DNA of 64,000 bases, from positions 124,001-188,000 of the forward strand of contig NZ_LAIJ01000001.1 of NCBI RefSeq assembly GCF_001449115.1. Reading direction: 5' to 3'. Each line of letters begins with the position of its first letter. The first letter of the stretch is position 1. Shown here in pieces: positions 1 through 64,000 of the stretch. The translations under genes were made by a program, and so were the position numbers. The DNA is from Occallatibacter gabretensis. Lineage in GTDB: Bacteria; Acidobacteriota; Terriglobia; Terriglobales; Acidobacteriaceae. The notes below the pieces were generated by a model. It was not told the DNA's origin. It did not search any database and saw only the letters and a program-made list of their open reading frames with translations.

Positions 1-847
1 GATCCAGGCGATGCGCGAGCAGACCGGTGGCCTGCCAGCGGGCGATGGCCCAGATCCATAGGGCGAGGACGGCAGTTCCGGGCGCGTAGATGAGCGGGAG
101 AATCCAGCGGCGGTCGGAGTTGCGGAGACGCTCGTCCGGACTGTTTGAGGCGGCGAAGCTGAGCGCGAAGTGGAGGAAGAGCGCAGGCTGAAGGGCTTCC
201 GCGACGTGATTACCCCAGTAGACACTCCAGTCGAGAGTGTCGAACTTGCCGGTGTACTTGAGGGCGTAGAGCGCGAAAGAGACCAGGCAGAAGAGATAGA
301 AGTGCATGGCCCGCGGCGCGGTCCAGCGGCGAAAGAGAACGTAAAGCCCGATGGCGAGATAGATGAGGCCGATGACGCGCTCGGCCTGCGAGAGGCTGCG
401 GTCGGCAGGCTCGGGAATGACGAGCAATGGCGTTTCGAGCCGGTAGCCATCCCGGGTGATGAAGTAGTGCAGACTTCCGAAGGGGCCAACCCGGTAGAAA
501 GCACTCTCGATGTCGCTCAGCCGGGTGACAGGCGCAGACGACGCGTTCCTTGGAGCGGTTGGATTCGATGAGAACTGCTCGAGCTCTTCGATGTTTGTTA
601 CGGGAGCAGTGCTGATGGCGGTCAGCAGGTCATTCTGCTTGAGTCCGGCGCGCGCGCCTGGACTGCCGGGGAGCACACGCTGGGCGATGAGGCCGGAACT
701 GCCTGGCGCCTCACCCCACCAGACGCCGTCATCGGGCTGCGCCCAGACGCCCTCCTGCCGGAAGTTCCAGACCGCCAGCAGGACCAGCCCGGCCGTGAAG
801 ACGGCCAGAAGCATGGCTTGCAAACGATTGGAAAGATTGGTCTCCAT
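1..847 (-). CDS. PDZ-containing membrane protein, probable sensor kinase N-terminus (partial)
   Basis: The frame starts with ATG at 847 and runs off the left edge, so only the first 282 residues are visible. A first membrane segment sits near residues 7-25 (LLAVFTAGLVLLAV). A PDZ-like stretch follows, with the typical GSPGARAGLKQNDLLTAI run near 58-75. After a soluble segment there are several further hydrophobic segments (IGLIYLAIGLYVLF, FYLFCLVSFALYAL, ILPLIYAPGTAVLALWIW). This order, TM-PDZ-multi-TM, is common in large acidobacterial sensor histidine kinases, whose GAF/PAS and HATPase parts would lie beyond the edge. The kinase assignment is inference, because no catalytic part is in the window. 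The gene could also be a membrane-bound PDZ protein without a kinase. Confidence 0.6.
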   Translation of the reverse strand, partial: METNLSNRLQAMLLAVFTAGLVLLAVWNFRQEGVWAQPDDGVWWGEAPGSSGLIAQRVLPGSPGARAGLKQNDLLTAISTAPVTNIEELEQFSSNPTAPRNASSAPVTRLSDIESAFYRVGPFGSLHYFITRDGYRLETPLLVIPEPADRSLSQAERVIGLIYLAIGLYVLFRRWTAPRAMHFYLFCLVSFALYALKYTGKFDTLDWSVYWGNHVAEALQPALFLHFALSFAASNSPDERLRNSDRRWILPLIYAPGTAVLALWIWAIARWQATGLLAHRLD

Positions 848-1031
848 GGTGAAGTGCTGAGCTTACAAAGGTGTGACTAAGAGTGGAAGCACGTTGTATG
901 CCACGAGGCCGAGTGGCTGCCAGGACTTTCCAGTAGACCCCAATTTGATGAGACTACGCAAGTTAAGGACGTTTGGGCGGCCGGATAGTTTTGCTCGGAT
1001 GCGGGAAAAGGTCAACAGGAAATACAAAAAA

Positions 1032-1048
1032 TGGTATATATAATACCA
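1032..1048. promoter_or_regulatory. Inverted repeat in AT-rich stretch, possible operator
   Basis: The arms TGGTAT and ATACCA are perfect complements around a 5-base centre ATATA. The palindrome is flanked on both sides by AAAAATGG direct repeats. It lies about 185 bases upstream of the minus-strand partial gene, within the most AT-rich part of the spacer. No regulator can be assigned. Confidence 0.25.
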
Positions 1049-1119
1049 AAAATGGAATTTCAGTATAAAAATTAGGACCTTTACGGTTAATTTGCGTGCT
1101 TTGCACCGAAGCTGGTGCA

Positions 1120-1150
1120 GGGGGGATGGGGGAGGGGGGTGGGTGGGTGG
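1120..1150 (+). other. G-run cluster, potential G-quadruplex
   Basis: Four or more runs of three to six G are separated by one or two bases (GGGGGG AT GGGGG A GGGGGG T GGG T GGG). This satisfies the common quadruplex pattern on the plus strand. It lies in an intergenic spacer. Function is not implied by sequence alone. Confidence 0.4.
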
Positions 1151-1250
1151 CTTATGCAGCGGTTGGTTTTGGGAGTGGTGTTACGGAATTGCAAGGCGTG
1201 AAGTTGTTGCTCATGGGAAGTCTCCGGGTAAGGATTTTGAGGAAGAAGAA

Positions 1251-1286
1251 AACGGCATGACCTGAAGCCATGCCGTTCCGTTTTTC
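1251..1286 (+). terminator. Rho-independent terminator-like hairpin
   Basis: A 9-bp perfect stem (AACGGCATG / CATGCCGTT) is followed at once by CCGTTTTTC on the plus strand. On the minus strand the stem is followed by TTCTTCTTCC, so it could also serve minus-strand transcripts coming from the TetR gene. No plus-strand gene ends just before it, so the minus-strand use is at least as likely. Confidence 0.45.
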
Positions 1287-1437
1287 TGCTCTATATCTAT
1301 TGTCGCAAAAGGGCAGGAAATTATGTGCAAAGTGGACGAAGTTTTTTGATGTTTAGAATCAATGATTTAGAAAATAGTTTTTCAAGAAGGGCTTGACAAG
1401 TTTTCCACAAGGGGTCGGTAGAGAGAAGACACACGGA

Positions 1438-1504
1438 AGATTCCTCGACTCACCGCCCCCAGACTGAAGAAAGCGTCTGGGGCCGTGTTCGCTCAGGGTG
1501 ACAC
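1438..1504. repeat. Interspersed repeat family 2, copy 1 (AGATTCCTC ... GGTGACAC)
   Basis: It begins AGATTCCTCGACTC, contains a perfect 8-bp hairpin (CCCCAGAC / GTCTGGGG, about 1457-1484) and ends GTTCGCTCAGGGTGACAC. The same beginning and end, with other material between, recur at 8046-8134 and in shorter form at 43661-43710. It lies just past the 3' end of the TetR gene. Confidence 0.4.
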
Positions 1505-1531
1505 GCTTGAAGGAAGGCCAAGCGGCAATAA

Positions 1532-2125
1532 TTAGATGGAAGCGGCGAGGAAGATCGGCTTTACCAAGGCTTCTATCTTTGCGGCCATTTCCTCGGCTGG
1601 AATGCGATCGGGAGTCTGGTACCAGCGGCTGGCGGCTCCGAAGATGGCCCAGGCTGCGGCGGCTGCAAGGAGCTCGACGTCGGTTCCGGGACGGGCCTCA
1701 TGGTGGGCCGCACCTTCCCGGAATATGTCCTCCACGGCGGGGATGATGGAACCTTCGAGGGGCAGCTTGGTTAATTGAGATGGACAACCCGCTGTGTCGG
1801 CGAGGTAATCCAGAACCCCGAGGGATATGGCGCGCAGGGCATTGTCGCAATCTGTAAAAGTAAGTCCGCGGCGCGTGATAAGGCTGCGGAAGCGTGCGGC
1901 TGTCATGGCCTGTAGCAGCGCGTTTTTGTCCGGGTAATGCAGATAGAAGGTGCCCCGGTTGAGGCCAGCTTCATCAGCGATCTCCTGGATGGAGATGTCG
2001 TTGAGCTCTTTGCGAGTCAATAACCTGGACAACGACTCCATCAACATACTGCGGCTGCGGAGGACACGGGGGTCCGTGGCTTCCGCTATGTCGCCGGATT
2101 GAAGTGTGTCGGTCATTGCACTCAA
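1532..2125 (-). CDS. TetR/AcrR family transcriptional regulator
   Basis: DNA-binding repressor of 197 residues, a usual TetR length. The helix-turn-helix is at about residues 40-65: ISIQEIADEAGLNRGTFYLHY is the canonical TetR signature, including the conserved GTFYxHY. The C-terminal part is the variable ligand-binding and dimerisation domain. Two starts are possible: TTG at 2125, which has AGAAGG eight bases upstream, and ATG at 2116 without a clear Shine-Dalgarno. I keep the TTG with reservation. The gene is divergent from the azoreductase-DoxX pair, and a palindrome lies in the shared promoter region (2185-2210), so it probably represses that operon and responds to a quinone or electrophile. 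The ligand is inference. Confidence 0.9.
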   Translation of the reverse strand: MSAMTDTLQSGDIAEATDPRVLRSRSMLMESLSRLLTRKELNDISIQEIADEAGLNRGTFYLHYPDKNALLQAMTAARFRSLITRRGLTFTDCDNALRAISLGVLDYLADTAGCPSQLTKLPLEGSIIPAVEDIFREGAAHHEARPGTDVELLAAAAAWAIFGAASRWYQTPDRIPAEEMAAKIEALVKPIFLAASI

Positions 2126-2184
2126 GCATATCGCCTTCTACAGCAATAGATGCTTTTGCGACAGTTGTTGATTTATTTGAATCG

Positions 2185-2210
2185 ACAAATGTTGCATAAA
2201 CATCATTTGT
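2185..2210. promoter_or_regulatory. Palindromic operator candidate for the TetR regulator
   Basis: The outer arms ACAAATG (2185-2191) and CATTTGT (2204-2210) are perfect complements. A second inner pair ATGTT / AACAT shares the same centre. The palindrome lies between the divergent TetR and azoreductase starts and 21-46 bases before the azoreductase ATG, where it would block transcription. TetR proteins typically bind such nested palindromes in divergent promoters. Confidence 0.55.
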
Positions 2211-2230
2211 TGTATTGGAGGATTTTGCTT

Positions 2231-2857
2231 ATGTCTACGCTTCTTCACGTCGATTCCAGTCCGCTTTATGACAGGTCTGTCTCGCGCCAGCTAACCAGTG
2301 CGTTCGTCGCCCAATGGAAGGCTTCTCACCCTGGTGGAACGGTCGTCGACCGCGATCTCAACGCTACCCCGATCCCACCTATCACCGGGGAATGGGTGGG
2401 TGCAGTCTACACGCCGGAAGAGGCGCGCGCTCCGCAACAGAAGGAACTGCTTTCGCTTTCGGATTCATTACTCGCCGAGCTGGAGCAGGCTGATGAGTAC
2501 GTCTTCGGCGTGCCGATGCATAACTTTTCTGTGCCTTCGACGTTGAAGCTCTGGATTGACCAGATTGTGCGCGCGGGCAAGACATTTTCCTATGAAGGCG
2601 GAATACCGAAGGGCCTGATTACAGGCAAGAAGGCAACGTTCATCCTGGCAACCGGCGGTAATTACGACGCGGGTACGCAAATGGCGTCATTGAACTTTGT
2701 GGAACCGTATTTGCGATCGCTCTTTGGCTTTCTGGGAGTGACGGATGCGACCTTTCTCACGGCAGGTGGAACGATGGCGCTGAATTATGGCCAGGACCGC
2801 GATGCATTTCTTGCGCCGCACCTTGAGATTGTGCAAACGTATGCGCAGGCGATTTAA
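2231..2857 (+). CDS. azoR: FMN-dependent NADH-azoreductase
   Basis: Flavodoxin-fold cytoplasmic enzyme that reduces azo bonds and quinones with NADH and FMN. ATG at 2231 is chosen over an upstream in-frame ATG (2150) because GGAGG lies nine bases before it and because family members begin just like this (MSTLLHVDSSP). The product has 208 residues, a normal AzoR length. Visible family features are the FMN phosphate-binding SSPLYDRSVSRQL segment near the N-terminus, the FMN-contacting PMHNFSVPSTLKLWIDQI stretch near 100-117, and TGGNYD near 145. It is co-directional with DoxX 11 bases downstream and divergent from TetR, a common stress-response arrangement. Confidence 0.92.
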   Translation: MSTLLHVDSSPLYDRSVSRQLTSAFVAQWKASHPGGTVVDRDLNATPIPPITGEWVGAVYTPEEARAPQQKELLSLSDSLLAELEQADEYVFGVPMHNFSVPSTLKLWIDQIVRAGKTFSYEGGIPKGLITGKKATFILATGGNYDAGTQMASLNFVEPYLRSLFGFLGVTDATFLTAGGTMALNYGQDRDAFLAPHLEIVQTYAQAI

Positions 2858-2868
2858 AGGAGACGAAG

Positions 2869-3261
2869 ATGAAGATTGTTTCTGTGATTGCGCGCTATCT
2901 GCTGGGACTGATGTTTACGGTCTTTGGCCTGAATGGATTTTTCAATTTCATTCCCCAGGGACCGCCGCCGACAAATCCGCTGGTGATACAGTTTTTTACG
3001 GCCGTCAGCACCTCGCATTTTGCGTCGTTCTTCTTTGCGGTGCAATTGATTGGCGGGCTGCTGCTGATTTCGGGCTTCTTTGTGCCCCTGGCTCTGACTC
3101 TGCTTGCAGCGGAGCTGTATAACATTCTTGCTTTCCACCTGACGCTTTCGCCGGGCATCGCTCCCGGACTGGTGGCGTGCGTGTTGTGGGTGCTGGTGTT
3201 TTTGCAGTACCGCGAGAGCTTCAGGGGGATTCTGGCGGCGAAGCCTGCGGCGCAGGGATAA
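2869..3261 (+). CDS. DoxX family membrane protein
   Basis: A 130-residue inner-membrane protein with four predicted hydrophobic helices (about residues 5-23, 50-72, 74-92 and 98-118), the standard DoxX layout. The N-terminal ARYLLGLMFTVFGLNGFFNF resembles the DoxX signature. The Shine-Dalgarno AAGGAG lies right behind the azoreductase stop, so the two genes almost certainly share an mRNA. DoxX-like proteins often accompany redox enzymes and may modulate thiol or quinone stress. The exact role here is unknown. Confidence 0.85.
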   Translation: MKIVSVIARYLLGLMFTVFGLNGFFNFIPQGPPPTNPLVIQFFTAVSTSHFASFFFAVQLIGGLLLISGFFVPLALTLLAAELYNILAFHLTLSPGIAPGLVACVLWVLVFLQYRESFRGILAAKPAAQG

Positions 3262-3267
3262 GTTGGC

Positions 3268-3300
3268 GTGCTATCCGAGGTCCCGAAATCGGGACCTCGG
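3268..3300. repeat. Palindromic repeat family 1, divergent copy
   Basis: GTGCTAT is followed by a 12-bp perfect stem (CCGAGGTCCCGA / TCGGGACCTCGG, 3275-3300) with two bases between the arms. The GTGCTATC start is shared with the copy at 3375-3424, while the arm sequences differ. It lies six bases behind the DoxX stop. Confidence 0.45.
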
Positions 3301-3307
3301 TTACCTG

Positions 3308-3335
3308 CGGGAAGGCGCAATGCCTTCCCGTTGAC
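3308..3335 (+). terminator. Hairpin behind the DoxX gene, terminator candidate
   Basis: A 9-bp perfect stem (CGGGAAGGC / GCCTTCCCG) with a 5-base loop, followed by TTGACTTTTC. It lies about 45 bases after the DoxX stop. The T-tract is interrupted, so termination strength is uncertain. Confidence 0.4.
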
Positions 3336-3374
3336 TTTTCGGATCGCCATGGAAAGACACAAGAGCTGGCTTAT

Positions 3375-3424
3375 GTGCTATCCCATCCGTGCGCGATGAA
3401 ACTGCGCACGGATGGGGCACCCAT
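3375..3424. repeat. Palindromic repeat family 1, best copy (GTGCTATCCCA ... TGGGGCACCCAT)
   Basis: A 13-bp perfect stem (CCCATCCGTGCGC / GCGCACGGATGGG) is framed by GTGCTAT on the left and GCACCCAT on the right, where GTGC and GCAC can pair further. Related elements with other stem bodies but the same ends lie at 10953-11006 and 18981-19027, with a half copy at 43615. It separates the convergent DoxX and aldolase genes. Confidence 0.55.
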
Positions 3425-3465
3425 CGTGGTTGCTGAGTAGACGAGAGGCGCTGCTGGCGCATACT

Positions 3466-4170
3466 TTATCGCTGGCCGTAGGTGGCTTTGGGGCCGTGCT
3501 TGCGGTTGAAGTGAAGCTCGTGGACGTGCGTGGCCAGGCCGGATTCGGGGGCTCCGAGGAGCGTCGAGCGGAAGGCGAGGCGAGCGATGTACTCCATAAC
3601 ATCGGCGTTTTCAAGAGCGGCGGCGGCGGATTTGCCCCACGCGAATGGAGCGTGGCCGGCGCAGAGGACGCCGGGAATCTCGAGGGGATTGAGATTGTGC
3701 TGACGGAAGTAGCGGACGATGACAGCGCCGGTGTTGAGCTCGTAGCCTGCGGCGGTTTCTTCGGCGGTGAGCTCGTCAGTGCAGGGGATGGGGCCGTGGA
3801 AGTAGTCGGCGTGGGTGGTGCCGAGGCAGGGGATGGGGCGACAGGCCTGCGCCCATGAGGTAGCGAACTCCGAGTGAGTGTGGATAATGCCGCCGATGGT
3901 GGGGAATTCGCGATAGAGAAGAAGATGGGTGGCGAGGTCGCTGGAAGGACGGAGCGTGCCTTCCACGATTTTGCCCTGCAGGTCTGTGATGACGAGGTTC
4001 TCCGGGCGGAGGGTGGCGTAATCGACGCCGCTGGGCTTGATGACGACGAGAGAGTCGGAACCGGAGCGGTCGATTCCGCTGGCGTTGCCCCAGGTGTGCG
4101 GGGCGAGGCCGCGGCGGGAGATTTCCTGGTTGGCGTGGAGGACTTCGTCGCGTAGGGATGAGAGGAGCAT
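3466..4170 (-). CDS. araD: Class II aldolase/adducin family, L-ribulose-5-phosphate 4-epimerase-like
   Basis: Zinc-dependent sugar-phosphate epimerase or aldolase of the cytosol. AraD links L-arabinose breakdown to the pentose phosphate pathway. From ATG at 4170 the product has 234 residues, close to E. coli AraD (231). The longer frame adds 26 residues without family similarity. Visible signatures are TWGNASGID near residue 29, KPSGVDY near 46, the zinc ligands of HTHSEF near 96, and a third zinc histidine in GHAPFAWG near 170. ADYFHGPIPCT also fits AraD. There is no neighbouring araA or araB, and no clear Shine-Dalgarno before 4170. L-fuculose-phosphate aldolase activity remains possible. 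Confidence 0.85.
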   Translation of the reverse strand: MLLSSLRDEVLHANQEISRRGLAPHTWGNASGIDRSGSDSLVVIKPSGVDYATLRPENLVITDLQGKIVEGTLRPSSDLATHLLLYREFPTIGGIIHTHSEFATSWAQACRPIPCLGTTHADYFHGPIPCTDELTAEETAAGYELNTGAVIVRYFRQHNLNPLEIPGVLCAGHAPFAWGKSAAAALENADVMEYIARLAFRSTLLGAPESGLATHVHELHFNRKHGPKATYGQR

Positions 4171-4192
4171 GGGGAAAAGTTTACTAGGGGTG

Positions 4193-4213
4193 AGGGGCAA
4201 GGGACTAGAGACT
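4193..4213 (+). repeat. Degenerate heptamer run (AGGGACT type)
   Basis: Three consecutive 7-base units AGGGGCA, AGGGACT and AGAGACT. A cleaner run of the same heptamer lies at 18869-18896. It sits in the short divergent spacer between the aldolase and the sigma factor gene. Confidence 0.4.
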
Positions 4214-4230
4214 GTGCCGAGATACGCAGA

Positions 4231-4848
4231 ATGGCTGTAAACTTGCAAGGGTTGAACCCGTCTGACAGAGTAATGGCTGCTGGAACTATATTGGAACCGA
4301 TTACGCCGGCCGCGGCAGGGACGATTGCCACACAGGATTTTGCTGTTGTGGCGACGAATTACCGTGTGCAGATTTACAGGTTCCTGCTGTCAAGTACGCG
4401 GGATGTGGACCTGGCGGAGACGCTGACGCAGGAGTGCTTCCTGAAGGCGCACCGGAACTGGGCGGGCTTTCGCGGGGAATCGACTGCGCTGACCTGGCTG
4501 ATGCGAATCGCCATTAACGTGCTGAAGGACCACTGGCGGAACCGGCGGATGCAGTTCTGGCGGCAGACGCGGACGAACTCGGTGGACGCGGACGAGGCGA
4601 GCGACTGGTTGCCGAGCGGGGAGAGTTCTCCGGAGCAGCAACTGCTGGCGCGTGAGCGAGTGAAGCACGTGTGGCATGCGGTAGAGCGGCTGAGCGGCAG
4701 GCAGCGAACGGTGTTTCTGCTACGGTACGTGGAAGAGATGGAGATTGCCGATATAGCGGCCTCAACGGGGCTGAGTGACGGCACGGTGAAGGCACATCTT
4801 TCAAGGGCTGTGAGCCGGGTGCGGGCTGAGCTGGGAGGGAGACGATGA
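4231..4848 (+). CDS. ECF-type RNA polymerase sigma factor
   Basis: Sigma-70 family factor with region 2 (about residues 35-100; FLKAHRNWAGFRGESTALTW with LMRIAINVLKDHWR) and region 4 (about 145-200; VWHAVERLSGRQRTVFLLRY, then a helix-turn-helix IADIAASTGLSDGTVKAHLS). Regions 1 and 3 are absent, as expected for ECF factors. The start is uncertain: ATG 4231 gives 205 residues, ATG 4273 gives 191, and neither has a strong Shine-Dalgarno. The stop overlaps the start of the next gene by four bases, so the sigma factor and the membrane protein behind it are translationally coupled, the usual sigma/anti-sigma arrangement. Confidence 0.92.
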   Translation: MAVNLQGLNPSDRVMAAGTILEPITPAAAGTIATQDFAVVATNYRVQIYRFLLSSTRDVDLAETLTQECFLKAHRNWAGFRGESTALTWLMRIAINVLKDHWRNRRMQFWRQTRTNSVDADEASDWLPSGESSPEQQLLARERVKHVWHAVERLSGRQRTVFLLRYVEEMEIADIAASTGLSDGTVKAHLSRAVSRVRAELGGRR

Positions 4849-5276
4849 TGGCGGACGAGAGAAACAAAATGCGCGAGGAAATGCTGAATGCCGATGCCGA
4901 GCTGGATTCAGCTCTTCGGGACTTCAAGCTGAGCATGCGCGCGTGGAGCGAGGCGGAGTTGAGCAGGCCGCGAACGGTGAAGGCTCCGATGCGGACGGCG
5001 GTTTGGCGTATGGCTGCTGGTTGGGCGATGGGCTGCGTTCTGGTGCTGGGCGCGGGTTCTGCCGGGGTGTATGAGCATGGACGCCGAGTGGAAACGGCTC
5101 GCGAACAGGCGAAGGTGGCCGCAGAGCAGGAAGCGCAGCGGAAGCTGGCGGCTCAGAATGCGGCTTTGGATGAGGACGCGCTGCTGCTGCATGTGGATTC
5201 CGACGTGGCGCGACAGGTTCCGGCAGCTATGGATCCGCTGACCGGGCTGGTGGACGCGGGAGAGATCAAACAGTAG
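4845..5276 (+). CDS. Single-pass membrane protein, probable anti-sigma factor
   Basis: A 143-residue protein with a charged, helical N-terminal cytosolic part (about 1-45), one membrane helix near 54-75 (AAGWAMGCVLVLGAGSAGVY) and an alanine/glutamate-rich, coiled-coil-like outer segment (about 78-110). It overlaps the sigma factor by ATGA and has GGGAGGGA upstream. Position and topology argue that it holds the sigma factor at the membrane. It lacks the HxxxCxxC zinc anti-sigma motif (the only cysteine is inside the membrane helix), so it would be a non-ZAS anti-sigma. No family name can be given from sequence. Confidence 0.65.
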   Translation: MMADERNKMREEMLNADAELDSALRDFKLSMRAWSEAELSRPRTVKAPMRTAVWRMAAGWAMGCVLVLGAGSAGVYEHGRRVETAREQAKVAAEQEAQRKLAAQNAALDEDALLLHVDSDVARQVPAAMDPLTGLVDAGEIKQ

Positions 5277-5419
5277 TAAGTGTTGATGGTTTTCATTAGG
5301 TTTTGTTCTGCATAATGCTGATGTGCATGGATATATGTGTATCGCGAAAAATTGGCATGGGGTGTTTTCGGGGAAGGTAAGCGATTTTGAACTCGGTTAT
5401 GGAGTCCAGGAGATTGGCA

Positions 5420-6016
5420 ATGATGAAGGCAAGCTTGGCACGGACAATGACGGTTGCAGCGCTGACGCTGGCTGGAGTGGCGGCAGTGGCGCAGGCGCCG
5501 GGTAGTCCTGACGGCCAGGGTTTTGGGCCTGGTTTTGGAGGCCATCGGCCTCCGATGGAGCGGGCACTGGGACCGATGGGATCACCGCAGGGAAAGTTCT
5601 GGAACAATCCTGACCTTGTTACGAAGCTGAAGCTGACGGATGACCAGCGCAAGGGCATGGACCAGGTATTGCAGCAGCACATGACAACGTTAGTTGACCT
5701 GCACGCGAACCTGGAGAAATCGGAACTGGCGCTGCAACCGATGATGAAGGAAGACCAGCCAAACGAGTCACAGATTCTGGAGCAGATTGACCGGGTTGCA
5801 CAGGCGAGGGCGGAGCTGGAAAAGGGGAATGCGCGCTTTCTTCTGGCGATTCGCGCGAAGCTGACGCCGGAGCAGTGGAAAAATCTGCAGGAGTTGCGGG
5901 CGGAGCGGATGGCGCAGTTCCACCAGCAGAGTGGAGCGCCGGGAATGTCGCGGCATCATGACGGGCCTCCGCAGGGCGGACCCCAGGGTGCGCCACCGAC
6001 GCCTCCGCAAGAGTAA
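5420..6016 (+). CDS. Periplasmic Spy/CpxP-like (LTxxQ) protein
   Basis: Exported protein of 198 residues. The start ATG 5420 has AGGAG seven bases upstream and gives a good signal peptide (TMTVAALTLAGVAAVAQA). The longer frame from 5387 lacks this. Two LTxxQ-type repeats are visible, LKLTDDQRKG near residue 73 and AKLTPEQWKN near 148, separated by long helices as in Spy and CpxP. The C-terminus is rich in Gly, Pro, Gln and His (HHDGPPQGGPQGAPPTPPQ), which could bind metal. It follows the sigma/anti-sigma pair after about 140 bases and is a plausible target or sensor of that envelope-stress system. A heavy-metal-sensor role is the alternative. Confidence 0.75.
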   Translation: MMKASLARTMTVAALTLAGVAAVAQAPGSPDGQGFGPGFGGHRPPMERALGPMGSPQGKFWNNPDLVTKLKLTDDQRKGMDQVLQQHMTTLVDLHANLEKSELALQPMMKEDQPNESQILEQIDRVAQARAELEKGNARFLLAIRAKLTPEQWKNLQELRAERMAQFHQQSGAPGMSRHHDGPPQGGPQGAPPTPPQE

Positions 6017-6118
6017 CTCTGATCGAAATTTTTATTGTTGGAGATGTAACCGCGTAAAAAATGAATTCGTCAGACCGTATAGCAGAGAGCAATCTTACGG
6101 TTTGAAGCAAGAACCGCT

Positions 6119-6149
6119 GGCGGCGCGGAGGAGCGATCCTCGCGCCGCC
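6119..6149 (+). terminator. Terminator-like hairpin after the LTxxQ gene
   Basis: The stem GGCGGCGCGGAGG / CCTCGCGCCGCC has one bulged base and a short loop, followed by GATTTCTTTGG. It lies about 100 bases behind the LTxxQ stop and could end the sigma-factor operon. The T-tract is imperfect. Confidence 0.4.
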
Positions 6150-6272
6150 GATTTCTTTGGACTGGCAGTCCAGGCGATTGCGTTTCGCGCCATTCTGGTC
6201 GCGGTGGGTTGAGGGCGCGGCGAATTTGATCGCAGTCTTTGCGGAAATTTGGAAATCGCTGTGCGCAAAAAA

Positions 6273-6303
6273 AGCGGGCAGGCTCGGAATGAGCCTGCCC
6301 GCT
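6273..6303 (-). terminator. Strong terminator of the DEAD-box helicase gene
   Basis: A perfect 13-bp stem (AGCGGGCAGGCTC / GAGCCTGCCCGCT) with a 5-base loop. Read on the minus strand it is followed by a run of seven T. It lies 13 bases behind the helicase stop. A near copy of this hairpin and its flank lies behind the GH3 gene at 8157-8186. Confidence 0.8.
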
Positions 6304-6316
6304 GTGTTTGGTGAAG

Positions 6317-7612
6317 TTATCCGTTGTGGCGGCGTGCAACTGGCCTTCCGCCGCGGGAGTTTCTGTTCTTTCCGAAGGGCTGGTAAGGCCGCGAAGGGCG
6401 AGATGGCTGGGATGGGCGAGCGGGTTTGGTGGCCACGGATGATTCGGGGGCGTCCTCAATCCGCGGTCCTGATCCTGATCCCGCCAGCATGGCGTGTACC
6501 CGGTACTTGGTGGGGGCGATGGAGAGCGTGCGCTCCATCTTGCGGAGTGCCTTGGACTCGTCGGGAGCGGCGAAGGTAGAGGCAACTCCCAAGCTGGAAG
6601 CGCGGCCTGTGCGGCCTACGCGATGGACGAAGTCTTCGGCCTCACGGGGCATGTCGTAGTTGACGACATGAGCGACGTCAGCGACATCAATGCCGCGCGC
6701 CACAACGTCTGTTGCTACGAGCACGCGATGGCGGCCTTCAGCAAAACCGCGGAGGGCGGAACTGCGCTGTGACTGCGAGCGGTCCCCATGAATGGGAGCT
6801 GCTGCGAAGCCCGCGCGGGAGAGGCGGTTGGATACCTTATCCGCTCCATGCTTGGTGCGAACAAAAACCATGAAGCTGCCGTTGTTGGTTTCGAGAAGAT
6901 GCTCGAGCAGCTCCTGCTTTTTGTCCGTGGGCACCTCGAAGGTCTGGAGCTTCACGTTGGGTGAAGGCTTCAGTTCCGAGGAGATTTCGACGCGCACCGG
7001 ATTATTGAGGTAAAGAGCGGCCACTTCACGGATGGCTGGGCTCAGGGTGGCGGAGTAGCAGAGGGTCTGCCGATCCGACGACAAGACACCGGCGATCCGC
7101 TTGATGGCGGGCTTAAAGCCCATGTCCAACATGCGATCCACTTCGTCGAGCACCAGCATCTTCACGTCACCGAGATTGACGAGGCGGCGCGAAAGATAAT
7201 CTTCGAGGCGGCCTGGAGTGGCGACGATCAAGCGGGCTCCCATACGAATGGCTTTCAACTGCGGAGCTTCTGCGAGTCCGCCGCAGACGAGGGCAACCCT
7301 GCCCTGGTTATTCGTGAGGCTGCGCCAGGCTTCGAGCACCTGCATGGCCAGCTCGCGCGTGGGCAGCATGATGAGTGCCTTAGTTTCCTTGGGCATCGTC
7401 GCCATGCGCTCGGCGAGGGGGATCAGGAAGCTGAGCGTTTTGCCCGTTCCGGTCTGCGCTGTCGCGAGAACGTCGCGTCCTTCCAAGGCTGGAGGAAGAG
7501 CGGCTGCCTGAACCGGGGTGAGCTGGGTAAAGTTGGAGCGGACAAGCTGATTCTGCATTGCCTGCGAAAGGGGAAGTTCTGTAAAGAGTTTCAATGTATT
7601 CCTGTTCTGCAT
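6317..7612 (-). CDS. rhlE: DEAD-box RNA helicase, RhlE-like
   Basis: ATP-dependent RNA helicase of 431 residues with both RecA domains. The Q motif region (FTQLTPVQ) is near 28. Walker A AQTGTGKT is near 52-59 and PTRELA at 84-89. ATPGR is at 131-135, motif II at 156-159, motif III SAT near 190, and HRVGRTGRA near 330. Motif II reads DEVD rather than DEAD, within the RhlE-like context LDEVDRMLDMGF. The C-terminal tail is basic and rich in Pro, Arg and Ser, typical of RhlE proteins that bind RNA or ribosome precursors. The gene stands alone between a strong terminator and a 590-base spacer. Confidence 0.92.
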   Translation of the reverse strand: MQNRNTLKLFTELPLSQAMQNQLVRSNFTQLTPVQAAALPPALEGRDVLATAQTGTGKTLSFLIPLAERMATMPKETKALIMLPTRELAMQVLEAWRSLTNNQGRVALVCGGLAEAPQLKAIRMGARLIVATPGRLEDYLSRRLVNLGDVKMLVLDEVDRMLDMGFKPAIKRIAGVLSSDRQTLCYSATLSPAIREVAALYLNNPVRVEISSELKPSPNVKLQTFEVPTDKKQELLEHLLETNNGSFMVFVRTKHGADKVSNRLSRAGFAAAPIHGDRSQSQRSSALRGFAEGRHRVLVATDVVARGIDVADVAHVVNYDMPREAEDFVHRVGRTGRASSLGVASTFAAPDESKALRKMERTLSIAPTKYRVHAMLAGSGSGPRIEDAPESSVATKPARPSQPSRPSRPYQPFGKNRNSRGGRPVARRHNG

Positions 7613-8045
7613 CCTGACCGGGAAATCCTGTTCTCCGGATTGATTCCGAAGTCATCCATGGATCCGCTGCGGCTGATGCAGTCGCTAGTGTCCCGTCTGC
7701 TGCGCGAAGAATGCTTGCGCTTGGCGGGAAATTGCCAAAATTATGCAGGAAACCCAGGGGAAGCGCCGATTTAACGCCGATTCAAGATTTGCCACACATA
7801 TCGCGTCTTGGACTGCGAAACGCTGTAGCGTTGCAGTCTGGTCCGGTCAGTCCTACAAGGAGGAAGAACCTTGACTTCAATGGACCATCACGCTGAGGGC
7901 CTGGGGGATGAAAATGGTGGGCGATCTTGCGGATGCATGCGAGAACGGCGCACAACCAAACAACTGAGCGTAGGTTCATGATAACACGAATGGGATTTGC
8001 GGTGTGATGGTGGAGTGAGCGAAAGGCAACGGCAAGAACAACCGT

Positions 8046-8134
8046 AGATCCCTCACTTCTTCACCCCAGCGACGAAGACCTGTCGCCAGGGGCCCCGACT
8101 CGCCTGAAGAAAACGGCTACGTTCGGGATAACAC
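8046..8134. repeat. Interspersed repeat family 2, copy 2
   Basis: It begins AGATCCCTCAC and ends GTTCGGGATAACAC, matching the two ends of the copy at 1438-1504. The middle carries partly complementary segments (AGCGACGAAGACC, CTGTCGCCAGGGGCC) rather than one clean hairpin. Confidence 0.35.
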
Positions 8135-8156
8135 GTGAATTTTGGTGGGAAATGGA

Positions 8157-8186
8157 ACGGGCGGGCTCGGAGTGAGCCTGCCCGTT
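8157..8186. terminator. Hairpin behind the GH3 gene, homologous to the helicase terminator
   Basis: The arms AACGGGCGGGCTC and GAGCCTGCCCGTT pair with one G-T position, around the loop GGAGT. It ends 15 bases before the GH3 stop on the minus strand. The hairpin and about 20 bases to its right closely resemble 6273-6320. On the minus strand it lacks a long T-run, so it may be a weaker terminator there. Confidence 0.5.
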
Positions 8187-8201
8187 GTGTTTTTGGTGCG
8201 G

Positions 8202-10910
8202 TTATTTGGGGAGTGGGGCGGAGCCGGTGATGGTGAAGGCGGCTTCGGATTTGGATTGGGTCTCCTGGGGCTGGGTGCTGCCGACGGAGATGGTGTATTT
8301 GCCGGGTTGGATTGAGCGATTGCCCTGTTCGTCGACGGTGGAGATGGAGCGGGGGTCGATTTTTAGTGTCACGGTGCGGCTTATTCCTGGCTGGAGGGTG
8401 ATGCGCTCGAATCCGGCGAGGGAGTGGATGGGTGCGCCGGCGGCTGGGGATTTGAGGTAGGCTTCTACGACTTCATCTCCTGCGACTGGGCCGGAGTTGG
8501 TGACGGTGACAGTGGCGCTGAGGGGTTCGCCTGCTTTCAAGGTTTCCGCGGAGAGCTTGACCGGGCTGTAGGTGAACTTGGTGTAGCTGAGGCCGTAGCC
8601 GAAGCCCCAGAGGGGTTTGCCGGTGAAGTAACGGTAGGTGCGGCCCTTCATGCCGTAGTCGGTGAAGTCGGGCAGATCGTTAAGGCCGTTGTAGAAGGTG
8701 ACGGGCAGGCGTCCGCCGGGATTGTTGAGTCCGGCGATGGTGCGAGCTATGGCGTTACCGCCTTCGACGCCGGGGTACCAGGCTTCGAGGATGGCGTTGG
8801 CGTGCTGGTTGGCCCAGTTGAGGGCGACAGCAGAGCCCGATTGCAGGACTACGATGAGCGGCTTGCCGGTGGCGGCTACGGCTTCGATGAGTTTCTGCTG
8901 CGGCGCGGGGAGATCGAGGCTGGTGCGGTCACCGCCGACGAAGCCGTCGATCTTGATGGGCATCTCTTCGCCTTCGAGCTGTGGCGAGAGGCCGACGAAG
9001 GCTACTACGACATCAGATTGTTTGGCAGCGGCGACGGCTTCTTCGAGGAGTGCATCTGCGGGGGCTTGCCACTTGAAGGTGACGCCGCCGCCGGCTTGAT
9101 CGGCGGAGTGGGAGTAAAGAAGTTGGAATTCGTGGGGTTTGGAGTCAGAGAAATCGACTTCGATAGTAGGAGTCGTGCCGAAGGTCTGGACGGGCGGTGC
9201 GGTGGGTGAGGCTCCGGGTGCGGAGTGGAAGTTGCCCATCTGCGAGAGATCGTGGCCGGCGCGGAGCGAGCCTTCCATTACTACCTTGCCATCGAGGATG
9301 AATCTGTAGCTTTCGGCGGGCGAGTAGGGGAAGCTGTCGCCTACTTCGAGAGTGAAGACATAGTGGCCTGCGGCGGGCGGGGCGAGCGTGCCGCTCCAGC
9401 GGACGGAGTAGTTGTTGGTCTGGATTTCGGGGGCGGGTTTGGCGTTTTCCCAGTCGGCCTGGATGGTGGATGAGATGCCGGTGGCGACGGGACGGCCGGT
9501 CCAGTCGGGGGTGGCGAAGAATTCTGTTTTAAGCTTGCCGGTTCCGCCGAAGGCTGTGCGCGGTACGGGGACGCCGACGCCGCTGGCGAGGGTTGAGCCC
9601 TGAGCGTAGAGGATGGGTGTGGATTTGAATTGCTGGGCCATGCCTTCGAGCGGGGTTACGGGGTTGAGGGGCGTTCCGACGTAGTTGCCGAGGATGGAGA
9701 TGAGTTGATCGGCTGTAGGGCCGATGACGGCGATCTTTTTCGGCTTATTCAGAGGGAGAATGCCGTCGTTTTTGAGGAGGACGATGGATTTTTCCGCGGC
9801 CTTGAGGGACTCTTTGCGGTTGACCTCGCCTGCGGTGACGGAGAAGGCGATCTTGTCGCCGGGATTCGAGCCTTGCGGATCAAAGAGGCCGAGCATAAAG
9901 CGCGCGGTGTAGAGGCGTTCGGCGGCCTGGGTGACGAGGTCTTCGGTTACGAGGCCCTGCTTGACGGAGTCGGCGAGGCGGTTGAAGCCGGGGGTCCAGA
10001 TGGAGCAGGACAGATCGGTGCCGGCTTTGAGGGATTCGGCGGCGGCGTGCTCGATGTCGGGTCCCTGCTTGTGGCCCTGGTAGACGTCGACGATGGCGCC
10101 GCAGTCGGAGACGACGAAGCCTTTGAAGCCCCAGGCGTCGCGGAGGTGCTCCTTGAGAAGCATCTGGTTGGTGCAGGCGGCGAACTTGTCGATGGAGTTG
10201 TAGGCGCACATGACGGAGTCGACGTGGCCCTGGGTGACCGTGGCGCGGAAGGCGGGAAGGTAGGTGTCTTCGAGATCGTGGTCAGAGGGATTGACATTGA
10301 AGCCGTGGCGAAGCTGCTCAGGACCGGAGTGGACGGCGAAGTGCTTGCTGGTGGCGATGGCGCGGGGATGGAGCGGGTCAGGGCCCTGGACGCCGGTGAT
10401 GAAGGCGATGCCTAGCTGGCCGGTGAGATAAGGGTCTTCGCCGTAGGTTTCCTGGCCACGGCCCCAGCGAGGATCGCGGAAGATGTTGATGTTTGGCGAC
10501 CAGAACGTTAGCCCATAAAAGATGCGGTGATTGCCTTCACGCTGTGCCTGGTTGTACTTGGCGCGGGCTTCTTCTGAAACGATGTTGCCCATGGAGTGAA
10601 CCATGTCTTTATCCCACGTGGCGGCCATGCCGATGGCCTGCGGGAAGACGGTGGCGTAACCGGCGCGGGCTACGCCGTGGAGGGCTTCATTCCAGGTCTG
10701 GTAATCGGGGATGCCGAGGCGCGGGATGGCGGTGGCCCAGTCCTCAAGCTGCGCGGCTTTTTCTTCCAGGGTCATGCGGGAGACGAGATCGTGTGCGCGC
10801 TCGGCTGCGGGGAGCTTGGGGTCGAGGTATTTGGGGGTTTGAGCGGCGGCGGTGCAGGCGAGTGTGGCGGCGAGCAGGGATGTTGCAAAGAGCGAGCGGC
10901 GATGCGGCAC
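8202..10910 (-). CDS. Glycoside hydrolase family 3 with PA14 domain, secreted beta-glucosidase/xylosidase
   Basis: Exo-acting enzyme that removes sugar units from the ends of plant or fungal oligosaccharides. I place the start at GTG 10910: GGAGG lies nine bases upstream and the first residues form a signal peptide ending in AAAQ. The longer frame from 11114 would be translated through a palindromic repeat. The product has 902 residues. The first GH3 domain holds SKHFAVHSGPE near 188-198 and the nucleophile Asp269 in VVSDCGA. The second domain is interrupted by a PA14 module (about 459-610; FFATPDWTGRP onward), as in KmBglI-like enzymes. A C-terminal fibronectin-III-like domain follows (EVVEAYLKSPAAG). 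Exact substrate is not predictable. Confidence 0.9.
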   Translation of the reverse strand: MPHRRSLFATSLLAATLACTAAAQTPKYLDPKLPAAERAHDLVSRMTLEEKAAQLEDWATAIPRLGIPDYQTWNEALHGVARAGYATVFPQAIGMAATWDKDMVHSMGNIVSEEARAKYNQAQREGNHRIFYGLTFWSPNINIFRDPRWGRGQETYGEDPYLTGQLGIAFITGVQGPDPLHPRAIATSKHFAVHSGPEQLRHGFNVNPSDHDLEDTYLPAFRATVTQGHVDSVMCAYNSIDKFAACTNQMLLKEHLRDAWGFKGFVVSDCGAIVDVYQGHKQGPDIEHAAAESLKAGTDLSCSIWTPGFNRLADSVKQGLVTEDLVTQAAERLYTARFMLGLFDPQGSNPGDKIAFSVTAGEVNRKESLKAAEKSIVLLKNDGILPLNKPKKIAVIGPTADQLISILGNYVGTPLNPVTPLEGMAQQFKSTPILYAQGSTLASGVGVPVPRTAFGGTGKLKTEFFATPDWTGRPVATGISSTIQADWENAKPAPEIQTNNYSVRWSGTLAPPAAGHYVFTLEVGDSFPYSPAESYRFILDGKVVMEGSLRAGHDLSQMGNFHSAPGASPTAPPVQTFGTTPTIEVDFSDSKPHEFQLLYSHSADQAGGGVTFKWQAPADALLEEAVAAAKQSDVVVAFVGLSPQLEGEEMPIKIDGFVGGDRTSLDLPAPQQKLIEAVAATGKPLIVVLQSGSAVALNWANQHANAILEAWYPGVEGGNAIARTIAGLNNPGGRLPVTFYNGLNDLPDFTDYGMKGRTYRYFTGKPLWGFGYGLSYTKFTYSPVKLSAETLKAGEPLSATVTVTNSGPVAGDEVVEAYLKSPAAGAPIHSLAGFERITLQPGISRTVTLKIDPRSISTVDEQGNRSIQPGKYTISVGSTQPQETQSKSEAAFTITGSAPLPK

Positions 10911-10952
10911 GGTCTTGATCCTCCGGGAATCTTTGTCGAGACGGCCTGCATT

Positions 10953-11006
10953 CGTTATCCCACCCCAGGCGCAAGGACAAAGACGCGCCGGGAGTGGGGC
11001 ACCCAT
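10953..11006. repeat. Palindromic repeat family 1, copy 2
   Basis: TTATCCCA on the left and TGGGGCACCCAT on the right frame an imperfect stem (CCCACCCCAGGCGC / GCGCCGGGAGTGGG, two mismatches). The ends match the copies at 3375-3424 and 18981-19027 while the stem body is different. It lies upstream of the GH3 start, which also argues against the longer GH3 frame. Confidence 0.5.
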
Positions 11007-11174
11007 AATGCAGTCGTGAATCGGCAGACGGAAGAACTGTACCGGATCAGGGGTGCTGGTGGCTAGGTTTATCGGTTTACTAAAGAAAATTACAGGGTGT
11101 TGGTGCAGCGGCAAGTGTATCGATCCGGCGCTCTTCCCGCTCTGTCATGTCGCTCTACAAAAATTGCAACAGCT

Positions 11175-12845
11175 TCACTGCTCCGATTTTGCTGTCTGCA
11201 TCAGTTGATAAAAGCGCTCCGGATGCCTGGCTAATGAAGCCGAATAAGCCGCTGCCTGCTTCCATTGAAAAACCAACTGATCTTTAGGCTCAAGATAGGG
11301 CAGAAGCTCCGTCTTCGCTCTCGAAAGCGGAGACCTGCCACGGTCCCAATCCCTGCTCAATGCCTCCGCCAGCGTTTGATCGCGGTCAGCAATGCCCTTG
11401 ATCAACAAATCCCTTGCCTCTTGTGCCTGCGGTCCTTCGGCGCGATGTTCCAGAATCACCGCTTCACGCCAGAACATCCTCTCCAGGTACTCAACGCTCA
11501 GCGCAAATGCCTGAAAATCACCGAGATTTTTCATCACCAGCGGTTCCAGTTCAATCAGCAGGCTGCGCAGCCGCGTAAAGGGATTCGGCTGCCGAGTTCC
11601 ATCCTTCAGCAACGCGGCAAGCTGTTCGTCGCTGCTCCAGGGAACAGGCAGATGCAGGCCCATCCAGGAAGCTGTCTCGCGGTCTTTTATAGAAGGCGCG
11701 GCAGCATAGATGCTCTCGAACGCTTCGCCCCAGCTTTCATTCCACCCTGCGCCGTAATGTTTCTCCACAAAGCGGCGAAATCCGGAAGTCTGTGCAGTCG
11801 CCGTTCCCTGCTGGAACGCAACAGCGGCATAAGCAAATCCATCCCAGATTGAGTTCTGAATGTACCGGCTTGGCACCCAGTTCGTCAGGATCACTCCCAG
11901 CGACCCGGGAGCATCTTCTTCAAGGTAAGCCTGTGCGTACGCGTCGATATTCCGCAACTGTTCCGCCCCAACACGCGCGCCCCATTTGTAATTCACCAGC
12001 GCGGGCGCTCCAATGGCGCGAGAGCCGTTGGCTACCACTTTGAGTAAAGTCTCCCGCACTTGTGCCGAGCTGTTATCCGAGTAGTTCCAATCCATGATGA
12101 GAATGTTTTTGTTGAGCAGGCCCAGAATCTCTGGCTCTTTGTGCACAACAAGATCGCCCCACACAATCCATTCCTTCCCTAACCCCTGGGCGATGTGATT
12201 CAGCGAATTCAGATACTCCGCCCAGATCTGGGTCCGAGTCTTCAACTGCAGCGCTTTGCGCGAAAGCGGCGAGCCGCCCCAGTTCACCTCATCGCAACCG
12301 CCATGGAGATACTTCGATGGAAAGATCGAAGCCACTTCACGATAGAGCTTCTCAAATATCTGCAGCGTCTCCGGATGGACCGGAATGATGCCCGTGAATT
12401 CGGAGCTGCCTTGCGGATCGTTATCCAACAGATGGGCGTATGCCGGAGAACGCGTGATGTATCCCGTGTGACCGAATGACTCCAGCTCCGGAATCAAATC
12501 CACGCCATGGCTCTGCGCATACTCCGCCAGTCCTCTCAACTGCTCAGGCGCAAGCGCATCCGTATGCGCTGCAAGATCGGGAAGGGAGGTGAAGTGGACC
12601 GCGCTTCCCTGATCGTCTGCCAGCCGGAACTGGAGCGCATTCAGTTCCCAATCTGCGCAGAACTCGATCACCCGCCTGTAGTACTCCACGGATTCCGGCA
12701 CGCGCCCCGCGTCAACCATCAGTCCTCGCATCGTTCCACGGCCCGCAGCCTTGCCTGTATCAGCCAACAGCCGCGAACCCATGGCCAGACTGGTCGTAGC
12801 TATGCTGGCCCCGAAGAGAAATTCACGCCTGCTCCTGTTTTTCAT
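11175..12845 (-). CDS. Glycoside hydrolase family 20, exported beta-N-acetylhexosaminidase-like
   Basis: Likely removes terminal GlcNAc or GalNAc from chitin, glycan or peptidoglycan fragments. ATG 12845 is chosen because it starts a twin-arginine signal (SRREFLFGASIATTSLA). The 68 residues before it in the long frame show no family similarity. The product has 556 residues. The TIM barrel shows ELESFGHTGY near 121-130 and the catalytic Asp-Glu pair at about 185-186 in HGGCDEVNWG, the GH20 hallmark. The separate GH20 N-terminal domain looks short or absent. It is co-directional with the GH3 gene 265 bases away and may share a role in polymer breakdown. Confidence 0.82.
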   Translation of the reverse strand: MKNRSRREFLFGASIATTSLAMGSRLLADTGKAAGRGTMRGLMVDAGRVPESVEYYRRVIEFCADWELNALQFRLADDQGSAVHFTSLPDLAAHTDALAPEQLRGLAEYAQSHGVDLIPELESFGHTGYITRSPAYAHLLDNDPQGSSEFTGIIPVHPETLQIFEKLYREVASIFPSKYLHGGCDEVNWGGSPLSRKALQLKTRTQIWAEYLNSLNHIAQGLGKEWIVWGDLVVHKEPEILGLLNKNILIMDWNYSDNSSAQVRETLLKVVANGSRAIGAPALVNYKWGARVGAEQLRNIDAYAQAYLEEDAPGSLGVILTNWVPSRYIQNSIWDGFAYAAVAFQQGTATAQTSGFRRFVEKHYGAGWNESWGEAFESIYAAAPSIKDRETASWMGLHLPVPWSSDEQLAALLKDGTRQPNPFTRLRSLLIELEPLVMKNLGDFQAFALSVEYLERMFWREAVILEHRAEGPQAQEARDLLIKGIADRDQTLAEALSRDWDRGRSPLSRAKTELLPYLEPKDQLVFQWKQAAAYSASLARHPERFYQLMQTAKSEQ

Positions 12846-13020
12846 CTCTGATTTCAAGCTCCTTCTGGCGAAGCACAGATTCCGATGTAGTGTCTCATTC
12901 GGAGGTCTGATGCGCTCGAACCAGTTCCCGCGCTCGCTTCCGGCATACACTGCATTCCATGCAATGCCAGTTGTAGCGCTTCGAGCGCAATACGGCCCGC
13001 GAATCCCAAACAATAAAAGC

Positions 13021-13046
13021 AAAGGCGCGGCTGAAGCCGCGCCTTT
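13021..13046 (-). terminator. Terminator hairpin of the DUF481 gene, GGCTTCAGCC type
   Basis: A perfect 12-bp stem (AAAGGCGCGGCT / AGCCGCGCCTTT) around two bases, 31 bases behind the DUF481 stop. On the minus strand it is followed by GCTTTTATTG. The central ten bases GGCTGAAGCC recur in the hairpin at 44885-44906. Confidence 0.65.
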
Positions 13047-13076
13047 CACTGCTCGCTGTTATCGGTTCACTTTTAC

Positions 13077-14300
13077 CTAGTATTTGGACTTGATGGCGTA
13101 GGTGAGGCCAAAGGTGAACTGGAAGGAGTTGTTCACAGTGGGCGGCAAGGTAGCGGGAGGGTTGTTGAGGTACGTGTCGAGCGTGCCGATGGAGAAGCTC
13201 AGGTTTTTATAGGTCGGGAAGGAGATCTGGTTGACTTCGTTGAAGCTCCAGGCTGTTGTGTCGTTCCAGGCGGGAATGTAGTTGACGCCCTGGGTGTAGC
13301 TGAAGAATTTGGTATGGAGCTGATAGGCGCCGGCGAAGGTGGAACCTATGAGGTTGTCGCCGGCGGCGTTGGTGAAGTCCTGCTTTTCGTACTGCACGGT
13401 GGCTTTGGCATCGAGCTCCTGTTTGGGAGTCTTGATGACGGTGACGCCGAGTCCGCCGCCGTAGATCTGCTGCAGGTGGAGATCCAGCGAATAGTTATGA
13501 TCGAGGGCGAACTGGCCGAGGACGAAGAGGCGTGGGGAGACATACTCGTCGCGCTCGCCGTCGAAGTGGATGATGCCTGATTTAATCGTGTTGACGGGGA
13601 CGGTGGTGGGCGGCGTAGCGGTGTTGTCGGTGTAGGCGGGCTGGGTGATTTCGCCGTATGAGGCGGCAAAGTTGAATGATGTGCGGTTGCGCGTGTTGAG
13701 CCAAGACACGTTGGGCACGGTGCGGACGAGGCCGACGCCGGCGGTGTAAGTGAACTGCCTGGTGGAGGAGTTGATGATCGTGGCGCCGAGGGTGGCTGAG
13801 CCGTTCCAGGCCTGGAAGAAGTTGGGCTCGTGATAGAGCAGCTTGTCCGCGGAAGGTTTGTCCACGATGAAAGCAACGTTGGCAACGGGGATTGGAGCTG
13901 CGGTATTGGCGCCAGTGACTTTGATGGAATTGTCTTCTGCATCAAGGGTGCCGCTGGGAAGGGCGGGAGCCTTCTTTTTGCCCGAAAGCTCGACGCCTTT
14001 GGGAATGATAGAGAACTGCTGGCCGGAGTGAAGCTCCTTGACCTTGTCCCATGCGACAGTGACGTCACCGACCATATCGCTATGGAATGTGACATTGCCG
14101 CCTACGGAATTAAGCAATTTGCCGTGGAGGGTGTCGCCGTTGGCGAGCACGAGGACGTCTGCAGGGGGTGGTGGTGGCGGAGCGGGTTTGGCCAGAGTTG
14201 ACTGGGCTCGACCAAATGGGGCGCTGAGAATGCCTGAGCCAAGCAGTGCGAGTGCTGCAAGGCGTAGAAAGGCTGTCTTCCGCATGGAAATCGTAATCAT
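13077..14300 (-). CDS. DUF481 family outer-membrane-type protein
   Basis: A 407-residue exported protein with a signal peptide (LRLAALALLGSGILSAPFGRAQ) and a short Pro-rich linker (PAPPPPPPAD). Next comes a small N-terminal domain (VLVLANGDTLHGKLLNSVGG) often seen before DUF481, then about 250 residues of alternating-hydrophobicity strands ending with an aromatic C-terminal strand (FQFTFGLTYAIKSKY). This suggests a beta-barrel of the outer membrane. Function of DUF481 proteins is unknown. ATG 14300 and a second ATG five codons later both give the signal peptide. The gene is transcribed alone, with a hairpin terminator right behind it. Confidence 0.8.
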   Translation of the reverse strand: MITISMRKTAFLRLAALALLGSGILSAPFGRAQSTLAKPAPPPPPPADVLVLANGDTLHGKLLNSVGGNVTFHSDMVGDVTVAWDKVKELHSGQQFSIIPKGVELSGKKKAPALPSGTLDAEDNSIKVTGANTAAPIPVANVAFIVDKPSADKLLYHEPNFFQAWNGSATLGATIINSSTRQFTYTAGVGLVRTVPNVSWLNTRNRTSFNFAASYGEITQPAYTDNTATPPTTVPVNTIKSGIIHFDGERDEYVSPRLFVLGQFALDHNYSLDLHLQQIYGGGLGVTVIKTPKQELDAKATVQYEKQDFTNAAGDNLIGSTFAGAYQLHTKFFSYTQGVNYIPAWNDTTAWSFNEVNQISFPTYKNLSFSIGTLDTYLNNPPATLPPTVNNSFQFTFGLTYAIKSKY

Positions 14301-14601
14301 ATGGATCTGACCTCACAAATTTTTAAAAACAGCGGTTGTACAACTGAACAAGCGCAAAAATCCCCGTTCGGGGTTAGATGCGGATTTTGCGGGAAGTGTA
14401 GCCAAGCAACAAACAATAAAAAGCAGTAACAATCGGCAGGGAATAAGAAAATAATTTCCTTCAGTCCAAAGGTAACAGTGAGCAGGAAAGCAAAGCGTAT
14501 CATTCGTGCTTCACGGTGACAGTTTTTGTGCTGAGACAGTAGGATGGGTTGGTATCGTTACCAATCTGTTAACGAATATAAAAAATTCTTGAAGGACAGC
14601 G
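14301..14601. other. Divergent promoter region between the DUF481 gene and the sugar porter
   Basis: About 300 bases with no gene. It holds a short hairpin (CCCCG / CGGGG, 14362-14373) that on the minus strand is followed by ATTTTTGCG and so looks like a small attenuator in the DUF481 leader. It also holds the LacI-type palindrome listed next. The left half is comparatively AT-rich. Confidence 0.5.
14549..14564. promoter_or_regulatory. LacI-family operator candidate before the sugar porter
   Basis: The 16-base palindrome TTGGTATCGTTACCAA has perfect 6-base arms and a central CG, the typical architecture of LacI/GalR operators. It ends 37 bases before the porter ATG, so a bound repressor would sit on the promoter. 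A LacI-type gene is present at 43744-44805, but whether that protein is the one acting here cannot be told. Confidence 0.6.
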
Positions 14602-15933
14602 ATGCGACCCAACCTGAACCTGATGAAGGCTACGCTGACGGGAGCCCTGGGCGGGCTTCTTTTCGGCTTTGACACGGTGGTGATTTCCGGCGCGATTGAT
14701 GCGCTGGTGAGACTGTACGGCCTGAGCCCGAGCGGCAAGGGCTGGACTGTAGCGATCGCGCTGATCGGGACGGTGATTGGTTCACTTGCCGCGGGGCATA
14801 TAGGGCAGCGGCTGGGCGGGCGCGAGACGCTGCGGATTACGGCGGTGCTGTATATCGTATCGGCGGTGGGAAGCGCGCTGGCGTGGAACTGGCCGGTGCT
14901 GATGGTGTTTCGATTCATCGGCGGGCTTGGGATTGGAGCTTCGAGCGTGCTGGGGCCGGTGTATATTGCCGAGCTTGCGCCGGCGAAGTGGCGCGGGCGA
15001 CTGGTGGGCGCGTTCCAGTTCAATGTGGTGCTGGGAATTCTGATTGCGTACACGTCGAATTACTACATTCGGACGCTGGGGTTGGGGGCGAATGAGTGGC
15101 GGTGGCAGGTGGGCGTGGCGGCGATTCCAGCGCTGGGGTTCCTGATACTGCTGTTCGGAATTCCGAGAAGCCCGCGATGGAGTGTTTCGCGGAACAGGAT
15201 TGATGAAGCGCTGTCGATTCTGAAGCTGATGGGCGACCCGAATCCTGAGGCGGAGCTAGAAGACATTCGCGCGGCGCTGAAGCAGGAGCATGCTTCAGAA
15301 CGGGAGCCGGTGTTTCAGTGGAAGTATCGCTATCCGCTGTTTCTGGCGATCACGATTGGATTCTTCAATCAGCTTTCGGGAATCAACTCGATTCTGTATT
15401 ACCTGCCGAGCATTTTTACGAGCGCGGGATTTACGCAGATCTCGGGTGACAGGCAGGCGATCATGATCGGGTTCACGAATCTTGTGTTCACGGTTGTGGG
15501 CATGGGATTCATCGACAAGCTGGGGCGCAAGACTTTGCTGCTGATTGGAGCGGTGGGAACAGCGGCGTGCCTGGCGGCGGTTTCGTGGCTGTTTATCACT
15601 GGCGCGCACTCAGGTGCGTTGGTGTGGCTGTTTGTGACGTACATTGCGTTCTTTGCGCTGAGCCAGGGCGCGGTGATCTGGGTGTATATCGGCGAAGTGT
15701 TTCCGAACTCGGTGCGCAGCAAGGGGCAGGGCGTGGGAAACGCGAGCCACTGGGTGATGAATACGATTCTGCAGCTGGTGTTCCCGGTTGTTGTGGCGAA
15801 TGTGAGCAGGAGCGCACCGTTTACGTTCTTTGCGGCCATGACGGTGGTGCAATTCTTCGTGGTGCTGTTTGCCTATCCGGAGACGCGGGGGCAGTCGCTT
15901 GAGGAGTTGCAGAGGAAGTTGTTGAAAAGCTAG
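14602..15933 (+). CDS. Sugar porter family MFS transporter
   Basis: Inner-membrane sugar-proton symporter of 443 residues with about 12 hydrophobic helices. Family marks are the first-helix GGLLFGFDTVVISGA near 18-32, the loop GxxxxGQRLGGRETL near 65-80, IPRSPRWSV near 190, PSIFTSAGF after helix 7, and DKLGRKTLLL in the second-half repeat of the loop motif. Helix 10 reads QGAVIWVYIGEVFP. The start ATG 14602 has GAAGG seven bases upstream. A LacI-type palindrome upstream implies sugar-controlled expression, and a terminator follows the gene. The transported sugar is not predictable; glucose, xylose, galactose and arabinose porters share this pattern. Confidence 0.92.
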   Translation: MRPNLNLMKATLTGALGGLLFGFDTVVISGAIDALVRLYGLSPSGKGWTVAIALIGTVIGSLAAGHIGQRLGGRETLRITAVLYIVSAVGSALAWNWPVLMVFRFIGGLGIGASSVLGPVYIAELAPAKWRGRLVGAFQFNVVLGILIAYTSNYYIRTLGLGANEWRWQVGVAAIPALGFLILLFGIPRSPRWSVSRNRIDEALSILKLMGDPNPEAELEDIRAALKQEHASEREPVFQWKYRYPLFLAITIGFFNQLSGINSILYYLPSIFTSAGFTQISGDRQAIMIGFTNLVFTVVGMGFIDKLGRKTLLLIGAVGTAACLAAVSWLFITGAHSGALVWLFVTYIAFFALSQGAVIWVYIGEVFPNSVRSKGQGVGNASHWVMNTILQLVFPVVVANVSRSAPFTFFAAMTVVQFFVVLFAYPETRGQSLEELQRKLLKS

Positions 15934-15979
15934 TGGTTCCTGGTTAGGGATTCGTAGTTAAGGAACGAACCGATTCTGG

Positions 15980-16012
15980 AAGGGCGGGTTATTCCCGTCC
16001 CTTTCTGTTTTT
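15980..16012 (+). terminator. Terminator of the sugar porter gene
   Basis: The stem AAGGGCGGG / CCCGTCCCTT (one bulge) with loop TTATT is followed by TCTGTTTTT. It lies about 45 bases behind the stop. Confidence 0.65.
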
Positions 16013-16093
16013 GGTGTGCGCAAAAAGAGAGTGAGAGTGCTGCGGGTTTCATGCTAGGATGGCTCGACCTCCAAGCCATTTCTGGAAGACTTT

Positions 16094-18862
16094 ATGAACA
16101 TTTCCCGTGTGCTTTTTTGCCTGTGTGTTCTTTCTGTTGCGGGTTCGATTGCGGCTCAGCAGTCTGCCTGCACGTTGCCCGAGCCTCCATACAAGATCAA
16201 CAAGCCGAATATCTTTACCGAACAGCAGGAGCAGTGGCTCGGCGATGAGCAGGCCGACCAGCTTGAGAGCGAGTATTACCTGCTGCCGGAGCAGGATTCC
16301 GCAGAGGTAACGAGGATTGGCCGGAAGCTTCTGGATCAGCTTCCGCCGACGGCGATCCACTTCAAATTTCGTGTGTATCGCTCGAGCGAAGCTAATGCCT
16401 TCTCCATAGCCGGTGGATACGTGTATGTGAGCAGCAAGATGATTACCGACGCGCGCAGCGAAGACGAGCTCGCGGTGGTGCTCTCGCACGAGATTGGCCA
16501 CATCTACACACATGCCGTGGCCATCACCTACACGCGCGAGTTCAAGGCGCTGATGAAGGTGGATTCCTTTGCCGACCGCAAAGATCTGGCTGACAAGATG
16601 CAGCTCCTCATCAACGCTCCATGGAAGACCAAGGCTGCGCCGGACGAGGTAGACGCGGAAAAAGATGAGACGATGGCTGATTCCGTGGGTCTGTATGCGA
16701 TGACTCGCGCCGGATACGCTCCGGCTGCCTTCGCCGAAAACCTGGACCGCATCTCCGATAATCATGGGCGCAGTGTGAGCTTTTTCCGCGCGCTGGCGGG
16801 AGACGACACGGATATGATTGTGCGCGTGCGAACGGCGCGGAAGGTAGGGAACGCGCTTTCGGCGGCATGCAAGTCCGAGAAGACGTCTTTATCTTCGAGT
16901 TTTGTTGACTTCCAGTCCAAGCTCCGCGGCAGCGGATTTCAATGGCAAGTGCCGGCCACTTCCGGCCTGAAATCCTTCCTGCTGCAGCCGGCGATGCGTC
17001 CGGCGCTGGATGAGGTGCGATTCAGTCCGGATGGCAATTACATCCTGGCGCAGGAACAGAGCGCTGTTCACATCCTGAGCCGCTCGCCGCTCAAATACCT
17101 TTTCACCATCGACGCCGAGGGGGCCAAGGCGGCGCACTTCTCGCCCGACTCCTCGCGGGTCACGATCCAGTTTCCCACGATGCGCGTGGAGACATGGAAT
17201 ATTGCCTCGCGGCAGCGTGAGTCAGCTCACGAACTGATCGATTACAAGGGCTGCCCTGTGAATAGTCTTTCGCCGGATGGCAGGACCTTTGTCTGCCTCC
17301 GCTCAAGTGAATCGGGCATTGGACTGACTTTCATCGATGTGGATTCGGAAAAAGCTTATTACGACAATAAGAAATGGGATGATTTTCCGCCGGTTTGGGA
17401 GCGAATCAAGATTTTATATAGCCCGGACGGCCGGACCATGCTGCTGGTGGCGGGCCACAAGGCTATCAGCTATGACCTCGATCATCGCACCACAATCGAT
17501 ATCCACAGCGCGTTCAATTTCACCTCGATCCTGATCTCGTTTGTTGGATCCAACAAGCTAGCCTACGAATGCGGTCCAGGTGAGAAGCAGCAGAGCGGAG
17601 GCTATCTCATGCCTGTGTGCGTGGCGAACTTTCCTTCGGGCGGGCGGATCGCGAGATTTATGGTGGGCGATGTGTGGATGGAGAATGTCACCCGGGGCGA
17701 CAATATTCTCCTGGGCCCTTTCGCAAATCATGCGGCCGCACTCTTTGATCCTGTGACATCGACGCCCTCTATTGGATTCGCGTCGAGTGCGGTGGATGTG
17801 TATGACAAGATCTTCGCCAGCGAAACGGCAGGCGGACAAATCGCCTTGAAGACAATCGGAACCGATACCGTGGAGAGGGCGGATATACCCATTCGTCCCC
17901 TCAGTCCGCTCTCTTCCGGCGGGTTTAGCAAAGACGGCCAGTACCTTGCTTACTCGCACGGCTCGAGGGGTTCGCTGTGGGACTTAAATCACCAGGCGCA
18001 GATTGCGCTGCTGCGGCCATTTACCGCTATGAGCATGGATGATCAGGATCGAATACTTCTGCGATTCAGAAATTCGCATGGCAAGGATGGAATCAACGCT
18101 GTTTTTGATCTGAAGACGAAGAAGTCCACGGAAGGCGCGAAGTACGACAAGGAAGACTACATGGCGGGTGGTGTGCTGATCCACACTGTCGGCATGGAGA
18201 AGGCCTTTTATGGAACCAGATGGAATACGGAGATGCATGTTCTGGATCCAATTACCGGCGCAGAACTGTGGATGAGAAAGTTCCCTCACAACGCGCCGGA
18301 TGTCTACGACAGCAGCAGCGGCACTCTACTGATAGTGACCAACCTACTATCGGAAACCGGGGCGTACGAGGAAGGCCATAACGGAGCCAAGCTGGTGAAG
18401 ACCAGCGATGTGATGAAGGAATGGGTTCAGCGGGGCCTGCTGGTGGAGATTGTCAACGCGAGGACGGGCGAGATTCAGCGTGTGATTCATACGCCGACGC
18501 GGCCTGAATTAGTTGACGATGACCGCTGGCCGGTGCTGTATGGCGACTATCTGGCTGTGCACGGCAATGTGAATAACACCGTGGTGTATCGGGTTTCAGA
18601 TGGCGTGCGGACGGCGGCGTTTTATGGCCGTGTGCTGGCGGGAGACGGCAAGTTGGGGCTGCTGGCAGTGAACAATCGCGACCAGGAGATGATTGTGTAC
18701 AGCGCACGAAATGGCGCGGAGGTTTTGCGAGTGACGCTGGATCATTTGCCGCGCGCGGCGCGGTTTATTCCTGAGACGAATACCCTGCTGGTGCTGACGG
18801 CGACGCAGCGGGTGTATTCGATTCCGCTGACGGATGCGAAGACGATGACGACGGAGCAGTGA
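16094..18862 (+). CDS. Exported M48 family metallopeptidase with long beta-propeller-like C-terminus
   Basis: A 922-residue protein. After a signal peptide (VLFCLCVLSVAGSIAAQQ) comes an M48-type peptidase domain (about 45-260). It has the zinc motif HEIGH at 122-126 and a likely third ligand Glu182 in DETMADSVG, the M48 ExxxD pattern. Residues 300-915 contain repeated motifs of WD40/TolB-like blades (FSPDGNYIL, FSPDSSRV, YSPDGRTMLL, FSKDGQYLAYS). Such propellers usually bind proteins or peptides, so this may be an envelope protease with a substrate-recognition domain, in the spirit of BepA. No membrane helices besides the signal. The GGAAG before ATG 16094 is a modest Shine-Dalgarno. It stands alone on the plus strand. 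Confidence 0.82.
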   Translation: MNISRVLFCLCVLSVAGSIAAQQSACTLPEPPYKINKPNIFTEQQEQWLGDEQADQLESEYYLLPEQDSAEVTRIGRKLLDQLPPTAIHFKFRVYRSSEANAFSIAGGYVYVSSKMITDARSEDELAVVLSHEIGHIYTHAVAITYTREFKALMKVDSFADRKDLADKMQLLINAPWKTKAAPDEVDAEKDETMADSVGLYAMTRAGYAPAAFAENLDRISDNHGRSVSFFRALAGDDTDMIVRVRTARKVGNALSAACKSEKTSLSSSFVDFQSKLRGSGFQWQVPATSGLKSFLLQPAMRPALDEVRFSPDGNYILAQEQSAVHILSRSPLKYLFTIDAEGAKAAHFSPDSSRVTIQFPTMRVETWNIASRQRESAHELIDYKGCPVNSLSPDGRTFVCLRSSESGIGLTFIDVDSEKAYYDNKKWDDFPPVWERIKILYSPDGRTMLLVAGHKAISYDLDHRTTIDIHSAFNFTSILISFVGSNKLAYECGPGEKQQSGGYLMPVCVANFPSGGRIARFMVGDVWMENVTRGDNILLGPFANHAAALFDPVTSTPSIGFASSAVDVYDKIFASETAGGQIALKTIGTDTVERADIPIRPLSPLSSGGFSKDGQYLAYSHGSRGSLWDLNHQAQIALLRPFTAMSMDDQDRILLRFRNSHGKDGINAVFDLKTKKSTEGAKYDKEDYMAGGVLIHTVGMEKAFYGTRWNTEMHVLDPITGAELWMRKFPHNAPDVYDSSSGTLLIVTNLLSETGAYEEGHNGAKLVKTSDVMKEWVQRGLLVEIVNARTGEIQRVIHTPTRPELVDDDRWPVLYGDYLAVHGNVNNTVVYRVSDGVRTAAFYGRVLAGDGKLGLLAVNNRDQEMIVYSARNGAEVLRVTLDHLPRAARFIPETNTLLVLTATQRVYSIPLTDAKTMTTEQ

Positions 18863-18868
18863 AAAGGC

Positions 18869-18896
18869 AGGGACAAGGGACTAGGGATAAGGGACT
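18869..18896 (+). repeat. Tandem heptamer repeat, four units (AGGGACT type)
   Basis: Four head-to-tail 7-base units: AGGGACA, AGGGACT, AGGGATA, AGGGACT. It begins seven bases behind the M48 stop. Related units lie at 4193-4213. Such short tandem heptamers resemble the STRR elements known from filamentous cyanobacteria. Confidence 0.6.
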
Positions 18897-18980
18897 TAGG
18901 AAAAGTAGCGAGTTCGCTGTACTTCGCGCGATGACGAGTTAGCAAAAAAGCAGCGGTAGGCCCCTTCGGCTTCGCTCAAT

Positions 18981-19027
18981 ATGCTAGTTCGATCCCAGGC
19001 CCGAGAATTCGGACCTGGGGCACCCAT
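18981..19027. repeat. Palindromic repeat family 1, copy 3
   Basis: ATCCCA and TGGGGCACCCAT frame a stem (CCCAGGCCCGA / TCGGACCTGGG) with one mismatch. The same right end GGGGCACCCAT is found at 3375-3424 and 10953-11006. It lies 10 bases behind the S53 peptidase stop and may serve as its transcription end. Confidence 0.55.
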
Positions 19028-19037
19028 GTTTTGATGC

Positions 19038-20297
19038 TTATTCGTGGTGATGCTTGTGATGTTTCTCCGGTGGAGTTGGCGGAGCAGGTGGGTCGGGCGG
19101 AGTGGGTGGGGTGGGAGAGGTAGAAGTCGAGCTGGTGAATAGCGCGGCGAGGGCGGTGCCGATGGGGACGCCGAGGCCGGTACACGGGTCGGGGCCTGTG
19201 GCTGCGTCGTAGTAGCCGTTGTTGCCTTCGGTGATGTCGGTGAAGGCGGACTGGTTTGCCCAGAGTGTTGGTGTTACGAAGCCGAGCTTGGTTCCGAAGG
19301 ACGCGAAAAGTCCCGCGTAAAGTGGGGCTACGGCTGAGGTGCCACCGACGACCGTGGCTGCTCCGTGGACGTACATCTGATAGCCGGAGTTGGGATCAGC
19401 GTCCGCGGAGACGTCGGGGACCATGCGGCCGGTTCCGTATTGTGTGTTGGCCGGAGGGAGCGGCGCGCCGGTCTGCCAGGATTGCACGGGGAAGATGGTG
19501 GAGTAGCCGCCGCCAGTGCCTGAGCCGTTGTCGTCGCCGGGATTGTCGTTCCAGACGGTTTCGCTGGTTTGGGTCTTGAAGGTTCCTCCGCATCCGATGA
19601 CGTGCGGGCAGGAAGCGGGTAGATCGACGTTGGCTGCGTTGGAGCCGCCGTCTGAGGAGTCGTTGTCACCGGCGGCTGCGAAGACGATGATGCCGGCGGC
19701 GGTGGCTGCTGTTGCAGCTGACTCCATCTGCTGCGCGGCGGTCGTGCCCCAGGTGGCTTCGTCCGCGCCCCAGGAGATGGTGATGACATCGACGGCGTCA
19801 GAGGTGGCTGCCTGGACGGCGGAGGCGATGTCCTGCGACCAGTAGACGCGGATGGTGGCTGCCTGGCCGGTGGCGGCGTAGTAGGAAGCGCCGGCGACCT
19901 GGATGTCGAGGGCGACTTCGTAGTCGGGGTCATCGTCGGAACCTACGGACTGGTTGGGGTCATTGTTGGTGCCGTCGACGGAGACGTCGGTAAGGCTGGG
20001 GGTTGGCTGGTTGATGGACTGGAAGTAGGCGTCCATGTCGGACTGGACCCATCCGCCGCCGAGTTCGATGATGGCGATGACGCCGCCGCCTGCGATATTT
20101 GTAGGCCAGTTGTAGGCGGCGGTTAGGTCCGGGACACTCCAGGTGGTGGTGCTGGACTTGCGGGCATCGCGCGCGCCTGCCGAAAAGATTTTGCGGCGCT
20201 TGAAGTACGGGTGGATCGGGTAGTCCTGGGCAGCGTGACGGGTATGAGTGGTATGGACGGCGTGGCGAGAGGAGGGCGATTTTGGGGTAGTGCTCAT
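19038..20297 (-). CDS. S53 (sedolisin/kumamolisin-type) serine-carboxyl peptidase without prodomain
   Basis: A 419-residue protein of the acid peptidase family S53. The catalytic set is visible: Glu127 and Asp131 in DPDYEVALDIQV, Asp211 in AAAGDNDSSDGG, and Ser321 in VVGGTSAVAPLYAG. The C-terminal calcium-loop region reads ATGPDPCTGLGVP. The catalytic core begins at about residue 50, so the roughly 170-residue inhibitory prodomain of normal sedolisins is missing, and no classical signal peptide is visible. Kumamolisin-like lineages without prodomain exist, but activation and export must then differ. The tail is Pro/Thr-rich and ends with a histidine cluster (EKHHKHHHE). The gene stands alone. 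Confidence 0.85.
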   Translation of the reverse strand: MSTTPKSPSSRHAVHTTHTRHAAQDYPIHPYFKRRKIFSAGARDARKSSTTTWSVPDLTAAYNWPTNIAGGGVIAIIELGGGWVQSDMDAYFQSINQPTPSLTDVSVDGTNNDPNQSVGSDDDPDYEVALDIQVAGASYYAATGQAATIRVYWSQDIASAVQAATSDAVDVITISWGADEATWGTTAAQQMESAATAATAAGIIVFAAAGDNDSSDGGSNAANVDLPASCPHVIGCGGTFKTQTSETVWNDNPGDDNGSGTGGGYSTIFPVQSWQTGAPLPPANTQYGTGRMVPDVSADADPNSGYQMYVHGAATVVGGTSAVAPLYAGLFASFGTKLGFVTPTLWANQSAFTDITEGNNGYYDAATGPDPCTGLGVPIGTALAALFTSSTSTSPTPPTPPDPPAPPTPPEKHHKHHHE

Positions 20298-20584
20298 GAC
20301 GGTCTCCTTTTGCGGAACTGCTGTTGGACGGGCGGAGAGTTTAGAGGTAGTGAAGCTGCCGAGGCGCTCGTTACGTGAGGCGAAAGTTTCGCACTAGCAT
20401 ATTTGCGATGCAATAGTACCAAGTTTGAGGTGGGATGTGAGTTTTAGTATGGAGGTTGTTAGATGCTGTCTCATATATGCCGCTGGTGCCTCGACCGGAA
20501 TTTTGCGATCCGCCTTGAAGCGGATCGCACATGAGGCATTCCCGGCGCCAGGTATGTATGAAACAGCTTCGAGGAGATACGGCA
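20298..20584. other. Spacer with structured leader upstream of ubiD
   Basis: About 290 bases between the divergent S53 and ubiD genes. The left part carries the S53 Shine-Dalgarno (AAGGAGACC on the minus strand) and should hold both promoters. The right part folds into the nested stem listed next. No small gene was recognised. Confidence 0.5.
20483..20551 (+). promoter_or_regulatory. Nested inverted repeat in the ubiD leader
   Basis: Inner arms TGCGATCCGC (20504-20513) and GCGGATCGCA (20520-20529) form a perfect 10-bp stem. Around them TGCCTC (20487-20492) pairs with GAGGCA (20533-20538), and CTGG (20483) with CCAG (20548-20551). The structure ends about 33 bases before the TTG start. It could be a regulatory leader or simply another palindromic repeat; there is no T-run directly behind it. 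Confidence 0.4.
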
Positions 20585-22195
20585 TTGGCATACGAAGATT
20601 TGCGCGACTGGATCAAGACGCTGGAAAAGCACGGTGAGCTGAAGCGCATCAAGGAAGAGGTTTCTCCGGAGTTGGAGATGACGGAGATCACCGACCGCGT
20701 GAGCAAAAGCAAAGGCGGAAAGCACGGGGCTGGTGGTCCAGCGCTGCTGTTTGAGAATGTGAAGGGCTTTCCGGGGCAGACGGTGCTGATGAATCAGTTT
20801 GGCAGCGAGCGGCGGATGGCGCTGGCGCTGGGCGTGAACAAGGTGGACGAGATTGCCGAGCGCATCAGCGGGCTGATCAACATGAAGCCACCCACGGGCG
20901 GCTTTTTGGACAAGCTCAAGATGCTGCCGCAACTTGGGGAACTGACGAATGCGTTTCCGAAGACGGTGAGCGCGAAGGATGCGGCTTGCAAGGAAGTGAT
21001 TCTGAAGGATGGCTTTGATCTGAATGCGTTTCCGATTTTGAAGTGCTGGCCGCAGGATGGCGGGCGGTTTATTACGCTGCCGTGTGTGATTACGCGCGAT
21101 CCCAAGACAGGGAAGCGCAATATGGGCATGTACCGGATGCAGGTGTATGACGGCCAGACGACGGGAATGCACTGGCAGCGGCAGAAGGTGGCGGCGGAAC
21201 ACTATCGCAACGCGTTGAGAGCGGTTGCAGCTGCGAATGCGAGCGGAGACGTGCGAACGGCGAGTGTGGCGGCAATGGCGGAGTCTGCGGGTGGAACGGT
21301 AACGATTCCAGACGGGCCTATTGGCGGGCTGCGGCAGGTGGCTCTAGGGAATCTGAAGGGTTCGCGGCTAGAAGTGGCAGTTGCGATCGGGACTGATCCG
21401 GCAACGACTTTTGCGGCGATTGTGCCTGCTCCGCCGGAAGTGGAGGAGTTTTTGATCGCGGGCTTCCTGCGCGGGAAGCCGCTGGAGATTGTGAAGTGCG
21501 AGACCGTTGATCTGGAAGTGCCGGCGCAGGCAGAGATTGTGCTGGAAGGCTACGTTGAGTTGGGTGAGCTGCGGACGGAGGGTCCGTTTGGCGATCACAC
21601 GGGCTTTTACACGATGGAGGATGAGTACCCGGTCTTTCATCTGACGGCGATTACGCACAGGAAGAATCCGATTTATGCGGCCACGATCGTGGGCAAGCCT
21701 CCGATGGAGGATGCGTGGATGGGGAAGGCCGTGGAGCGAATTTTCCTGCCGGCGATGAAGATGCAGATTCCCGAACTGGTGGACATCCATTTGCCGGTGG
21801 AGGCCGTCTTTCATAACCTGATGATTGTTTCAATACGGAAGAGCTATCCAGGACAGGCGCGGAAGGTGATGAACGCGATCTGGTCACTGGGGCAGGCGAT
21901 GTTTACCAAGTGCGTGATTGTGGTGGATGAGGATTGTGATGTGCAGGACCTGGGTGAGGTGACGCTGCGGGTGGCAAATAACATTGACCCGGAGCGCGAT
22001 GTACAGTTCACGCTGGGGCCTGTGGATTCGCTGGATCATGCGTCGCGTCTGCCGAATTACGGATCGAAGATGGGCATTGATGCAACGCGGAAGTGGAAGG
22101 CTGAAGGGTTTGAGCGGCCGTGGCCGGCGATGATCGAGATGGATGCGGCAACGAAGGCACGTGTGGATGGGATTTGGGCGAAGCTGGGAATTTGA
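20585..22195 (+). CDS. ubiD: UbiD family decarboxylase
   Basis: Prenylated-FMN-dependent decarboxylase that in the quinone pathway removes the carboxyl group of a polyprenyl-hydroxybenzoate or related aromatic acid. I choose TTG 20585: GAGGAG lies eight bases upstream and the protein then begins MAYEDLRDWI, exactly where family members begin. The longer frame adds 18 unrelated residues. The product has 536 residues. Visible family features are the FPILKCWPQDGGRFITLP region near 150-167, NMGMYRMQVYDG near 178-189, MHWQRQK near 194, and the catalytic E-D-E region EGPFGDHTGFY near 320-330. No UbiX-like flavin prenyltransferase gene is adjacent. It might act in menaquinone synthesis or aromatic-acid metabolism. 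Confidence 0.88.
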   Translation: MAYEDLRDWIKTLEKHGELKRIKEEVSPELEMTEITDRVSKSKGGKHGAGGPALLFENVKGFPGQTVLMNQFGSERRMALALGVNKVDEIAERISGLINMKPPTGGFLDKLKMLPQLGELTNAFPKTVSAKDAACKEVILKDGFDLNAFPILKCWPQDGGRFITLPCVITRDPKTGKRNMGMYRMQVYDGQTTGMHWQRQKVAAEHYRNALRAVAAANASGDVRTASVAAMAESAGGTVTIPDGPIGGLRQVALGNLKGSRLEVAVAIGTDPATTFAAIVPAPPEVEEFLIAGFLRGKPLEIVKCETVDLEVPAQAEIVLEGYVELGELRTEGPFGDHTGFYTMEDEYPVFHLTAITHRKNPIYAATIVGKPPMEDAWMGKAVERIFLPAMKMQIPELVDIHLPVEAVFHNLMIVSIRKSYPGQARKVMNAIWSLGQAMFTKCVIVVDEDCDVQDLGEVTLRVANNIDPERDVQFTLGPVDSLDHASRLPNYGSKMGIDATRKWKAEGFERPWPAMIEMDAATKARVDGIWAKLGI

Positions 22196-22215
22196 GAATC
22201 GAGCTGAGGTTGAAG

Positions 22216-23106
22216 ATGCGTCGGTGGGTTCTGATGTTTGCGCTGATGATTTGTGCTGCTATGAGTACGAGCGCGCAGGAGAGCTTTCGCTGGGTGGATT
22301 TTCATCCAGATGGCTCGGGTGTGAGCAAGGATCAGGACATTGTTGTGTGGGTGACGCGGGCGCTGCAGGAAGAGAAGTGGACGGCGATTCGTGAGATTGG
22401 CGTGCTGTACGACGCGGCGCTGGTGGTGACAGTGGAGCGCGCTGCTCCAGATGCGTCACCGGCGACGGACACGTTTCAAATATGGAGTGTTTCACTCAAG
22501 AGTCATCTTTTGACACCGGTGCTGAAGGGCGTGAATCTGCGCTGGCAGGAGCCGATCCAGTTTGCGCCGGGTGTGGCTCGCGAATTGACGGTGATGTATG
22601 ACGACTGCAGAGAGTGCGCAGTGACTACGTACTTTACTGCTCTCTATTACGATGTGACGCAACACGTCTTTACAGCGCGATGGCTGCGTGGTGCGCAGAC
22701 GGTGCCGGTTTGGACTACGGTGGTGGCGCCGGGAGTAACAGAGGCACAGGTATATGCGGTGCTGCCGGGAACCGATGGCGGCGAGTTTCTGGGAGCCTGG
22801 AGCCATTTCGATTTCGGCACGCAGAAGCCGGCGCAGGATTATGTGTTTCGCTATGATCGTGATCCGTTACGTGGGCTGGAGCGAACGCTGTCGCTGAACG
22901 GCAAAGATGCCGAGGCGATGAAGGATAAGCTTTGCAGCGCGCAGGTGGCAGCGGGTGGCATGGCGCGTGGGCAGGAGTCAGAGATGTGTCAACTGAGGCT
23001 CCATCCTGATGCTAAACCGGGCATGCAGCGCCGGGTGGTGACGACACCGCCGGCGAATAACCAGGGACGATCATTTCCGCCGGGGGCGAAACAGCCTCAC
23101 AACTAA
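22216..23106 (+). CDS. Exported protein of unknown function
   Basis: A 296-residue protein with a clear signal peptide (MFALMICAAMSTSAQ). ATG 22216 has GAGG six bases upstream and avoids the overlap with ubiD that the longer frame would need. The body is mixed alpha/beta with a CRECAVTTYF segment and two further cysteines near the end (KLCSAQ, EMCQLRL). The C-terminus is Pro/Asn-rich. I do not recognise a domain. It follows ubiD by 20 bases in the same direction and could be co-transcribed. Confidence 0.65.
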   Translation: MRRWVLMFALMICAAMSTSAQESFRWVDFHPDGSGVSKDQDIVVWVTRALQEEKWTAIREIGVLYDAALVVTVERAAPDASPATDTFQIWSVSLKSHLLTPVLKGVNLRWQEPIQFAPGVARELTVMYDDCRECAVTTYFTALYYDVTQHVFTARWLRGAQTVPVWTTVVAPGVTEAQVYAVLPGTDGGEFLGAWSHFDFGTQKPAQDYVFRYDRDPLRGLERTLSLNGKDAEAMKDKLCSAQVAAGGMARGQESEMCQLRLHPDAKPGMQRRVVTTPPANNQGRSFPPGAKQPHN

Positions 23107-23209
23107 GAATTTACGGGTGTGTCTAAGGACTGAAGAACAGATGCGCGTGATACTCAGATACAACAAATAAAAGCACGCGCGCATCCAACGCCTTGGAAAG
23201 GTAGATTAT

Positions 23210-24712
23210 ATGAACATATTTTGGAAAACAATATTTTTGGTTCCACTTACGGTCGCTCTCGCTATGTGTACCGCTGGTTGCAAGAGCAGCCAGAATCCAG
23301 ACAACGCAAATACTTCCAATTCTTCCCCGGATCAGCAGACTGCAGATGCGAGCTCGACCGAAGACCCGGCGAATGCGAACGTGGTGCCAGTATCAAACAC
23401 TACGACCTCAGGACCTGCCTCAGCACCTGCGCCGTCGCAGGCAGCACCTGCTGCTGCGCCAACTGCAATGACGGCAAGTGCGGGAGATACGTATCAGGCT
23501 CCGACCGCGAGTTCAGTGGCGAGCACGTATCCCGATTCTGAATACAACGCAGATACAGGGTATGGGCAGGAGGCAGAAACGTACGCGCCCCAGCCGCCAC
23601 CGGAGCTGCCAACATATCAGCAGCCGCCGTGCCCTGGCGATGGATATATCTGGACGCCGGGCTTCTGGAACTACGCATCAGCGGGCTACTACTGGGTGCC
23701 GGGCGCGTGGGTGAATGCTCCGTACCAGGGCGCTCTGTGGACACCGAGTTACTGGGGCTATCGTAGTGGACGATATGCATATTATCCCGGCTACTGGGGC
23801 CGCCATGTTGGCTATTATGGCGGAGTGAATTACGGCTTTGGGTATGTGGGATTTGGCTACCAGGGCGGCTATTGGAATGGCAACAACTTTACGTATAACC
23901 GCACGGTGAACAACATCAACACGACCGTGGTGCGGAATGTTTACTCCTATAACGTGCGGAATGTGACGGTAAACCGTGTGAGTTACAACGGTGGGCCGGG
24001 TGGAGTGGCGTATCGTCCGCATCCGTCGGAACTGGTGGCGATACATGAACGGCATACTCCGCCGATGACGACACAGGTACAAATGGTGCGCGAGGCGCAG
24101 GGCAACCGGAATAACTTTGCGACTGTGAATCGCGGACGGCCTGAGATGGTGGTGGCGAGCCGTCCGGTGGAAGCGGATAAGCATGTGGCGCCTCCGCCGG
24201 CGGTTCGTTACGCGCCGGTGCGTCCGGAGCAGCGTGTGGCAGCGCCGGCACAACGACCGGCCGAGGCTCAGCAGCGGCCTGAAGCGCAGCGACCTGGTGA
24301 ACCAGCGCGCCCCGGAGAGCCCGCACAGGCACGGCCTGGAGCGCAGAATCCGCAGCAACGCGCGGAACAGCAGCGCCAGGAGCAGCAGCAGAAGACGGAA
24401 CAGATGCAGCAGCAACAGCAGCAGCGTGTGAACCAGCAGAAGCAGGTGCAGCAGCAGAAGGCTGAACAGGGTCGCCAGGAACAGCAGCAGAAGACCGAGC
24501 AGATGCATCAGCAGCAGCAGCGGGCGGATCAGCAGAAGCAGGTGCAACAGCAACATGCTGAGCAACAGAAGCAAGTGCAACAGCAGCGGACGGAACAACA
24601 ACACCAGCAACAGCAGAAGCAGGTACAGCAGCAACATCCGCAACAGGAGCGTCAGCCGCAGGAGAAGCCGAAGCAGGAGCCGCAGCGCCCGGAAGAGAAG
24701 CATCCGCAGTAA
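23210..24712 (+). CDS. YXWGXW-type lipoprotein with long glutamine-rich tail
   Basis: A 500-residue exported protein. The N-terminus (FLVPLTVALAMCTAGCKSS) reads as a lipoprotein signal, with Cys near 23 as the likely lipid site, though the lipobox TAGC is not ideal. Residues 30-120 are Ser/Ala/Pro-rich. Around 145-225 there are repeated aromatic motifs of the YXWGXW kind (YIWTPGFWNYA, YYWVPGAWV, ALWTPSYWGY, YYPGYWG), followed by Gly/Tyr/Asn-rich strands. From about residue 345 to the end the sequence is almost only Gln, Glu, Lys, Arg and Pro with many QQQ runs, arising from CAG/CAA repeats. It is probably a surface or periplasmic structural protein; function unknown. A strong terminator follows. 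Confidence 0.75.
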   Translation: MNIFWKTIFLVPLTVALAMCTAGCKSSQNPDNANTSNSSPDQQTADASSTEDPANANVVPVSNTTTSGPASAPAPSQAAPAAAPTAMTASAGDTYQAPTASSVASTYPDSEYNADTGYGQEAETYAPQPPPELPTYQQPPCPGDGYIWTPGFWNYASAGYYWVPGAWVNAPYQGALWTPSYWGYRSGRYAYYPGYWGRHVGYYGGVNYGFGYVGFGYQGGYWNGNNFTYNRTVNNINTTVVRNVYSYNVRNVTVNRVSYNGGPGGVAYRPHPSELVAIHERHTPPMTTQVQMVREAQGNRNNFATVNRGRPEMVVASRPVEADKHVAPPPAVRYAPVRPEQRVAAPAQRPAEAQQRPEAQRPGEPARPGEPAQARPGAQNPQQRAEQQRQEQQQKTEQMQQQQQQRVNQQKQVQQQKAEQGRQEQQQKTEQMHQQQQRADQQKQVQQQHAEQQKQVQQQRTEQQHQQQQKQVQQQHPQQERQPQEKPKQEPQRPEEKHPQ

Positions 24713-24734
24713 AGTTTTCGATCAAAAAACAGAG

Positions 24735-24767
24735 GCCTGCCGGGAAGGATTCCGGCAGGCTTTTTTT
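24735..24767 (+). terminator. Strong rho-independent terminator
   Basis: The perfect 9-bp stem GCCTGCCGG / CCGGCAGGC with an 8-base loop is followed by seven T. It lies 22 bases behind the glutamine-rich lipoprotein gene and between convergent genes. Confidence 0.85.
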
Positions 24768-24791
24768 GCGCTTTTACTGCGCGCGGGTAAG

Positions 24792-25373
24792 TTATTCGGC
24801 GTGCAGTACACGGATGGCGACGAGGTTACGAACCCAGCGGGCGGGGTGCTTTTCGCCCGTAGCCACGAGCTGGAAGGGACCGTTGTCGGCGATGGGTTTG
24901 CCGGCGAGGGTGTCCGCTACGATAACGGTGCCGTCATGGATGTAAGGCGTGATTTCAGCGATGGAGTAGACGACGACATAGCCGTCGGAGCCTTCCGCTT
25001 CGATGTACAGGCGGAAGTCTTTTCCTTTTGGCTGATCGGTGACGCCGAGGGGCTTCAGTAGATCAATGAGTTGGACGCCGGAGAAGGTCTGACTAGCGTT
25101 GGCGTGGCCATTGAAGACAGTAATGGTGGTGTGCGGCAGGGCGGCGAATTTTTCAGGGGTGAATTCAGCAGATTGCGCGCCTATCGTGATTTTGAGTGGG
25201 CTGGCGGGTCCTGCGGGCTTGTCGCCATGGTGCATGGGACCCATCTCCTGCGCGGAGCCGGGTGCAGCCTGCGCGGGCGGGTTCTGGGATTGGGACCAAG
25301 CAGTAATCGAGACAGAGGCCAGCGCAGCGAAGATTGTAATTTTCTGAGCGAGCCCTGAAGCAGAATGAGACAT
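24792..25373 (-). CDS. Exported protein with sulfite-oxidase-like (Moco-binding domain) fold
   Basis: A 193-residue protein with signal peptide (ITIFAALASVSITAWSQ). ATG 25373 has GAAGGAG eight bases upstream; the longer frame has none. The C-terminal half resembles the end of the oxidoreductase molybdopterin-binding domain: GVQLIDLLKPLGV near 98, then EGSDGYVVVYSIAEI and DTLAGKPIADNGPFQLVATG, closing with KHPARWVRNLVAIRVL. The domain is much shorter than in true sulfite oxidases, and I see no cysteine that could bind molybdenum, so cofactor binding is doubtful. A Met/His-rich stretch (EMGPMHHGDKP) precedes it. It is divergent from the NuoI-like gene. Confidence 0.7.
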   Translation of the reverse strand: MSHSASGLAQKITIFAALASVSITAWSQSQNPPAQAAPGSAQEMGPMHHGDKPAGPASPLKITIGAQSAEFTPEKFAALPHTTITVFNGHANASQTFSGVQLIDLLKPLGVTDQPKGKDFRLYIEAEGSDGYVVVYSIAEITPYIHDGTVIVADTLAGKPIADNGPFQLVATGEKHPARWVRNLVAIRVLHAE

Positions 25374-25410
25374 TACGGAACTCCTTCGGCATTCATCGTA
25401 TACTGTGAGC

Positions 25411-25878
25411 ATGTCGATCGTGCGGAACATTGCTGCCATTGCCAAAGGCATGAGCATCACCTTCGGGGAGATGCTGCAGCCGACGACCGTGGAGAATTAT
25501 CCGGATGGGCCGGGGCCGTTGCGGGGCGCGAAGTTCGAACAGCGTTTTCGTGGGGCGCATGTGCTGCAGCGCGATGAGAATGGCCTGGAGAAGTGCGTGG
25601 CGTGCTTTCTGTGCGCCGCGGCATGCCCTTCGAACTGCATTTATATCGAAGCGGACGAGAATACGGCGGAGAAGCGGATCTCGTCTTCCGAGCGGTATGC
25701 GAAGGTTTATAACATCGACTACAACCGCTGCATCTTCTGCGGCTATTGCGTTGAGGCCTGCCCGACGGATGCGATTACGCACGGGCATGGGTTTGAGCTG
25801 GCCACGCTGAATGCTACGAATCTGATTCAGCGCAAGGAAGACATGCTGGTGCCGGTGACTGCGCTGACGGCGAAGTAG
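25411..25878 (+). CDS. nuoI: NuoI-like 2x[4Fe-4S] ferredoxin subunit, outside a nuo operon
   Basis: A 155-residue protein with two classic 4Fe-4S motifs, CVACFLCAAACP near 58-69 and CIFCGYCVEACP near 103-114. Both sit in a typical NADH-quinone oxidoreductase subunit I context (FRGAHVLQRDENGLEKC, NIDYNRCIFCGYCVEACPTD). In complex I this subunit carries clusters N6a and N6b to the quinone arm. No other nuo genes are adjacent here; an additional copy or a dispersed complex I operon is possible. ATG 25411 is preferred, but a GTG two codons earlier is also open, and neither has a clear Shine-Dalgarno. Confidence 0.85.
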   Translation: MSIVRNIAAIAKGMSITFGEMLQPTTVENYPDGPGPLRGAKFEQRFRGAHVLQRDENGLEKCVACFLCAAACPSNCIYIEADENTAEKRISSSERYAKVYNIDYNRCIFCGYCVEACPTDAITHGHGFELATLNATNLIQRKEDMLVPVTALTAK

Positions 25879-25966
25879 AGCATCGTCCGCCCCAGCTTTT
25901 AATCATTGCTATTGTGACTGAACTCACGGCGTCACGCGGATCGCGCGTGTAAGTTAAGATTTGCAT

Positions 25967-26335
25967 ATGAGACGCACGCTTCCATTTGCGGCGGTGTTGG
26001 CAATCGGCCTTCTGATCATTGGGCCTGCATTTGCCGGGGTGCGATGCGTGATGAGCGCAGCAGATGCCGCCTCCGCCTGCCCGATGGACATGAGCAATAT
26101 GGGAAGCGACTGTCCGATGCCGCGGATGGATGTGCTGGCTTGTGTCAGTGATTGCTGCGCACAACAGGCACCTGCTGTGACAGCAAAGCAATGGGTTGCG
26201 GAAAAGGCTTTTACTGTTGCGGAAATGCCTGTGCTGACGGTGACGGAGAAGCTAGTTTGGGACGGCATTGCATTGCGTGTTCCGGAGACAAACTCGCCGC
26301 CGGTGTATGTGTTGAACCGGGTTTTTCGGATTTAG
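25967..26335 (+). CDS. Exported Cys/Met-rich small protein, possible metal binding
   Basis: A 122-residue protein. ATG 25967 leads straight into a signal peptide (FAAVLAIGLLIIGPAFAG). Immediately behind it lies a segment crowded with potential soft-metal ligands: RCVMSAADAASACPMDM, then SDCPMPRMDVLACVSDCC, six Cys and six Met within about 45 residues. The remainder is unremarkable. No known family was recognised. It precedes another Cys-rich exported peptide by 89 bases on the same strand, so both may act in copper or mercury handling; this is inference from composition only. Confidence 0.6.
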   Translation: MRRTLPFAAVLAIGLLIIGPAFAGVRCVMSAADAASACPMDMSNMGSDCPMPRMDVLACVSDCCAQQAPAVTAKQWVAEKAFTVAEMPVLTVTEKLVWDGIALRVPETNSPPVYVLNRVFRI

Positions 26336-26424
26336 AGCGATTCATGACAATCTCTGCAGGCGGTCTCAGGCGCGGTGTGCTGAGGCTGCGAGATTACAAC
26401 CTCCAACATAGAAGGAGATTGGTT

Positions 26425-26571
26425 ATGAAACGTGTTCTCGTTCTTTTTGCATTCGCGGCAATGATGGCTACTACTGTTTTTGCACTGCCCTCCATTAAGG
26501 CCGCCGCCAAGTCATGCTGCGATAACTCCGGTCAGTGCTGCGCTGGCGGCAGTGGAGATTGCTGCAAGTAA
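26425..26571 (+). CDS. Very small exported cysteine-rich peptide
   Basis: Only 48 residues. ATG 26425 has GAAGGAG eight bases upstream, which is among the best ribosome sites in the region and supports a real gene. The first half is a signal peptide (VLVLFAFAAMMATTVFALP). The mature half of about 28 residues ends in three double-cysteine motifs, SCCDNS, QCCAGG and DCCK. This is metallothionein-like in composition though not in family. The long in-frame extension upstream (from 26152) overlaps the preceding gene in another frame and is rejected. A role in binding a soft metal ion in the periplasm is a guess. Confidence 0.65.
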   Translation: MKRVLVLFAFAAMMATTVFALPSIKAAAKSCCDNSGQCCAGGSGDCCK

Positions 26572-26609
26572 ACAACTATGTTGAAACCGTGCCCGGGCCG
26601 TTTTTTTGC

Positions 26610-27530
26610 TTAGAACTCGTCGCCCCATTCCATTTTCTTTGCGTGGGTGTAGCTTTGCTTGTCGCGGCGGGAGATGGTCACGAGGTTTGCCGAACTGTCT
26701 GGCTGGCAGAGCTTGAGTGTGATGCTGGTCCTGGCTTTTTGCGGGCGGGCGAGGATGCGGGGTTCTGTGGCGGGCATGAAGTATGGCTCGCGGACGAAGA
26801 TGATGTACGAGAATTCTTCGCCTTCGTATGGAAGATCGGCGGATTTGAGAAAACGATGGCTACGCGGGCGTTCTATGCGCTGCGCGAAGTGGCACCAGTC
26901 GGGCGAAAGGATGGGACAGCCCCGCTGATGCGCGCAGGGAGCGAGGATGTGCGCGCCGCCGCCGCCGAGGATGAAGCGGGCGGCGAGGATTTGTCCGAAG
27001 CCCGCGGGTGTGCCGGGTTCGACGAGGATGAGCGCGCCGGAGCAGAGCGCCCAGGCGGCGACAAAGAGAGACTGGGCCTGCTCGTACGGCAGCTCAGAGA
27101 GGACGTGGCTGAGCACGACGAGATCTGCGGAATTGTCCGGGAGATTGCGGTTGAGGTCGGTGGTGAGCTGCGTGGCGTTGCGCAGCGCCACAGAAGATGC
27201 GTGCTGCGCGAGGCTGCGGCTGAGGGTGAGGAGTGGCTGGCTCGGATCAGCCTGGGTGATGGTGGCGATCTGCGGGAAGGTTTCCGCGATGGCCCAACTG
27301 GCAGCGCCCGCGCCGGAGCCGAGGTCGAGAGCGCTGTGCGGGGCAAAGTCAGGATTGCGCTGCCGCAAGCGGCTGAGCACGTTGCGGACTGCGCCGTAGG
27401 CGGCTGGTGCGCGGTTGATGCCGTCGCGATAAAGCGCGGAGTTATATTCGGCGCGTTCGGCGAGAGGGCCACGCGCGATGCCTTCAAGAGAGGCATTGAG
27501 CGCCGCGCGCAGCTCGATGGGAATCTGCAT
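26610..27530 (-). CDS. Rsm22-like SAM-dependent methyltransferase
   Basis: A 306-residue Rossmann-fold methyltransferase resembling the mitochondrial small-ribosomal-subunit protein Rsm22. SAM motif I is ALDLGSGAGAASWA near 67-80. Another typical segment is DLVVLSHVLSELPY near 135-148. LVEPGTPAGF near 168-177 is the Rsm22 post-domain. A downstream CAHQRGCPILSPDWCHF contributes cysteine and histidine residues that in Rsm22 bind an iron-sulfur cluster. The C-terminus ends with a basic stretch. It begins 15 bases behind the metH stop and is probably transcribed with it. Target RNA is unknown. Confidence 0.8.
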   Translation of the reverse strand: MQIPIELRAALNASLEGIARGPLAERAEYNSALYRDGINRAPAAYGAVRNVLSRLRQRNPDFAPHSALDLGSGAGAASWAIAETFPQIATITQADPSQPLLTLSRSLAQHASSVALRNATQLTTDLNRNLPDNSADLVVLSHVLSELPYEQAQSLFVAAWALCSGALILVEPGTPAGFGQILAARFILGGGGAHILAPCAHQRGCPILSPDWCHFAQRIERPRSHRFLKSADLPYEGEEFSYIIFVREPYFMPATEPRILARPQKARTSITLKLCQPDSSANLVTISRRDKQSYTHAKKMEWGDEF

Positions 27531-27545
27531 GGGAACCTGAACGGA

Positions 27546-31439
<3,894 letters not shown>

Positions 31440-31598
31440 ACCTTCATGATAGCGAAGTGGTCAAATGGACGCGGCGGGAGGTTTGTCATCCGGGTTCTAA
31501 GCGAGCGGTTGACGCGGTGTAATACCTTGCGCCGCTTGAGTCTGCGCCGCTATCTTCATGGGAAGCAGCAATCGACTTTTGCCCTGGAAAAAGCAAGC

Positions 31599-33026
31599 AT
31601 GGAAGTTCTTAAGCGCCTCTTCGAGCAGCATTTTCATTTCCCGCCGGGCCACATTCGGCCATTGCAGGGACAACTTGGCGGATCGGGCCGTGTGATTTTG
31701 CGGCTTGCTGCCGGAGAGACCAGCGCGATTGGCGTGCTGGGCCCTGTGCGCGAGGAGAACCAGGCGTTTCTGGAGTTCTCGAAGCACTTTTACCGGCGCG
31801 GGCTGCCGGTGCCAGAGATCTATGCCGAGGATCTTGCGCACGGGGCGTATATTGAAGAGGACCTGGGTGATGTGACGCTGTTCGATTTTCTGAATGCGCA
31901 CCGCAACGGCGACGTGCTTGCGCCGGAAGCGATGGAGGCGTATCGCAAGGCCGTGGCGGAGTTGCCTCGCTTCCAGGTGGAAGCGGGCCGGGATCTGAAT
32001 TACAAGGTCTGCTATCCAAGAGCAAGCTTTGACCGGCTGTCAATCAACTGGGATTTGAATTATTTCAAGTATTATTTTTTGCGGCTGGCGGGGATTCCGT
32101 TTAATGAGCAGGCGCTGGAGGATGATTTTGGGCGGCTGACGCGGTTTCTGCTGACGGCTCCGCACGATTATTTTCTCTATCGCGATTTTCAGTCGCGGAA
32201 CATCATGCTGAGCGAGGGCAAGCCGTACTTTCTGGATTACCAGGGCGGGCGCAAGGGCGCGCTGCAGTATGACATTGCTTCGCTGCTCTTTGACGGTAAG
32301 GCCGACCTGCCGCCGGCGGCCCGTGAGCAGCTGCTGAACGATTATCTGGATGCGCTGGCGAATTACATTCCGGTGGATCGCGCGGCGTTTCTGCACCATT
32401 ACTATGCCTATGTGTATGTGCGGATTCTGCAGGCGCTGGGCGCATATGGGTTCCGCGGATTTTATGAACGCAAGCCGCATTTTCTGCAGAGTGTGCCGTA
32501 TGCGCTGAAGAATCTGCAGTGGCTTGCAGCGAATGTGAAGCTGCCCATTGCGCTACCTGCGCTGCTCGATGCTCTCGGGGGGATGGCGAAATCAGAGAAG
32601 CTGAAGGGACTTGGCGAGACGGCGCAAGGGCTGACGGTGCGGGTGTTCAGCTTCAGTTTTCATCGCGAGGCACCGAAGGATGAGTCAGGCAACGGCGGTG
32701 GTTTTATTTTTGATGCGCGGAGTTTGCCGAATCCGGGGCGCGAGGAGCGGTTTAAGAGGCTGACGGGCAAGGATGAGCCGGTGATGGAGTACCTGAATGC
32801 GCAGGAACCGGTGCATAAGTTTTTTGAGAACGCGGCGGCGCTGGTAGATTCGGCTGTGACGAATTATCGAGAGCGTGATTTCTCAAACCTGATGGTGAGC
32901 TTTGGCTGTACTGGTGGGCAGCATAGAAGCGTGTTTCTGGCCGAGGAGCTTGCAAAGCATCTGCGCACACAGGCCGGATTGCAGGTGGCGGTGAAGCACG
33001 TGGAGCTGGAGAAGATGGGCCGATGA
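31599..33026 (+). CDS. Fused sugar kinase (AmgK-like) and RapZ C-terminal domain
   Basis: A 475-residue two-domain protein. Residues about 1-335 form an aminoglycoside-phosphotransferase-fold kinase: LGGSGRVILRL as the nucleotide loop, EEDLGDVTLFDFL, the catalytic YRDFQSRNIM near 195, and the metal-binding FLDYQGG. These fit AmgK, the anomeric MurNAc/GlcNAc kinase. Residues 345-475 form the RapZ C-terminal domain (VFSFSFHRE, FDARSLPNPG, GCTGGQHRSVFLAEELA), which in E. coli binds glucosamine-6-phosphate. The next gene, MurU-like, overlaps by four bases, supporting a role in amino-sugar recycling. ATG 31599 is uncertain, as no good Shine-Dalgarno was seen. The gene is divergent from metH. Confidence 0.85.
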   Translation: MEVLKRLFEQHFHFPPGHIRPLQGQLGGSGRVILRLAAGETSAIGVLGPVREENQAFLEFSKHFYRRGLPVPEIYAEDLAHGAYIEEDLGDVTLFDFLNAHRNGDVLAPEAMEAYRKAVAELPRFQVEAGRDLNYKVCYPRASFDRLSINWDLNYFKYYFLRLAGIPFNEQALEDDFGRLTRFLLTAPHDYFLYRDFQSRNIMLSEGKPYFLDYQGGRKGALQYDIASLLFDGKADLPPAAREQLLNDYLDALANYIPVDRAAFLHHYYAYVYVRILQALGAYGFRGFYERKPHFLQSVPYALKNLQWLAANVKLPIALPALLDALGGMAKSEKLKGLGETAQGLTVRVFSFSFHREAPKDESGNGGGFIFDARSLPNPGREERFKRLTGKDEPVMEYLNAQEPVHKFFENAAALVDSAVTNYRERDFSNLMVSFGCTGGQHRSVFLAEELAKHLRTQAGLQVAVKHVELEKMGR

Positions 33027-33754
33027 AGGCCATGGTGCTGGCCGCCGGGCTGGGCACGCGGCTAAGGCCGCTAACGAATGACAGGCCCAAGGCGCTGGTG
33101 GAAGTGGCGGGACGGACGCTGCTTGAGATCACATTGACACGGCTGAAGAGCTTCGGCGTAGAAGACGTGATTGTGAATACGCATCATTTTGCGGAGATGG
33201 TGGAGAGCTATTTCGCGGCGCATGACAACTTCGGGATGCGGATTGCGATTTCACACGAAGACGTGCTGCTGGATACAGGCGGTGGATTGAAGAAAGCTGC
33301 GTGGTTTCTGCGTGAGACAGGCGAACCTTTTTTCTTACACAATGTGGATGTGCTGAGCGGGATTGATCTGGCTGCGATGGTGCGGTTTCATGCGGAGCGG
33401 GGTGCGCTGGCTACGCTGGCTGTGCAGGCGCGGGAGACTTCGAGGTCATTGCTCTTTGATGAGCGGGGCGAGTTGTGCGGGCGCGTGCTGAAGGACGGCG
33501 AACGCGAGATGGTACGGCAAGTGGATCAGGTAGAGCCGCTGGCGTTTGCGGGGATTCATGTAATTTCGCCGCGGATCTTTGATTTGCTTGATGAGGATGG
33601 AGTGTTTTCGATCATTCCTGCATATCTGCGCATGGCTGCGGATGACGAGAAGATTGCGGCGTATCGAGCGGATGGAGCTTATTGGCGCGATATGGGCAGG
33701 CCGGAGAGCATTGCGGCGGCGGAACGGGATATGGCGGCGGGGCTGATCGGTTAA
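33023..33754 (+). CDS. murU: Sugar-1-phosphate nucleotidyltransferase, MurU-like
   Basis: A 243-residue nucleotidyltransferase. The N-terminal signature AAGLGTRLRPLTNDRPKAL near 7-25 is the nucleotide-binding loop with its catalytic Arg and Lys. NVDVLSGID near 107 supplies the metal-binding Asp, and VRQVDQVEPLAFAGIHV with MGRPESI complete the family pattern. In Pseudomonas MurU makes UDP-MurNAc from MurNAc-1-phosphate delivered by AmgK, bypassing the fosfomycin-sensitive route. Here the kinase-RapZ gene overlaps it by ATGA, so the pair is translationally coupled. A mannose-1-phosphate or glucose-1-phosphate specificity cannot be excluded from the sequence. Confidence 0.85.
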   Translation: MKAMVLAAGLGTRLRPLTNDRPKALVEVAGRTLLEITLTRLKSFGVEDVIVNTHHFAEMVESYFAAHDNFGMRIAISHEDVLLDTGGGLKKAAWFLRETGEPFFLHNVDVLSGIDLAAMVRFHAERGALATLAVQARETSRSLLFDERGELCGRVLKDGEREMVRQVDQVEPLAFAGIHVISPRIFDLLDEDGVFSIIPAYLRMAADDEKIAAYRADGAYWRDMGRPESIAAAERDMAAGLIG

Positions 33755-33768
33755 TAGCGAGGCGAGAG

Positions 33769-34779
33769 ATGGCGCGTTCGGAATCCAACGCGAGTTTGCC
33801 GAAGGGCTTTGACGAGCAGATGGCGGCACTGGATGCGCTGAAGGGGCGCGAGCTGGATGCGACCTCGGTGGCGTTCGTCAAGAAGATGCTTGGCAATCGT
33901 AGCAACTATCTGGTGGGCAAAGCGGCTCGGCTGGCGGAGGAGAATGATCTTCGCGAGCTGATGCCGGATATGCTGGCTGCTTTCGAGCGATTCTTTGAAA
34001 ATGGCGAAAAGACTGATCCGCAGTGCTGGGCGAAGAATGCCCTAAGCAGAACACTGGCGAAGCTGGGATGCAGAGAAAAGGATGTGTTTCTGCGCGGGTT
34101 GACGTTTCACCAGTATGAGCCGGTATGGGGCGGGCGGAGTGATACGGCCGGCACTCTGCGGGGTAACTGTGCGCTGGCGCTGGTCACGTGTGAGGGGCTG
34201 ATTACTCCCGACCTGTTGGTGCTGCTGCTGGAGCCGCTGACTGATGCTGATAAAAGCGTGCGTGTAGAGGCTGTGCGGGCGCTGGCCGCGCTGGGTGAGC
34301 CTGCCGTGCCGGTGCTAAGGCTGCGGGCGCTTGTGCCGGGCGAGGAGCCAGAGGAGATGCTGGCGGTGTGCTTTCAGGCCCTGCTGGGGATTGAGCGCGA
34401 GGATGCGATTCCGTTTGTGGGGCGCTTTCTGGAGTCAGAGGATGATTCCGCATCGGAGGCGGCTTTTGCGCTGGCTGAAACGCATTTACCGGCTGCGCTA
34501 GAGACGCTTATTCGAAGCCAAAAGAAGGGTCACGATCCGTGGTTCATGGGCGTCCTGCTGAGTGCGATTGCGTTGACGCGGCTGCCGGAAGGCGTGGATT
34601 TTCTGATCGGGTTCATTGAGCGCGAAGAGCGCGAGGCGGAGGCGGCGATTGAGGCACTCGTGCAACTGGGGCCGAACGATGAGTTGCGATCGCGCATTGC
34701 GAAAGCCGTGGAGGATACAGGGAGTCCGAGGCTGAAGAAGGCGTTCGAGACGCATGTGGGGAATAAGACTACAGATTGA
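33769..34779 (+). CDS. HEAT-repeat protein
   Basis: A 336-residue all-helical cytosolic protein without signal peptide. ATG 33769 follows the MurU stop by 14 bases and has AGGCGAG before it; the longer frame would overlap murU. Helical repeats of HEAT/PBS-lyase type are visible, for example DKSVRVEAVRALAALGEPAV near 165-185 and EREDAIPFVGRFLESEDD near 205-222. It is the third gene of the apparent kinase-murU operon. Such proteins are scaffolds; no enzymatic role is evident. Confidence 0.75.
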   Translation: MARSESNASLPKGFDEQMAALDALKGRELDATSVAFVKKMLGNRSNYLVGKAARLAEENDLRELMPDMLAAFERFFENGEKTDPQCWAKNALSRTLAKLGCREKDVFLRGLTFHQYEPVWGGRSDTAGTLRGNCALALVTCEGLITPDLLVLLLEPLTDADKSVRVEAVRALAALGEPAVPVLRLRALVPGEEPEEMLAVCFQALLGIEREDAIPFVGRFLESEDDSASEAAFALAETHLPAALETLIRSQKKGHDPWFMGVLLSAIALTRLPEGVDFLIGFIEREEREAEAAIEALVQLGPNDELRSRIAKAVEDTGSPRLKKAFETHVGNKTTD

Positions 34780-34828
34780 CGCCTCCGACGATGCGGTGAT
34801 TTGATGGATGGTCAAGCAGAGGGGCACT

Positions 34829-36010
34829 ATGATGCGTAAGGGAGTTTTCATGTTTAGTTTGTTTGTTTTGGCGGGAGCGTTGCTATGCAGCGGATGCGGG
34901 GGCACCAGCAGCAGCCATCAAACGCCTCCCCCTGCGACGACGCCGACGGCGGCCACACCCACGGTGGCGACGACGACTGCGCAGAATGGTGCAGTGATTG
35001 CCAGCCTGGCGAGCACAACGAGCGGCGCGACAATTTACTACACGCTGGACGGTAGTACGCCGACGACCTCTTCGCAGGTTTATGAGGCCCCATTCCTGGT
35101 GGCATCGAACCTGACGGTGAAAGCGCTGGCTGCGGCGAGCGGCTCTAACAATAGCTCGGTTACCACGCAAGCGTTTACGACGAGTATTCCATCGGGAACG
35201 CTGGTTTGGAGCGACGAGTTCAACGGGACTGCGGGCACAACCTATGGTCAGCCGAACCCGGCGACGTGGACTTACGACACGGGAACAAACTGCTGCGGGA
35301 ACAACGAGCAGGAGACCTATTGCGCGTGGGGATCGACCACTGCGCCGTGTTCCACCTCAAGCCCGAATGCATGGGTGGGAACTGATGGGTATCTTCACGT
35401 TCAGGCACTGCAGCCCACCGCTGGCGCGACCACGTACACTTCGGCGCGGCTTAAGTCGTCTGGGTTATTCAGCTTTATGTACGGGCGCATTGAGGCGCGG
35501 ATGCAACTGCCGGAGTCACAGGGAATGTGGCCAGCATTCTGGATGCTGGGGAATAACATTGCCACGGTCAACTGGCCGGCATGCGGCGAACTGGACATTA
35601 TGGAACACATTGATGGCAGCAATGCGCCAACGTATGTGGGCGGAACACCGCCAGGGTACGACTGGATTGCCGGGTCGATTCACGGTGGCACTGCCAGCAA
35701 TGAGGGAAACGGGACACAGCAATATCACCCCGCGGGATTTTCCGCGGCAGCCTGGCATACGTACGGCATGATTTGGACGAAGGGGCAGATTCAGTACTAC
35801 ATCGACGACCCATCGAATATCTATGCCACGTTCAATACCTCGAATCTGGTGTACAACAATGGGAGCGTCGCGCCGTGGCCCTTCGATGCGGGCCCGCAGT
35901 TTGTGATTCTGAACCTGGCGGTAGGCGGAAGCTGGCCGGGCAACGTGGATTCGACGACTGTCTTTCCTGGAAACATGCTGGTGGATTATGTGCGGATTTA
36001 TACGCCATAA
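34829..36010 (+). CDS. Glycoside hydrolase family 16 lipoprotein with chitobiase-type Ig-like domain
   Basis: An endo-acting glucanase or galactanase of 393 residues. The signal peptide ends in a lipobox-like LLCSGC with Cys23 as lipid site. ATG 34829 is supported by GAGGGG just upstream. After a Thr/Pro linker, residues 40-115 match the C-terminal chitobiase-type Ig-like fold (GATIYYTLDGSTPTTSS). The GH16 jelly-roll follows from about 125 (LVWSDEFNG), with the catalytic motif GELDIMEHIDG near 257 carrying the nucleophile and acid/base glutamates, and a C-terminal MLVDYVRIYTP strand. The best guess is a laminarinase-like enzyme on the cell surface. Other GH16 substrates (agar, carrageenan, xyloglucan) are less likely in soil. 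Confidence 0.9.
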   Translation: MMRKGVFMFSLFVLAGALLCSGCGGTSSSHQTPPPATTPTAATPTVATTTAQNGAVIASLASTTSGATIYYTLDGSTPTTSSQVYEAPFLVASNLTVKALAAASGSNNSSVTTQAFTTSIPSGTLVWSDEFNGTAGTTYGQPNPATWTYDTGTNCCGNNEQETYCAWGSTTAPCSTSSPNAWVGTDGYLHVQALQPTAGATTYTSARLKSSGLFSFMYGRIEARMQLPESQGMWPAFWMLGNNIATVNWPACGELDIMEHIDGSNAPTYVGGTPPGYDWIAGSIHGGTASNEGNGTQQYHPAGFSAAAWHTYGMIWTKGQIQYYIDDPSNIYATFNTSNLVYNNGSVAPWPFDAGPQFVILNLAVGGSWPGNVDSTTVFPGNMLVDYVRIYTP

Positions 36011-36162
36011 AACACCCTGAATGCATAAAACGCGTCGAATGCGAGAGGACGTTGAATCAGGACGCGGCTTGATTACTGTTCAGTTACGGATTGGAGAAGA
36101 ATTTGCACTGCGTTTGCGCCTGATTCATCGTCCTATTACAGAACGAGGAGGATACTACTCCC

Positions 36163-37071
36163 GTGAATCCGCATACGGCCGAAAAATCCCCGATTAATTC
36201 AGGTTATTCCACGGTCCCCACAGTCGATTACGCTCTTCCTCGCCTTACTTCCCAGCCACCGGCAGTTTCTCCTCGTGCTCGCGTTCGCGCTGAGATAGGG
36301 CGCTATCGTTTGCGGCTTGCAGAGAGTCTGGAGGATCGCGAGGCGGCGTGCCGGCTGCGTTTCCGGGTCTTCAATATCGAGCTGGGTGAGGGGCTGGAGA
36401 GCTCGTACCAGACGGGTCTGGATACGGACGAGTTCGACCTGTGCTGCGAGCACCTGCTGGTGGAAGACAAGCAGGAGGACAATCCGGCGCGGCGGATTGT
36501 GGGTACGTACCGGATGCAGAGCGGGGCGATTGCAGCGCGGAATTTCGGATACTACTCGGAACAGGAGTTCGGTTTTGCGCCGTATGAGCTGCTGCGGGCG
36601 GGAATTCTGGAGCTGGGTAGGGCCTCAATTGATCGCGATCACCGCTCTCCAGAGGTGTTGACGCTGCTGTGGCGGGGCATCGCCCAGTATGCTAACGATA
36701 TGGGGCTGCGTTACCTGATTGGGTGCTCGTCGTTGAATTCAAAGGATCCCGCGGAGGGGTGGCAGGTGTATCGCCAGCTGGAGCACTACCGGGTGAGCCC
36801 GGAGTTCGCTACGCATCCGACGGCCGCGTATGCCTGCCCCGCCGAGCCGGAGGCGGACGCACAGAACCTGCTTCCTGACGGGGAAGCGAGTGTTGTGCCG
36901 CAGGTGAAGGTGCCCAAGCTGCTGAAGACGTACCTGGCGATTGGTGCGCGGATTGCCGCTCCACCTGCCTGGGACCGCGCCTTCGGGACTATCGACTTCC
37001 TTACGCTGCTCGATCTCCAGTTGATGTCTTCGGCCGCGCGCAACCGGTTCCTGGCCCCGCTGACTCAGTGA
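36163..37071 (+). CDS. olsB: OlsB-like ornithine-acyl-ACP N-acyltransferase (GNAT fold)
   Basis: A 302-residue GNAT-type acyltransferase. OlsB forms lyso-ornithine lipid from ornithine and a 3-hydroxyacyl carrier protein. Family features are YRLRLAESLEDREAACRLRFRVF near 47-69, DEFDLCCEHLLVED near 88-101 and ELGRASIDRDHRSPEVL near 150-166. LIGCSSL follows near 186. The start is GTG 36163, with GAGGAGG 11 bases upstream. The N-terminal 40 residues are variable. The stop overlaps the next acyltransferase gene by four bases, exactly the olsBA arrangement known from proteobacteria. Ornithine lipids help membranes withstand phosphate shortage and acid. Confidence 0.8.
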   Translation: MNPHTAEKSPINSGYSTVPTVDYALPRLTSQPPAVSPRARVRAEIGRYRLRLAESLEDREAACRLRFRVFNIELGEGLESSYQTGLDTDEFDLCCEHLLVEDKQEDNPARRIVGTYRMQSGAIAARNFGYYSEQEFGFAPYELLRAGILELGRASIDRDHRSPEVLTLLWRGIAQYANDMGLRYLIGCSSLNSKDPAEGWQVYRQLEHYRVSPEFATHPTAAYACPAEPEADAQNLLPDGEASVVPQVKVPKLLKTYLAIGARIAAPPAWDRAFGTIDFLTLLDLQLMSSAARNRFLAPLTQ

Positions 37072-37826
37072 ACCTTCGCGCATGGCTTCGCGCTGTGGCG
37101 ATGGCCTGGGCTCTCACACTTTGCATGGTGGAACTGGTTCTGGCGTGGCTGGCTGCCTGGCGTTCCGGCGAGGGGTTTACGCCGCTTCGTCGCGCACAGT
37201 GGCTGCAGACTGCCTGCAGGCAGGTGACGAGGAGTCTGGGCATTCGCTTCCGCGTGGTGGGCACGCCGCCGACGAATGGGCTGCTGGTTTCGAATCATTT
37301 GAGCTACCTGGACATTCTTATCTACTCTGCGGCGGTGCCGTGCGTCTTTGTCTCGAAGGCGGAGGTGAACAGCTGGCCGTATTTTGGATTTGCGGCGCGG
37401 CAGGGAGGAACAATTTTTATTGATCGCACGCGGCGTGTGAGCGCGCAAGAGGTGGCGCAGGAGATGGCGCGCAGGCTGGCTGATCCGGTGCCGATTCTTG
37501 TGTTTCCGGAGGGGACAAGCTCAGATGGTGCGCAGGTGATGCGGTTTCATTCATCGCTCTTTGAGCCGGCGGCTGCGACTGGGGCGCAGGTCACGGCGGC
37601 CGCGGTGCGATATGAGAGTGCGGGCGACGCGCCGGAGAGTGACCTGTGCTGGTTTGGAGATGAGTCGTTTTTATCGCATCTGTGGAAGACACTGGGCGGG
37701 CCGGGATTTACGGCACAGTTGGTGTTTGGCGAGCCGCGCGTGTATTCGAACCGGCGGGAGGCAGCGCGGGAGACGCATGAGGAAGTGTCGGGGATGCGGG
37801 AGCAGCTTTCAACTGTCAGCTCTTAG
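37068..37826 (+). CDS. olsA: PlsC/OlsA-like 1-acylglycerol-phosphate acyltransferase
   Basis: A 252-residue membrane-attached acyltransferase. The N-terminal hydrophobic segment (VAMAWALTLCMVELVLAWLAAW) anchors it, and the acyltransferase blocks follow: SNHLSYLDILIY near 76-87 with the catalytic His and Asp, GTIFIDRTRR near 113-122, and VFPEGTSSDG near 145-154. It starts with GTG 37068 overlapping the OlsB stop, so translation is coupled. In the olsBA pair the second acylation yields ornithine lipid. A general phosphatidic-acid role is the alternative. The last codons run through a heptamer repeat that supplies the C-terminus QLSTVSS. Confidence 0.85.
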   Translation: MNLRAWLRAVAMAWALTLCMVELVLAWLAAWRSGEGFTPLRRAQWLQTACRQVTRSLGIRFRVVGTPPTNGLLVSNHLSYLDILIYSAAVPCVFVSKAEVNSWPYFGFAARQGGTIFIDRTRRVSAQEVAQEMARRLADPVPILVFPEGTSSDGAQVMRFHSSLFEPAAATGAQVTAAAVRYESAGDAPESDLCWFGDESFLSHLWKTLGGPGFTAQLVFGEPRVYSNRREAARETHEEVSGMREQLSTVSS

Positions 37827-37831
37827 CTTTT
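37804..37831 (+). repeat. Tandem heptamer repeat overlapping the acyltransferase stop (AGCTTTC type)
   Basis: Four 7-base units AGCTTTC, AACTGTC, AGCTCTT and AGCTTTT. The stop codon of the PlsC-like gene lies inside. It is a different heptamer from the AGGGACT type elsewhere in the window. Confidence 0.5.
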
Positions 37832-37930
37832 AATGCCATTGTGCGATACGGAAAGCCCGGCAGCGAACCAGATTAAATCATATTGAATGAGAAGCTTGCG
37901 CCCCATTTGACCCTGATCGGTCCGAAGTTT

Positions 37931-37947
37931 GGGGGAGGGGGTGGGGC
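37931..37947 (+). other. G-run cluster between convergent genes
   Basis: GGGGGAGGGGGTGGGG gives three long G-runs plus a nearby GG. It is a weaker quadruplex candidate than 1120-1150. It lies in the roughly 220-base spacer between the OlsA-like and permease genes, in which I see no gene. Confidence 0.3.
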
Positions 37948-38051
37948 GGCGATAAGGTGACTTCTCGGTACTTATCCGGCGTGGGTGCGTGCATTGGGGA
38001 TTTAGCGTCAAGTGAGAAGCACCGCGGCGAATCCATATGACCAGTTAATAC

Positions 38052-39431
38052 CTACCATTGCTTCAGCATCCAGTAAAACGCCGTGATTATCAGCAGGAAC
38101 GGCAGGAAACCCAGGACCGTGTATTGCAGACCCTCCACGTAGAAGGTACTGATCGTGATAGCGGCGATAGCGATCAACGCAACGATTTGCGAATAAGGCG
38201 TGAATGGGAGCCGAATCGGCAGCGCAGCGACCCGTGCCTGGCCCAGCGATCGGCGAAAGGCAAGGTGTGCGAGCAGGATAACGATCCACACAAAGAACAT
38301 GCCGGCGACCGCGACACCATAGAGCAGCAGAAAGGCTCGTCCGGGAGCAAAAATCGCGAGCAGGATAGCGGCCACCATCCCGCCGGTAGACGCAAGCAAG
38401 GCGAAGTAAGGAACGCCGTTCCTGCCCAAACGGCCAAGCCTCGCAGGCACGTAGCCATCGCGTGACAGGGAAAAGAGGGTTCGCGTGATGAGGTAGAGAT
38501 TTGTATTCGCGCTCGATAGGGCAGCGGTGATGACTACCAGGTTCATGATGCTCGCAGCGAAGGGAATGCCGGCTGCTGCAAAGGCCAATACAAACGGACT
38601 ACCGGTGATACCGCTGCCCATCCTGTCCCACGGCGTCACCGAGAGCATCACGATCATCGAGAGAACGTAGAAAAGAATAAGCCGAAGCGATACGGTACGC
38701 ATGGCGCGAGGGATGGTCTTTTCAGGATGCGCAGCCTCGCCGGCGGTGACACCAAGTATCTCCACGCCCATGTAGCTCGTCAGCGTGAGCGTCATAGCCA
38801 GCCAGACACCCTTTAGTCCATGCGGAAAAAATCCACCGTGCGCAGTGAGATTTGCAAAGCCTGCAGCATGGACGGGGCCAACGCCGAAGATGAGCCCCAA
38901 CCCGACGAGGATGAATGCCATGATGGCGGCGACTTTGATAAAAGCAAACCAGTATTCGAATTCGGCGAAGTTGCCGACCTGCATCGCGTTGATGACGATA
39001 AGGCCGGCTGACACTCCGACGACCCAGACCCACTGTGGAGCCAAAGGGAACCACATGGAAAAGTAGATGGCGACGGCTGTCACCTCGGCACCGATCGCAA
39101 TGATCTGGACGAATGCGTAAGTAGCGCGAACCGCAAAGCCCGACCACTCGTTCAGATAAGTCTGCGCATAGACACCGAAAGAACCAGCGACAGGGTGAAC
39201 AACCGCCATCTCGGCGATGGAATACGCAACAATAACCGCGAGGAGAGCACTTAAAAGATAAGAGAGGATAACTCCGGGGCCTGCCAGCCGAATCGTGAGT
39301 GAGCTGCCAAGGAAGAGTCCCACTCCGATCGCGCCGCCAATCGTCAGCATGGTGAGCTGGCGTTGGGTGAGATTGCGCTTGAGCTCCGGGGGGCCCTCGG
39401 GCTTCTCCGCCATGGAAGACGCTGAAGCCAT
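38052..39431 (-). CDS. Amino acid permease (APC superfamily, AAT type)
   Basis: Inner-membrane amino-acid transporter of about 459 residues and 12 hydrophobic helices. Typical APC features are QLTMLTIGGAIGVGLFLGSS near helix 1, PVAGSFGVYAQTYLNEWSGF near helix 3 and LGVTAGEAAHPEKTIPRAMR after helix 6. SSANTNLYLITRTLFSLSRDG after helix 8 completes the pattern. The start is unsure: ATG 39431, ATG 39413 and a GTG at 39479 overlapping the previous gene are all open, none with a clear Shine-Dalgarno. It directly follows the cysteine-desulfurase-like gene and is probably co-transcribed, which suggests it imports the amino acid used by that enzyme. Related proteins carry aromatic amino acids, proline or GABA. 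Confidence 0.88.
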   Translation of the reverse strand: MASASSMAEKPEGPPELKRNLTQRQLTMLTIGGAIGVGLFLGSSLTIRLAGPGVILSYLLSALLAVIVAYSIAEMAVVHPVAGSFGVYAQTYLNEWSGFAVRATYAFVQIIAIGAEVTAVAIYFSMWFPLAPQWVWVVGVSAGLIVINAMQVGNFAEFEYWFAFIKVAAIMAFILVGLGLIFGVGPVHAAGFANLTAHGGFFPHGLKGVWLAMTLTLTSYMGVEILGVTAGEAAHPEKTIPRAMRTVSLRLILFYVLSMIVMLSVTPWDRMGSGITGSPFVLAFAAAGIPFAASIMNLVVITAALSSANTNLYLITRTLFSLSRDGYVPARLGRLGRNGVPYFALLASTGGMVAAILLAIFAPGRAFLLLYGVAVAGMFFVWIVILLAHLAFRRSLGQARVAALPIRLPFTPYSQIVALIAIAAITISTFYVEGLQYTVLGFLPFLLIITAFYWMLKQW

Positions 39432-39456
39432 AGAAGCCCGGCCCGAAGCGCTTTGC

Positions 39457-40740
39457 TTACTCACTCCGGACCAGGTCACGGAGCACGGTTCCGAACTCTT
39501 GAATCTCCTCGATGGTGTTGTAGTGGAGAATCGAAGCCCGGACCACGCCGGTGTCGAGACTCCGGCCCAGACGCTTCATCAGCCGCGGCGCGTACATGTG
39601 TCCGTCGCGAATACCGATGCCGCGACTGGACATGGTTTCTGTAACCACCGCAGGCAATATGTTGGGAAGATTGAAGCAGAACGTAGGGACGCGTTCGGCA
39701 ATGCGATACATATCGTCTACGCCGTAAATGATAGCTCCCGCAGCCTGCAGCACTTCAAGCATCTCGCGAGACAGCGTCGCTTCGTACTCACGTATCGAAG
39801 TCATGGCGCGAACGATGGAGTCCCGGCGCGACGCGGGTTCAGCGTCACCTTCCTCCACGGCCACGCTATTGCCGAGAGTTTCAAGGTAGGTAACAGCAGC
39901 TGCCATGCCGGCGACATTTTCATAAATGAAGGTGCCTGCCTCAATCTTGCCCGGCGCAGCGTCTGGAATAAAATCTTCACGAAACGTCGGGAGCTCGTTC
40001 AGCAGCTCAAGACGCCCCCACAGGAAGCCCATATGAGGAGCGAAGACCTTGTACCCTGAGCAGACGAGGTAGTCACAATCGAAAGCCCGTACATCGATCA
40101 GACCGTGAGGAGAGTAGTGAACGCAGTCAAGAGCGACCTCTGCACCGGCATCATGCGCCAGCCTGGCGACAGCAGCCACATCGACAATCGAACCGAGGGC
40201 GTGAGAGGCCACGGTGCAGGCGACAAGACGGGTCTTTGCACTCAGAAGCGGCGCGAGATCGTCCACGTGCAGATTGTTGTCTTCGCGCATCTTCCACCAA
40301 ACGATCCTTGCGCCCTCGCGTTCAAGTTGCAGCCAGGTGGCGATATTGGCTTCGTGATCAAGGTCGGTGACGATAATCTCGTTACGAACTCCCAGCGTGC
40401 GGCCGATCGCGAGACTGAGCAGGCGAAGGAACGAAGTCGCGTTCATGCCGAAAGCAACCTCGTTAGGGTCCCGCGCGTTGATTAAGTGGCCGACACTCTC
40501 TCTCGCCCGCGCAATTGTCGCGTCGACTTCCACGCTCTTGGCGTAGCGGCCGCCGCGCTGCACGTTGCAATGCCGCAGGTGACCGTTGATCGCGTCGAAA
40601 ACAACCTGAGGAATCTGGGCCCCGGCGGCATTATCAAAAAAGATGAACCCCGGCTCCTGATTGAGCGCAGGAAAGAGGGAGCGAATTCGATCACACGGGA
40701 AGGGAACCGCTCGGGATGCGACTAGCTGTTGATTGACCAC
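39457..40740 (-). CDS. Cysteine-desulfurase-like class V aminotransferase-fold enzyme
   Basis: A PLP enzyme of 427 residues close to the cysteine-desulfurase-like group rather than IscS or SufS. Visible are the N-terminal [11 protein letters not shown] near 34-44, the PLP-contacting [13 protein letters not shown] near 126-138, and [15 protein letters not shown] near 200-214. The Schiff-base lysine is in [17 protein letters not shown] near 227-243. The start is GTG 40740, with AGGAG six bases upstream. No iron-sulfur scaffold or suf genes are nearby. Instead the permease lies behind and an NTF2-like gene in front, so a catabolic or biosynthetic lyase or epimerase reaction on an amino acid is as likely as desulfuration. 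Confidence 0.85.
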
Positions 40741-40817
40741 TTGGCTCCTGGGGCTTGGTAAATCCGGCGACTCACGATGGATGGGTGCGACCAGTATACA
40801 AAAGGGATATATTGCTC

Positions 40818-41309
40818 CTAATCAGGATCGAGAACCTTGCGTGCGATCTCGGCTCCGAATACCGGAAGCGATGGATCCGTGAGCAACCCAATTTGTTTGA
40901 GCACAGACGCCTGGTCCCAGTAAATGCGCTCATGCGCTAGCTTGCCATCGCGAAAGCCAACGACAACAACCAGGGGAATATCGACATGGCGGTGAGTCGG
41001 CGGAACTCCCGGCAGCATCCAGGGCATCTCTTCAGTATGGGTAAAGGAGAAGATGATCTCGTCAACCAGCTGATCCTCACCGAGCGTCCGGGAGACGAGC
41101 TGGATCGAAGTATCCGCCGGCATCGGTGCAATGAAGTCCTCCGCATAAAACCTGTGCAGGGCTTCATGGCCGTATCCGCCGGTCATAACCGGAACATGGT
41201 TGACGTAGGCGTCCTCGACCATTGTGGCAATGGTCGAAGAGACATCACGAGTTGAAAACTCATAGCCGATGTGCTCGTCCCATCGAGCGATCATCTCTGC
41301 TTGATCCAT
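40818..41309 (-). CDS. NTF2/SnoaL-like small protein
   Basis: A 163-residue cytosolic protein with a cone-shaped alpha+beta fold typical of NTF2-like enzymes: an N-terminal helix ([14 protein letters not shown]), then [17 protein letters not shown] and [14 protein letters not shown]. Next comes a strand run ending [30 protein letters not shown], characteristic of SnoaL-type polyketide-cyclase or ester-cyclase relatives. ATG 41309 starts where the similarity begins, with AGAGG about 11 bases upstream; the longer frame is not credible. It precedes the cysteine-desulfurase-like gene by 77 bases, so it may share its pathway. Confidence 0.75.
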
Positions 41310-41493
41310 GACTGGAGATTCCTCTAGCAGGATTTTAGCGGATGGATTTGATGAGCAGTCTGCTTTGTCAGGGAGCTCAATTAGAAGATGGTCACTTGGG
41401 AAATGGAAAGACGACTGTCCTAAGCCTTTCCGAGAAGCCGCTCCACGTCCGGACTTTGGTCTGCAGCCCATTCGCAGCGGCATATTCACAACG

Positions 41494-41730
41494 TCATCGG
41501 AAGAAGTCCGCAGCAACGATCTTGCGTTCGCCGCCCTGCCCCATCTCGAACGAGAAGGTCTTGCCCGCGTCCGCAAAACGCAGCATCACCGTCTCCATAA
41601 ATGAGATCCCCATCACTGTCAGCCCATTGACGGAAGCGATCTTATCCCCGAGGTTGAAGCCCGCCTCAGCGGCAGGGCTGCCCTGCGAGACAAACGCCAC
41701 CGTGAACCCCGGTCCCTCTTTCTGAGCCAT
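41494..41730 (-). pseudogene. Lone PDZ domain, probably a gene fragment
   Basis: Only 78 residues, nearly all of them one PDZ domain (FVSQGSPAAEAGFNLGDKIASVNGLTV). PDZ domains are normally part of proteases, kinases or secretion proteins. There is no Shine-Dalgarno before ATG 41730 or GTG 41733, no signal peptide, and the frame is open back to the stop of the SpoIIE fusion gene 57 bases upstream. It may be the C-terminal remnant of an aspartyl-protease/PDZ protein or a small stand-alone adaptor. I favour a remnant. Confidence 0.45.
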
Positions 41731-41790
41731 CACGATGGCGATGATTCTGCCACAGATGTGTCCGATTGATGTTGAAGAACGGGATGAATC

Positions 41791-43203
41791 TCAAACTGAG
41801 ATGCGCAGTACGACCAGCGTCATGTCATCGTGCTGCGGCTCGCAAGCGGCAAAGGCGTCGGCCGCACGAAACAAACGTTGCAACAGTTCCGCGGCGTTCA
41901 GTTCCGCGTGCGCCTGCGCCTCGGCGATCATCCGGTCTTCACCCCACTCGTCTTCTGCGGCGTTCATGGCTTCGCTGATGCCATCAGTAAAGGCCAGCAG
42001 GATATCGCCGGGGAGCAGGTGAAGCAACTGCTGCTTGTAGGCCGCGCCGGCAAGCAGCCCGACGACGGGGCCACCGTCTCCCAAACGAAACACTTGCCAG
42101 GCGCCGTTTTCTTTGCGTAGCACCGCAGGAGGATTGTGTCCGCAATTAACGTAGTGCAATGTGCGGGAGGCGCAGTCCAGTTCGGCGTAGAAGAATGTGG
42201 CATAGCGGTTGGTGTCGGACGCGTCGTAGAGAAGGCGGTTGACATTGGCCATCTTGATCCCCAGCCGGCCTGCGCCACTCAGCATTTGACCGCGCAGGCT
42301 TGCGTGAAGGCTTGCCATCAACAGGGCGGCGGACATGCCCTTGCCACTGATGTCGCCAATCGCGATACCCAGGCGGTCGCAGCCGTGCTCTGTTGTTCCG
42401 CTGGCGGAAGAGATGTTTTCGCCGGGCTCATGTCCTGCTTCTGCCAGCGAGCCATCACGGATGTCTATGAGGTCGTAGTAGTCGCCGCCGACTGCCTGGG
42501 CGGGTCTGCAGTGCGCGGCAATCTCTACGCCCGCAACGTTGGGGAACGTCTGCGGGAACAAGCGCTCCTGCACCTCGCGGGCAATCTCGAATTCACGTTC
42601 CAGCTTGGCGCGCGACACGGCCTCTTCGGCCAGCGTGGGAATAAGTTTGTAGATGTTGACGAGTATGCCTGATGGCAAAGCCCTGGTGCTGCCGAGCGCA
42701 AATCCGCGTGGCAGTGATCCGCCCTCGAAAAAGCGTTTGCCTTTGCCCAGCACAATAGGATTGACCAGCAGAACAACCTCATCCGCCAGTCCGTGATCGA
42801 GGAGCACGGAAATCAGCGTCGAGCTGCCCGCGACGACCAGGTCCGGGCCTTTCTTAGCCTTGATGCGTCGAATGCTATCCACGAGGTCCGATCCAATGGC
42901 CTCGAATGGACCCCATTCCAAACTCTCCGGCCTGTGAGTTACGACGTACTTCGTCGCCGCATTCAGACGGTCCGTCATGGGAGTCTTCGGTGCTTTCGGC
43001 CAGAAACTCGCCAGCAAGTCGTAGGTTCGGCGACCAAACAGCAAGTCGCAGGTCTTGCCGTACATCTCGTTTACTATCTGTAACCCCGCAGGCGAACGAT
43101 ACTGCGCGGTCCAGTCGCCGTATGGGAAATCGTCCTCCGGACCGCTGGTCATCTGGATAACGCCATCGAGCGAGATATGCTCGATGATTTTGAGTTTGCG
43201 CAT
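41791..43203 (-). CDS. RibD/DHFR-like domain fused to SpoIIE-type PP2C phosphatase
   Basis: A 470-residue fusion. Residues about 1-187 are a complete RibD C-terminal/dihydrofolate-reductase-like domain of the YyaP kind (IEHISLDGVIQ, FGRRTYDLLASFWP, DLVVAGSSTLISVLLDHGLADEVVLLVNPIVLGKGKRFF split around 121-158). Residues about 188-215 form a helix of the sort that precedes SpoIIE phosphatases (EREFEIAREVQERLFPQ). Residues 216-470 are the SpoIIE/RsbU-like phosphatase with VGGDYYD near 238-244, IGDISGKGMSAALLM, CGHNPP and FTDGISEA, and a C-terminal HDDMTLVVLRI, so the metal-binding aspartates are present. ATG 43203 has AGGAG six bases upstream. No frame break is visible at the junction near 42640. 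Confidence 0.88.
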   Translation of the reverse strand: MRKLKIIEHISLDGVIQMTSGPEDDFPYGDWTAQYRSPAGLQIVNEMYGKTCDLLFGRRTYDLLASFWPKAPKTPMTDRLNAATKYVVTHRPESLEWGPFEAIGSDLVDSIRRIKAKKGPDLVVAGSSTLISVLLDHGLADEVVLLVNPIVLGKGKRFFEGGSLPRGFALGSTRALPSGILVNIYKLIPTLAEEAVSRAKLEREFEIAREVQERLFPQTFPNVAGVEIAAHCRPAQAVGGDYYDLIDIRDGSLAEAGHEPGENISSASGTTEHGCDRLGIAIGDISGKGMSAALLMASLHASLRGQMLSGAGRLGIKMANVNRLLYDASDTNRYATFFYAELDCASRTLHYVNCGHNPPAVLRKENGAWQVFRLGDGGPVVGLLAGAAYKQQLLHLLPGDILLAFTDGISEAMNAAEDEWGEDRMIAEAQAHAELNAAELLQRLFRAADAFAACEPQHDDMTLVVLRISV

Positions 43204-43614
43204 ATTGATCTCCTATAAATGCTCGGTTTGCGTCTTCGTGAGGGACTACCAGGCCCGAATGAACGAAGAGCAAGAGCGGCGGACAACAGTTCGACGAAGC
43301 TTTCACCGCCAAACGCGGCAAGTGACAGATTGTGCAAACTGGATCCAACGAACAACGAGACAGTAGATTCGACCAGTGATTAAAGTATCGTATTGCCTTG
43401 CAACCGATGTACTCGCCGTCTGATTTCTGGACTGGCGTACTCAGCGGCGGTGCATCGACGGACCTATTCGAAGTTTAGAGGCGGTGGTCCAGTGATTTCT
43501 CTCATAAACGCGCTTCTGTTGAGTTAGTCGAATGCTACTACGGTGTGCGGCTCGGAAGGAGGACGCCGGGTTTGCGATAAGGCTACAAGAAGCAAGACAG
43601 TGCTTGATTGGATT

Positions 43615-43628
43615 GTGCTATCCCACCC
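43615..43628 (+). repeat. Palindromic repeat family 1, left half only
   Basis: GTGCTATCCCACCC matches the left end of the copy at 3375-3424. No matching TGGGGCACCCAT is found in the expected position; a loose TTGTGCCTGATTGGGG follows instead. It is probably a decayed copy. Confidence 0.35.
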
Positions 43629-43660
43629 TATGTTGTGCCTGATTGGGGAAAGACAAAAGC

Positions 43661-43710
43661 AGGTCCTTCTCTCCGTCTGAAAAACGACTCCGTTCAGGAT
43701 GACGGGCGTT
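43661..43710. repeat. Interspersed repeat family 2, short copy
   Basis: It starts AGGTCCTTCTC and ends GTTCAGGATGACGGG, the same order of end motifs as at 1438-1504 and 8046-8134, with GTCTG...CGACTC between. Confidence 0.3.
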
Positions 43711-43743
43711 TGTGGGAAGTGGAGCGGCCACGTTTTGGCGGGG

Positions 43744-44805
43744 TCAGTGGTTTTGGGGTGGGGCGGCTGTGGAGCCGCGGACTACCAGTGTGGTGGAGAC
43801 GAGGAACTCGCGCTGGGTTTTTGCGCCGGGTTCTGCTTCAGCCTGAAGGCGGAGAGCTTCGAATGCTGCTCGGGCCAGATCGACGCGTGACATGCGAATC
43901 GTAGTGAGCGGCGGGAGCGTGTATTCAGCGAATGCGATGTCGTCGAGACCGATGACGGAGAGATCGTGCGGCACGCGGAGGCCCGCCATGTAGGCGGCCC
44001 GAAGCACGCCGATGGCGGTCATGTCATTCGAGCAGACGATGGCGGTGGGGCGCTTTGCGAGCTTCTGGAGACGTTCAAAACCGCCAACGCCACCTTTGAG
44101 GGTGTGGTCGCACTCGATGATCCATTCTGGATGGATGGGCAGCGCCAGGGCGCTCATGGCTGCGCGAAAGTCGTTTTCACGGGTGATGGCGGAGTGGAGA
44201 GTGTGCGGCCCGGCGAGGAAGCCGATTTTACTGTGGCCGAGCGCGGCGAGATGCTCCACTGCGGCGCGGATGCCGGTGGTGTAGTCGAGCAGGATGGTGG
44301 AGGATTTCTCGTCGTGCAGCTTGAACTCGGCCAGGACGAGCGGAATGCTGTGCTGCGCAAGCTGATCGAGCTGGTCGAGGACGGACTCCTCTTCGCCGAA
44401 GGTGAGCACGGCTACGCCTTCGACTTTGCGCTCGATCATGCGGCGGACGCAGGTGGTGAGCACTGCGGGATCGCTGTTTGAAGAGCTGACGAGAATCTCG
44501 TATCCGTTTGCGACTGCGACCTCTTCAAAGCTCTGGATCAGTTCCGGAAAGAAAGGGTTGGTGATGTTTTCAACGATGATGCCGAACAGGCGACTGCGCC
44601 CGGAGACGAGTGAACGGGCGTGGGTGTTGGGGAAGTAGTTGAGCTGCTCGATGGCCTGCCAGACACGCTTGCTGAGCCGCTCACTGACGGCGGGTGAGCC
44701 GTTGACGGTGCGCGAGACGGTAGCGATAGAGACTTTGGCCAGGGCGGCTACGGTGCGGATGTCTGCGGCCTTTGCAGGCCGGCTGGAGGATCGTTTGCGA
44801 GGCAC
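43744..44805 (-). CDS. LacI/GalR family transcriptional regulator
   Basis: A 353-residue repressor. After a basic N-terminal extension, the DNA-binding domain occupies about 14-65 (DIRTVAALAKVSIATVSRTVNG, then the hinge helix NTHARSLVSGRS). The periplasmic-binding-protein-like core follows (FGIIVENITNPFFPELIQSFE, GFLAGPHTLHSAITREN, AIVCSNDMTAIGVLRAA, LSVIGLDDIAFAEYTLPPLTTI). All are standard for sugar-responsive LacI proteins. The linked glycerate kinase is not an obvious sugar target, so the effector is unknown. A palindrome of the right type lies before the distant sugar porter gene. The sequence TTAGCAACCGATAA (44825-44838), just upstream of its own start, is a weak autoregulation candidate. 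Confidence 0.92.
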   Translation of the reverse strand: MPRKRSSSRPAKAADIRTVAALAKVSIATVSRTVNGSPAVSERLSKRVWQAIEQLNYFPNTHARSLVSGRSRLFGIIVENITNPFFPELIQSFEEVAVANGYEILVSSSNSDPAVLTTCVRRMIERKVEGVAVLTFGEEESVLDQLDQLAQHSIPLVLAEFKLHDEKSSTILLDYTTGIRAAVEHLAALGHSKIGFLAGPHTLHSAITRENDFRAAMSALALPIHPEWIIECDHTLKGGVGGFERLQKLAKRPTAIVCSNDMTAIGVLRAAYMAGLRVPHDLSVIGLDDIAFAEYTLPPLTTIRMSRVDLARAAFEALRLQAEAEPGAKTQREFLVSTTLVVRGSTAAPPQNH

Positions 44806-44884
44806 GGAAACATCCTAAATCAATTTAGCAACCGATAAAAAGAGATATCAGAGGGTTGAAGGCTCCCCGGATTTGTGTTCATAA

Positions 44885-44906
44885 GGTACGGGCTGAAGCC
44901 CGTACC
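44885..44906. terminator. Hairpin behind the glycerate kinase gene, GGCTTCAGCC type
   Basis: A perfect 10-bp stem (GGTACGGGCT / AGCCCGTACC) around two bases, starting two bases behind the kinase stop. On the minus strand it is followed by TTATGAACAC, so the T-tract is weak. Its centre GGCTGAAGCC is identical to that of the hairpin at 13021-13046. Confidence 0.45.
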
Positions 44907-44908
44907 CT

Positions 44909-46396
44909 TCAATTATTGCCGCCGGCGGCGCTGTCTGCGATGAAGAGGCGGAGATCGCGCAGGTTGTGGCCGGTGGGGCCGGTGACGACGGTGTCGCCGA
45001 GGGCGGTGAGGAGCGGGCAGGCGTCGAACTCGGCGAGGGCGCGGACAGGATCGTAGCCGAAGACGCGGGCGCGGGCGACGGTGGTGGGGTCGGCGATGGC
45101 TCCGGCGGAGCGTGTGTTGCCGTCGATGCCGTCGGTTCCGGCGCTGAGGATGGTAAGCAGGGCGTCAGGATATTTTTCGAGCTCCTGAGCGCAGGCCAGG
45201 GCCAACTGCATGTTGCGGCCGCCGGCGCCGGGTGTGCGGTCCATGGTGACGGTGACCTCGCCGGCGGAGATGAGGCAGAGGCGCGGGTGGTCCGCACGCA
45301 GCTCATGGAAGCGCGCGAGCAGATAGCGCGCGGCTTCGGCGTAGTCCCAGTCGTCGCAGCTATTGTCCACGGCTACATGGAAGCCGGCTTGCGTGGCTAA
45401 CATGCGGGCGTTTTCAACCAGATCGTGTGAGGAGAGCAGAATTTCATAGATGGATTTGCGGAAGGCGTCGTCCTCGTCCTTGAGTGCGGCGGTGGAAGTG
45501 AGGCGACGCAGGATCATGCCGGGAAATCCGGGGACGGTAAGGCGGGGTAGAAGAGAAGATTTCTCGGGCTTGTTGCCGGGAGATTCGGGCAGGTCTTCGC
45601 GCTCAAAGAACTCGCGCACGTTGCGGGGCAGGCGCGGTGCGATGCTGTAGTGGTCGAGGATGGCGCGGACGTCATCCACAGTGGTGTGGTCGGGCGTGGT
45701 GGGGCCGCTGGCGAGCGCGTCGAGCGAGCGGACGGGAACGTCGGGCAGGAGGAGCGAGACCTTGCAGGCTTCCGGAGCTGCTATGGCGAGCCGGCCGCCT
45801 TTGACGGCGGAAAAATGCTTGCGGAGAGTGTTGATTTCCTGGATGGGAGCGCCGGAGGCAAGCAGCGTTTCATGGAAGGCGACGGTGTCTTCGAGGCTGA
45901 TCTCCGGATCAAGCGGGAGGTCAATCATGGCGGAGCTGCCGCCGGAGATGAGGAAGAAGATCAGCGTATCTTTTTTCGCTTTTTTGAGCAGGGTAAGCGT
46001 GGCGCGTGCCGCAGCGAAGGAATCTTCATTGGGCAGCGGATGACCGCCCTCAAAGTAGCGGATGCGCCAGTTGCGGTGTGTGGGCAGCGGGCTGCCACAA
46101 CAGATGCCGCGAAGACCCTGGCGGCGTTTCATGCGGTCGAGCAACACGGAGAGCATGGGGCCTGCGGCTTTGCCCATGGCGATGACGAATATGCGTTTGT
46201 AGTCGGAGAGATCGATGATGTCCTGACCGCTGCCGTCGGGAATCAGGCGGTGAAGCTGCTGGCCTTCAAAACGCAGGCGACGGTCGAATGCGGACTCGAT
46301 GCTGCAGGAGGCCAGCGACTCGGTAAATAGCCGCGTCGCGGTGGTGTGCAGGTCTTCGAGGGCCGAGTTGAGAGCTAGATTGCCCGAGAGTGTCAT
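44909..46396 (-). CDS. Glycerate 2-kinase (MOFRL/GckA family)
   Basis: Phosphorylates D-glycerate at position 2 for entry into glycolysis. The product has 495 residues from ATG 46396, which has AAGGA nine bases upstream and overlaps the stop of the preceding hydrolase gene (ATGA). The longer frame starts inside that gene. Typical family segments are the N-terminal VIAMGKAAGPML near 70-81, GGHPLPNEDS near 117-126, FFLISGGSSAMIDLP near 147-161 and NTLRKHFSAVKGGRLA near 190-205. At the C-terminus the MOFRL domain shows GAGGRNMQLALA and SAGTDGIDGNTRSAGA. Translational coupling with the hydrolase suggests a joint transcript. Confidence 0.88.
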   Translation of the reverse strand: MTLSGNLALNSALEDLHTTATRLFTESLASCSIESAFDRRLRFEGQQLHRLIPDGSGQDIIDLSDYKRIFVIAMGKAAGPMLSVLLDRMKRRQGLRGICCGSPLPTHRNWRIRYFEGGHPLPNEDSFAAARATLTLLKKAKKDTLIFFLISGGSSAMIDLPLDPEISLEDTVAFHETLLASGAPIQEINTLRKHFSAVKGGRLAIAAPEACKVSLLLPDVPVRSLDALASGPTTPDHTTVDDVRAILDHYSIAPRLPRNVREFFEREDLPESPGNKPEKSSLLPRLTVPGFPGMILRRLTSTAALKDEDDAFRKSIYEILLSSHDLVENARMLATQAGFHVAVDNSCDDWDYAEAARYLLARFHELRADHPRLCLISAGEVTVTMDRTPGAGGRNMQLALACAQELEKYPDALLTILSAGTDGIDGNTRSAGAIADPTTVARARVFGYDPVRALAEFDACPLLTALGDTVVTGPTGHNLRDLRLFIADSAAGGNN

Positions 46397-47067
46397 GATT
46401 CCAGTTCCTTGAGCCAGGTGGCGAGTTCGCGCTGCATGGCTTCGAGTCTGCCGGTGAAAAAGTGATCGGCGTCCTTCACAAAAATAGTACGCCTGGGCTG
46501 GCTGGCCGCCTCTGTGACGGCGAGGAGAGTTTCGCCAGGCGCAAACCGGTCGCGGTCTCCGCTTAAGAAAAGCTTGGGCAAGGTGCAATTGTGCAGGTAA
46601 GGATAGTCATAGCTGCGATGATCGGACTGGATGGGCAGGCCGAGAGCGGCGACGGCGCGAATTTCCCCCGAACTACAGCGTGTGCAGCAGGCGGCCAGCG
46701 TCATGGCCGCGCCAAAGCTGAAGCCTACGGCTACGATGGGGCGGTGGTACTCGTTTTTGAGCCAGTCGAGCGCGACAGATACGTCTTCGGCTTCATTGCG
46801 TCCGTCATAGCTGCCTTCGCTCAAGCCCGTTCCGCGGAAGTTGAAGCGCAGCACTGGCCACTCGAAGCTCCACTCTGGCGCATTCATGGTTTTCATGGCG
46901 TGATACACAACCTTGTTGTGCATGGTGCCGCCGCTGGGCGGATGTGGATGAGAGACGAGTGCCGCGAATGGCGCATCCGGCGAGCCTTCATTCAAGATTG
47001 CTTCCAGCCTTCCGGCGGGCCCGGCTAGAGGAATGCTGCGCAGAGTGCGTCTTGCAGATGAGATCAT
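46393..47067 (-). CDS. Alpha/beta hydrolase, COG2945-like
   Basis: A 224-residue cytosolic hydrolase. The N-terminal HPHPPSGGTMHNKVVYHA near 40-57 is typical of this small esterase group. RFNFRGTGLSEG follows, and the nucleophile elbow is GFSFGA near 117. The rest of the triad is Asp in SGDRDRF near 175 and His in KDADHFF near 203. The substrate is unknown. The start ATG 47067 has no strong Shine-Dalgarno. It overlaps the glycerate kinase gene by four bases and is divergent from the M20 peptidase gene, with only 68 bases between. Confidence 0.83.
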   Translation of the reverse strand: MISSARRTLRSIPLAGPAGRLEAILNEGSPDAPFAALVSHPHPPSGGTMHNKVVYHAMKTMNAPEWSFEWPVLRFNFRGTGLSEGSYDGRNEAEDVSVALDWLKNEYHRPIVAVGFSFGAAMTLAACCTRCSSGEIRAVAALGLPIQSDHRSYDYPYLHNCTLPKLFLSGDRDRFAPGETLLAVTEAASQPRRTIFVKDADHFFTGRLEAMQRELATWLKELES

Positions 47068-47135
47068 GCCTCTCGTTATTGTATGCGCGTGGCTGATGCG
47101 AGGTTTTGCAGGCCGTGCGGTATTCTGGCAGAGCT

Positions 47136-48212
47136 ATGCCGAACCCTCCCGCGCCCAGCCCGAATAAGCCCGGTTTGACGAAGCCGGATCTTCCTAAAAT
47201 CGACCCGCTTGCATTGACGCAGCAACTGGTAGAGATTGATTCGACCACGTATTGCGAAGGTGCTGCGTGTGATTTTCTGGCTGAGTTTCTTGCGGGACGC
47301 GGATGGGTTGTGGAGAAGATGGCCGTTCCGCAGGCAGACGAGGGCTGTGATGGGCCGCGGTGGAATGTATATGCCGGACCTGCGGATAGTGTTCCAGAAC
47401 TGGTTTTTTCTACGCATATCGACACCGTGCCGCCGTATATTCCTTTTCGCGAGGATGAAGAGTTCCTTTATGGACGCGGCGTTTGCGATGCGAAGGGCAT
47501 CATTGCCGCGCAGGCGGCGGCGGCTGAAGAGCTGCGGGCTGCGGGATTTCAGGTGGGATTATTATTCGTGAGCGGCGAAGAACGCGACTCCGCGGGCGCG
47601 AAGGTTGCGAACGAACATCCCAAGGGAAACCGCTTCCTGATTAATGGCGAGCCTACGGACAATCGATTGGCGCTGGCATCGAAAGGCGCGCTGCGCGTGG
47701 CTGTGCGGGCAAGCGGCGTGATGGCGCACTCGGCGTATCCGGAACTGGGCGATAGCGCGATTCACAAGCTGGTGCAGGCGTTGGGCAGGATTCTGGAGAT
47801 TGACCTGCCGGTGACGGAAGACATAGGCCCATCGACGCTCAATATTGGCCAGATTCGCGGCGGACATGCGCCGAATGTGATTGCAGACAAGGCCGAGGCG
47901 CACATTCTGGCACGGCTGGTGGGTTCATCGGAGCCGGTCCGCGAAGCTTTTCAGAAAGCTGTGAGTGGATTTGCAGAGGTGGATTTTACGCTCGACATTC
48001 CTTTTGTCCGGCTGCGGGCGCTTCAGGGGCTGCCGACGATGATTGCCAAGTTCACTACCGACATTCCGTGGCTTACCAAATGGGGCGAGCCTCTGTTGCT
48101 GGGGCCGGGATCGATTCATGTGGCGCACACGCCAAATGAGCGCATCGCCAAGAAAGAGATTCTCGTAGCGGTGGATCTCTACGTCCAGGTAGCAAAGAAT
48201 CTGCTGGCCTGA
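47136..48212 (+). CDS. M20 family metallopeptidase (ArgE/DapE-like)
   Basis: A 358-residue zinc hydrolase that cleaves an amide bond of an acyl-amino acid or dipeptide. ATG 47136 is preferred over the frame start at 47106; a Pro-rich N-terminal tail precedes the family similarity. Key motifs are FSTHIDTVPPYIP near 90 with the first metal ligand, YGRGVCDAKGIIAAQ near 112-126 with the bridging Asp, and VSGEERDSAGAK near 147 with the general base and metal ligands. A dimerisation lid follows from about 185 (VMAHSAYPELGDSAIHKLV). The exact substrate cannot be read from the sequence. Confidence 0.88.
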   Translation: MPNPPAPSPNKPGLTKPDLPKIDPLALTQQLVEIDSTTYCEGAACDFLAEFLAGRGWVVEKMAVPQADEGCDGPRWNVYAGPADSVPELVFSTHIDTVPPYIPFREDEEFLYGRGVCDAKGIIAAQAAAAEELRAAGFQVGLLFVSGEERDSAGAKVANEHPKGNRFLINGEPTDNRLALASKGALRVAVRASGVMAHSAYPELGDSAIHKLVQALGRILEIDLPVTEDIGPSTLNIGQIRGGHAPNVIADKAEAHILARLVGSSEPVREAFQKAVSGFAEVDFTLDIPFVRLRALQGLPTMIAKFTTDIPWLTKWGEPLLLGPGSIHVAHTPNERIAKKEILVAVDLYVQVAKNLLA

Positions 48213-48337
48213 CGGGCGCGAGAACGTGCGCATTCGCGTTGAGAAAATCTCCGTAAAAATTGACGCAGTGTCCGGATTCCGTCCTGCTATGCTTCGACTG
48301 CTGCTCCCCACATTCGAAAGCTCAATATGGAGGAAAC

Positions 48338-49357
48338 ATGACAGGGTCCAACTCCGCTACGGTCACGCCGGAACGCATTCTTCAAATGGCCTGGGGCTTT
48401 TCCGCGCCACTTATTCTTGAAGCCGCAATCAAGAACCGCGTCTTTGACGTGCTGGACGAAGGGCCAAAGTCGCTAGCGGAAACGGTCCAAACCACGGGCG
48501 CTTCTGAGCGCGGGCTTGCGGCGATTATGAACGCGCTGGTTGGGTTTAACTTTCTCGCCAAGGATGTGGATGGGAAATACAGTTTGACCGCGGAGAGCGC
48601 GGCGTTTCTGGTGAGCACCAAGCCAAGTTTTCAGGGCGGACTTTTGCGGCATACGAGCGTACAGCTGATTCCGAACTGGCTTGAGCTAAGCGAGGTTGTA
48701 AAGACCGGCAAGCCGGCAGAGGCTGTGAATCAGCAGGGAACCGGGACAGAGTTCTTTGAGATATTGGTTCCGGATATTTTTCCACTCAGCTATCCGGGGG
48801 CGCAGGATCTGGCGGCGCACTTTGCATGGGCGGGGCATGAAGGAACGGCCAGTGTGCTCGATCTTGGAGCCGGCTCTGGCGTGTGGGGAATTGCGCAAGC
48901 GCAGAGCGCACCGAATGTAACCGTAACCGCCGTGGACTGGCCGGGCGTGATCGACGTAACGCGCGCGATCGTGGGAAAGTTTGGGCTGACTGATCGCTTT
49001 ACGTTTGTTACCGGTGACCTGCAGGATGCGGACTTTGGAAGCGGACACGCGGCTGCAACCGTGGGCCACATTCTGCATAGCGAAGGGGAAGAGCGGAGCA
49101 AGAAGCTACTGAAGAGGATATTCGATGCGCTGGCCTCCGGAGGCACGCTCGCCATTCAGGAGTTCCTGGTGAACGCCGAGAGGACTGGGCCGGTCAATGG
49201 GTTGATCTTTGCGGTAAACATGCTGGTGAACACAGAAGTGGGCGGAACGTATTCGTTTGAGGAGATTGCAGCATGGCTTTCAGAGGCGGGCTTCACGGAT
49301 GTGCGCCTGCTGGAGGCACGCGGTCCCTCGCCACTGATTCTTGCTACAAAGCTCTGA
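48338..49357 (+). CDS. O-methyltransferase with winged-helix dimerisation domain
   Basis: A 339-residue SAM-dependent methyltransferase. ATG 48338 has GGAGG directly upstream. The N-terminal 110 residues form the dimerisation domain (ILEAAIKNRVFDVLDEGPKS, then ERGLAAIMNALVGFNFLAK) known from plant-type and polyketide O-methyltransferases. The SAM site follows: SVLDLGAGSGVWGIA near 167-181, then VTAVDWPGVIDV. GHILHSEGEERSKKLL near 230 is the typical post-motif region with the catalytic His, and it ends EARGPSPLILATKL. It stands alone between the M20 and glutathione peroxidase genes. It may act on a quinone or secondary metabolite. Confidence 0.85.
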   Translation: MTGSNSATVTPERILQMAWGFSAPLILEAAIKNRVFDVLDEGPKSLAETVQTTGASERGLAAIMNALVGFNFLAKDVDGKYSLTAESAAFLVSTKPSFQGGLLRHTSVQLIPNWLELSEVVKTGKPAEAVNQQGTGTEFFEILVPDIFPLSYPGAQDLAAHFAWAGHEGTASVLDLGAGSGVWGIAQAQSAPNVTVTAVDWPGVIDVTRAIVGKFGLTDRFTFVTGDLQDADFGSGHAAATVGHILHSEGEERSKKLLKRIFDALASGGTLAIQEFLVNAERTGPVNGLIFAVNMLVNTEVGGTYSFEEIAAWLSEAGFTDVRLLEARGPSPLILATKL

Positions 49358-49410
49358 GGAATGGCTTGAGCGGGCTGGTTTCGTATGATGGATACTGACA
49401 GGAGAAACGC

Positions 49411-49974
49411 ATGTCTTCATCCATTTATGACATTCCGGTCCGCACACTCGAAGGCGCGGATACGTCTCTTGCCCAGTTCAAGGGCAAGGTAGTGCTGGTC
49501 GTCAACGTGGCATCGAAATGCGGCCTGACGCCGCAGTACGAGGGGCTGGAGAAGCTCTACAAGGACTTCAAGGACAAGGGCTTTGAGATTGCCGGGTTTC
49601 CTTCGAATGATTTCGCTGGCCAGGAGCCGGGGACGAACGAGGAGATTGCGACCTTCTGCACGATGAACTACGGCGTGGATTTTCCGATGTTTGACAAGAT
49701 TCCCGTGGTGGGGCCTGAGAAGCATCCGCTTTACGCGGCTCTGATTGAGGCGCAGCCCAAGCCAATCAACACCGGGGGAACGGCCTTTGTGGAAGGTCTG
49801 ACGAAATATCTCGAGAAACATGGGACTTCGCCAAATTCCGCGCCGGAGATTCTGTGGAACTTTGAAAAGTTTCTGGTGAGCAAGACCGGCGAAGTGGTGA
49901 GCCGCTACGCGCCGGATACAGATCCGCTGAATCCGACGGTGACGGCGGCCATTGAAGCGGAACTTGCCGCTTAA
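49411..49974 (+). CDS. Glutathione peroxidase family, thioredoxin-dependent peroxidase type
   Basis: A 187-residue cytosolic peroxidase reducing hydroperoxides. The active-site Cys37 lies in NVASKCGLTPQYEGL. Gln71 is in FPSNDFAGQEPG and the catalytic Trp is in ILWNFEKFLV near 150, completing the Cys-Gln-Trp set. It has cysteine, not selenocysteine: no in-frame TGA is present at that position. Bacterial members usually take electrons from thioredoxin. ATG 49411 has AGGAG seven bases upstream, and a hairpin terminator follows the stop. Confidence 0.92.
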   Translation: MSSSIYDIPVRTLEGADTSLAQFKGKVVLVVNVASKCGLTPQYEGLEKLYKDFKDKGFEIAGFPSNDFAGQEPGTNEEIATFCTMNYGVDFPMFDKIPVVGPEKHPLYAALIEAQPKPINTGGTAFVEGLTKYLEKHGTSPNSAPEILWNFEKFLVSKTGEVVSRYAPDTDPLNPTVTAAIEAELAA

Positions 49975-49982
49975 TAGAATGT

Positions 49983-50023
49983 GCGGCGCGAGATTGCAGC
50001 TCGCGCCGCGCAATTATGTTTTT
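49983..50023 (+). terminator. Terminator of the glutathione peroxidase gene
   Basis: The 10-bp perfect stem GCGGCGCGAG / CTCGCGCCGC with a 7-base loop is followed by GCAATTATGTTTTT. It lies nine bases behind the stop, between convergent genes. Confidence 0.7.
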
Positions 50024-50027
50024 GAAA

Positions 50028-50918
50028 TCAGAATTCGGTCTGGCCTATGGTCATGCGAGGGGCCCGCGCAAATTTTTCCTGGACTGCATCCGCATTGCGA
50101 ATGAAAAGGGTGTTGCCGTGGCTGTTGTTCTTTCCCTTAAGAGCATGCAGTTCTCTGCGGATCGGATCGTAGAGATAGGTCAGGAAGCCATAGTCGCGCA
50201 TTGTTTCGAGAATTTTTCCTTCGTCGAAGCCGTAGCGGTTTCCTGAGCCGTTCAGCTCCATGATGATGGAATGAAGCGACGACTTGGAGAGAGTTTCCTT
50301 TGCGCCGGCCAGGACCTTTGTTTCAAATCCCTCCACGTCGATCTTGATCATGGATGGAGATTCCGCGGATAAAACCGAGTCCAGTGTGCAGACCGGAACG
50401 TGGATGGAAGCCAGGTCGGTTTCATGATCTGCGAGTGCATGATTGCCTGCGTCGTGGTCGCGAGAGAAAAGGATCTCTTCTTCCTGATCGGAGAGTCCCA
50501 GATTGAGAGCGGTTACGCGGGACTGAAGCTGATTAATAAAAAGATTGTCGAGCAGCCGGCTATAGGTGGAGGGAACCGGTTCGAAACAATATCCTCGCGA
50601 TCCGATGAACCCGCAGGCGAGCACAGTATAGGCGCCGGAGTTTGCACCGATATCGATGAAGAGATCCTGCGGCGTCATCGTGTGAAGCACAAATGCCATG
50701 TCGGAGAAATCGTGCAGCCCGCAGTAGAGATTCTGGGTCATACCTTTCTCTCCCTGCCGGAGAATGACCCTTACACCGGGCAGCCACTCATACATGACGG
50801 GCTTGCCTAATATGCGGCTTCCGATCTGCCAATGAAAATACCGCAGGATAGCCGCGGCTTTGCGGTCCCTGTTCATCGGATGATCCGTAATATATCCCAA
50901 TGTGCGGAGAAGTGACAT
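50028..50918 (-). CDS. FkbM family methyltransferase
   Basis: A 296-residue SAM-dependent methyltransferase of the FkbM type, usually acting on hydroxyls of sugars or secondary metabolites. SAM motif I is LFIDIGANSGAYTVLA near 85-100, followed by GYCFEPVPSTYSRL. The family-defining IKIDVEGFETKVLAGA is near 192-207. It ends with a helix-strand region. Codon choice is less GC-biased than in neighbours, and a short palindrome with flanking direct repeat lies 33 bases upstream, both compatible with recent acquisition. No glycosyltransferases are adjacent. Confidence 0.85.
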   Translation of the reverse strand: MSLLRTLGYITDHPMNRDRKAAAILRYFHWQIGSRILGKPVMYEWLPGVRVILRQGEKGMTQNLYCGLHDFSDMAFVLHTMTPQDLFIDIGANSGAYTVLACGFIGSRGYCFEPVPSTYSRLLDNLFINQLQSRVTALNLGLSDQEEEILFSRDHDAGNHALADHETDLASIHVPVCTLDSVLSAESPSMIKIDVEGFETKVLAGAKETLSKSSLHSIIMELNGSGNRYGFDEGKILETMRDYGFLTYLYDPIRRELHALKGKNNSHGNTLFIRNADAVQEKFARAPRMTIGQTEF

Positions 50919-51239
50919 GCAGTGCCCCTTCCTATGAGGCCGGAGTGGGTGAAATTCCGGTAGTGGGTTAGTTTGAACTGACCCACTACCGAAATTCCGG
51001 AGGGAGAGAAAGCAATTACGTACAGGCCTTTAATATATAGATGCGAATACGGGCAACGAAACAATCGTACGCATAAATAATCCATTCCAGCTTGCAGATG
51101 CTAATGAAGCTTAGAATTCCTAATAACTGCTTCATATACTAAGAAATCTTTAACAATTCAATTATTTGGGAGAGTTTTAACGGCGTAGGCTCTCGTACGC
51201 CTTTTGGCAATCGCAAGCGACCGCGGTTATTCTCAACCT
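50919..51239. other. Divergent spacer with palindromic insertion remnant
   Basis: About 320 bases between the FkbM and thioredoxin-domain genes. The part from 51010 to 51180 is strikingly AT-rich for this genome and probably holds promoters for both directions. No small gene was recognised. The palindrome at 50951-50998 is listed separately. Confidence 0.5.
50951..50998. mobile_element. Miniature palindrome flanked by 8-bp direct repeat, insertion footprint candidate
   Basis: The 8-base sequence GAAATTCC occurs at 50951-50958 and again at 50991-50998. Between them lies a 32-base near-perfect palindrome whose outer arms GGTAGTGGGT and ACCCACTACC are exact complements and whose inner arms AGTT / AACT continue the stem, with one T-G pair. 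The direct repeat outside an inverted repeat is the pattern of a target duplication around two joined transposon ends. No transposase is present. Confidence 0.45.
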
Positions 51240-53402
51240 ATGTCTGAGGATACTTCTCCATCTACTGAGCTGAAAAATTCGCTGCAGCATGCAAACTCTT
51301 CCTATCTGCGCTCCGCGCAGCACCAGCCTGTGCAGTGGCATGCGTGGGGACAAGATGCGTTTGACCGTGCGCAAGCGGAGGATAAGCCGATTCTGCTCGA
51401 CATTGGCGCGGTGTGGTGCCACTGGTGCCATGTGATGGATCGCGAATCCTATGAAGATCCCGAGCTGGCGACGATTATTAATGACCATTACATTGCCGTG
51501 AAGGTGGACCGCGATGAGCGTCCGGACGTGGACGCGCGCTACCAGGCTGCGGTTTCAGCCATCAGTGGGCAGGGCGGCTGGCCGCTGACGGCATTTCTTA
51601 CGCCGGATGGGCGTCCGTATTTTGGCGGTACATATTTTCCTCGCGAGGACCGCTACGGGAGGCCCGGTTTTGGCCGCGTGCTGCTGACCATTGCGCAGGT
51701 GTGGAAGGATCGTCGCGATGAGGCTCTGGAGTCTGCATCGAGTGTGATGGCTGCGATTGAGCATAACGAGAGCTTTTCGGGTCGTGGCACGGGCCAGTTG
51801 ACGTTGGCGCTGGTGGATAAGGTTGCGGGTTCGGTGTTGGCGAAGTTCGATTCACGCAATGGCGGCTTTGGCTCGCAGCCAAAGTTTCCGCATCCGGCGG
51901 CGCTGGACCTGCTGCTTGAGATTGCCATGAGCCGCGACAATGACGACGCGCGACAGGCATTTCTGGTGACGCTCGAAAAGATGGCCAAGGGCGGCGTCTA
52001 CGATCATCTGGCCGGCGGATTTCATCGTTACAGCGTGGACGAGCGCTGGGTGGTGCCGCACTTCGAGAAGATGCTCTACGACAACACGGAGCTGTTGCGG
52101 AATTATGTACATGGCTTCCAGAGTTTTGTCCGCGAGGATTTTCGCCAGACAGCGCTTGAGATTGTGGGATGGCTGGACTCTACGATGACGGACCGCGAGC
52201 GTGGCGGCTTCTATGCCTCGCAGGATGCGGACATTGATCTGGATGACGACGGCGACTACTTTACCTGGACGCTAGATGAAGCCCGCACGGCGCTGGACGC
52301 TGACGAGTTGGCGGTAGCTGCGGCGTGGTTCGACATTGGCGACCTAGGCGACATGCATCACAATCCGGCTAAGAATGTGTTGTACATTAAGCTGACGCTG
52401 GAGCAGGTGGCGAAGCAGACGGGCAAGATCGAGGCCGAGGTGGAGAAGCTGATTGCTTCTGCCAAGGACAAGCTGCTGGCTGCACGTAAGCTGCGTCCGA
52501 CGCCGTTTATCGACCGCACGCTCTATACAGCATGGAATGCGATGGCTGTGACTGCGTATCTGGAAGCTGCGCGCGTGCTGCGGCTGGATGCGGCGCGTGA
52601 CTTTGCGCTGCTGACGCTGCGCCGGTTGCTGGCCGAAGCATGGGATGAGAATGCCGAGTTGGCGCATGTCATTGCTTACCCGGATGGCGCGCCTGCGGAG
52701 CGCATCGCCGGAACGCTGGATGACTATGCCTTTACGATTCACGCGTGCATTGATGGATGGTTTGCCAGCGGCAGTATGGAGTTTTACCACGCAGCGATCA
52801 AGTTGGCGGATGCGATGATCGAGCGCTTCTACGACCAGACCGGCGGAGCGTTTTATGACGCAGCTCCGCCGAAAAAAGGAACTGTGCCACTGGGCGCGCT
52901 CATAGCGCGCCGCAAGCCGCTGCAGGATGCGCCCACGCCTGCCGGCAATTCTACGGCGGCTTCTGCACTGCTGCGATTGGAATCGCTCTCCGGCAAGGAG
53001 CAATACCGCGATGTTGCAGAGGATACGCTGACCTCATTTGCGGGCATTGTGGAGCACTTTGGTCTGTATGCCGGAAGCTATGGGCTTGCGCTGGAGCGCC
53101 TGCTGCTTGATCCGTTTGAAGTTGTCGTGGTGGGATCCGGCTCAGATGCCGCTCTACTTGAGGCGATGGCCGTGGCTCGGTATGCCGTGAACAAGACGGT
53201 TACACGCATCGGCCCGTGGAGGCTTACGCCAGACGGTATTCCAGATGCATTGGCCGAGATGCTGCTGAACGTGCCTGCGCCGGAGAATGCTTCCGTATGG
53301 GCGATGGTCTGCCGCGGCCGCACCTGTCTTCCGGCTATCACGGACCCCGAGGAGCTGCTGAAGGTGCTGTCAGAAGACAGAGTTCGAGAGACGCGCCCTT
53401 GA
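51240..53402 (+). CDS. Thioredoxin-domain protein of the YyaL/DUF255 (spermatogenesis-associated 20) family
   Basis: A 720-residue cytosolic protein. The N-terminal thioredoxin-like domain (about 15-180) carries the family motif AVWCHWCHVMDRESYED, with Cys60 and Cys63 spaced CxxC. VDRDERPDVD near 93 and GQGGWPLTAFLTPDG near 115 are also diagnostic. The long C-terminal part is an alpha/alpha-toroid resembling glycosidase barrels (YTAWNAMAVTAYLEAARVL, GGAFYDAAP, NSTAASALLRL). Family function is not firmly known. ATG 51240 matches the start of relatives; the earlier in-frame start at 51204 is less likely. It is convergent with the ADOP permease genes. Confidence 0.9.
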   Translation: MSEDTSPSTELKNSLQHANSSYLRSAQHQPVQWHAWGQDAFDRAQAEDKPILLDIGAVWCHWCHVMDRESYEDPELATIINDHYIAVKVDRDERPDVDARYQAAVSAISGQGGWPLTAFLTPDGRPYFGGTYFPREDRYGRPGFGRVLLTIAQVWKDRRDEALESASSVMAAIEHNESFSGRGTGQLTLALVDKVAGSVLAKFDSRNGGFGSQPKFPHPAALDLLLEIAMSRDNDDARQAFLVTLEKMAKGGVYDHLAGGFHRYSVDERWVVPHFEKMLYDNTELLRNYVHGFQSFVREDFRQTALEIVGWLDSTMTDRERGGFYASQDADIDLDDDGDYFTWTLDEARTALDADELAVAAAWFDIGDLGDMHHNPAKNVLYIKLTLEQVAKQTGKIEAEVEKLIASAKDKLLAARKLRPTPFIDRTLYTAWNAMAVTAYLEAARVLRLDAARDFALLTLRRLLAEAWDENAELAHVIAYPDGAPAERIAGTLDDYAFTIHACIDGWFASGSMEFYHAAIKLADAMIERFYDQTGGAFYDAAPPKKGTVPLGALIARRKPLQDAPTPAGNSTAASALLRLESLSGKEQYRDVAEDTLTSFAGIVEHFGLYAGSYGLALERLLLDPFEVVVVGSGSDAALLEAMAVARYAVNKTVTRIGPWRLTPDGIPDALAEMLLNVPAPENASVWAMVCRGRTCLPAITDPEELLKVLSEDRVRETRP

Positions 53403-53427
53403 AGGTGGCGTCTAGGTTTAGGTCTGT

Positions 53428-56094
53428 TTATTCCTCGCGCATCAGCGTGGAGGGATTAACGCTGAGCGCACGGCGCGCCGGAATGCAGGTTGCGATGCCG
53501 CCGAGCAGAATCATGGTGACGACAACGCCGATAAGCACCAGCGGATCACGCGAGTTGGCGTTCACGACAATGCGGCTCAAGAGCGGCGTGGCTGTCAGTG
53601 CTGCAAGAATGCCGAGTACGGAACCGATTGCGAGCAGCGCTAGTGGCCTGCCAACTGCAGAGCGCAACAATTGAGTGCGGCGCGCGCCAAGCGCTACGCG
53701 GATTCCCAGTTCTTTCATTCGCTTGCTCACGCTGTAGGCTGCCATACCGAAGATGCCGGTGATGGCGAGCATTGCTGCGAGCATACCCATGATGCTCAAT
53801 GCTTCGGCGGCGGTGCGGGCTGGAAACATGACGTTGTTGACGGCGTACTGCCATGGCGAAATCTGTACGGGCAGTCCTGGCGCAATGCTGCTCATTGTGC
53901 GCTGCAGTGTTGCTGCAATTTCGTTTTGCGGCAGATGAGAGCGTACCACCAGTGATGTGAAGCTCCGAACCATCTGCGCTGAGGATGTGTATAGAGCAGG
54001 CTCGGATTCTCCGCCGAGATTTGCATGACGCAGGCCGCCGTATTTGCCGTCTTCGGAGACGCCGACGACGATGTAAAGATCGCCGAACATGGAAAACTTT
54101 TGGCCGACAGCGGGAGCACCGTTGAACATCTTCCGCGCGAAGGTTTGATTCACGATCGCCGCGAAGGGCTTGCGTGTGGCGTCGTCGGCCCACGTGAAGC
54201 TGCGTCCGGAGAGCAGCCGCGTGCCTGCTGCAGTGAAGTATCCGGTCGAGACGGGATAGATGCGCGTGGACAGCACTTCGTTTCCCAGGTGTTTGTCAGG
54301 CGCTTCAGGGCGGTAAATTGGAATTCCCTGCATTCCTCCGCCGGCCAGCGGGGCAAAGTTAACAGTGCCTGCCGCTGTTACGCCAGGAATTTGCATTGCT
54401 GCGTCGATCATGGCCTTCTGTTTCAGCAGCGCATCGTTGCCATCGATGCCCATCATGCTCAGGTCCTGATTTGCTAACGTCACACCTTTCGGATCAATGC
54501 CCAGAGGCACGGCCAGAAGGCGCTGCATCGATCGCACGGCTACCAGCGATGAGGCCACTAACAGGGTGCAGATGGCAATCTGCGCGCCCAGCAACAGATC
54601 GCGAACGGCAAAGCGGCGTAACCCCGAAGTTGCCACGGGCGTGTTCTTTATCGAGCGGATGGGCTGGGCGCTCCATGCCTGCCGTGCCGGAATCAGTCCG
54701 AAGAGCAGACCACTAGCCAGGGATAGTCCCGCTGCCACAGCAAAGATTTTCCAATCCAACGTGATGGTGGGCAGCGTCTCTCCGCCGTCGCCTCCGTAGA
54801 GCGGGTCGTAGCGATTCAGGAAGTGGAGCAGCAGTCCTGCTCCGCCCATCCCCGCGGCTCCGCCAATCAGCGCTACCAGCACTGACTCTGTGAGCAACTG
54901 GCGCAGCAGACGGCCTCGACTCGATCCCAGCGCGGCGCGCAGTGCCAGCTCCCGTGTGCGGTCACTGGCGCGCGCGGCAAAGAGGCTCGCCAGATTGGTA
55001 CACGCGGCCAGCAGAACCATTCCGGCGAGAGCCATGATGCCGAAGACGAACTTGTAAATCATCTCTGATTCATCGCCTTCGAGACCGGGCCTTACGAGCC
55101 GGGCGGACTGGTCCTGATCGGTCTGCGGATACTCGCGGGCCAGATCAGCGGCGATGCGGTTCAGGTCATCAGTGGCCTGCCGCGCGGTGACGCCGGGCCT
55201 GATGCGGCCCAGCACGGAAACGGGCGTTACTAGGCGGTCATGATGAAAATCCCAGCCTTCGGCCTGCTCCTCATTCACCATCGGAATCCAGTAATCCGGC
55301 CAGTAGAAACGCTCGGTGCCCTGAAACTCAGGCGGAGCTATGCCAATCACGGTGAAGGGATGCTTATTTACCTCGACGGCAGCTCCGAGGATATGCGGGT
55401 CTGCGTTAAATACGTTGTGCCAAAGCCGGTCGCTGAGGACGATGTAAGGTGCGGAGTTCGGCCCATGTTCATCGGCTGCGTGAAAAAAGCGCCCCAGCTC
55501 CGGTTGAACGCCGAGCATGTCGAAATAATTGCCCGTTACGTCATAGCCCGAGATGCTGTGCAAGGCGTTCTGCCAGCGAAGGCCCACGCCTGACATGCCG
55601 TACACCGCAGCCATGTCAGTGAATGTGGTGTTGCGCCGTTTGTAATCCTCGTAGGCCGGGATGGATTGTGCGCTGGCCATCCATTCTTTGTGGTTGATCT
55701 GGTAGAGGCTTTCCGGATCGGCTACGTGCAGCGGATCAAGAATGATGGCGTTGAGCACGCCGAAGACAACGATATTTGCGCCGATTCCGAGAGCCAGCGT
55801 GATGATTGCTGTCAGCGCAAAGCCGGGCGAGCGGCGCATCTGCCGTAGGGCGTAGCGCACATCACGCCAGAGGCCGCCGATGCCGAGCGCCATATCTGCG
55901 CCTGCAGTTCGTTCTTTCATCACGACAGGATTCCCGAAACGGACTAGCGCATCACGGCGCGCCTCCTGCGGCGTCATGCCGCTGGCGATATTGTCTTCTG
56001 TCCGCAAGGCGATGTGCGCTTCAAATTCCGCATCCAGCTCGCGGTCCACTTGCGAACGACCGATGAGATTTGCCATGCGACGCAAAAGCCCCAT
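53428..56094 (-). CDS. ADOP-type MacB/FtsX-like permease, second of a tandem pair
   Basis: An 888-residue membrane protein of the acidobacterial duplicated orphan permease group. From ATG 56094 it begins MGLLRRMANLIGRSQ, like its neighbour MGLFRRIGNLFHRS. The first 90 residues form the conserved cytosolic ADOP head (DAEFEAHIALRTEDN, GMTPQEARRDALVRFGNP). Then comes the first helix (ALTAIITLALGIGANIVVFGVLNAI), a periplasmic MacB-like domain, three helices, a second periplasmic domain and three C-terminal helices, i.e. two FtsX units in one chain. No ABC ATPase is adjacent, as usual for orphan permeases. The gene begins eight bases behind the first ADOP gene. Substrate or mechanical role unknown. 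Confidence 0.9.
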   Translation of the reverse strand: MGLLRRMANLIGRSQVDRELDAEFEAHIALRTEDNIASGMTPQEARRDALVRFGNPVVMKERTAGADMALGIGGLWRDVRYALRQMRRSPGFALTAIITLALGIGANIVVFGVLNAIILDPLHVADPESLYQINHKEWMASAQSIPAYEDYKRRNTTFTDMAAVYGMSGVGLRWQNALHSISGYDVTGNYFDMLGVQPELGRFFHAADEHGPNSAPYIVLSDRLWHNVFNADPHILGAAVEVNKHPFTVIGIAPPEFQGTERFYWPDYWIPMVNEEQAEGWDFHHDRLVTPVSVLGRIRPGVTARQATDDLNRIAADLAREYPQTDQDQSARLVRPGLEGDESEMIYKFVFGIMALAGMVLLAACTNLASLFAARASDRTRELALRAALGSSRGRLLRQLLTESVLVALIGGAAGMGGAGLLLHFLNRYDPLYGGDGGETLPTITLDWKIFAVAAGLSLASGLLFGLIPARQAWSAQPIRSIKNTPVATSGLRRFAVRDLLLGAQIAICTLLVASSLVAVRSMQRLLAVPLGIDPKGVTLANQDLSMMGIDGNDALLKQKAMIDAAMQIPGVTAAGTVNFAPLAGGGMQGIPIYRPEAPDKHLGNEVLSTRIYPVSTGYFTAAGTRLLSGRSFTWADDATRKPFAAIVNQTFARKMFNGAPAVGQKFSMFGDLYIVVGVSEDGKYGGLRHANLGGESEPALYTSSAQMVRSFTSLVVRSHLPQNEIAATLQRTMSSIAPGLPVQISPWQYAVNNVMFPARTAAEALSIMGMLAAMLAITGIFGMAAYSVSKRMKELGIRVALGARRTQLLRSAVGRPLALLAIGSVLGILAALTATPLLSRIVVNANSRDPLVLIGVVVTMILLGGIATCIPARRALSVNPSTLMREE

Positions 56095-56102
56095 CGGTTT
56101 TC

Positions 56103-58745
56103 TTACCAATCTTCGCGGAGCAGCCGCGACGGATGTATGTGGAGTGCGCGCTGTGCGGGAGCCCATGTTGCTACAAGCCCGACCAGCAACATGACCATAA
56201 CTGTGCCGGCGAGAACTACGGGATCGAGCGGCGTGGCCTGGTAGACGATGAAGGCGAGCACGCGCGTGGCCGCCATGCCCAGCAGCAGTCCGGCTACCGA
56301 TCCGATGGCCAGTAAGCGCAAGGCTCCGCCGAGAGCAGAGCGCAGGACTTGTATGCGATCCGCGCCAAGGGCAATGCGAATGCCCATCTCTTTGAATCGC
56401 TTGCTCACGGAGTAACTGGCCATGCCGAAGATGCCGGTGATGGCCAGCACCGAGCCGAGCAGGCCCAGTACTCCGAGCGAGACAGCGGCGGCGCGCGCTG
56501 CAAATAATGCGCTGTTCAGCGATTCATGCCATGTGGTGAGCGTGAAGAGCAGGCCGTCGTCTAGACCGTGAATGGCTGCGCGCAGGGCTGCCGCGTTGTT
56601 TTGCGGGTCGCCCGCAGTGCGGGCCACCAGCCAGGTGGAACTGGTAGGTGACTGGGCCAGCGGCTGGAAGAATGCGGGCTTTGTTTCCTCTGTGAGTGTG
56701 ATGTATTTTCCGTCTTCCACTACGCCGACGACTTCAAAGCGCTGCTTTCCCGAGTCGTGCAGAAAATGTTTGCCAATGGCCTTGTCAACCGAGCCAAAGA
56801 GCTTCTGCGCAAATGTGCGATTGACCACGGCCACAGCAGGCGCATTGTTGCCGTCGTGCCAGGTAATGTCGCGCCCGGCCAGCAACGTAGTGCCCGCGGA
56901 CTGAAAGTAACCAGGAGAAACGGAGTATTGCACTGGTTCTGCCACCGCATTCGATGCGCGGAAGTCGGTTGCGCCGTCCGCAAAGATGGCGGTTTCGCTA
57001 AACCCGAGACCGAGTGGAATATTGCTGATGAGCCCGGCGGATTGCACGCCTGGAACCGTAGCGGCTGTATCCAGCATCCGGCGCTGCATGGCTGCAACGC
57101 GATCACCCTCGTAACCGGCCATGCGCAGTTCTGTATCCACCAGCAGGGCACGATCAGGCTGAAAGCCGAAGTTCGAATGCATGGAGCGCTCAAGGCCGCG
57201 CACGGCGACAAGCGACGAGGTCATCAGCACAGCGCAGACTGCGACCTGCACGATCAGAAGTACATCGCGTAACCCTGGCAGGCGCTTCCGGCGCGTAACG
57301 GCAGCGCCGGTCTTGACCACTTCCCACGGAGCCGTACCGAAGATTTGCCGAATGGGAGCCAGGCCGCAGAGCAGGCCGCTCATCAGCGCCAGCAGAACTG
57401 CGACCGTGTAAGTGCCGACATCCGGATTGACCTGTACGCGGATGGGGAAGTTCGGCATGGGCTGCCATACGCTCAGGCCGCGCAGAAGGACGGAGCTTGC
57501 AGCGATACCGGCAGTTCCGCCAAAGAGGGCGATCACCAGCGCCTCAGTCAAAATCTGGCGCAGAATGCGGGCTCGCGTTGAGCCAAGCGCCACGCGCATG
57601 GCAATCTCTCTCGCGCGATCCGCTGCCCGTGCTGAAAAGAGGCTGCCGAGATTGGCGCATGCGGCTAGCAGAATCAGCCCTGCCAGCAGCATCAGCCCGC
57701 TCACAAAAGCGCGTATAGGCCCGCCCAGCATGTTGCCCATCAGCCCCGGCTGAACCAGTGCGAATTGCAATCCGTCATCGTCCTTCGGATAGGTTTTCTG
57801 TAAGGCCGCTGCAATGGCATTCAGCTCGCCGGTTGCCTGTGCAGCGGTGACCTGCGGCTTGAGACGGCCGATCATCTCAAGGCTGCGGTCACCGCGGCTC
57901 TTCAGATCGTCATCCATTGCAATCAGAGGCGTATCTACTACTGGAACCCAGAAATCTGGCACAAACATCAGCTCAGAGCCGTGAAACTTTGGCGGAGCCA
58001 CGCCCAGAATGCTGTAGGAGTGCCGGTTTAGCTCGACTGTTCGTCCCACCACAGCCGCATCACTGTGAAAACGCGTGCGCCAGTAGTCGTAGCTCAGCAC
58101 AATGTATGGAACGGCATCCAGCCCATGCTCGTCCGAGGAATGAAAGAACCGCCCCAGGTAAGGCTGTACGCCCAGCACATCAAAATAATTTCCGCTTGCC
58201 TGGTACATCCAGACGTGGCTGGGATTGCTCCCGGTATTCATCGCTGCCTCGCCGATGATGTAGACAGCAATATCCTCGAAGCTATGATTGCGCTGGCGAA
58301 GGTCAAGGTAATCCGGGTAAGAATTCATGGGGAAGCCGCGCTGCTCAATCATGTAGAGGCGGCGCGCACCGGGCAGGTCCAGCGGCTTGAGCACCAGCGC
58401 ATTCAGAATGCTGAAGACCACGGCGTTTGCGCCGATGGCTACCGTCAGCGTGACAATTGCCGTCAGCGCAAAGCCGGGAGAGCGCCGCAGTTGCCGCACC
58501 GCGTAGCGCACGTCGCGCCAGAGGCCGTCGATGCCGAGCGCCATATCCGCCCCTGCGGTTCGTTCTTTCATCACTGCAGGATTCCCGAAGCGGACGAGCG
58601 CATCGCGGCGTGCTTCGCGCGGCGTCATGCCACCGGCGATGTTGTCTTCAGTCCGCAGGGCGATGTGCGCTTCAAGCTCGGCGTCCATGTCTGATGCGAG
58701 GCGCGAGCGGTGAAATAGATTGCCGATTCGACGAAATAATCCCAT
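56103..58745 (-). CDS. ADOP-type MacB/FtsX-like permease, first of a tandem pair
   Basis: An 880-residue paralogue of the next gene with the same order: conserved head (DAELEAHIALRTEDN, MTPREARRDALVRFGNP), first helix (FALTAIVTLTVAIGANAVVF), periplasmic MacB domain, helices, second periplasmic domain and terminal helices ending RLLREDW. The two heads are nearly identical while the periplasmic parts have diverged, so the duplication kept the cytosolic contact and changed the outer domain. ATG 58745 lies nine bases behind the PadR stop with GGAGG before it, so PadR, ADOP1 and ADOP2 form one operon. Confidence 0.92.
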   Translation of the reverse strand: MGLFRRIGNLFHRSRLASDMDAELEAHIALRTEDNIAGGMTPREARRDALVRFGNPAVMKERTAGADMALGIDGLWRDVRYAVRQLRRSPGFALTAIVTLTVAIGANAVVFSILNALVLKPLDLPGARRLYMIEQRGFPMNSYPDYLDLRQRNHSFEDIAVYIIGEAAMNTGSNPSHVWMYQASGNYFDVLGVQPYLGRFFHSSDEHGLDAVPYIVLSYDYWRTRFHSDAAVVGRTVELNRHSYSILGVAPPKFHGSELMFVPDFWVPVVDTPLIAMDDDLKSRGDRSLEMIGRLKPQVTAAQATGELNAIAAALQKTYPKDDDGLQFALVQPGLMGNMLGGPIRAFVSGLMLLAGLILLAACANLGSLFSARAADRAREIAMRVALGSTRARILRQILTEALVIALFGGTAGIAASSVLLRGLSVWQPMPNFPIRVQVNPDVGTYTVAVLLALMSGLLCGLAPIRQIFGTAPWEVVKTGAAVTRRKRLPGLRDVLLIVQVAVCAVLMTSSLVAVRGLERSMHSNFGFQPDRALLVDTELRMAGYEGDRVAAMQRRMLDTAATVPGVQSAGLISNIPLGLGFSETAIFADGATDFRASNAVAEPVQYSVSPGYFQSAGTTLLAGRDITWHDGNNAPAVAVVNRTFAQKLFGSVDKAIGKHFLHDSGKQRFEVVGVVEDGKYITLTEETKPAFFQPLAQSPTSSTWLVARTAGDPQNNAAALRAAIHGLDDGLLFTLTTWHESLNSALFAARAAAVSLGVLGLLGSVLAITGIFGMASYSVSKRFKEMGIRIALGADRIQVLRSALGGALRLLAIGSVAGLLLGMAATRVLAFIVYQATPLDPVVLAGTVMVMLLVGLVATWAPAQRALHIHPSRLLREDW

Positions 58746-58754
58746 GACGCCTCC

Positions 58755-59081
58755 TTATGCGTAGCGCAGCATGGCGCGCACGCCCTTAACCAATAACTCA
58801 AAGCTTTCTTCAGCTTCCTTGAGTTGTTTGCGGCCGGCAACGGTGAGCCGATAGTACTTTGCCTTACGGTTGGTCTCGGTCATGGCCCACTCGGAGCCAA
58901 TCCATCCACTTTGCTCCATACGGTGCAGAGCCGGATAGATCGATCCTTCTTCCACCTGCAGCAACTCGTCAGAGGCAATTTGAATATGCTGCACAACGCC
59001 ATAGCCATGCAGCTTGCCGCGCTGCGCCAGTGTCTTGAGCACCAGCAGGTCCAGACTTCCCTGCAGATCGTTTCGTGCCAT
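58755..59081 (-). CDS. PadR family transcriptional regulator
   Basis: A 108-residue winged-helix regulator. The characteristic PadR run is LDLLVLKTLAQRGKLHGYGVVQHI near 10-33. It is followed by VEEGSIYPALHRMEQSGWI near 46-64 and the wing with RKAKYYRLTVAGRKQL near 72-87. The short C-terminal helix supports dimers. It heads the ADOP operon, a fixed association in Acidobacteriota, and very likely represses it through the palindrome overlapping its promoter (59089-59135). ATG 59081 has AAGGGG upstream. Confidence 0.93.
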   Translation of the reverse strand: MARNDLQGSLDLLVLKTLAQRGKLHGYGVVQHIQIASDELLQVEEGSIYPALHRMEQSGWIGSEWAMTETNRKAKYYRLTVAGRKQLKEAEESFELLVKGVRAMLRYA

Positions 59082-59088
59082 GATGCAC

Positions 59089-59135
59089 CCCTTTACGTCT
59101 AGGTATGAAGATACGGTATGCCTAGAAGTAAAGGG
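59089..59135. promoter_or_regulatory. PadR operator and promoter region
   Basis: Nested inverted repeat: CCCTTTAC (59089-59096) with GTAAAGGG (59128-59135), and inside it TCTAGG (59098-59103) with CCTAGA (59121-59126), all perfect. On the minus strand a consensus -35 TTGACA lies just outside at 59137-59142. A repressor on the palindrome would cover the -10 region and transcription start of padR and the permeases. Confidence 0.65.
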
Positions 59136-59172
59136 TTGTCAAGAGATTGTCATGACTGTATTTTTCGGATGA

Positions 59173-60198
59173 TCAGACTCCTTCACCGGTAAACGGATTT
59201 ACCTCCTTTGGCTTTAGAGTGGTGGGATCGGGATGCGCAGCTGCTTCCGGCTCCGGATGTTGCGTAGGAGCGACGCCGCTCAAAGTTTTACTATCTCCCC
59301 CTCCGAAGGTCTGGAAGACGCGATTCGGATCGCCGGGCAGCATGCGATTTTGCTCGAGAGCGTTGCGGACGCGGCGTTGGAATTCACGCACGGGCCCGTA
59401 TTGTTGCTGCGCCTTGGTTTTAAAGACTACGGGAAAGATAAGCTGCGAGCCCTTCATGGAATCCACGCCGAGAATCTGCGGATCAGCAAGGAAGAGATTC
59501 TTGAATTGCGGATCATTCCGTATGTCGGCGGCAATTGTGTTGAGGAGCTCCATGACTTTGCTGGGATCAGCGGAAAAATCCACGCTGACGGATATGGTGG
59601 CGACGGAGAAATCCGCGCTCTGGTTGGCTACGGTGGTGATCTGCGAGTTCGGAATCACATAGAGTGTGCCGTCACCGCCGCGCACGCTGGTCTTTCGCAG
59701 CGTCATGGACTCCACGGTGCCGCTGAGCCCGGCTACCGTAACGACATTGCCCACGCTGAACTGGTCTTCGACGAGGATGAGCGTGCCGTTGAGCACGTCC
59801 TTCACGATGCTTTGCGCGGCTAGGCCAAGAGCCACTCCGGCGATGCCGGCAGAGGCGAGCAGCGGGCCCAGGTCGATGCCGATCGAAGCGAGAATCTGCA
59901 GGACCAGGAAGCCAAGGATAATTGCCATGCCGGTGGCTCGAACGATTCCGGAGAGCGTGCGAACCTGTGACAGGCGTGCGGGGTTGGGATGCTTTTCGGC
60001 CATGCGTACGGTGCGGCCAGTGATGAAGCCGAGCAGGCGGCTCAGCGCAAAGGCAATGATGATCATGACGACCAGGTGGGGCAGTCGCCGATGCACGAAT
60101 TCCTGTGAGTCGACTATCCATTCATCGAGTACCCGGCCCATAAAGCGGCCTTCGGCGAAGATTCCGTTACGAAGGAATAAAAAAGCAAGATCGGGCAT
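59173..60198 (-). CDS. MscS-type mechanosensitive ion channel
   Basis: A 341-residue small-conductance channel that releases solutes on hypo-osmotic shock. About three membrane helices are visible (LVVMIIIAFALSRLLGFI, GMAIILGFLVLQILASIGI, LLASAGIAGVALGLAAQSIV). The last is the glycine/alanine-rich pore helix with the family pattern AGIAGVALGLAAQSIVKD. The beta domain follows (DQFSVGNVVTVAGLSGTVESM, TLYVIPNSQITTVANQS). The C-terminal 50 residues are Pro-rich and variable. ATG 60198 has AAGGAG about 11 bases upstream. Confidence 0.92.
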   Translation of the reverse strand: MPDLAFLFLRNGIFAEGRFMGRVLDEWIVDSQEFVHRRLPHLVVMIIIAFALSRLLGFITGRTVRMAEKHPNPARLSQVRTLSGIVRATGMAIILGFLVLQILASIGIDLGPLLASAGIAGVALGLAAQSIVKDVLNGTLILVEDQFSVGNVVTVAGLSGTVESMTLRKTSVRGGDGTLYVIPNSQITTVANQSADFSVATISVSVDFSADPSKVMELLNTIAADIRNDPQFKNLFLADPQILGVDSMKGSQLIFPVVFKTKAQQQYGPVREFQRRVRNALEQNRMLPGDPNRVFQTFGGGDSKTLSGVAPTQHPEPEAAAHPDPTTLKPKEVNPFTGEGV

Positions 60199-60365
60199 GA
60201 AGAAAGTTCTCCTTATGGAATATTATTTTCAGGCTGCCTCAAAGACCGATGCGAACAGAGGCTGCGCAGGTGTACAAGATAAGAGAAGGTGTGCGCTGCT
60301 ACTCTCTCCGATGCGCGGAACCGGCGGGCGGTTTTCGCGCGGCACGCCTTGAGCGGGAGGTTACT

Positions 60366-60782
60366 GTGCGCTCCAACATCCATCGCATGTCCAGCCCAGG
60401 TTTTGACTCAGATTCCAGCTCAACCGTTTCGCGCATTCGATGGAAGTCTATTGCCGCGATAGCGGTTCTGCTTGCGGTCGGAGCGTTGCCCTGCGGCCGA
60501 AGCCAGCAAAGCCCCTCTCAGAGCGAGCCAAAGCAAACTCCGGCTGCATTGAAGACTTCCGATTCCACACCAGCTCCGGCAGAAACGCCTGCCAATCAGC
60601 AAGAGCAGCGTGCGGCCAAGGAGAGCGCCGATCTTCTGAAGCTGGCTACGGAGCTGAAGGCCGCGGTGGCTAAGAGCTCCAAGGACACGCTTTCATTGGC
60701 TGTTATCCGCAAGGCGGACGAGATTGAACGCGTAGCGCGAGGTATGAAGGACAGATACAGGGCAGACGCCGGGGTGAACTGA
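60366..60782 (+). CDS. Small exported helical protein, paralogue of the next gene
   Basis: A 138-residue protein. GTG 60366 is chosen because GGGAGG lies six bases upstream; ATG 60387 is the alternative. A hydrophobic segment (IAAIAVLLAVGALPCG) acts as signal peptide or anchor, then a Pro/Ser/Gln-rich linker, then a helical domain ESADLLKLATELKAAVAKSS followed by DTLSLAVIRKADEIERVARG. The same helical pattern appears in the following gene. I do not recognise a named family. The two genes are 43 bases apart and co-directional. Confidence 0.6.
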   Translation: MRSNIHRMSSPGFDSDSSSTVSRIRWKSIAAIAVLLAVGALPCGRSQQSPSQSEPKQTPAALKTSDSTPAPAETPANQQEQRAAKESADLLKLATELKAAVAKSSKDTLSLAVIRKADEIERVARGMKDRYRADAGVN

Positions 60783-60825
60783 CTGGCGGGTCTGGTGATC
60801 CGAAAGGCGACAGGAGGCAGGCGCG

Positions 60826-61245
60826 ATGAATTGTAGTCGATTACTCGCACGGAAAGCTGAGTATGCTCTGGCGCTGCTCATAATGGTCGTCATCGCACTT
60901 GCATGCCAGGCGCAGTCGGTGGGCAATAATAACCTAGACCGCTTTCCGAAAATGGATCCCATGGACAACGAGGATATGACGCAGGAGATGCGCCGGATGC
61001 ACCTGCTGAATGCCGCGCGGCAAAAATCCATGGTCTCTGATGCCGAAAGGCTCCTGGCGCTGGCCCGAGAGTTGAACGCCGGCGTGGGTGCGGGCGGCAA
61101 TGCGCTTTCAGCCGGGCAGAGAATGAGGATGGCGGCGGATATTGAAAAGCTGGCGCACAACGTAAGGGAGAAGATGAGTTATGTGCCTGGGACCCCTTCG
61201 GCTCCGCCGCCGCTCCGTCCGTCCTCGAACTCCTGGCCGCAATAA
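60826..61245 (+). CDS. Small exported helical protein, paralogue of the previous gene
   Basis: A 139-residue protein with signal peptide (ALALLIMVVIALACQAQS; AGGAGG upstream of ATG 60826). The helical part, DAERLLALARELNAGVGAGG then MAADIEKLAHNVREKM, aligns by eye with the preceding protein: both read LLxLAxEL...(A)xxIEKLA/IERVA. The C-terminus is Pro-rich. Function unknown. They probably arose by tandem duplication and sit at the envelope next to MscS. Confidence 0.65.
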   Translation: MNCSRLLARKAEYALALLIMVVIALACQAQSVGNNNLDRFPKMDPMDNEDMTQEMRRMHLLNAARQKSMVSDAERLLALARELNAGVGAGGNALSAGQRMRMAADIEKLAHNVREKMSYVPGTPSAPPPLRPSSNSWPQ

Positions 61246-61359
61246 TCCACAGGCAGGCATCCCGGGCGGAAATTCGCTCCCAATAGTACAATCATGGGTG
61301 GCTTTGCCTGGCTCGGCGACGAGTCGATGGTTCGATCTGTAACGGGAGAGTAAAAGGGA

Positions 61360-63534
61360 ATGGGACTCGCAGTTTCCGGTATCCGCCTGTCCGAAGGAAT
61401 TTCGGCTTCCGGCAGCCTCGCTCCAGAGGTTCTTGTGGATATCTATCGGCTGATGTACCTTTCCCGCCGCATAGACGACCGCGAGATTCTGCTGAAGCGC
61501 CAGCAGAAAATCTACTTCCAGATCTCAGGCGCCGGACATGAGGCGCTGCAAATAGGTGCTGCGCTGGCGTTGCGCTCCGGATATGACTGGTTCTTTCCCT
61601 ACTACCGTGATCGCGCGCTGTGCCTCACGCTGGGCGTAACACCGGAAGAGATGTTTCTGCAGGCCGTGGGTGCGGCGACAGACCCGGCCAGCGGCGGACG
61701 GCAGATGCCGACGCACTGGGGCGACCGCAAGCTGCACATTGTCAGCACTTCATCCTCTACCACTACACAGCTACTGCATGCCGTTGGCTGCGCGGAGGCC
61801 GGCCTCTACTTCAGCCGTCATCCTGAAGCTGCGAAAAAGGTCTCCGGCGATTATCGCGAATTTGCCGATGTTACGTTCCATGGCGACGAGATTGCGCTGG
61901 CCTGTGTGGGTGAGGGTTCCACCTCACAGGGCGAGTTCTGGGAGGCGATGAATACCGCTTCCAACAAGAAACTCCCCGTCATCTTTTGCGTGGAAGACAA
62001 CGGTTATGCCATCAGCGTGCCGGTGGAGGTGAATACTCCCGGTGGCAATATTTCGCGGCTGGTGGCGAACTTCCCGAATTTCTACTTTGCGGAAGTGGAT
62101 GGCACCGACCCCGAAGTGACGCTGCGGGCTTTTCAGGCAGCTGCAGAGCATTGCCGTGCGGGCAAAGGTCCTGCGCTGGTGCATGGGCACGTTGTGCGGC
62201 CGTACTCGCACTCGCTGTCAGACGATGACAAGCTGTACCGTTCTGCCGAGGAACGCGAAGCGGATGCGATGCGCGATCCGCTGACGCGGATGCAGATGCG
62301 CCTGCTGCGTGAGGGCGTTCTGACTGCTGAGCAGATTACGGCACTAGAGCATCAACTGGATGTCGAAGTGGCCGAGGCTGCCGAGCGCGCGCTGGTCGCG
62401 CCATTGCCGGAGATCGAGAGCATCACGAAGCACGTCTACTCCGAGAATCTCGATCCTACTCGCGCTGCCTTTGCCACAGAGCGGCCGGTGGAAGATACCG
62501 AGAAGAAGACTCCGCGTACGATGGCCGACCTGATCAATGCCTGCCTGCATGATGAGATGGCGCGCGATGAGCGCGTGATTATCTACGGCGAAGACGTGGC
62601 GGATGCGAGCAGGGAAGAGGCCTTGAAGGAAGCCAAGGGCAAAGGCGGCGTTTTTAAGCTGACCGCGGGACTGCAGACGGCCTTTGGTTCAGAGCGCGTC
62701 TTTAATTCGCCGCTGGCTGAAGCGAACATCGTTGGCCGGGCTGTGGGCTATGCCGTGCGCGGCATGAAGCCTGTGGTCGAGATTCAGTTCTTTGACTATA
62801 TTTGGCCAGCCGTGCACCAGATTCACAACGAACTGGCTGTGATGCGGTGGCGCTCGAATGGCACATTTGCAGCGCCTGCGGTGATTCGTGTGCCCATTGG
62901 CGGCTATCTTACCGGCGGAGCTATTTATCACTCGCAGTCCGGCGAGAGCATCTTTACGCACATTCCCGGCCTGCGCGTCATTTTCCCATCAAACGCATTA
63001 GACGCGAATGGCCTGCTGCGCACGGCCATCCGTTGTGACGATCCGGTTCTCTTTCTGGAGCACAAGCGGCTTTACCGGGAAACCTACGGCCGCGCGCCGT
63101 ATCCGGGGCCCGATTTTGCCATTCCGTTCGGCAAGGCGCGCACGGTGCGGCCCGGCAAAGATATGACGATTGTGACTTACGGCGCCGTCGTGCCGCGCGC
63201 TTTACAGGCTGCTGAGAAGGCGAAGCGCGAGCACAATATCGATGTGGAACTGATTGATCTGCGGACGCTAAACCCCTACGACTGGGAGGCGATTGCGGAG
63301 TCGGTTCGCAAAACCAGCCGCGTGATTGTGGCGCATGAGGACATGCAGAGCTGGGGTTATGGGGCGGAGATCGCGGCGCGCATTGCGGATGAGCTCTTTG
63401 AGGATCTGGATGCGCCCGTTAAGCGCGTGGCCGGCATGGATACTTTTGTGGCCTATCAGCCGATTCTGGAGGACGTGATCCTGCCGCAGCCGGAGAAGAT
63501 TCTCCGGGCTATCGTGGATTTGCGTGCCTATTAG
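61360..63534 (+). CDS. Fused 2-oxoacid dehydrogenase E1 (alpha and beta subunits in one chain)
   Basis: Thiamine-diphosphate enzyme of 724 residues that decarboxylates a branched-chain 2-oxo acid, pyruvate or acetoin and hands the acyl group to E2. Residues about 20-360 are the alpha subunit: [20 protein letters not shown], then the ThDP motif [18 protein letters not shown] with the closing VEDNGYAIS. Residues about 385-724 are the beta subunit ([77 protein letters not shown]). The chain is continuous, without frame break. Fused E1 enzymes of this kind occur in Acidobacteriota, Bacteroidota and others. E2 and E3 genes are not in the window. Confidence 0.92.
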
Positions 63535-63571
63535 TTCTACACCTATTCATCCGCGCAGCTACAATACTGGG

Positions 63572-63625
63572 ATGGCTCAGCACATGTACCGCGCGCAGCG
63601 GCGGAAGGCGGTTCCGGCCGCATGA
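63572..63625 (+). CDS. Possible 17-codon leader peptide overlapping the ABC gene start
   Basis: An ATG at 63572 opens a 17-codon frame (MAQHMYRAQRRKAVPAA) whose TGA overlaps the ATG of the ABC exporter gene as ATGA. It may couple translation or be accidental. No strong Shine-Dalgarno was seen, and the reading is speculative. Confidence 0.2.
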   Translation: MAQHMYRAQRRKAVPAA

Positions 63626-64000
63626 AGTCATTTTTCCGGCTCCTGCGCTTCGGGCTGCCATACACCCTTTATTGGCTTCCGGGCGTGGTGCTGCTTGCAG
63701 CGGTGGGCCTGCTCGATACGCTGCGCGTGGCGTTGTTTGTGCCAATTCTAGGTGCGGTGCTCAAGCCGGGAAATGGGTCCAGTTCATTGGCACTCTTTCC
63801 CTTTGCTCCCCCAGGGTGGCAATTCGACATCCATAAGTTTGTTCCTCAGCGAATGCACAATGACTGGGCCGTTGTGGCTTTCGCGCTCATCGGCTCTACG
63901 ATTCTGAAGGGTCTGTGCGATTACGCCGGTACTTATCTGGTGAATTACGCGGGCTTCGGCACTATTACTGATCTTCGCAACAAGCTTTACGAAGTTACTC
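63622..64000 (+). CDS. ABC exporter, N-terminal transmembrane part (partial)
   Basis: The frame opens with ATG 63622 and runs off the right edge after 126 residues. The N-terminus YTLYWLPGVVLLAAVGLLDTLRVALFVPIL contains the first membrane helix of a type I ABC exporter. A second follows (WAVVAFALIGSTILKGLCDYAGTYLVNYAGFGTITDLRNKLYE). DLRNKLYE fits the MsbA-like coupling-helix region after helix 2. The nucleotide-binding domain lies outside the window. A lipid A or glycolipid flippase is the likeliest type. Confidence 0.8.
   Translation, partial: MKSFFRLLRFGLPYTLYWLPGVVLLAAVGLLDTLRVALFVPILGAVLKPGNGSSSLALFPFAPPGWQFDIHKFVPQRMHNDWAVVAFALIGSTILKGLCDYAGTYLVNYAGFGTITDLRNKLYEVT

Follow-up and report, generated by a model that had tools for sequence, protein, structure and literature searches.

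A DHFR-like domain joined in frame to a SpoIIE/RsbU-type phosphatase in several genera of Acidobacteriaceae

Why would a phosphatase of the SpoIIE/RsbU class carry a fold of the dihydrofolate reductase (DHFR) type at its N-terminus, and what might that fold do there? The question is raised by a gene in a 64,000-nucleotide stretch of DNA (the window) from Occallatibacter gabretensis, a soil bacterium of the Acidobacteriaceae. A first-pass annotation, made from the letters of the window, had described a RibD/DHFR-like domain and a complete SpoIIE phosphatase in one open reading frame, with no break in the frame near position 42640. We found that both observations hold. Pfam places RibD_C (PF01872) at residues 9-181 (E 1.6e-16; score 61 bits, cut-off 24.1) and SpoIIE (PF07228) at residues 276-468 (E 1.4e-45; score 156 bits, cut-off 25). 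The border between the DHFR-like domain and the linker lies at residues 187/188 (base ~42643), and one reading frame crosses it, as it does in all four of the other genomes described below. The features of the locus are listed in Table 1. Purine-rich sequence resembling the AGGAG site is found at the same position in aligned relatives.

Table 1. Features of the fused gene and its surroundings (positions in the window)
Feature	Position	Strand	Basis
Open reading frame for the fusion (470 aa; start ATG, stop TGA)	41791..43203	-	Read from sequence; same full-length product in G118, G408, G375 and G201
AGGAG ribosome-binding site, 6 nt 5' of the ATG	43210..43214	-	Direct sequence reading
RibD_C/YyaP-type DHFR-like domain, residues 1-187	42643..43203	-	Pfam PF01872; PDB 8jsv over 1-187
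Linker, residues 188-215, predicted helix 191-215	42559..42642	-	Alignment, models, constraint
SpoIIE/RsbU-type PP2C phosphatase domain, residues 216-470	41794..42558	-	Pfam PF07228; motifs; fold matches
Upstream non-coding stretch travelling with the gene, ~90% identical in G118 and G408	43204..43531	.	
Block of ~1.75 kb common to G118 and G408, surroundings otherwise different (horizontal unit)	41778..43531	.	

Judged by sequence features, the first half belongs to the RibD_C fold family. Its best solved relative is 8jsv, a "DHFR-like enzyme from Leptospira interrogans" (E 1.9e-31), and YyaP is a further one. RibD_C is the sole Pfam match in the N-terminal part, with no PAS, GAF, receiver, HAMP or RsbU-N domain. 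The DHFR core motifs HISLDGV, GRRTYD, WPK and GS are kept. When fused and stand-alone copies were aligned, the nucleotide-binding type elements SLDG, GRxTY and the G-S loop were invariant (S11 L12 D13 G14, G57 R58 T60, G126 S127). Most positions conserved among the stand-alone reductases are unchanged in the fusion. Four substitutions, A46E, S65A, L151V and P164L, occur in all five fused proteins at sites that are invariant or nearly so in the stand-alone enzymes; these could reflect an altered pocket or simple drift.

By the same kind of evidence, the second half is a member of the SpoIIE/RsbU PPM (PP2C) serine phosphatases. It has fold matches to the RssB, Rv1364c and SpoIIE phosphatase domains and keeps the PP2C motifs GGDYYD, GDISGKG, TDGISEA and HDDMT. 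Every fusion, and no fewer than 90% of the parental proteins described below, has the metal-binding residues D241/D244, D284, D407 and D459/D460. No NCBIfam model covers the protein as a whole; the RssB and SpoIIE models are the only ones to match, far under their cut-offs. At residue 354 (42142-42144) the copy in the window reads VNCGHNPP, and the four other fused proteins read VNGGHNPP. This cysteine is close to a conserved phosphatase motif and is also found in many more distant SpoIIE phosphatases. In both structure models a helix is predicted to begin three residues past the last DHFR strand and to run from residue 191 to 214-215, where it meets the phosphatase. The DHFR half is of low confidence in both models (pLDDT < 50 over large parts), with a shallow alignment, and a scan of viral contigs yielded no sequences to deepen it.

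We found the full-length protein in four other genomes among the 398 of the family that were searched, at 91, 90, 88 and 77% identity (G118, G408, G375 and G201). The carriers are Acidobacteriaceae bacterium KBS 83, KBS 146, Edaphobacter lichenicola X5P2 and MAG GZL_HY_2_bin.99; all belong to other genera of the Acidobacteriaceae and were sequenced independently, and three of the four are isolates. The RibD_C and SpoIIE pair was recovered by Pfam in 3/3 carrier records scanned. The database search for the same domain order suggested by the first-pass annotation thus returned full-length fusions in independent assemblies, and not relatives that always have two genes, which, with an error at the junction, the annotation had named as the outcome that would overturn its reading. 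Within the host's own genus, the full-length protein was found in the window's genome alone (80 genomes searched, 0/79 others). No further fusion turned up in samples of the order and the phylum, searches that a diverged, independent fusion would escape. In the phylum search, longer open frames at the DHFR-like matches in G599 and G515 were considered as a second fusion and rejected: each is a stand-alone gene whose frame happens to stay open upstream. Matches on plasmids each cover a single domain only.

Where did the two halves come from? The first domain is up to 72% identical to stand-alone DHFR-like genes of the family, and 60-72% identical to acidobacterial stand-alone copies. The second half matches, at 53-60% identity, the C-terminal end of ~883-aa proteins that begin with a PDZ-like part and continue with a hydrophobic (multi-TM) middle, GAF and SpoIIE. 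In round figures, identity to the two donor types is ~70% and ~57%. Phosphatases with this arrangement, of ~880-940 aa, form a large family that is common in Acidobacteriaceae (L042, L043, L045). In maximum likelihood trees of each half, the fused copies form one group, with support of 100/99 and 100/100. Both halves are therefore monophyletic in these trees, and the fusion most simply arose once.

The position of the joint can be read from the alignment. The DHFR fold comes to its usual end (...SGILVNIYKL), and the residues after it, IPTLAEEAVSRAKLEREFEIAREVQERLFPQ, align with no gap to the parents' post-GAF helix ELLQSLAHEAAQRERVTRDIEIAREVQERLFPQ; the stretch YKLIPTLAEEAVSRAKLEREFEIAREVQERLFPQ of the fusion likewise aligns gap-free to this segment, immediately after the GAF domain. 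The 28-residue helical linker retains the parental length and register. In effect, the GAF domain and everything N-terminal of it were replaced by the DHFR-like domain, with the joint exactly at the GAF end. This supports the earlier suggestion that the DHFR-like fold occupies the sensor position. The accompanying suggestion, that recombination had joined neighbouring genes, stands in part: recombination made the gene, and nothing shows that the parents were adjacent. Among the loci compared, none had both parents side by side, and there were no shared neighbours at all. The C-terminal part was cut from a ~883-aa GAF-SpoIIE protein in an event that is old, most simply single, and common to several genera.

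The sequences also show horizontal spread of the fused gene among genera of Acidobacteriaceae. The DNA shared with G118 and G408 amounts to ~1.75 kb only, comprising the gene and ~330 bp upstream, and the flanking genes differ on both sides. At fourfold-degenerate sites, 15-30% of positions differ between the fused genes, and the rpoB genes of these genomes differ at 48-58%; divergence is thus a third to half of that of rpoB. Because this divergence is low, because the neighbours differ and because only the short block is shared, the gene must have been transferred between genera. Directly downstream of the fusion, between it and a SnoaL-like gene, is a PDZ-like open reading frame of 78 residues (41494-41730, minus strand; PF13180, E 5.9e-09) that looks like the remnant of a larger gene. 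Despite this likeness to a PDZ domain, we do not claim it as a leftover of the parent with PDZ, GAF and SpoIIE parts, since no tie to that protein was seen.

What could the DHFR-like domain do in this position? In phosphatases of the RsbU class, control is exerted by dimeric helical linkers that lead from an N-terminal module into the phosphatase switch; sensor domains have been proposed to be exchangeable on this coiled-coil linker, and in the model dimerisation turns the phosphatase on (PMC12143880). Since such linkers control RsbU-class phosphatases, and since the predicted helix joins the reductase-like fold to the phosphatase, we suggest that the DHFR-like domain is an input module. The linker changes neither faster nor slower than that of the GAF parents at equal divergence, which would fit a linker that still has the same mechanical role.

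This is the reading that we favour, and our results are about evenly poised on its full form, in which the protein would be a soluble SpoIIE/RsbU-class phosphatase whose GAF and membrane parts were replaced, once, by a YyaP/RibD_C DHFR-like input module that acts through the linker and has a partner-switching output. The DHFR-like domain would form a dimer and bind NADPH, perhaps together with a substrate of pterin or flavin-like type. Occupancy or turnover of the ligand would alter how the two linker helices pack against each other and thereby switch the phosphatase on or off. The enzyme would then dephosphorylate an RsbV-type STAS protein, releasing a sigma factor or other target, and nucleotide or redox state would be coupled to the stress response. 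More tentatively, the signal itself may be NADPH or a pterin that directly sets a partner-switching stress response, through a module that took the place of GAF at one fixed position in the signalling helix before spreading horizontally.

We found that both halves are under purifying selection and that the gene is kept intact. Between pairs of fusions (Nei-Gojobori), the DHFR half gave dN/dS values of 0.09-0.27, the PP2C half 0.14-0.26 and the linker 0-0.16, with the domain dS ranging from 0.16 to saturation (~1 or more against G201, the deepest pairs being saturated). Because dN/dS is 0.09-0.27 across the two domains, both are functional. The similar strength of selection, together with the intact catalytic motifs of both domains, might also indicate a bifunctional enzyme, in which an active DHFR-like reductase is tethered to an independent phosphatase without cross-talk, the two having been joined for one process or by chance. 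This is rather unlikely, as the breakpoint falls precisely at the GAF/linker border with the helix in register, which an unselected fusion need not do, and no functional link between reductase and SpoIIE genes was seen in the relatives compared.

Reductase folds of the RibD_C/YyaP type are often dimers, and the domain could serve as a dimerising scaffold only, clamping the linker helices so that the phosphatase is constitutively active or localised, without sensing a ligand. The retained register of the linker and the role of dimerisation in the RsbU-class model would both fit. We consider this unlikely, however, because GRxT, HISLDGV, GS and most residues conserved in the stand-alone enzymes have been kept over large divergence, beyond what a scaffold needs.

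Recombination debris does arise at this gene. In G356 (L041, 7684-9204, minus strand), a piece of an integrase (PHROG 1) forms the N-terminus and runs in frame into the last DHFR strand, the linker and the phosphatase of the fusion, and the rest of the DHFR part is lost; this is a later, secondary rearrangement of the same fusion. For the gene in the window, retention by chance of a non-functional chimera is refuted, with very little probability left to it: dN/dS is well under 1 in both domains (< 0.3 in each) and in the linker, five copies are intact, and the full-length matches stand at 77-91% identity. An assembly or sequencing error at the junction is refuted outright, since the same full-length protein with the same junction is present in the four independent assemblies, including those of the isolates KBS 83, KBS 146 and E. 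lichenicola X5P2.

A phosphatase of a partner-switching (Rsb) pathway acts on an RsbV-type STAS protein and is opposed by an RsbW-type kinase. No regulatory partner gene was recognised adjoining the fusion in any genome compared. The host genome has RsbW-type and RsbV-type STAS genes in two side-by-side sets, neither of them near the fusion (G000:C2:1215864-1217284 and G000:C5:236928-237745). In one set, RsbW-like and STAS genes come after a SpoIIE gene; the other is an RsbV/RsbW-like pair. These partner-switching sets hold candidate substrates of the fused phosphatase.

We found no description of the RibD_C and SpoIIE architecture in the open literature; one in a subscription journal or an unremarked database entry is possible. 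Among the input modules given for SpoIIE/RsbU phosphatases in the literature read, a DHFR-like fold does not figure. If the reductase-like fold does regulate the phosphatase, an enzyme-derived type of sensor would be added beside PAS, GAF, receiver, HAMP and RsbU-N. The fusion would also amount to a domain swap made in nature, and so to a test of whether any dimeric module on the coiled-coil linker can exert control, as has been proposed (PMC12143880). Separate genes for the two parents are still present in related genomes, so that the swap can be rebuilt and tested using proteins from harmless soil bacteria.

Compared to known proteins, the fusion is closest in its second half to the GAF-SpoIIE phosphatases of Acidobacteriaceae, with which it shares the phosphatase and the register of the linker helix. 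In those proteins, the place of the soluble DHFR-like domain is taken by PDZ, membrane and GAF parts. The first half has the fold family and core motifs of stand-alone YyaP/RibD_C proteins, annotated as "dihydrofolate reductase family proteins" (8jsv; 2gd9, YyaP). In contrast to the fusion, which has both domains, these stop a few residues past the last strand and have no phosphatase. Most of them have no known substrate. Like RsbU and RsbP of Bacillus subtilis and RsbZ of C. difficile, the fused protein has a phosphatase of the PP2C class and a helical linker between it and an N-terminal module. The known N-terminal modules of that class are RsbU-N, PAS, receiver, GAF and HAMP (PMC12143880); in the fusion, a DHFR-like fold stands in their place.
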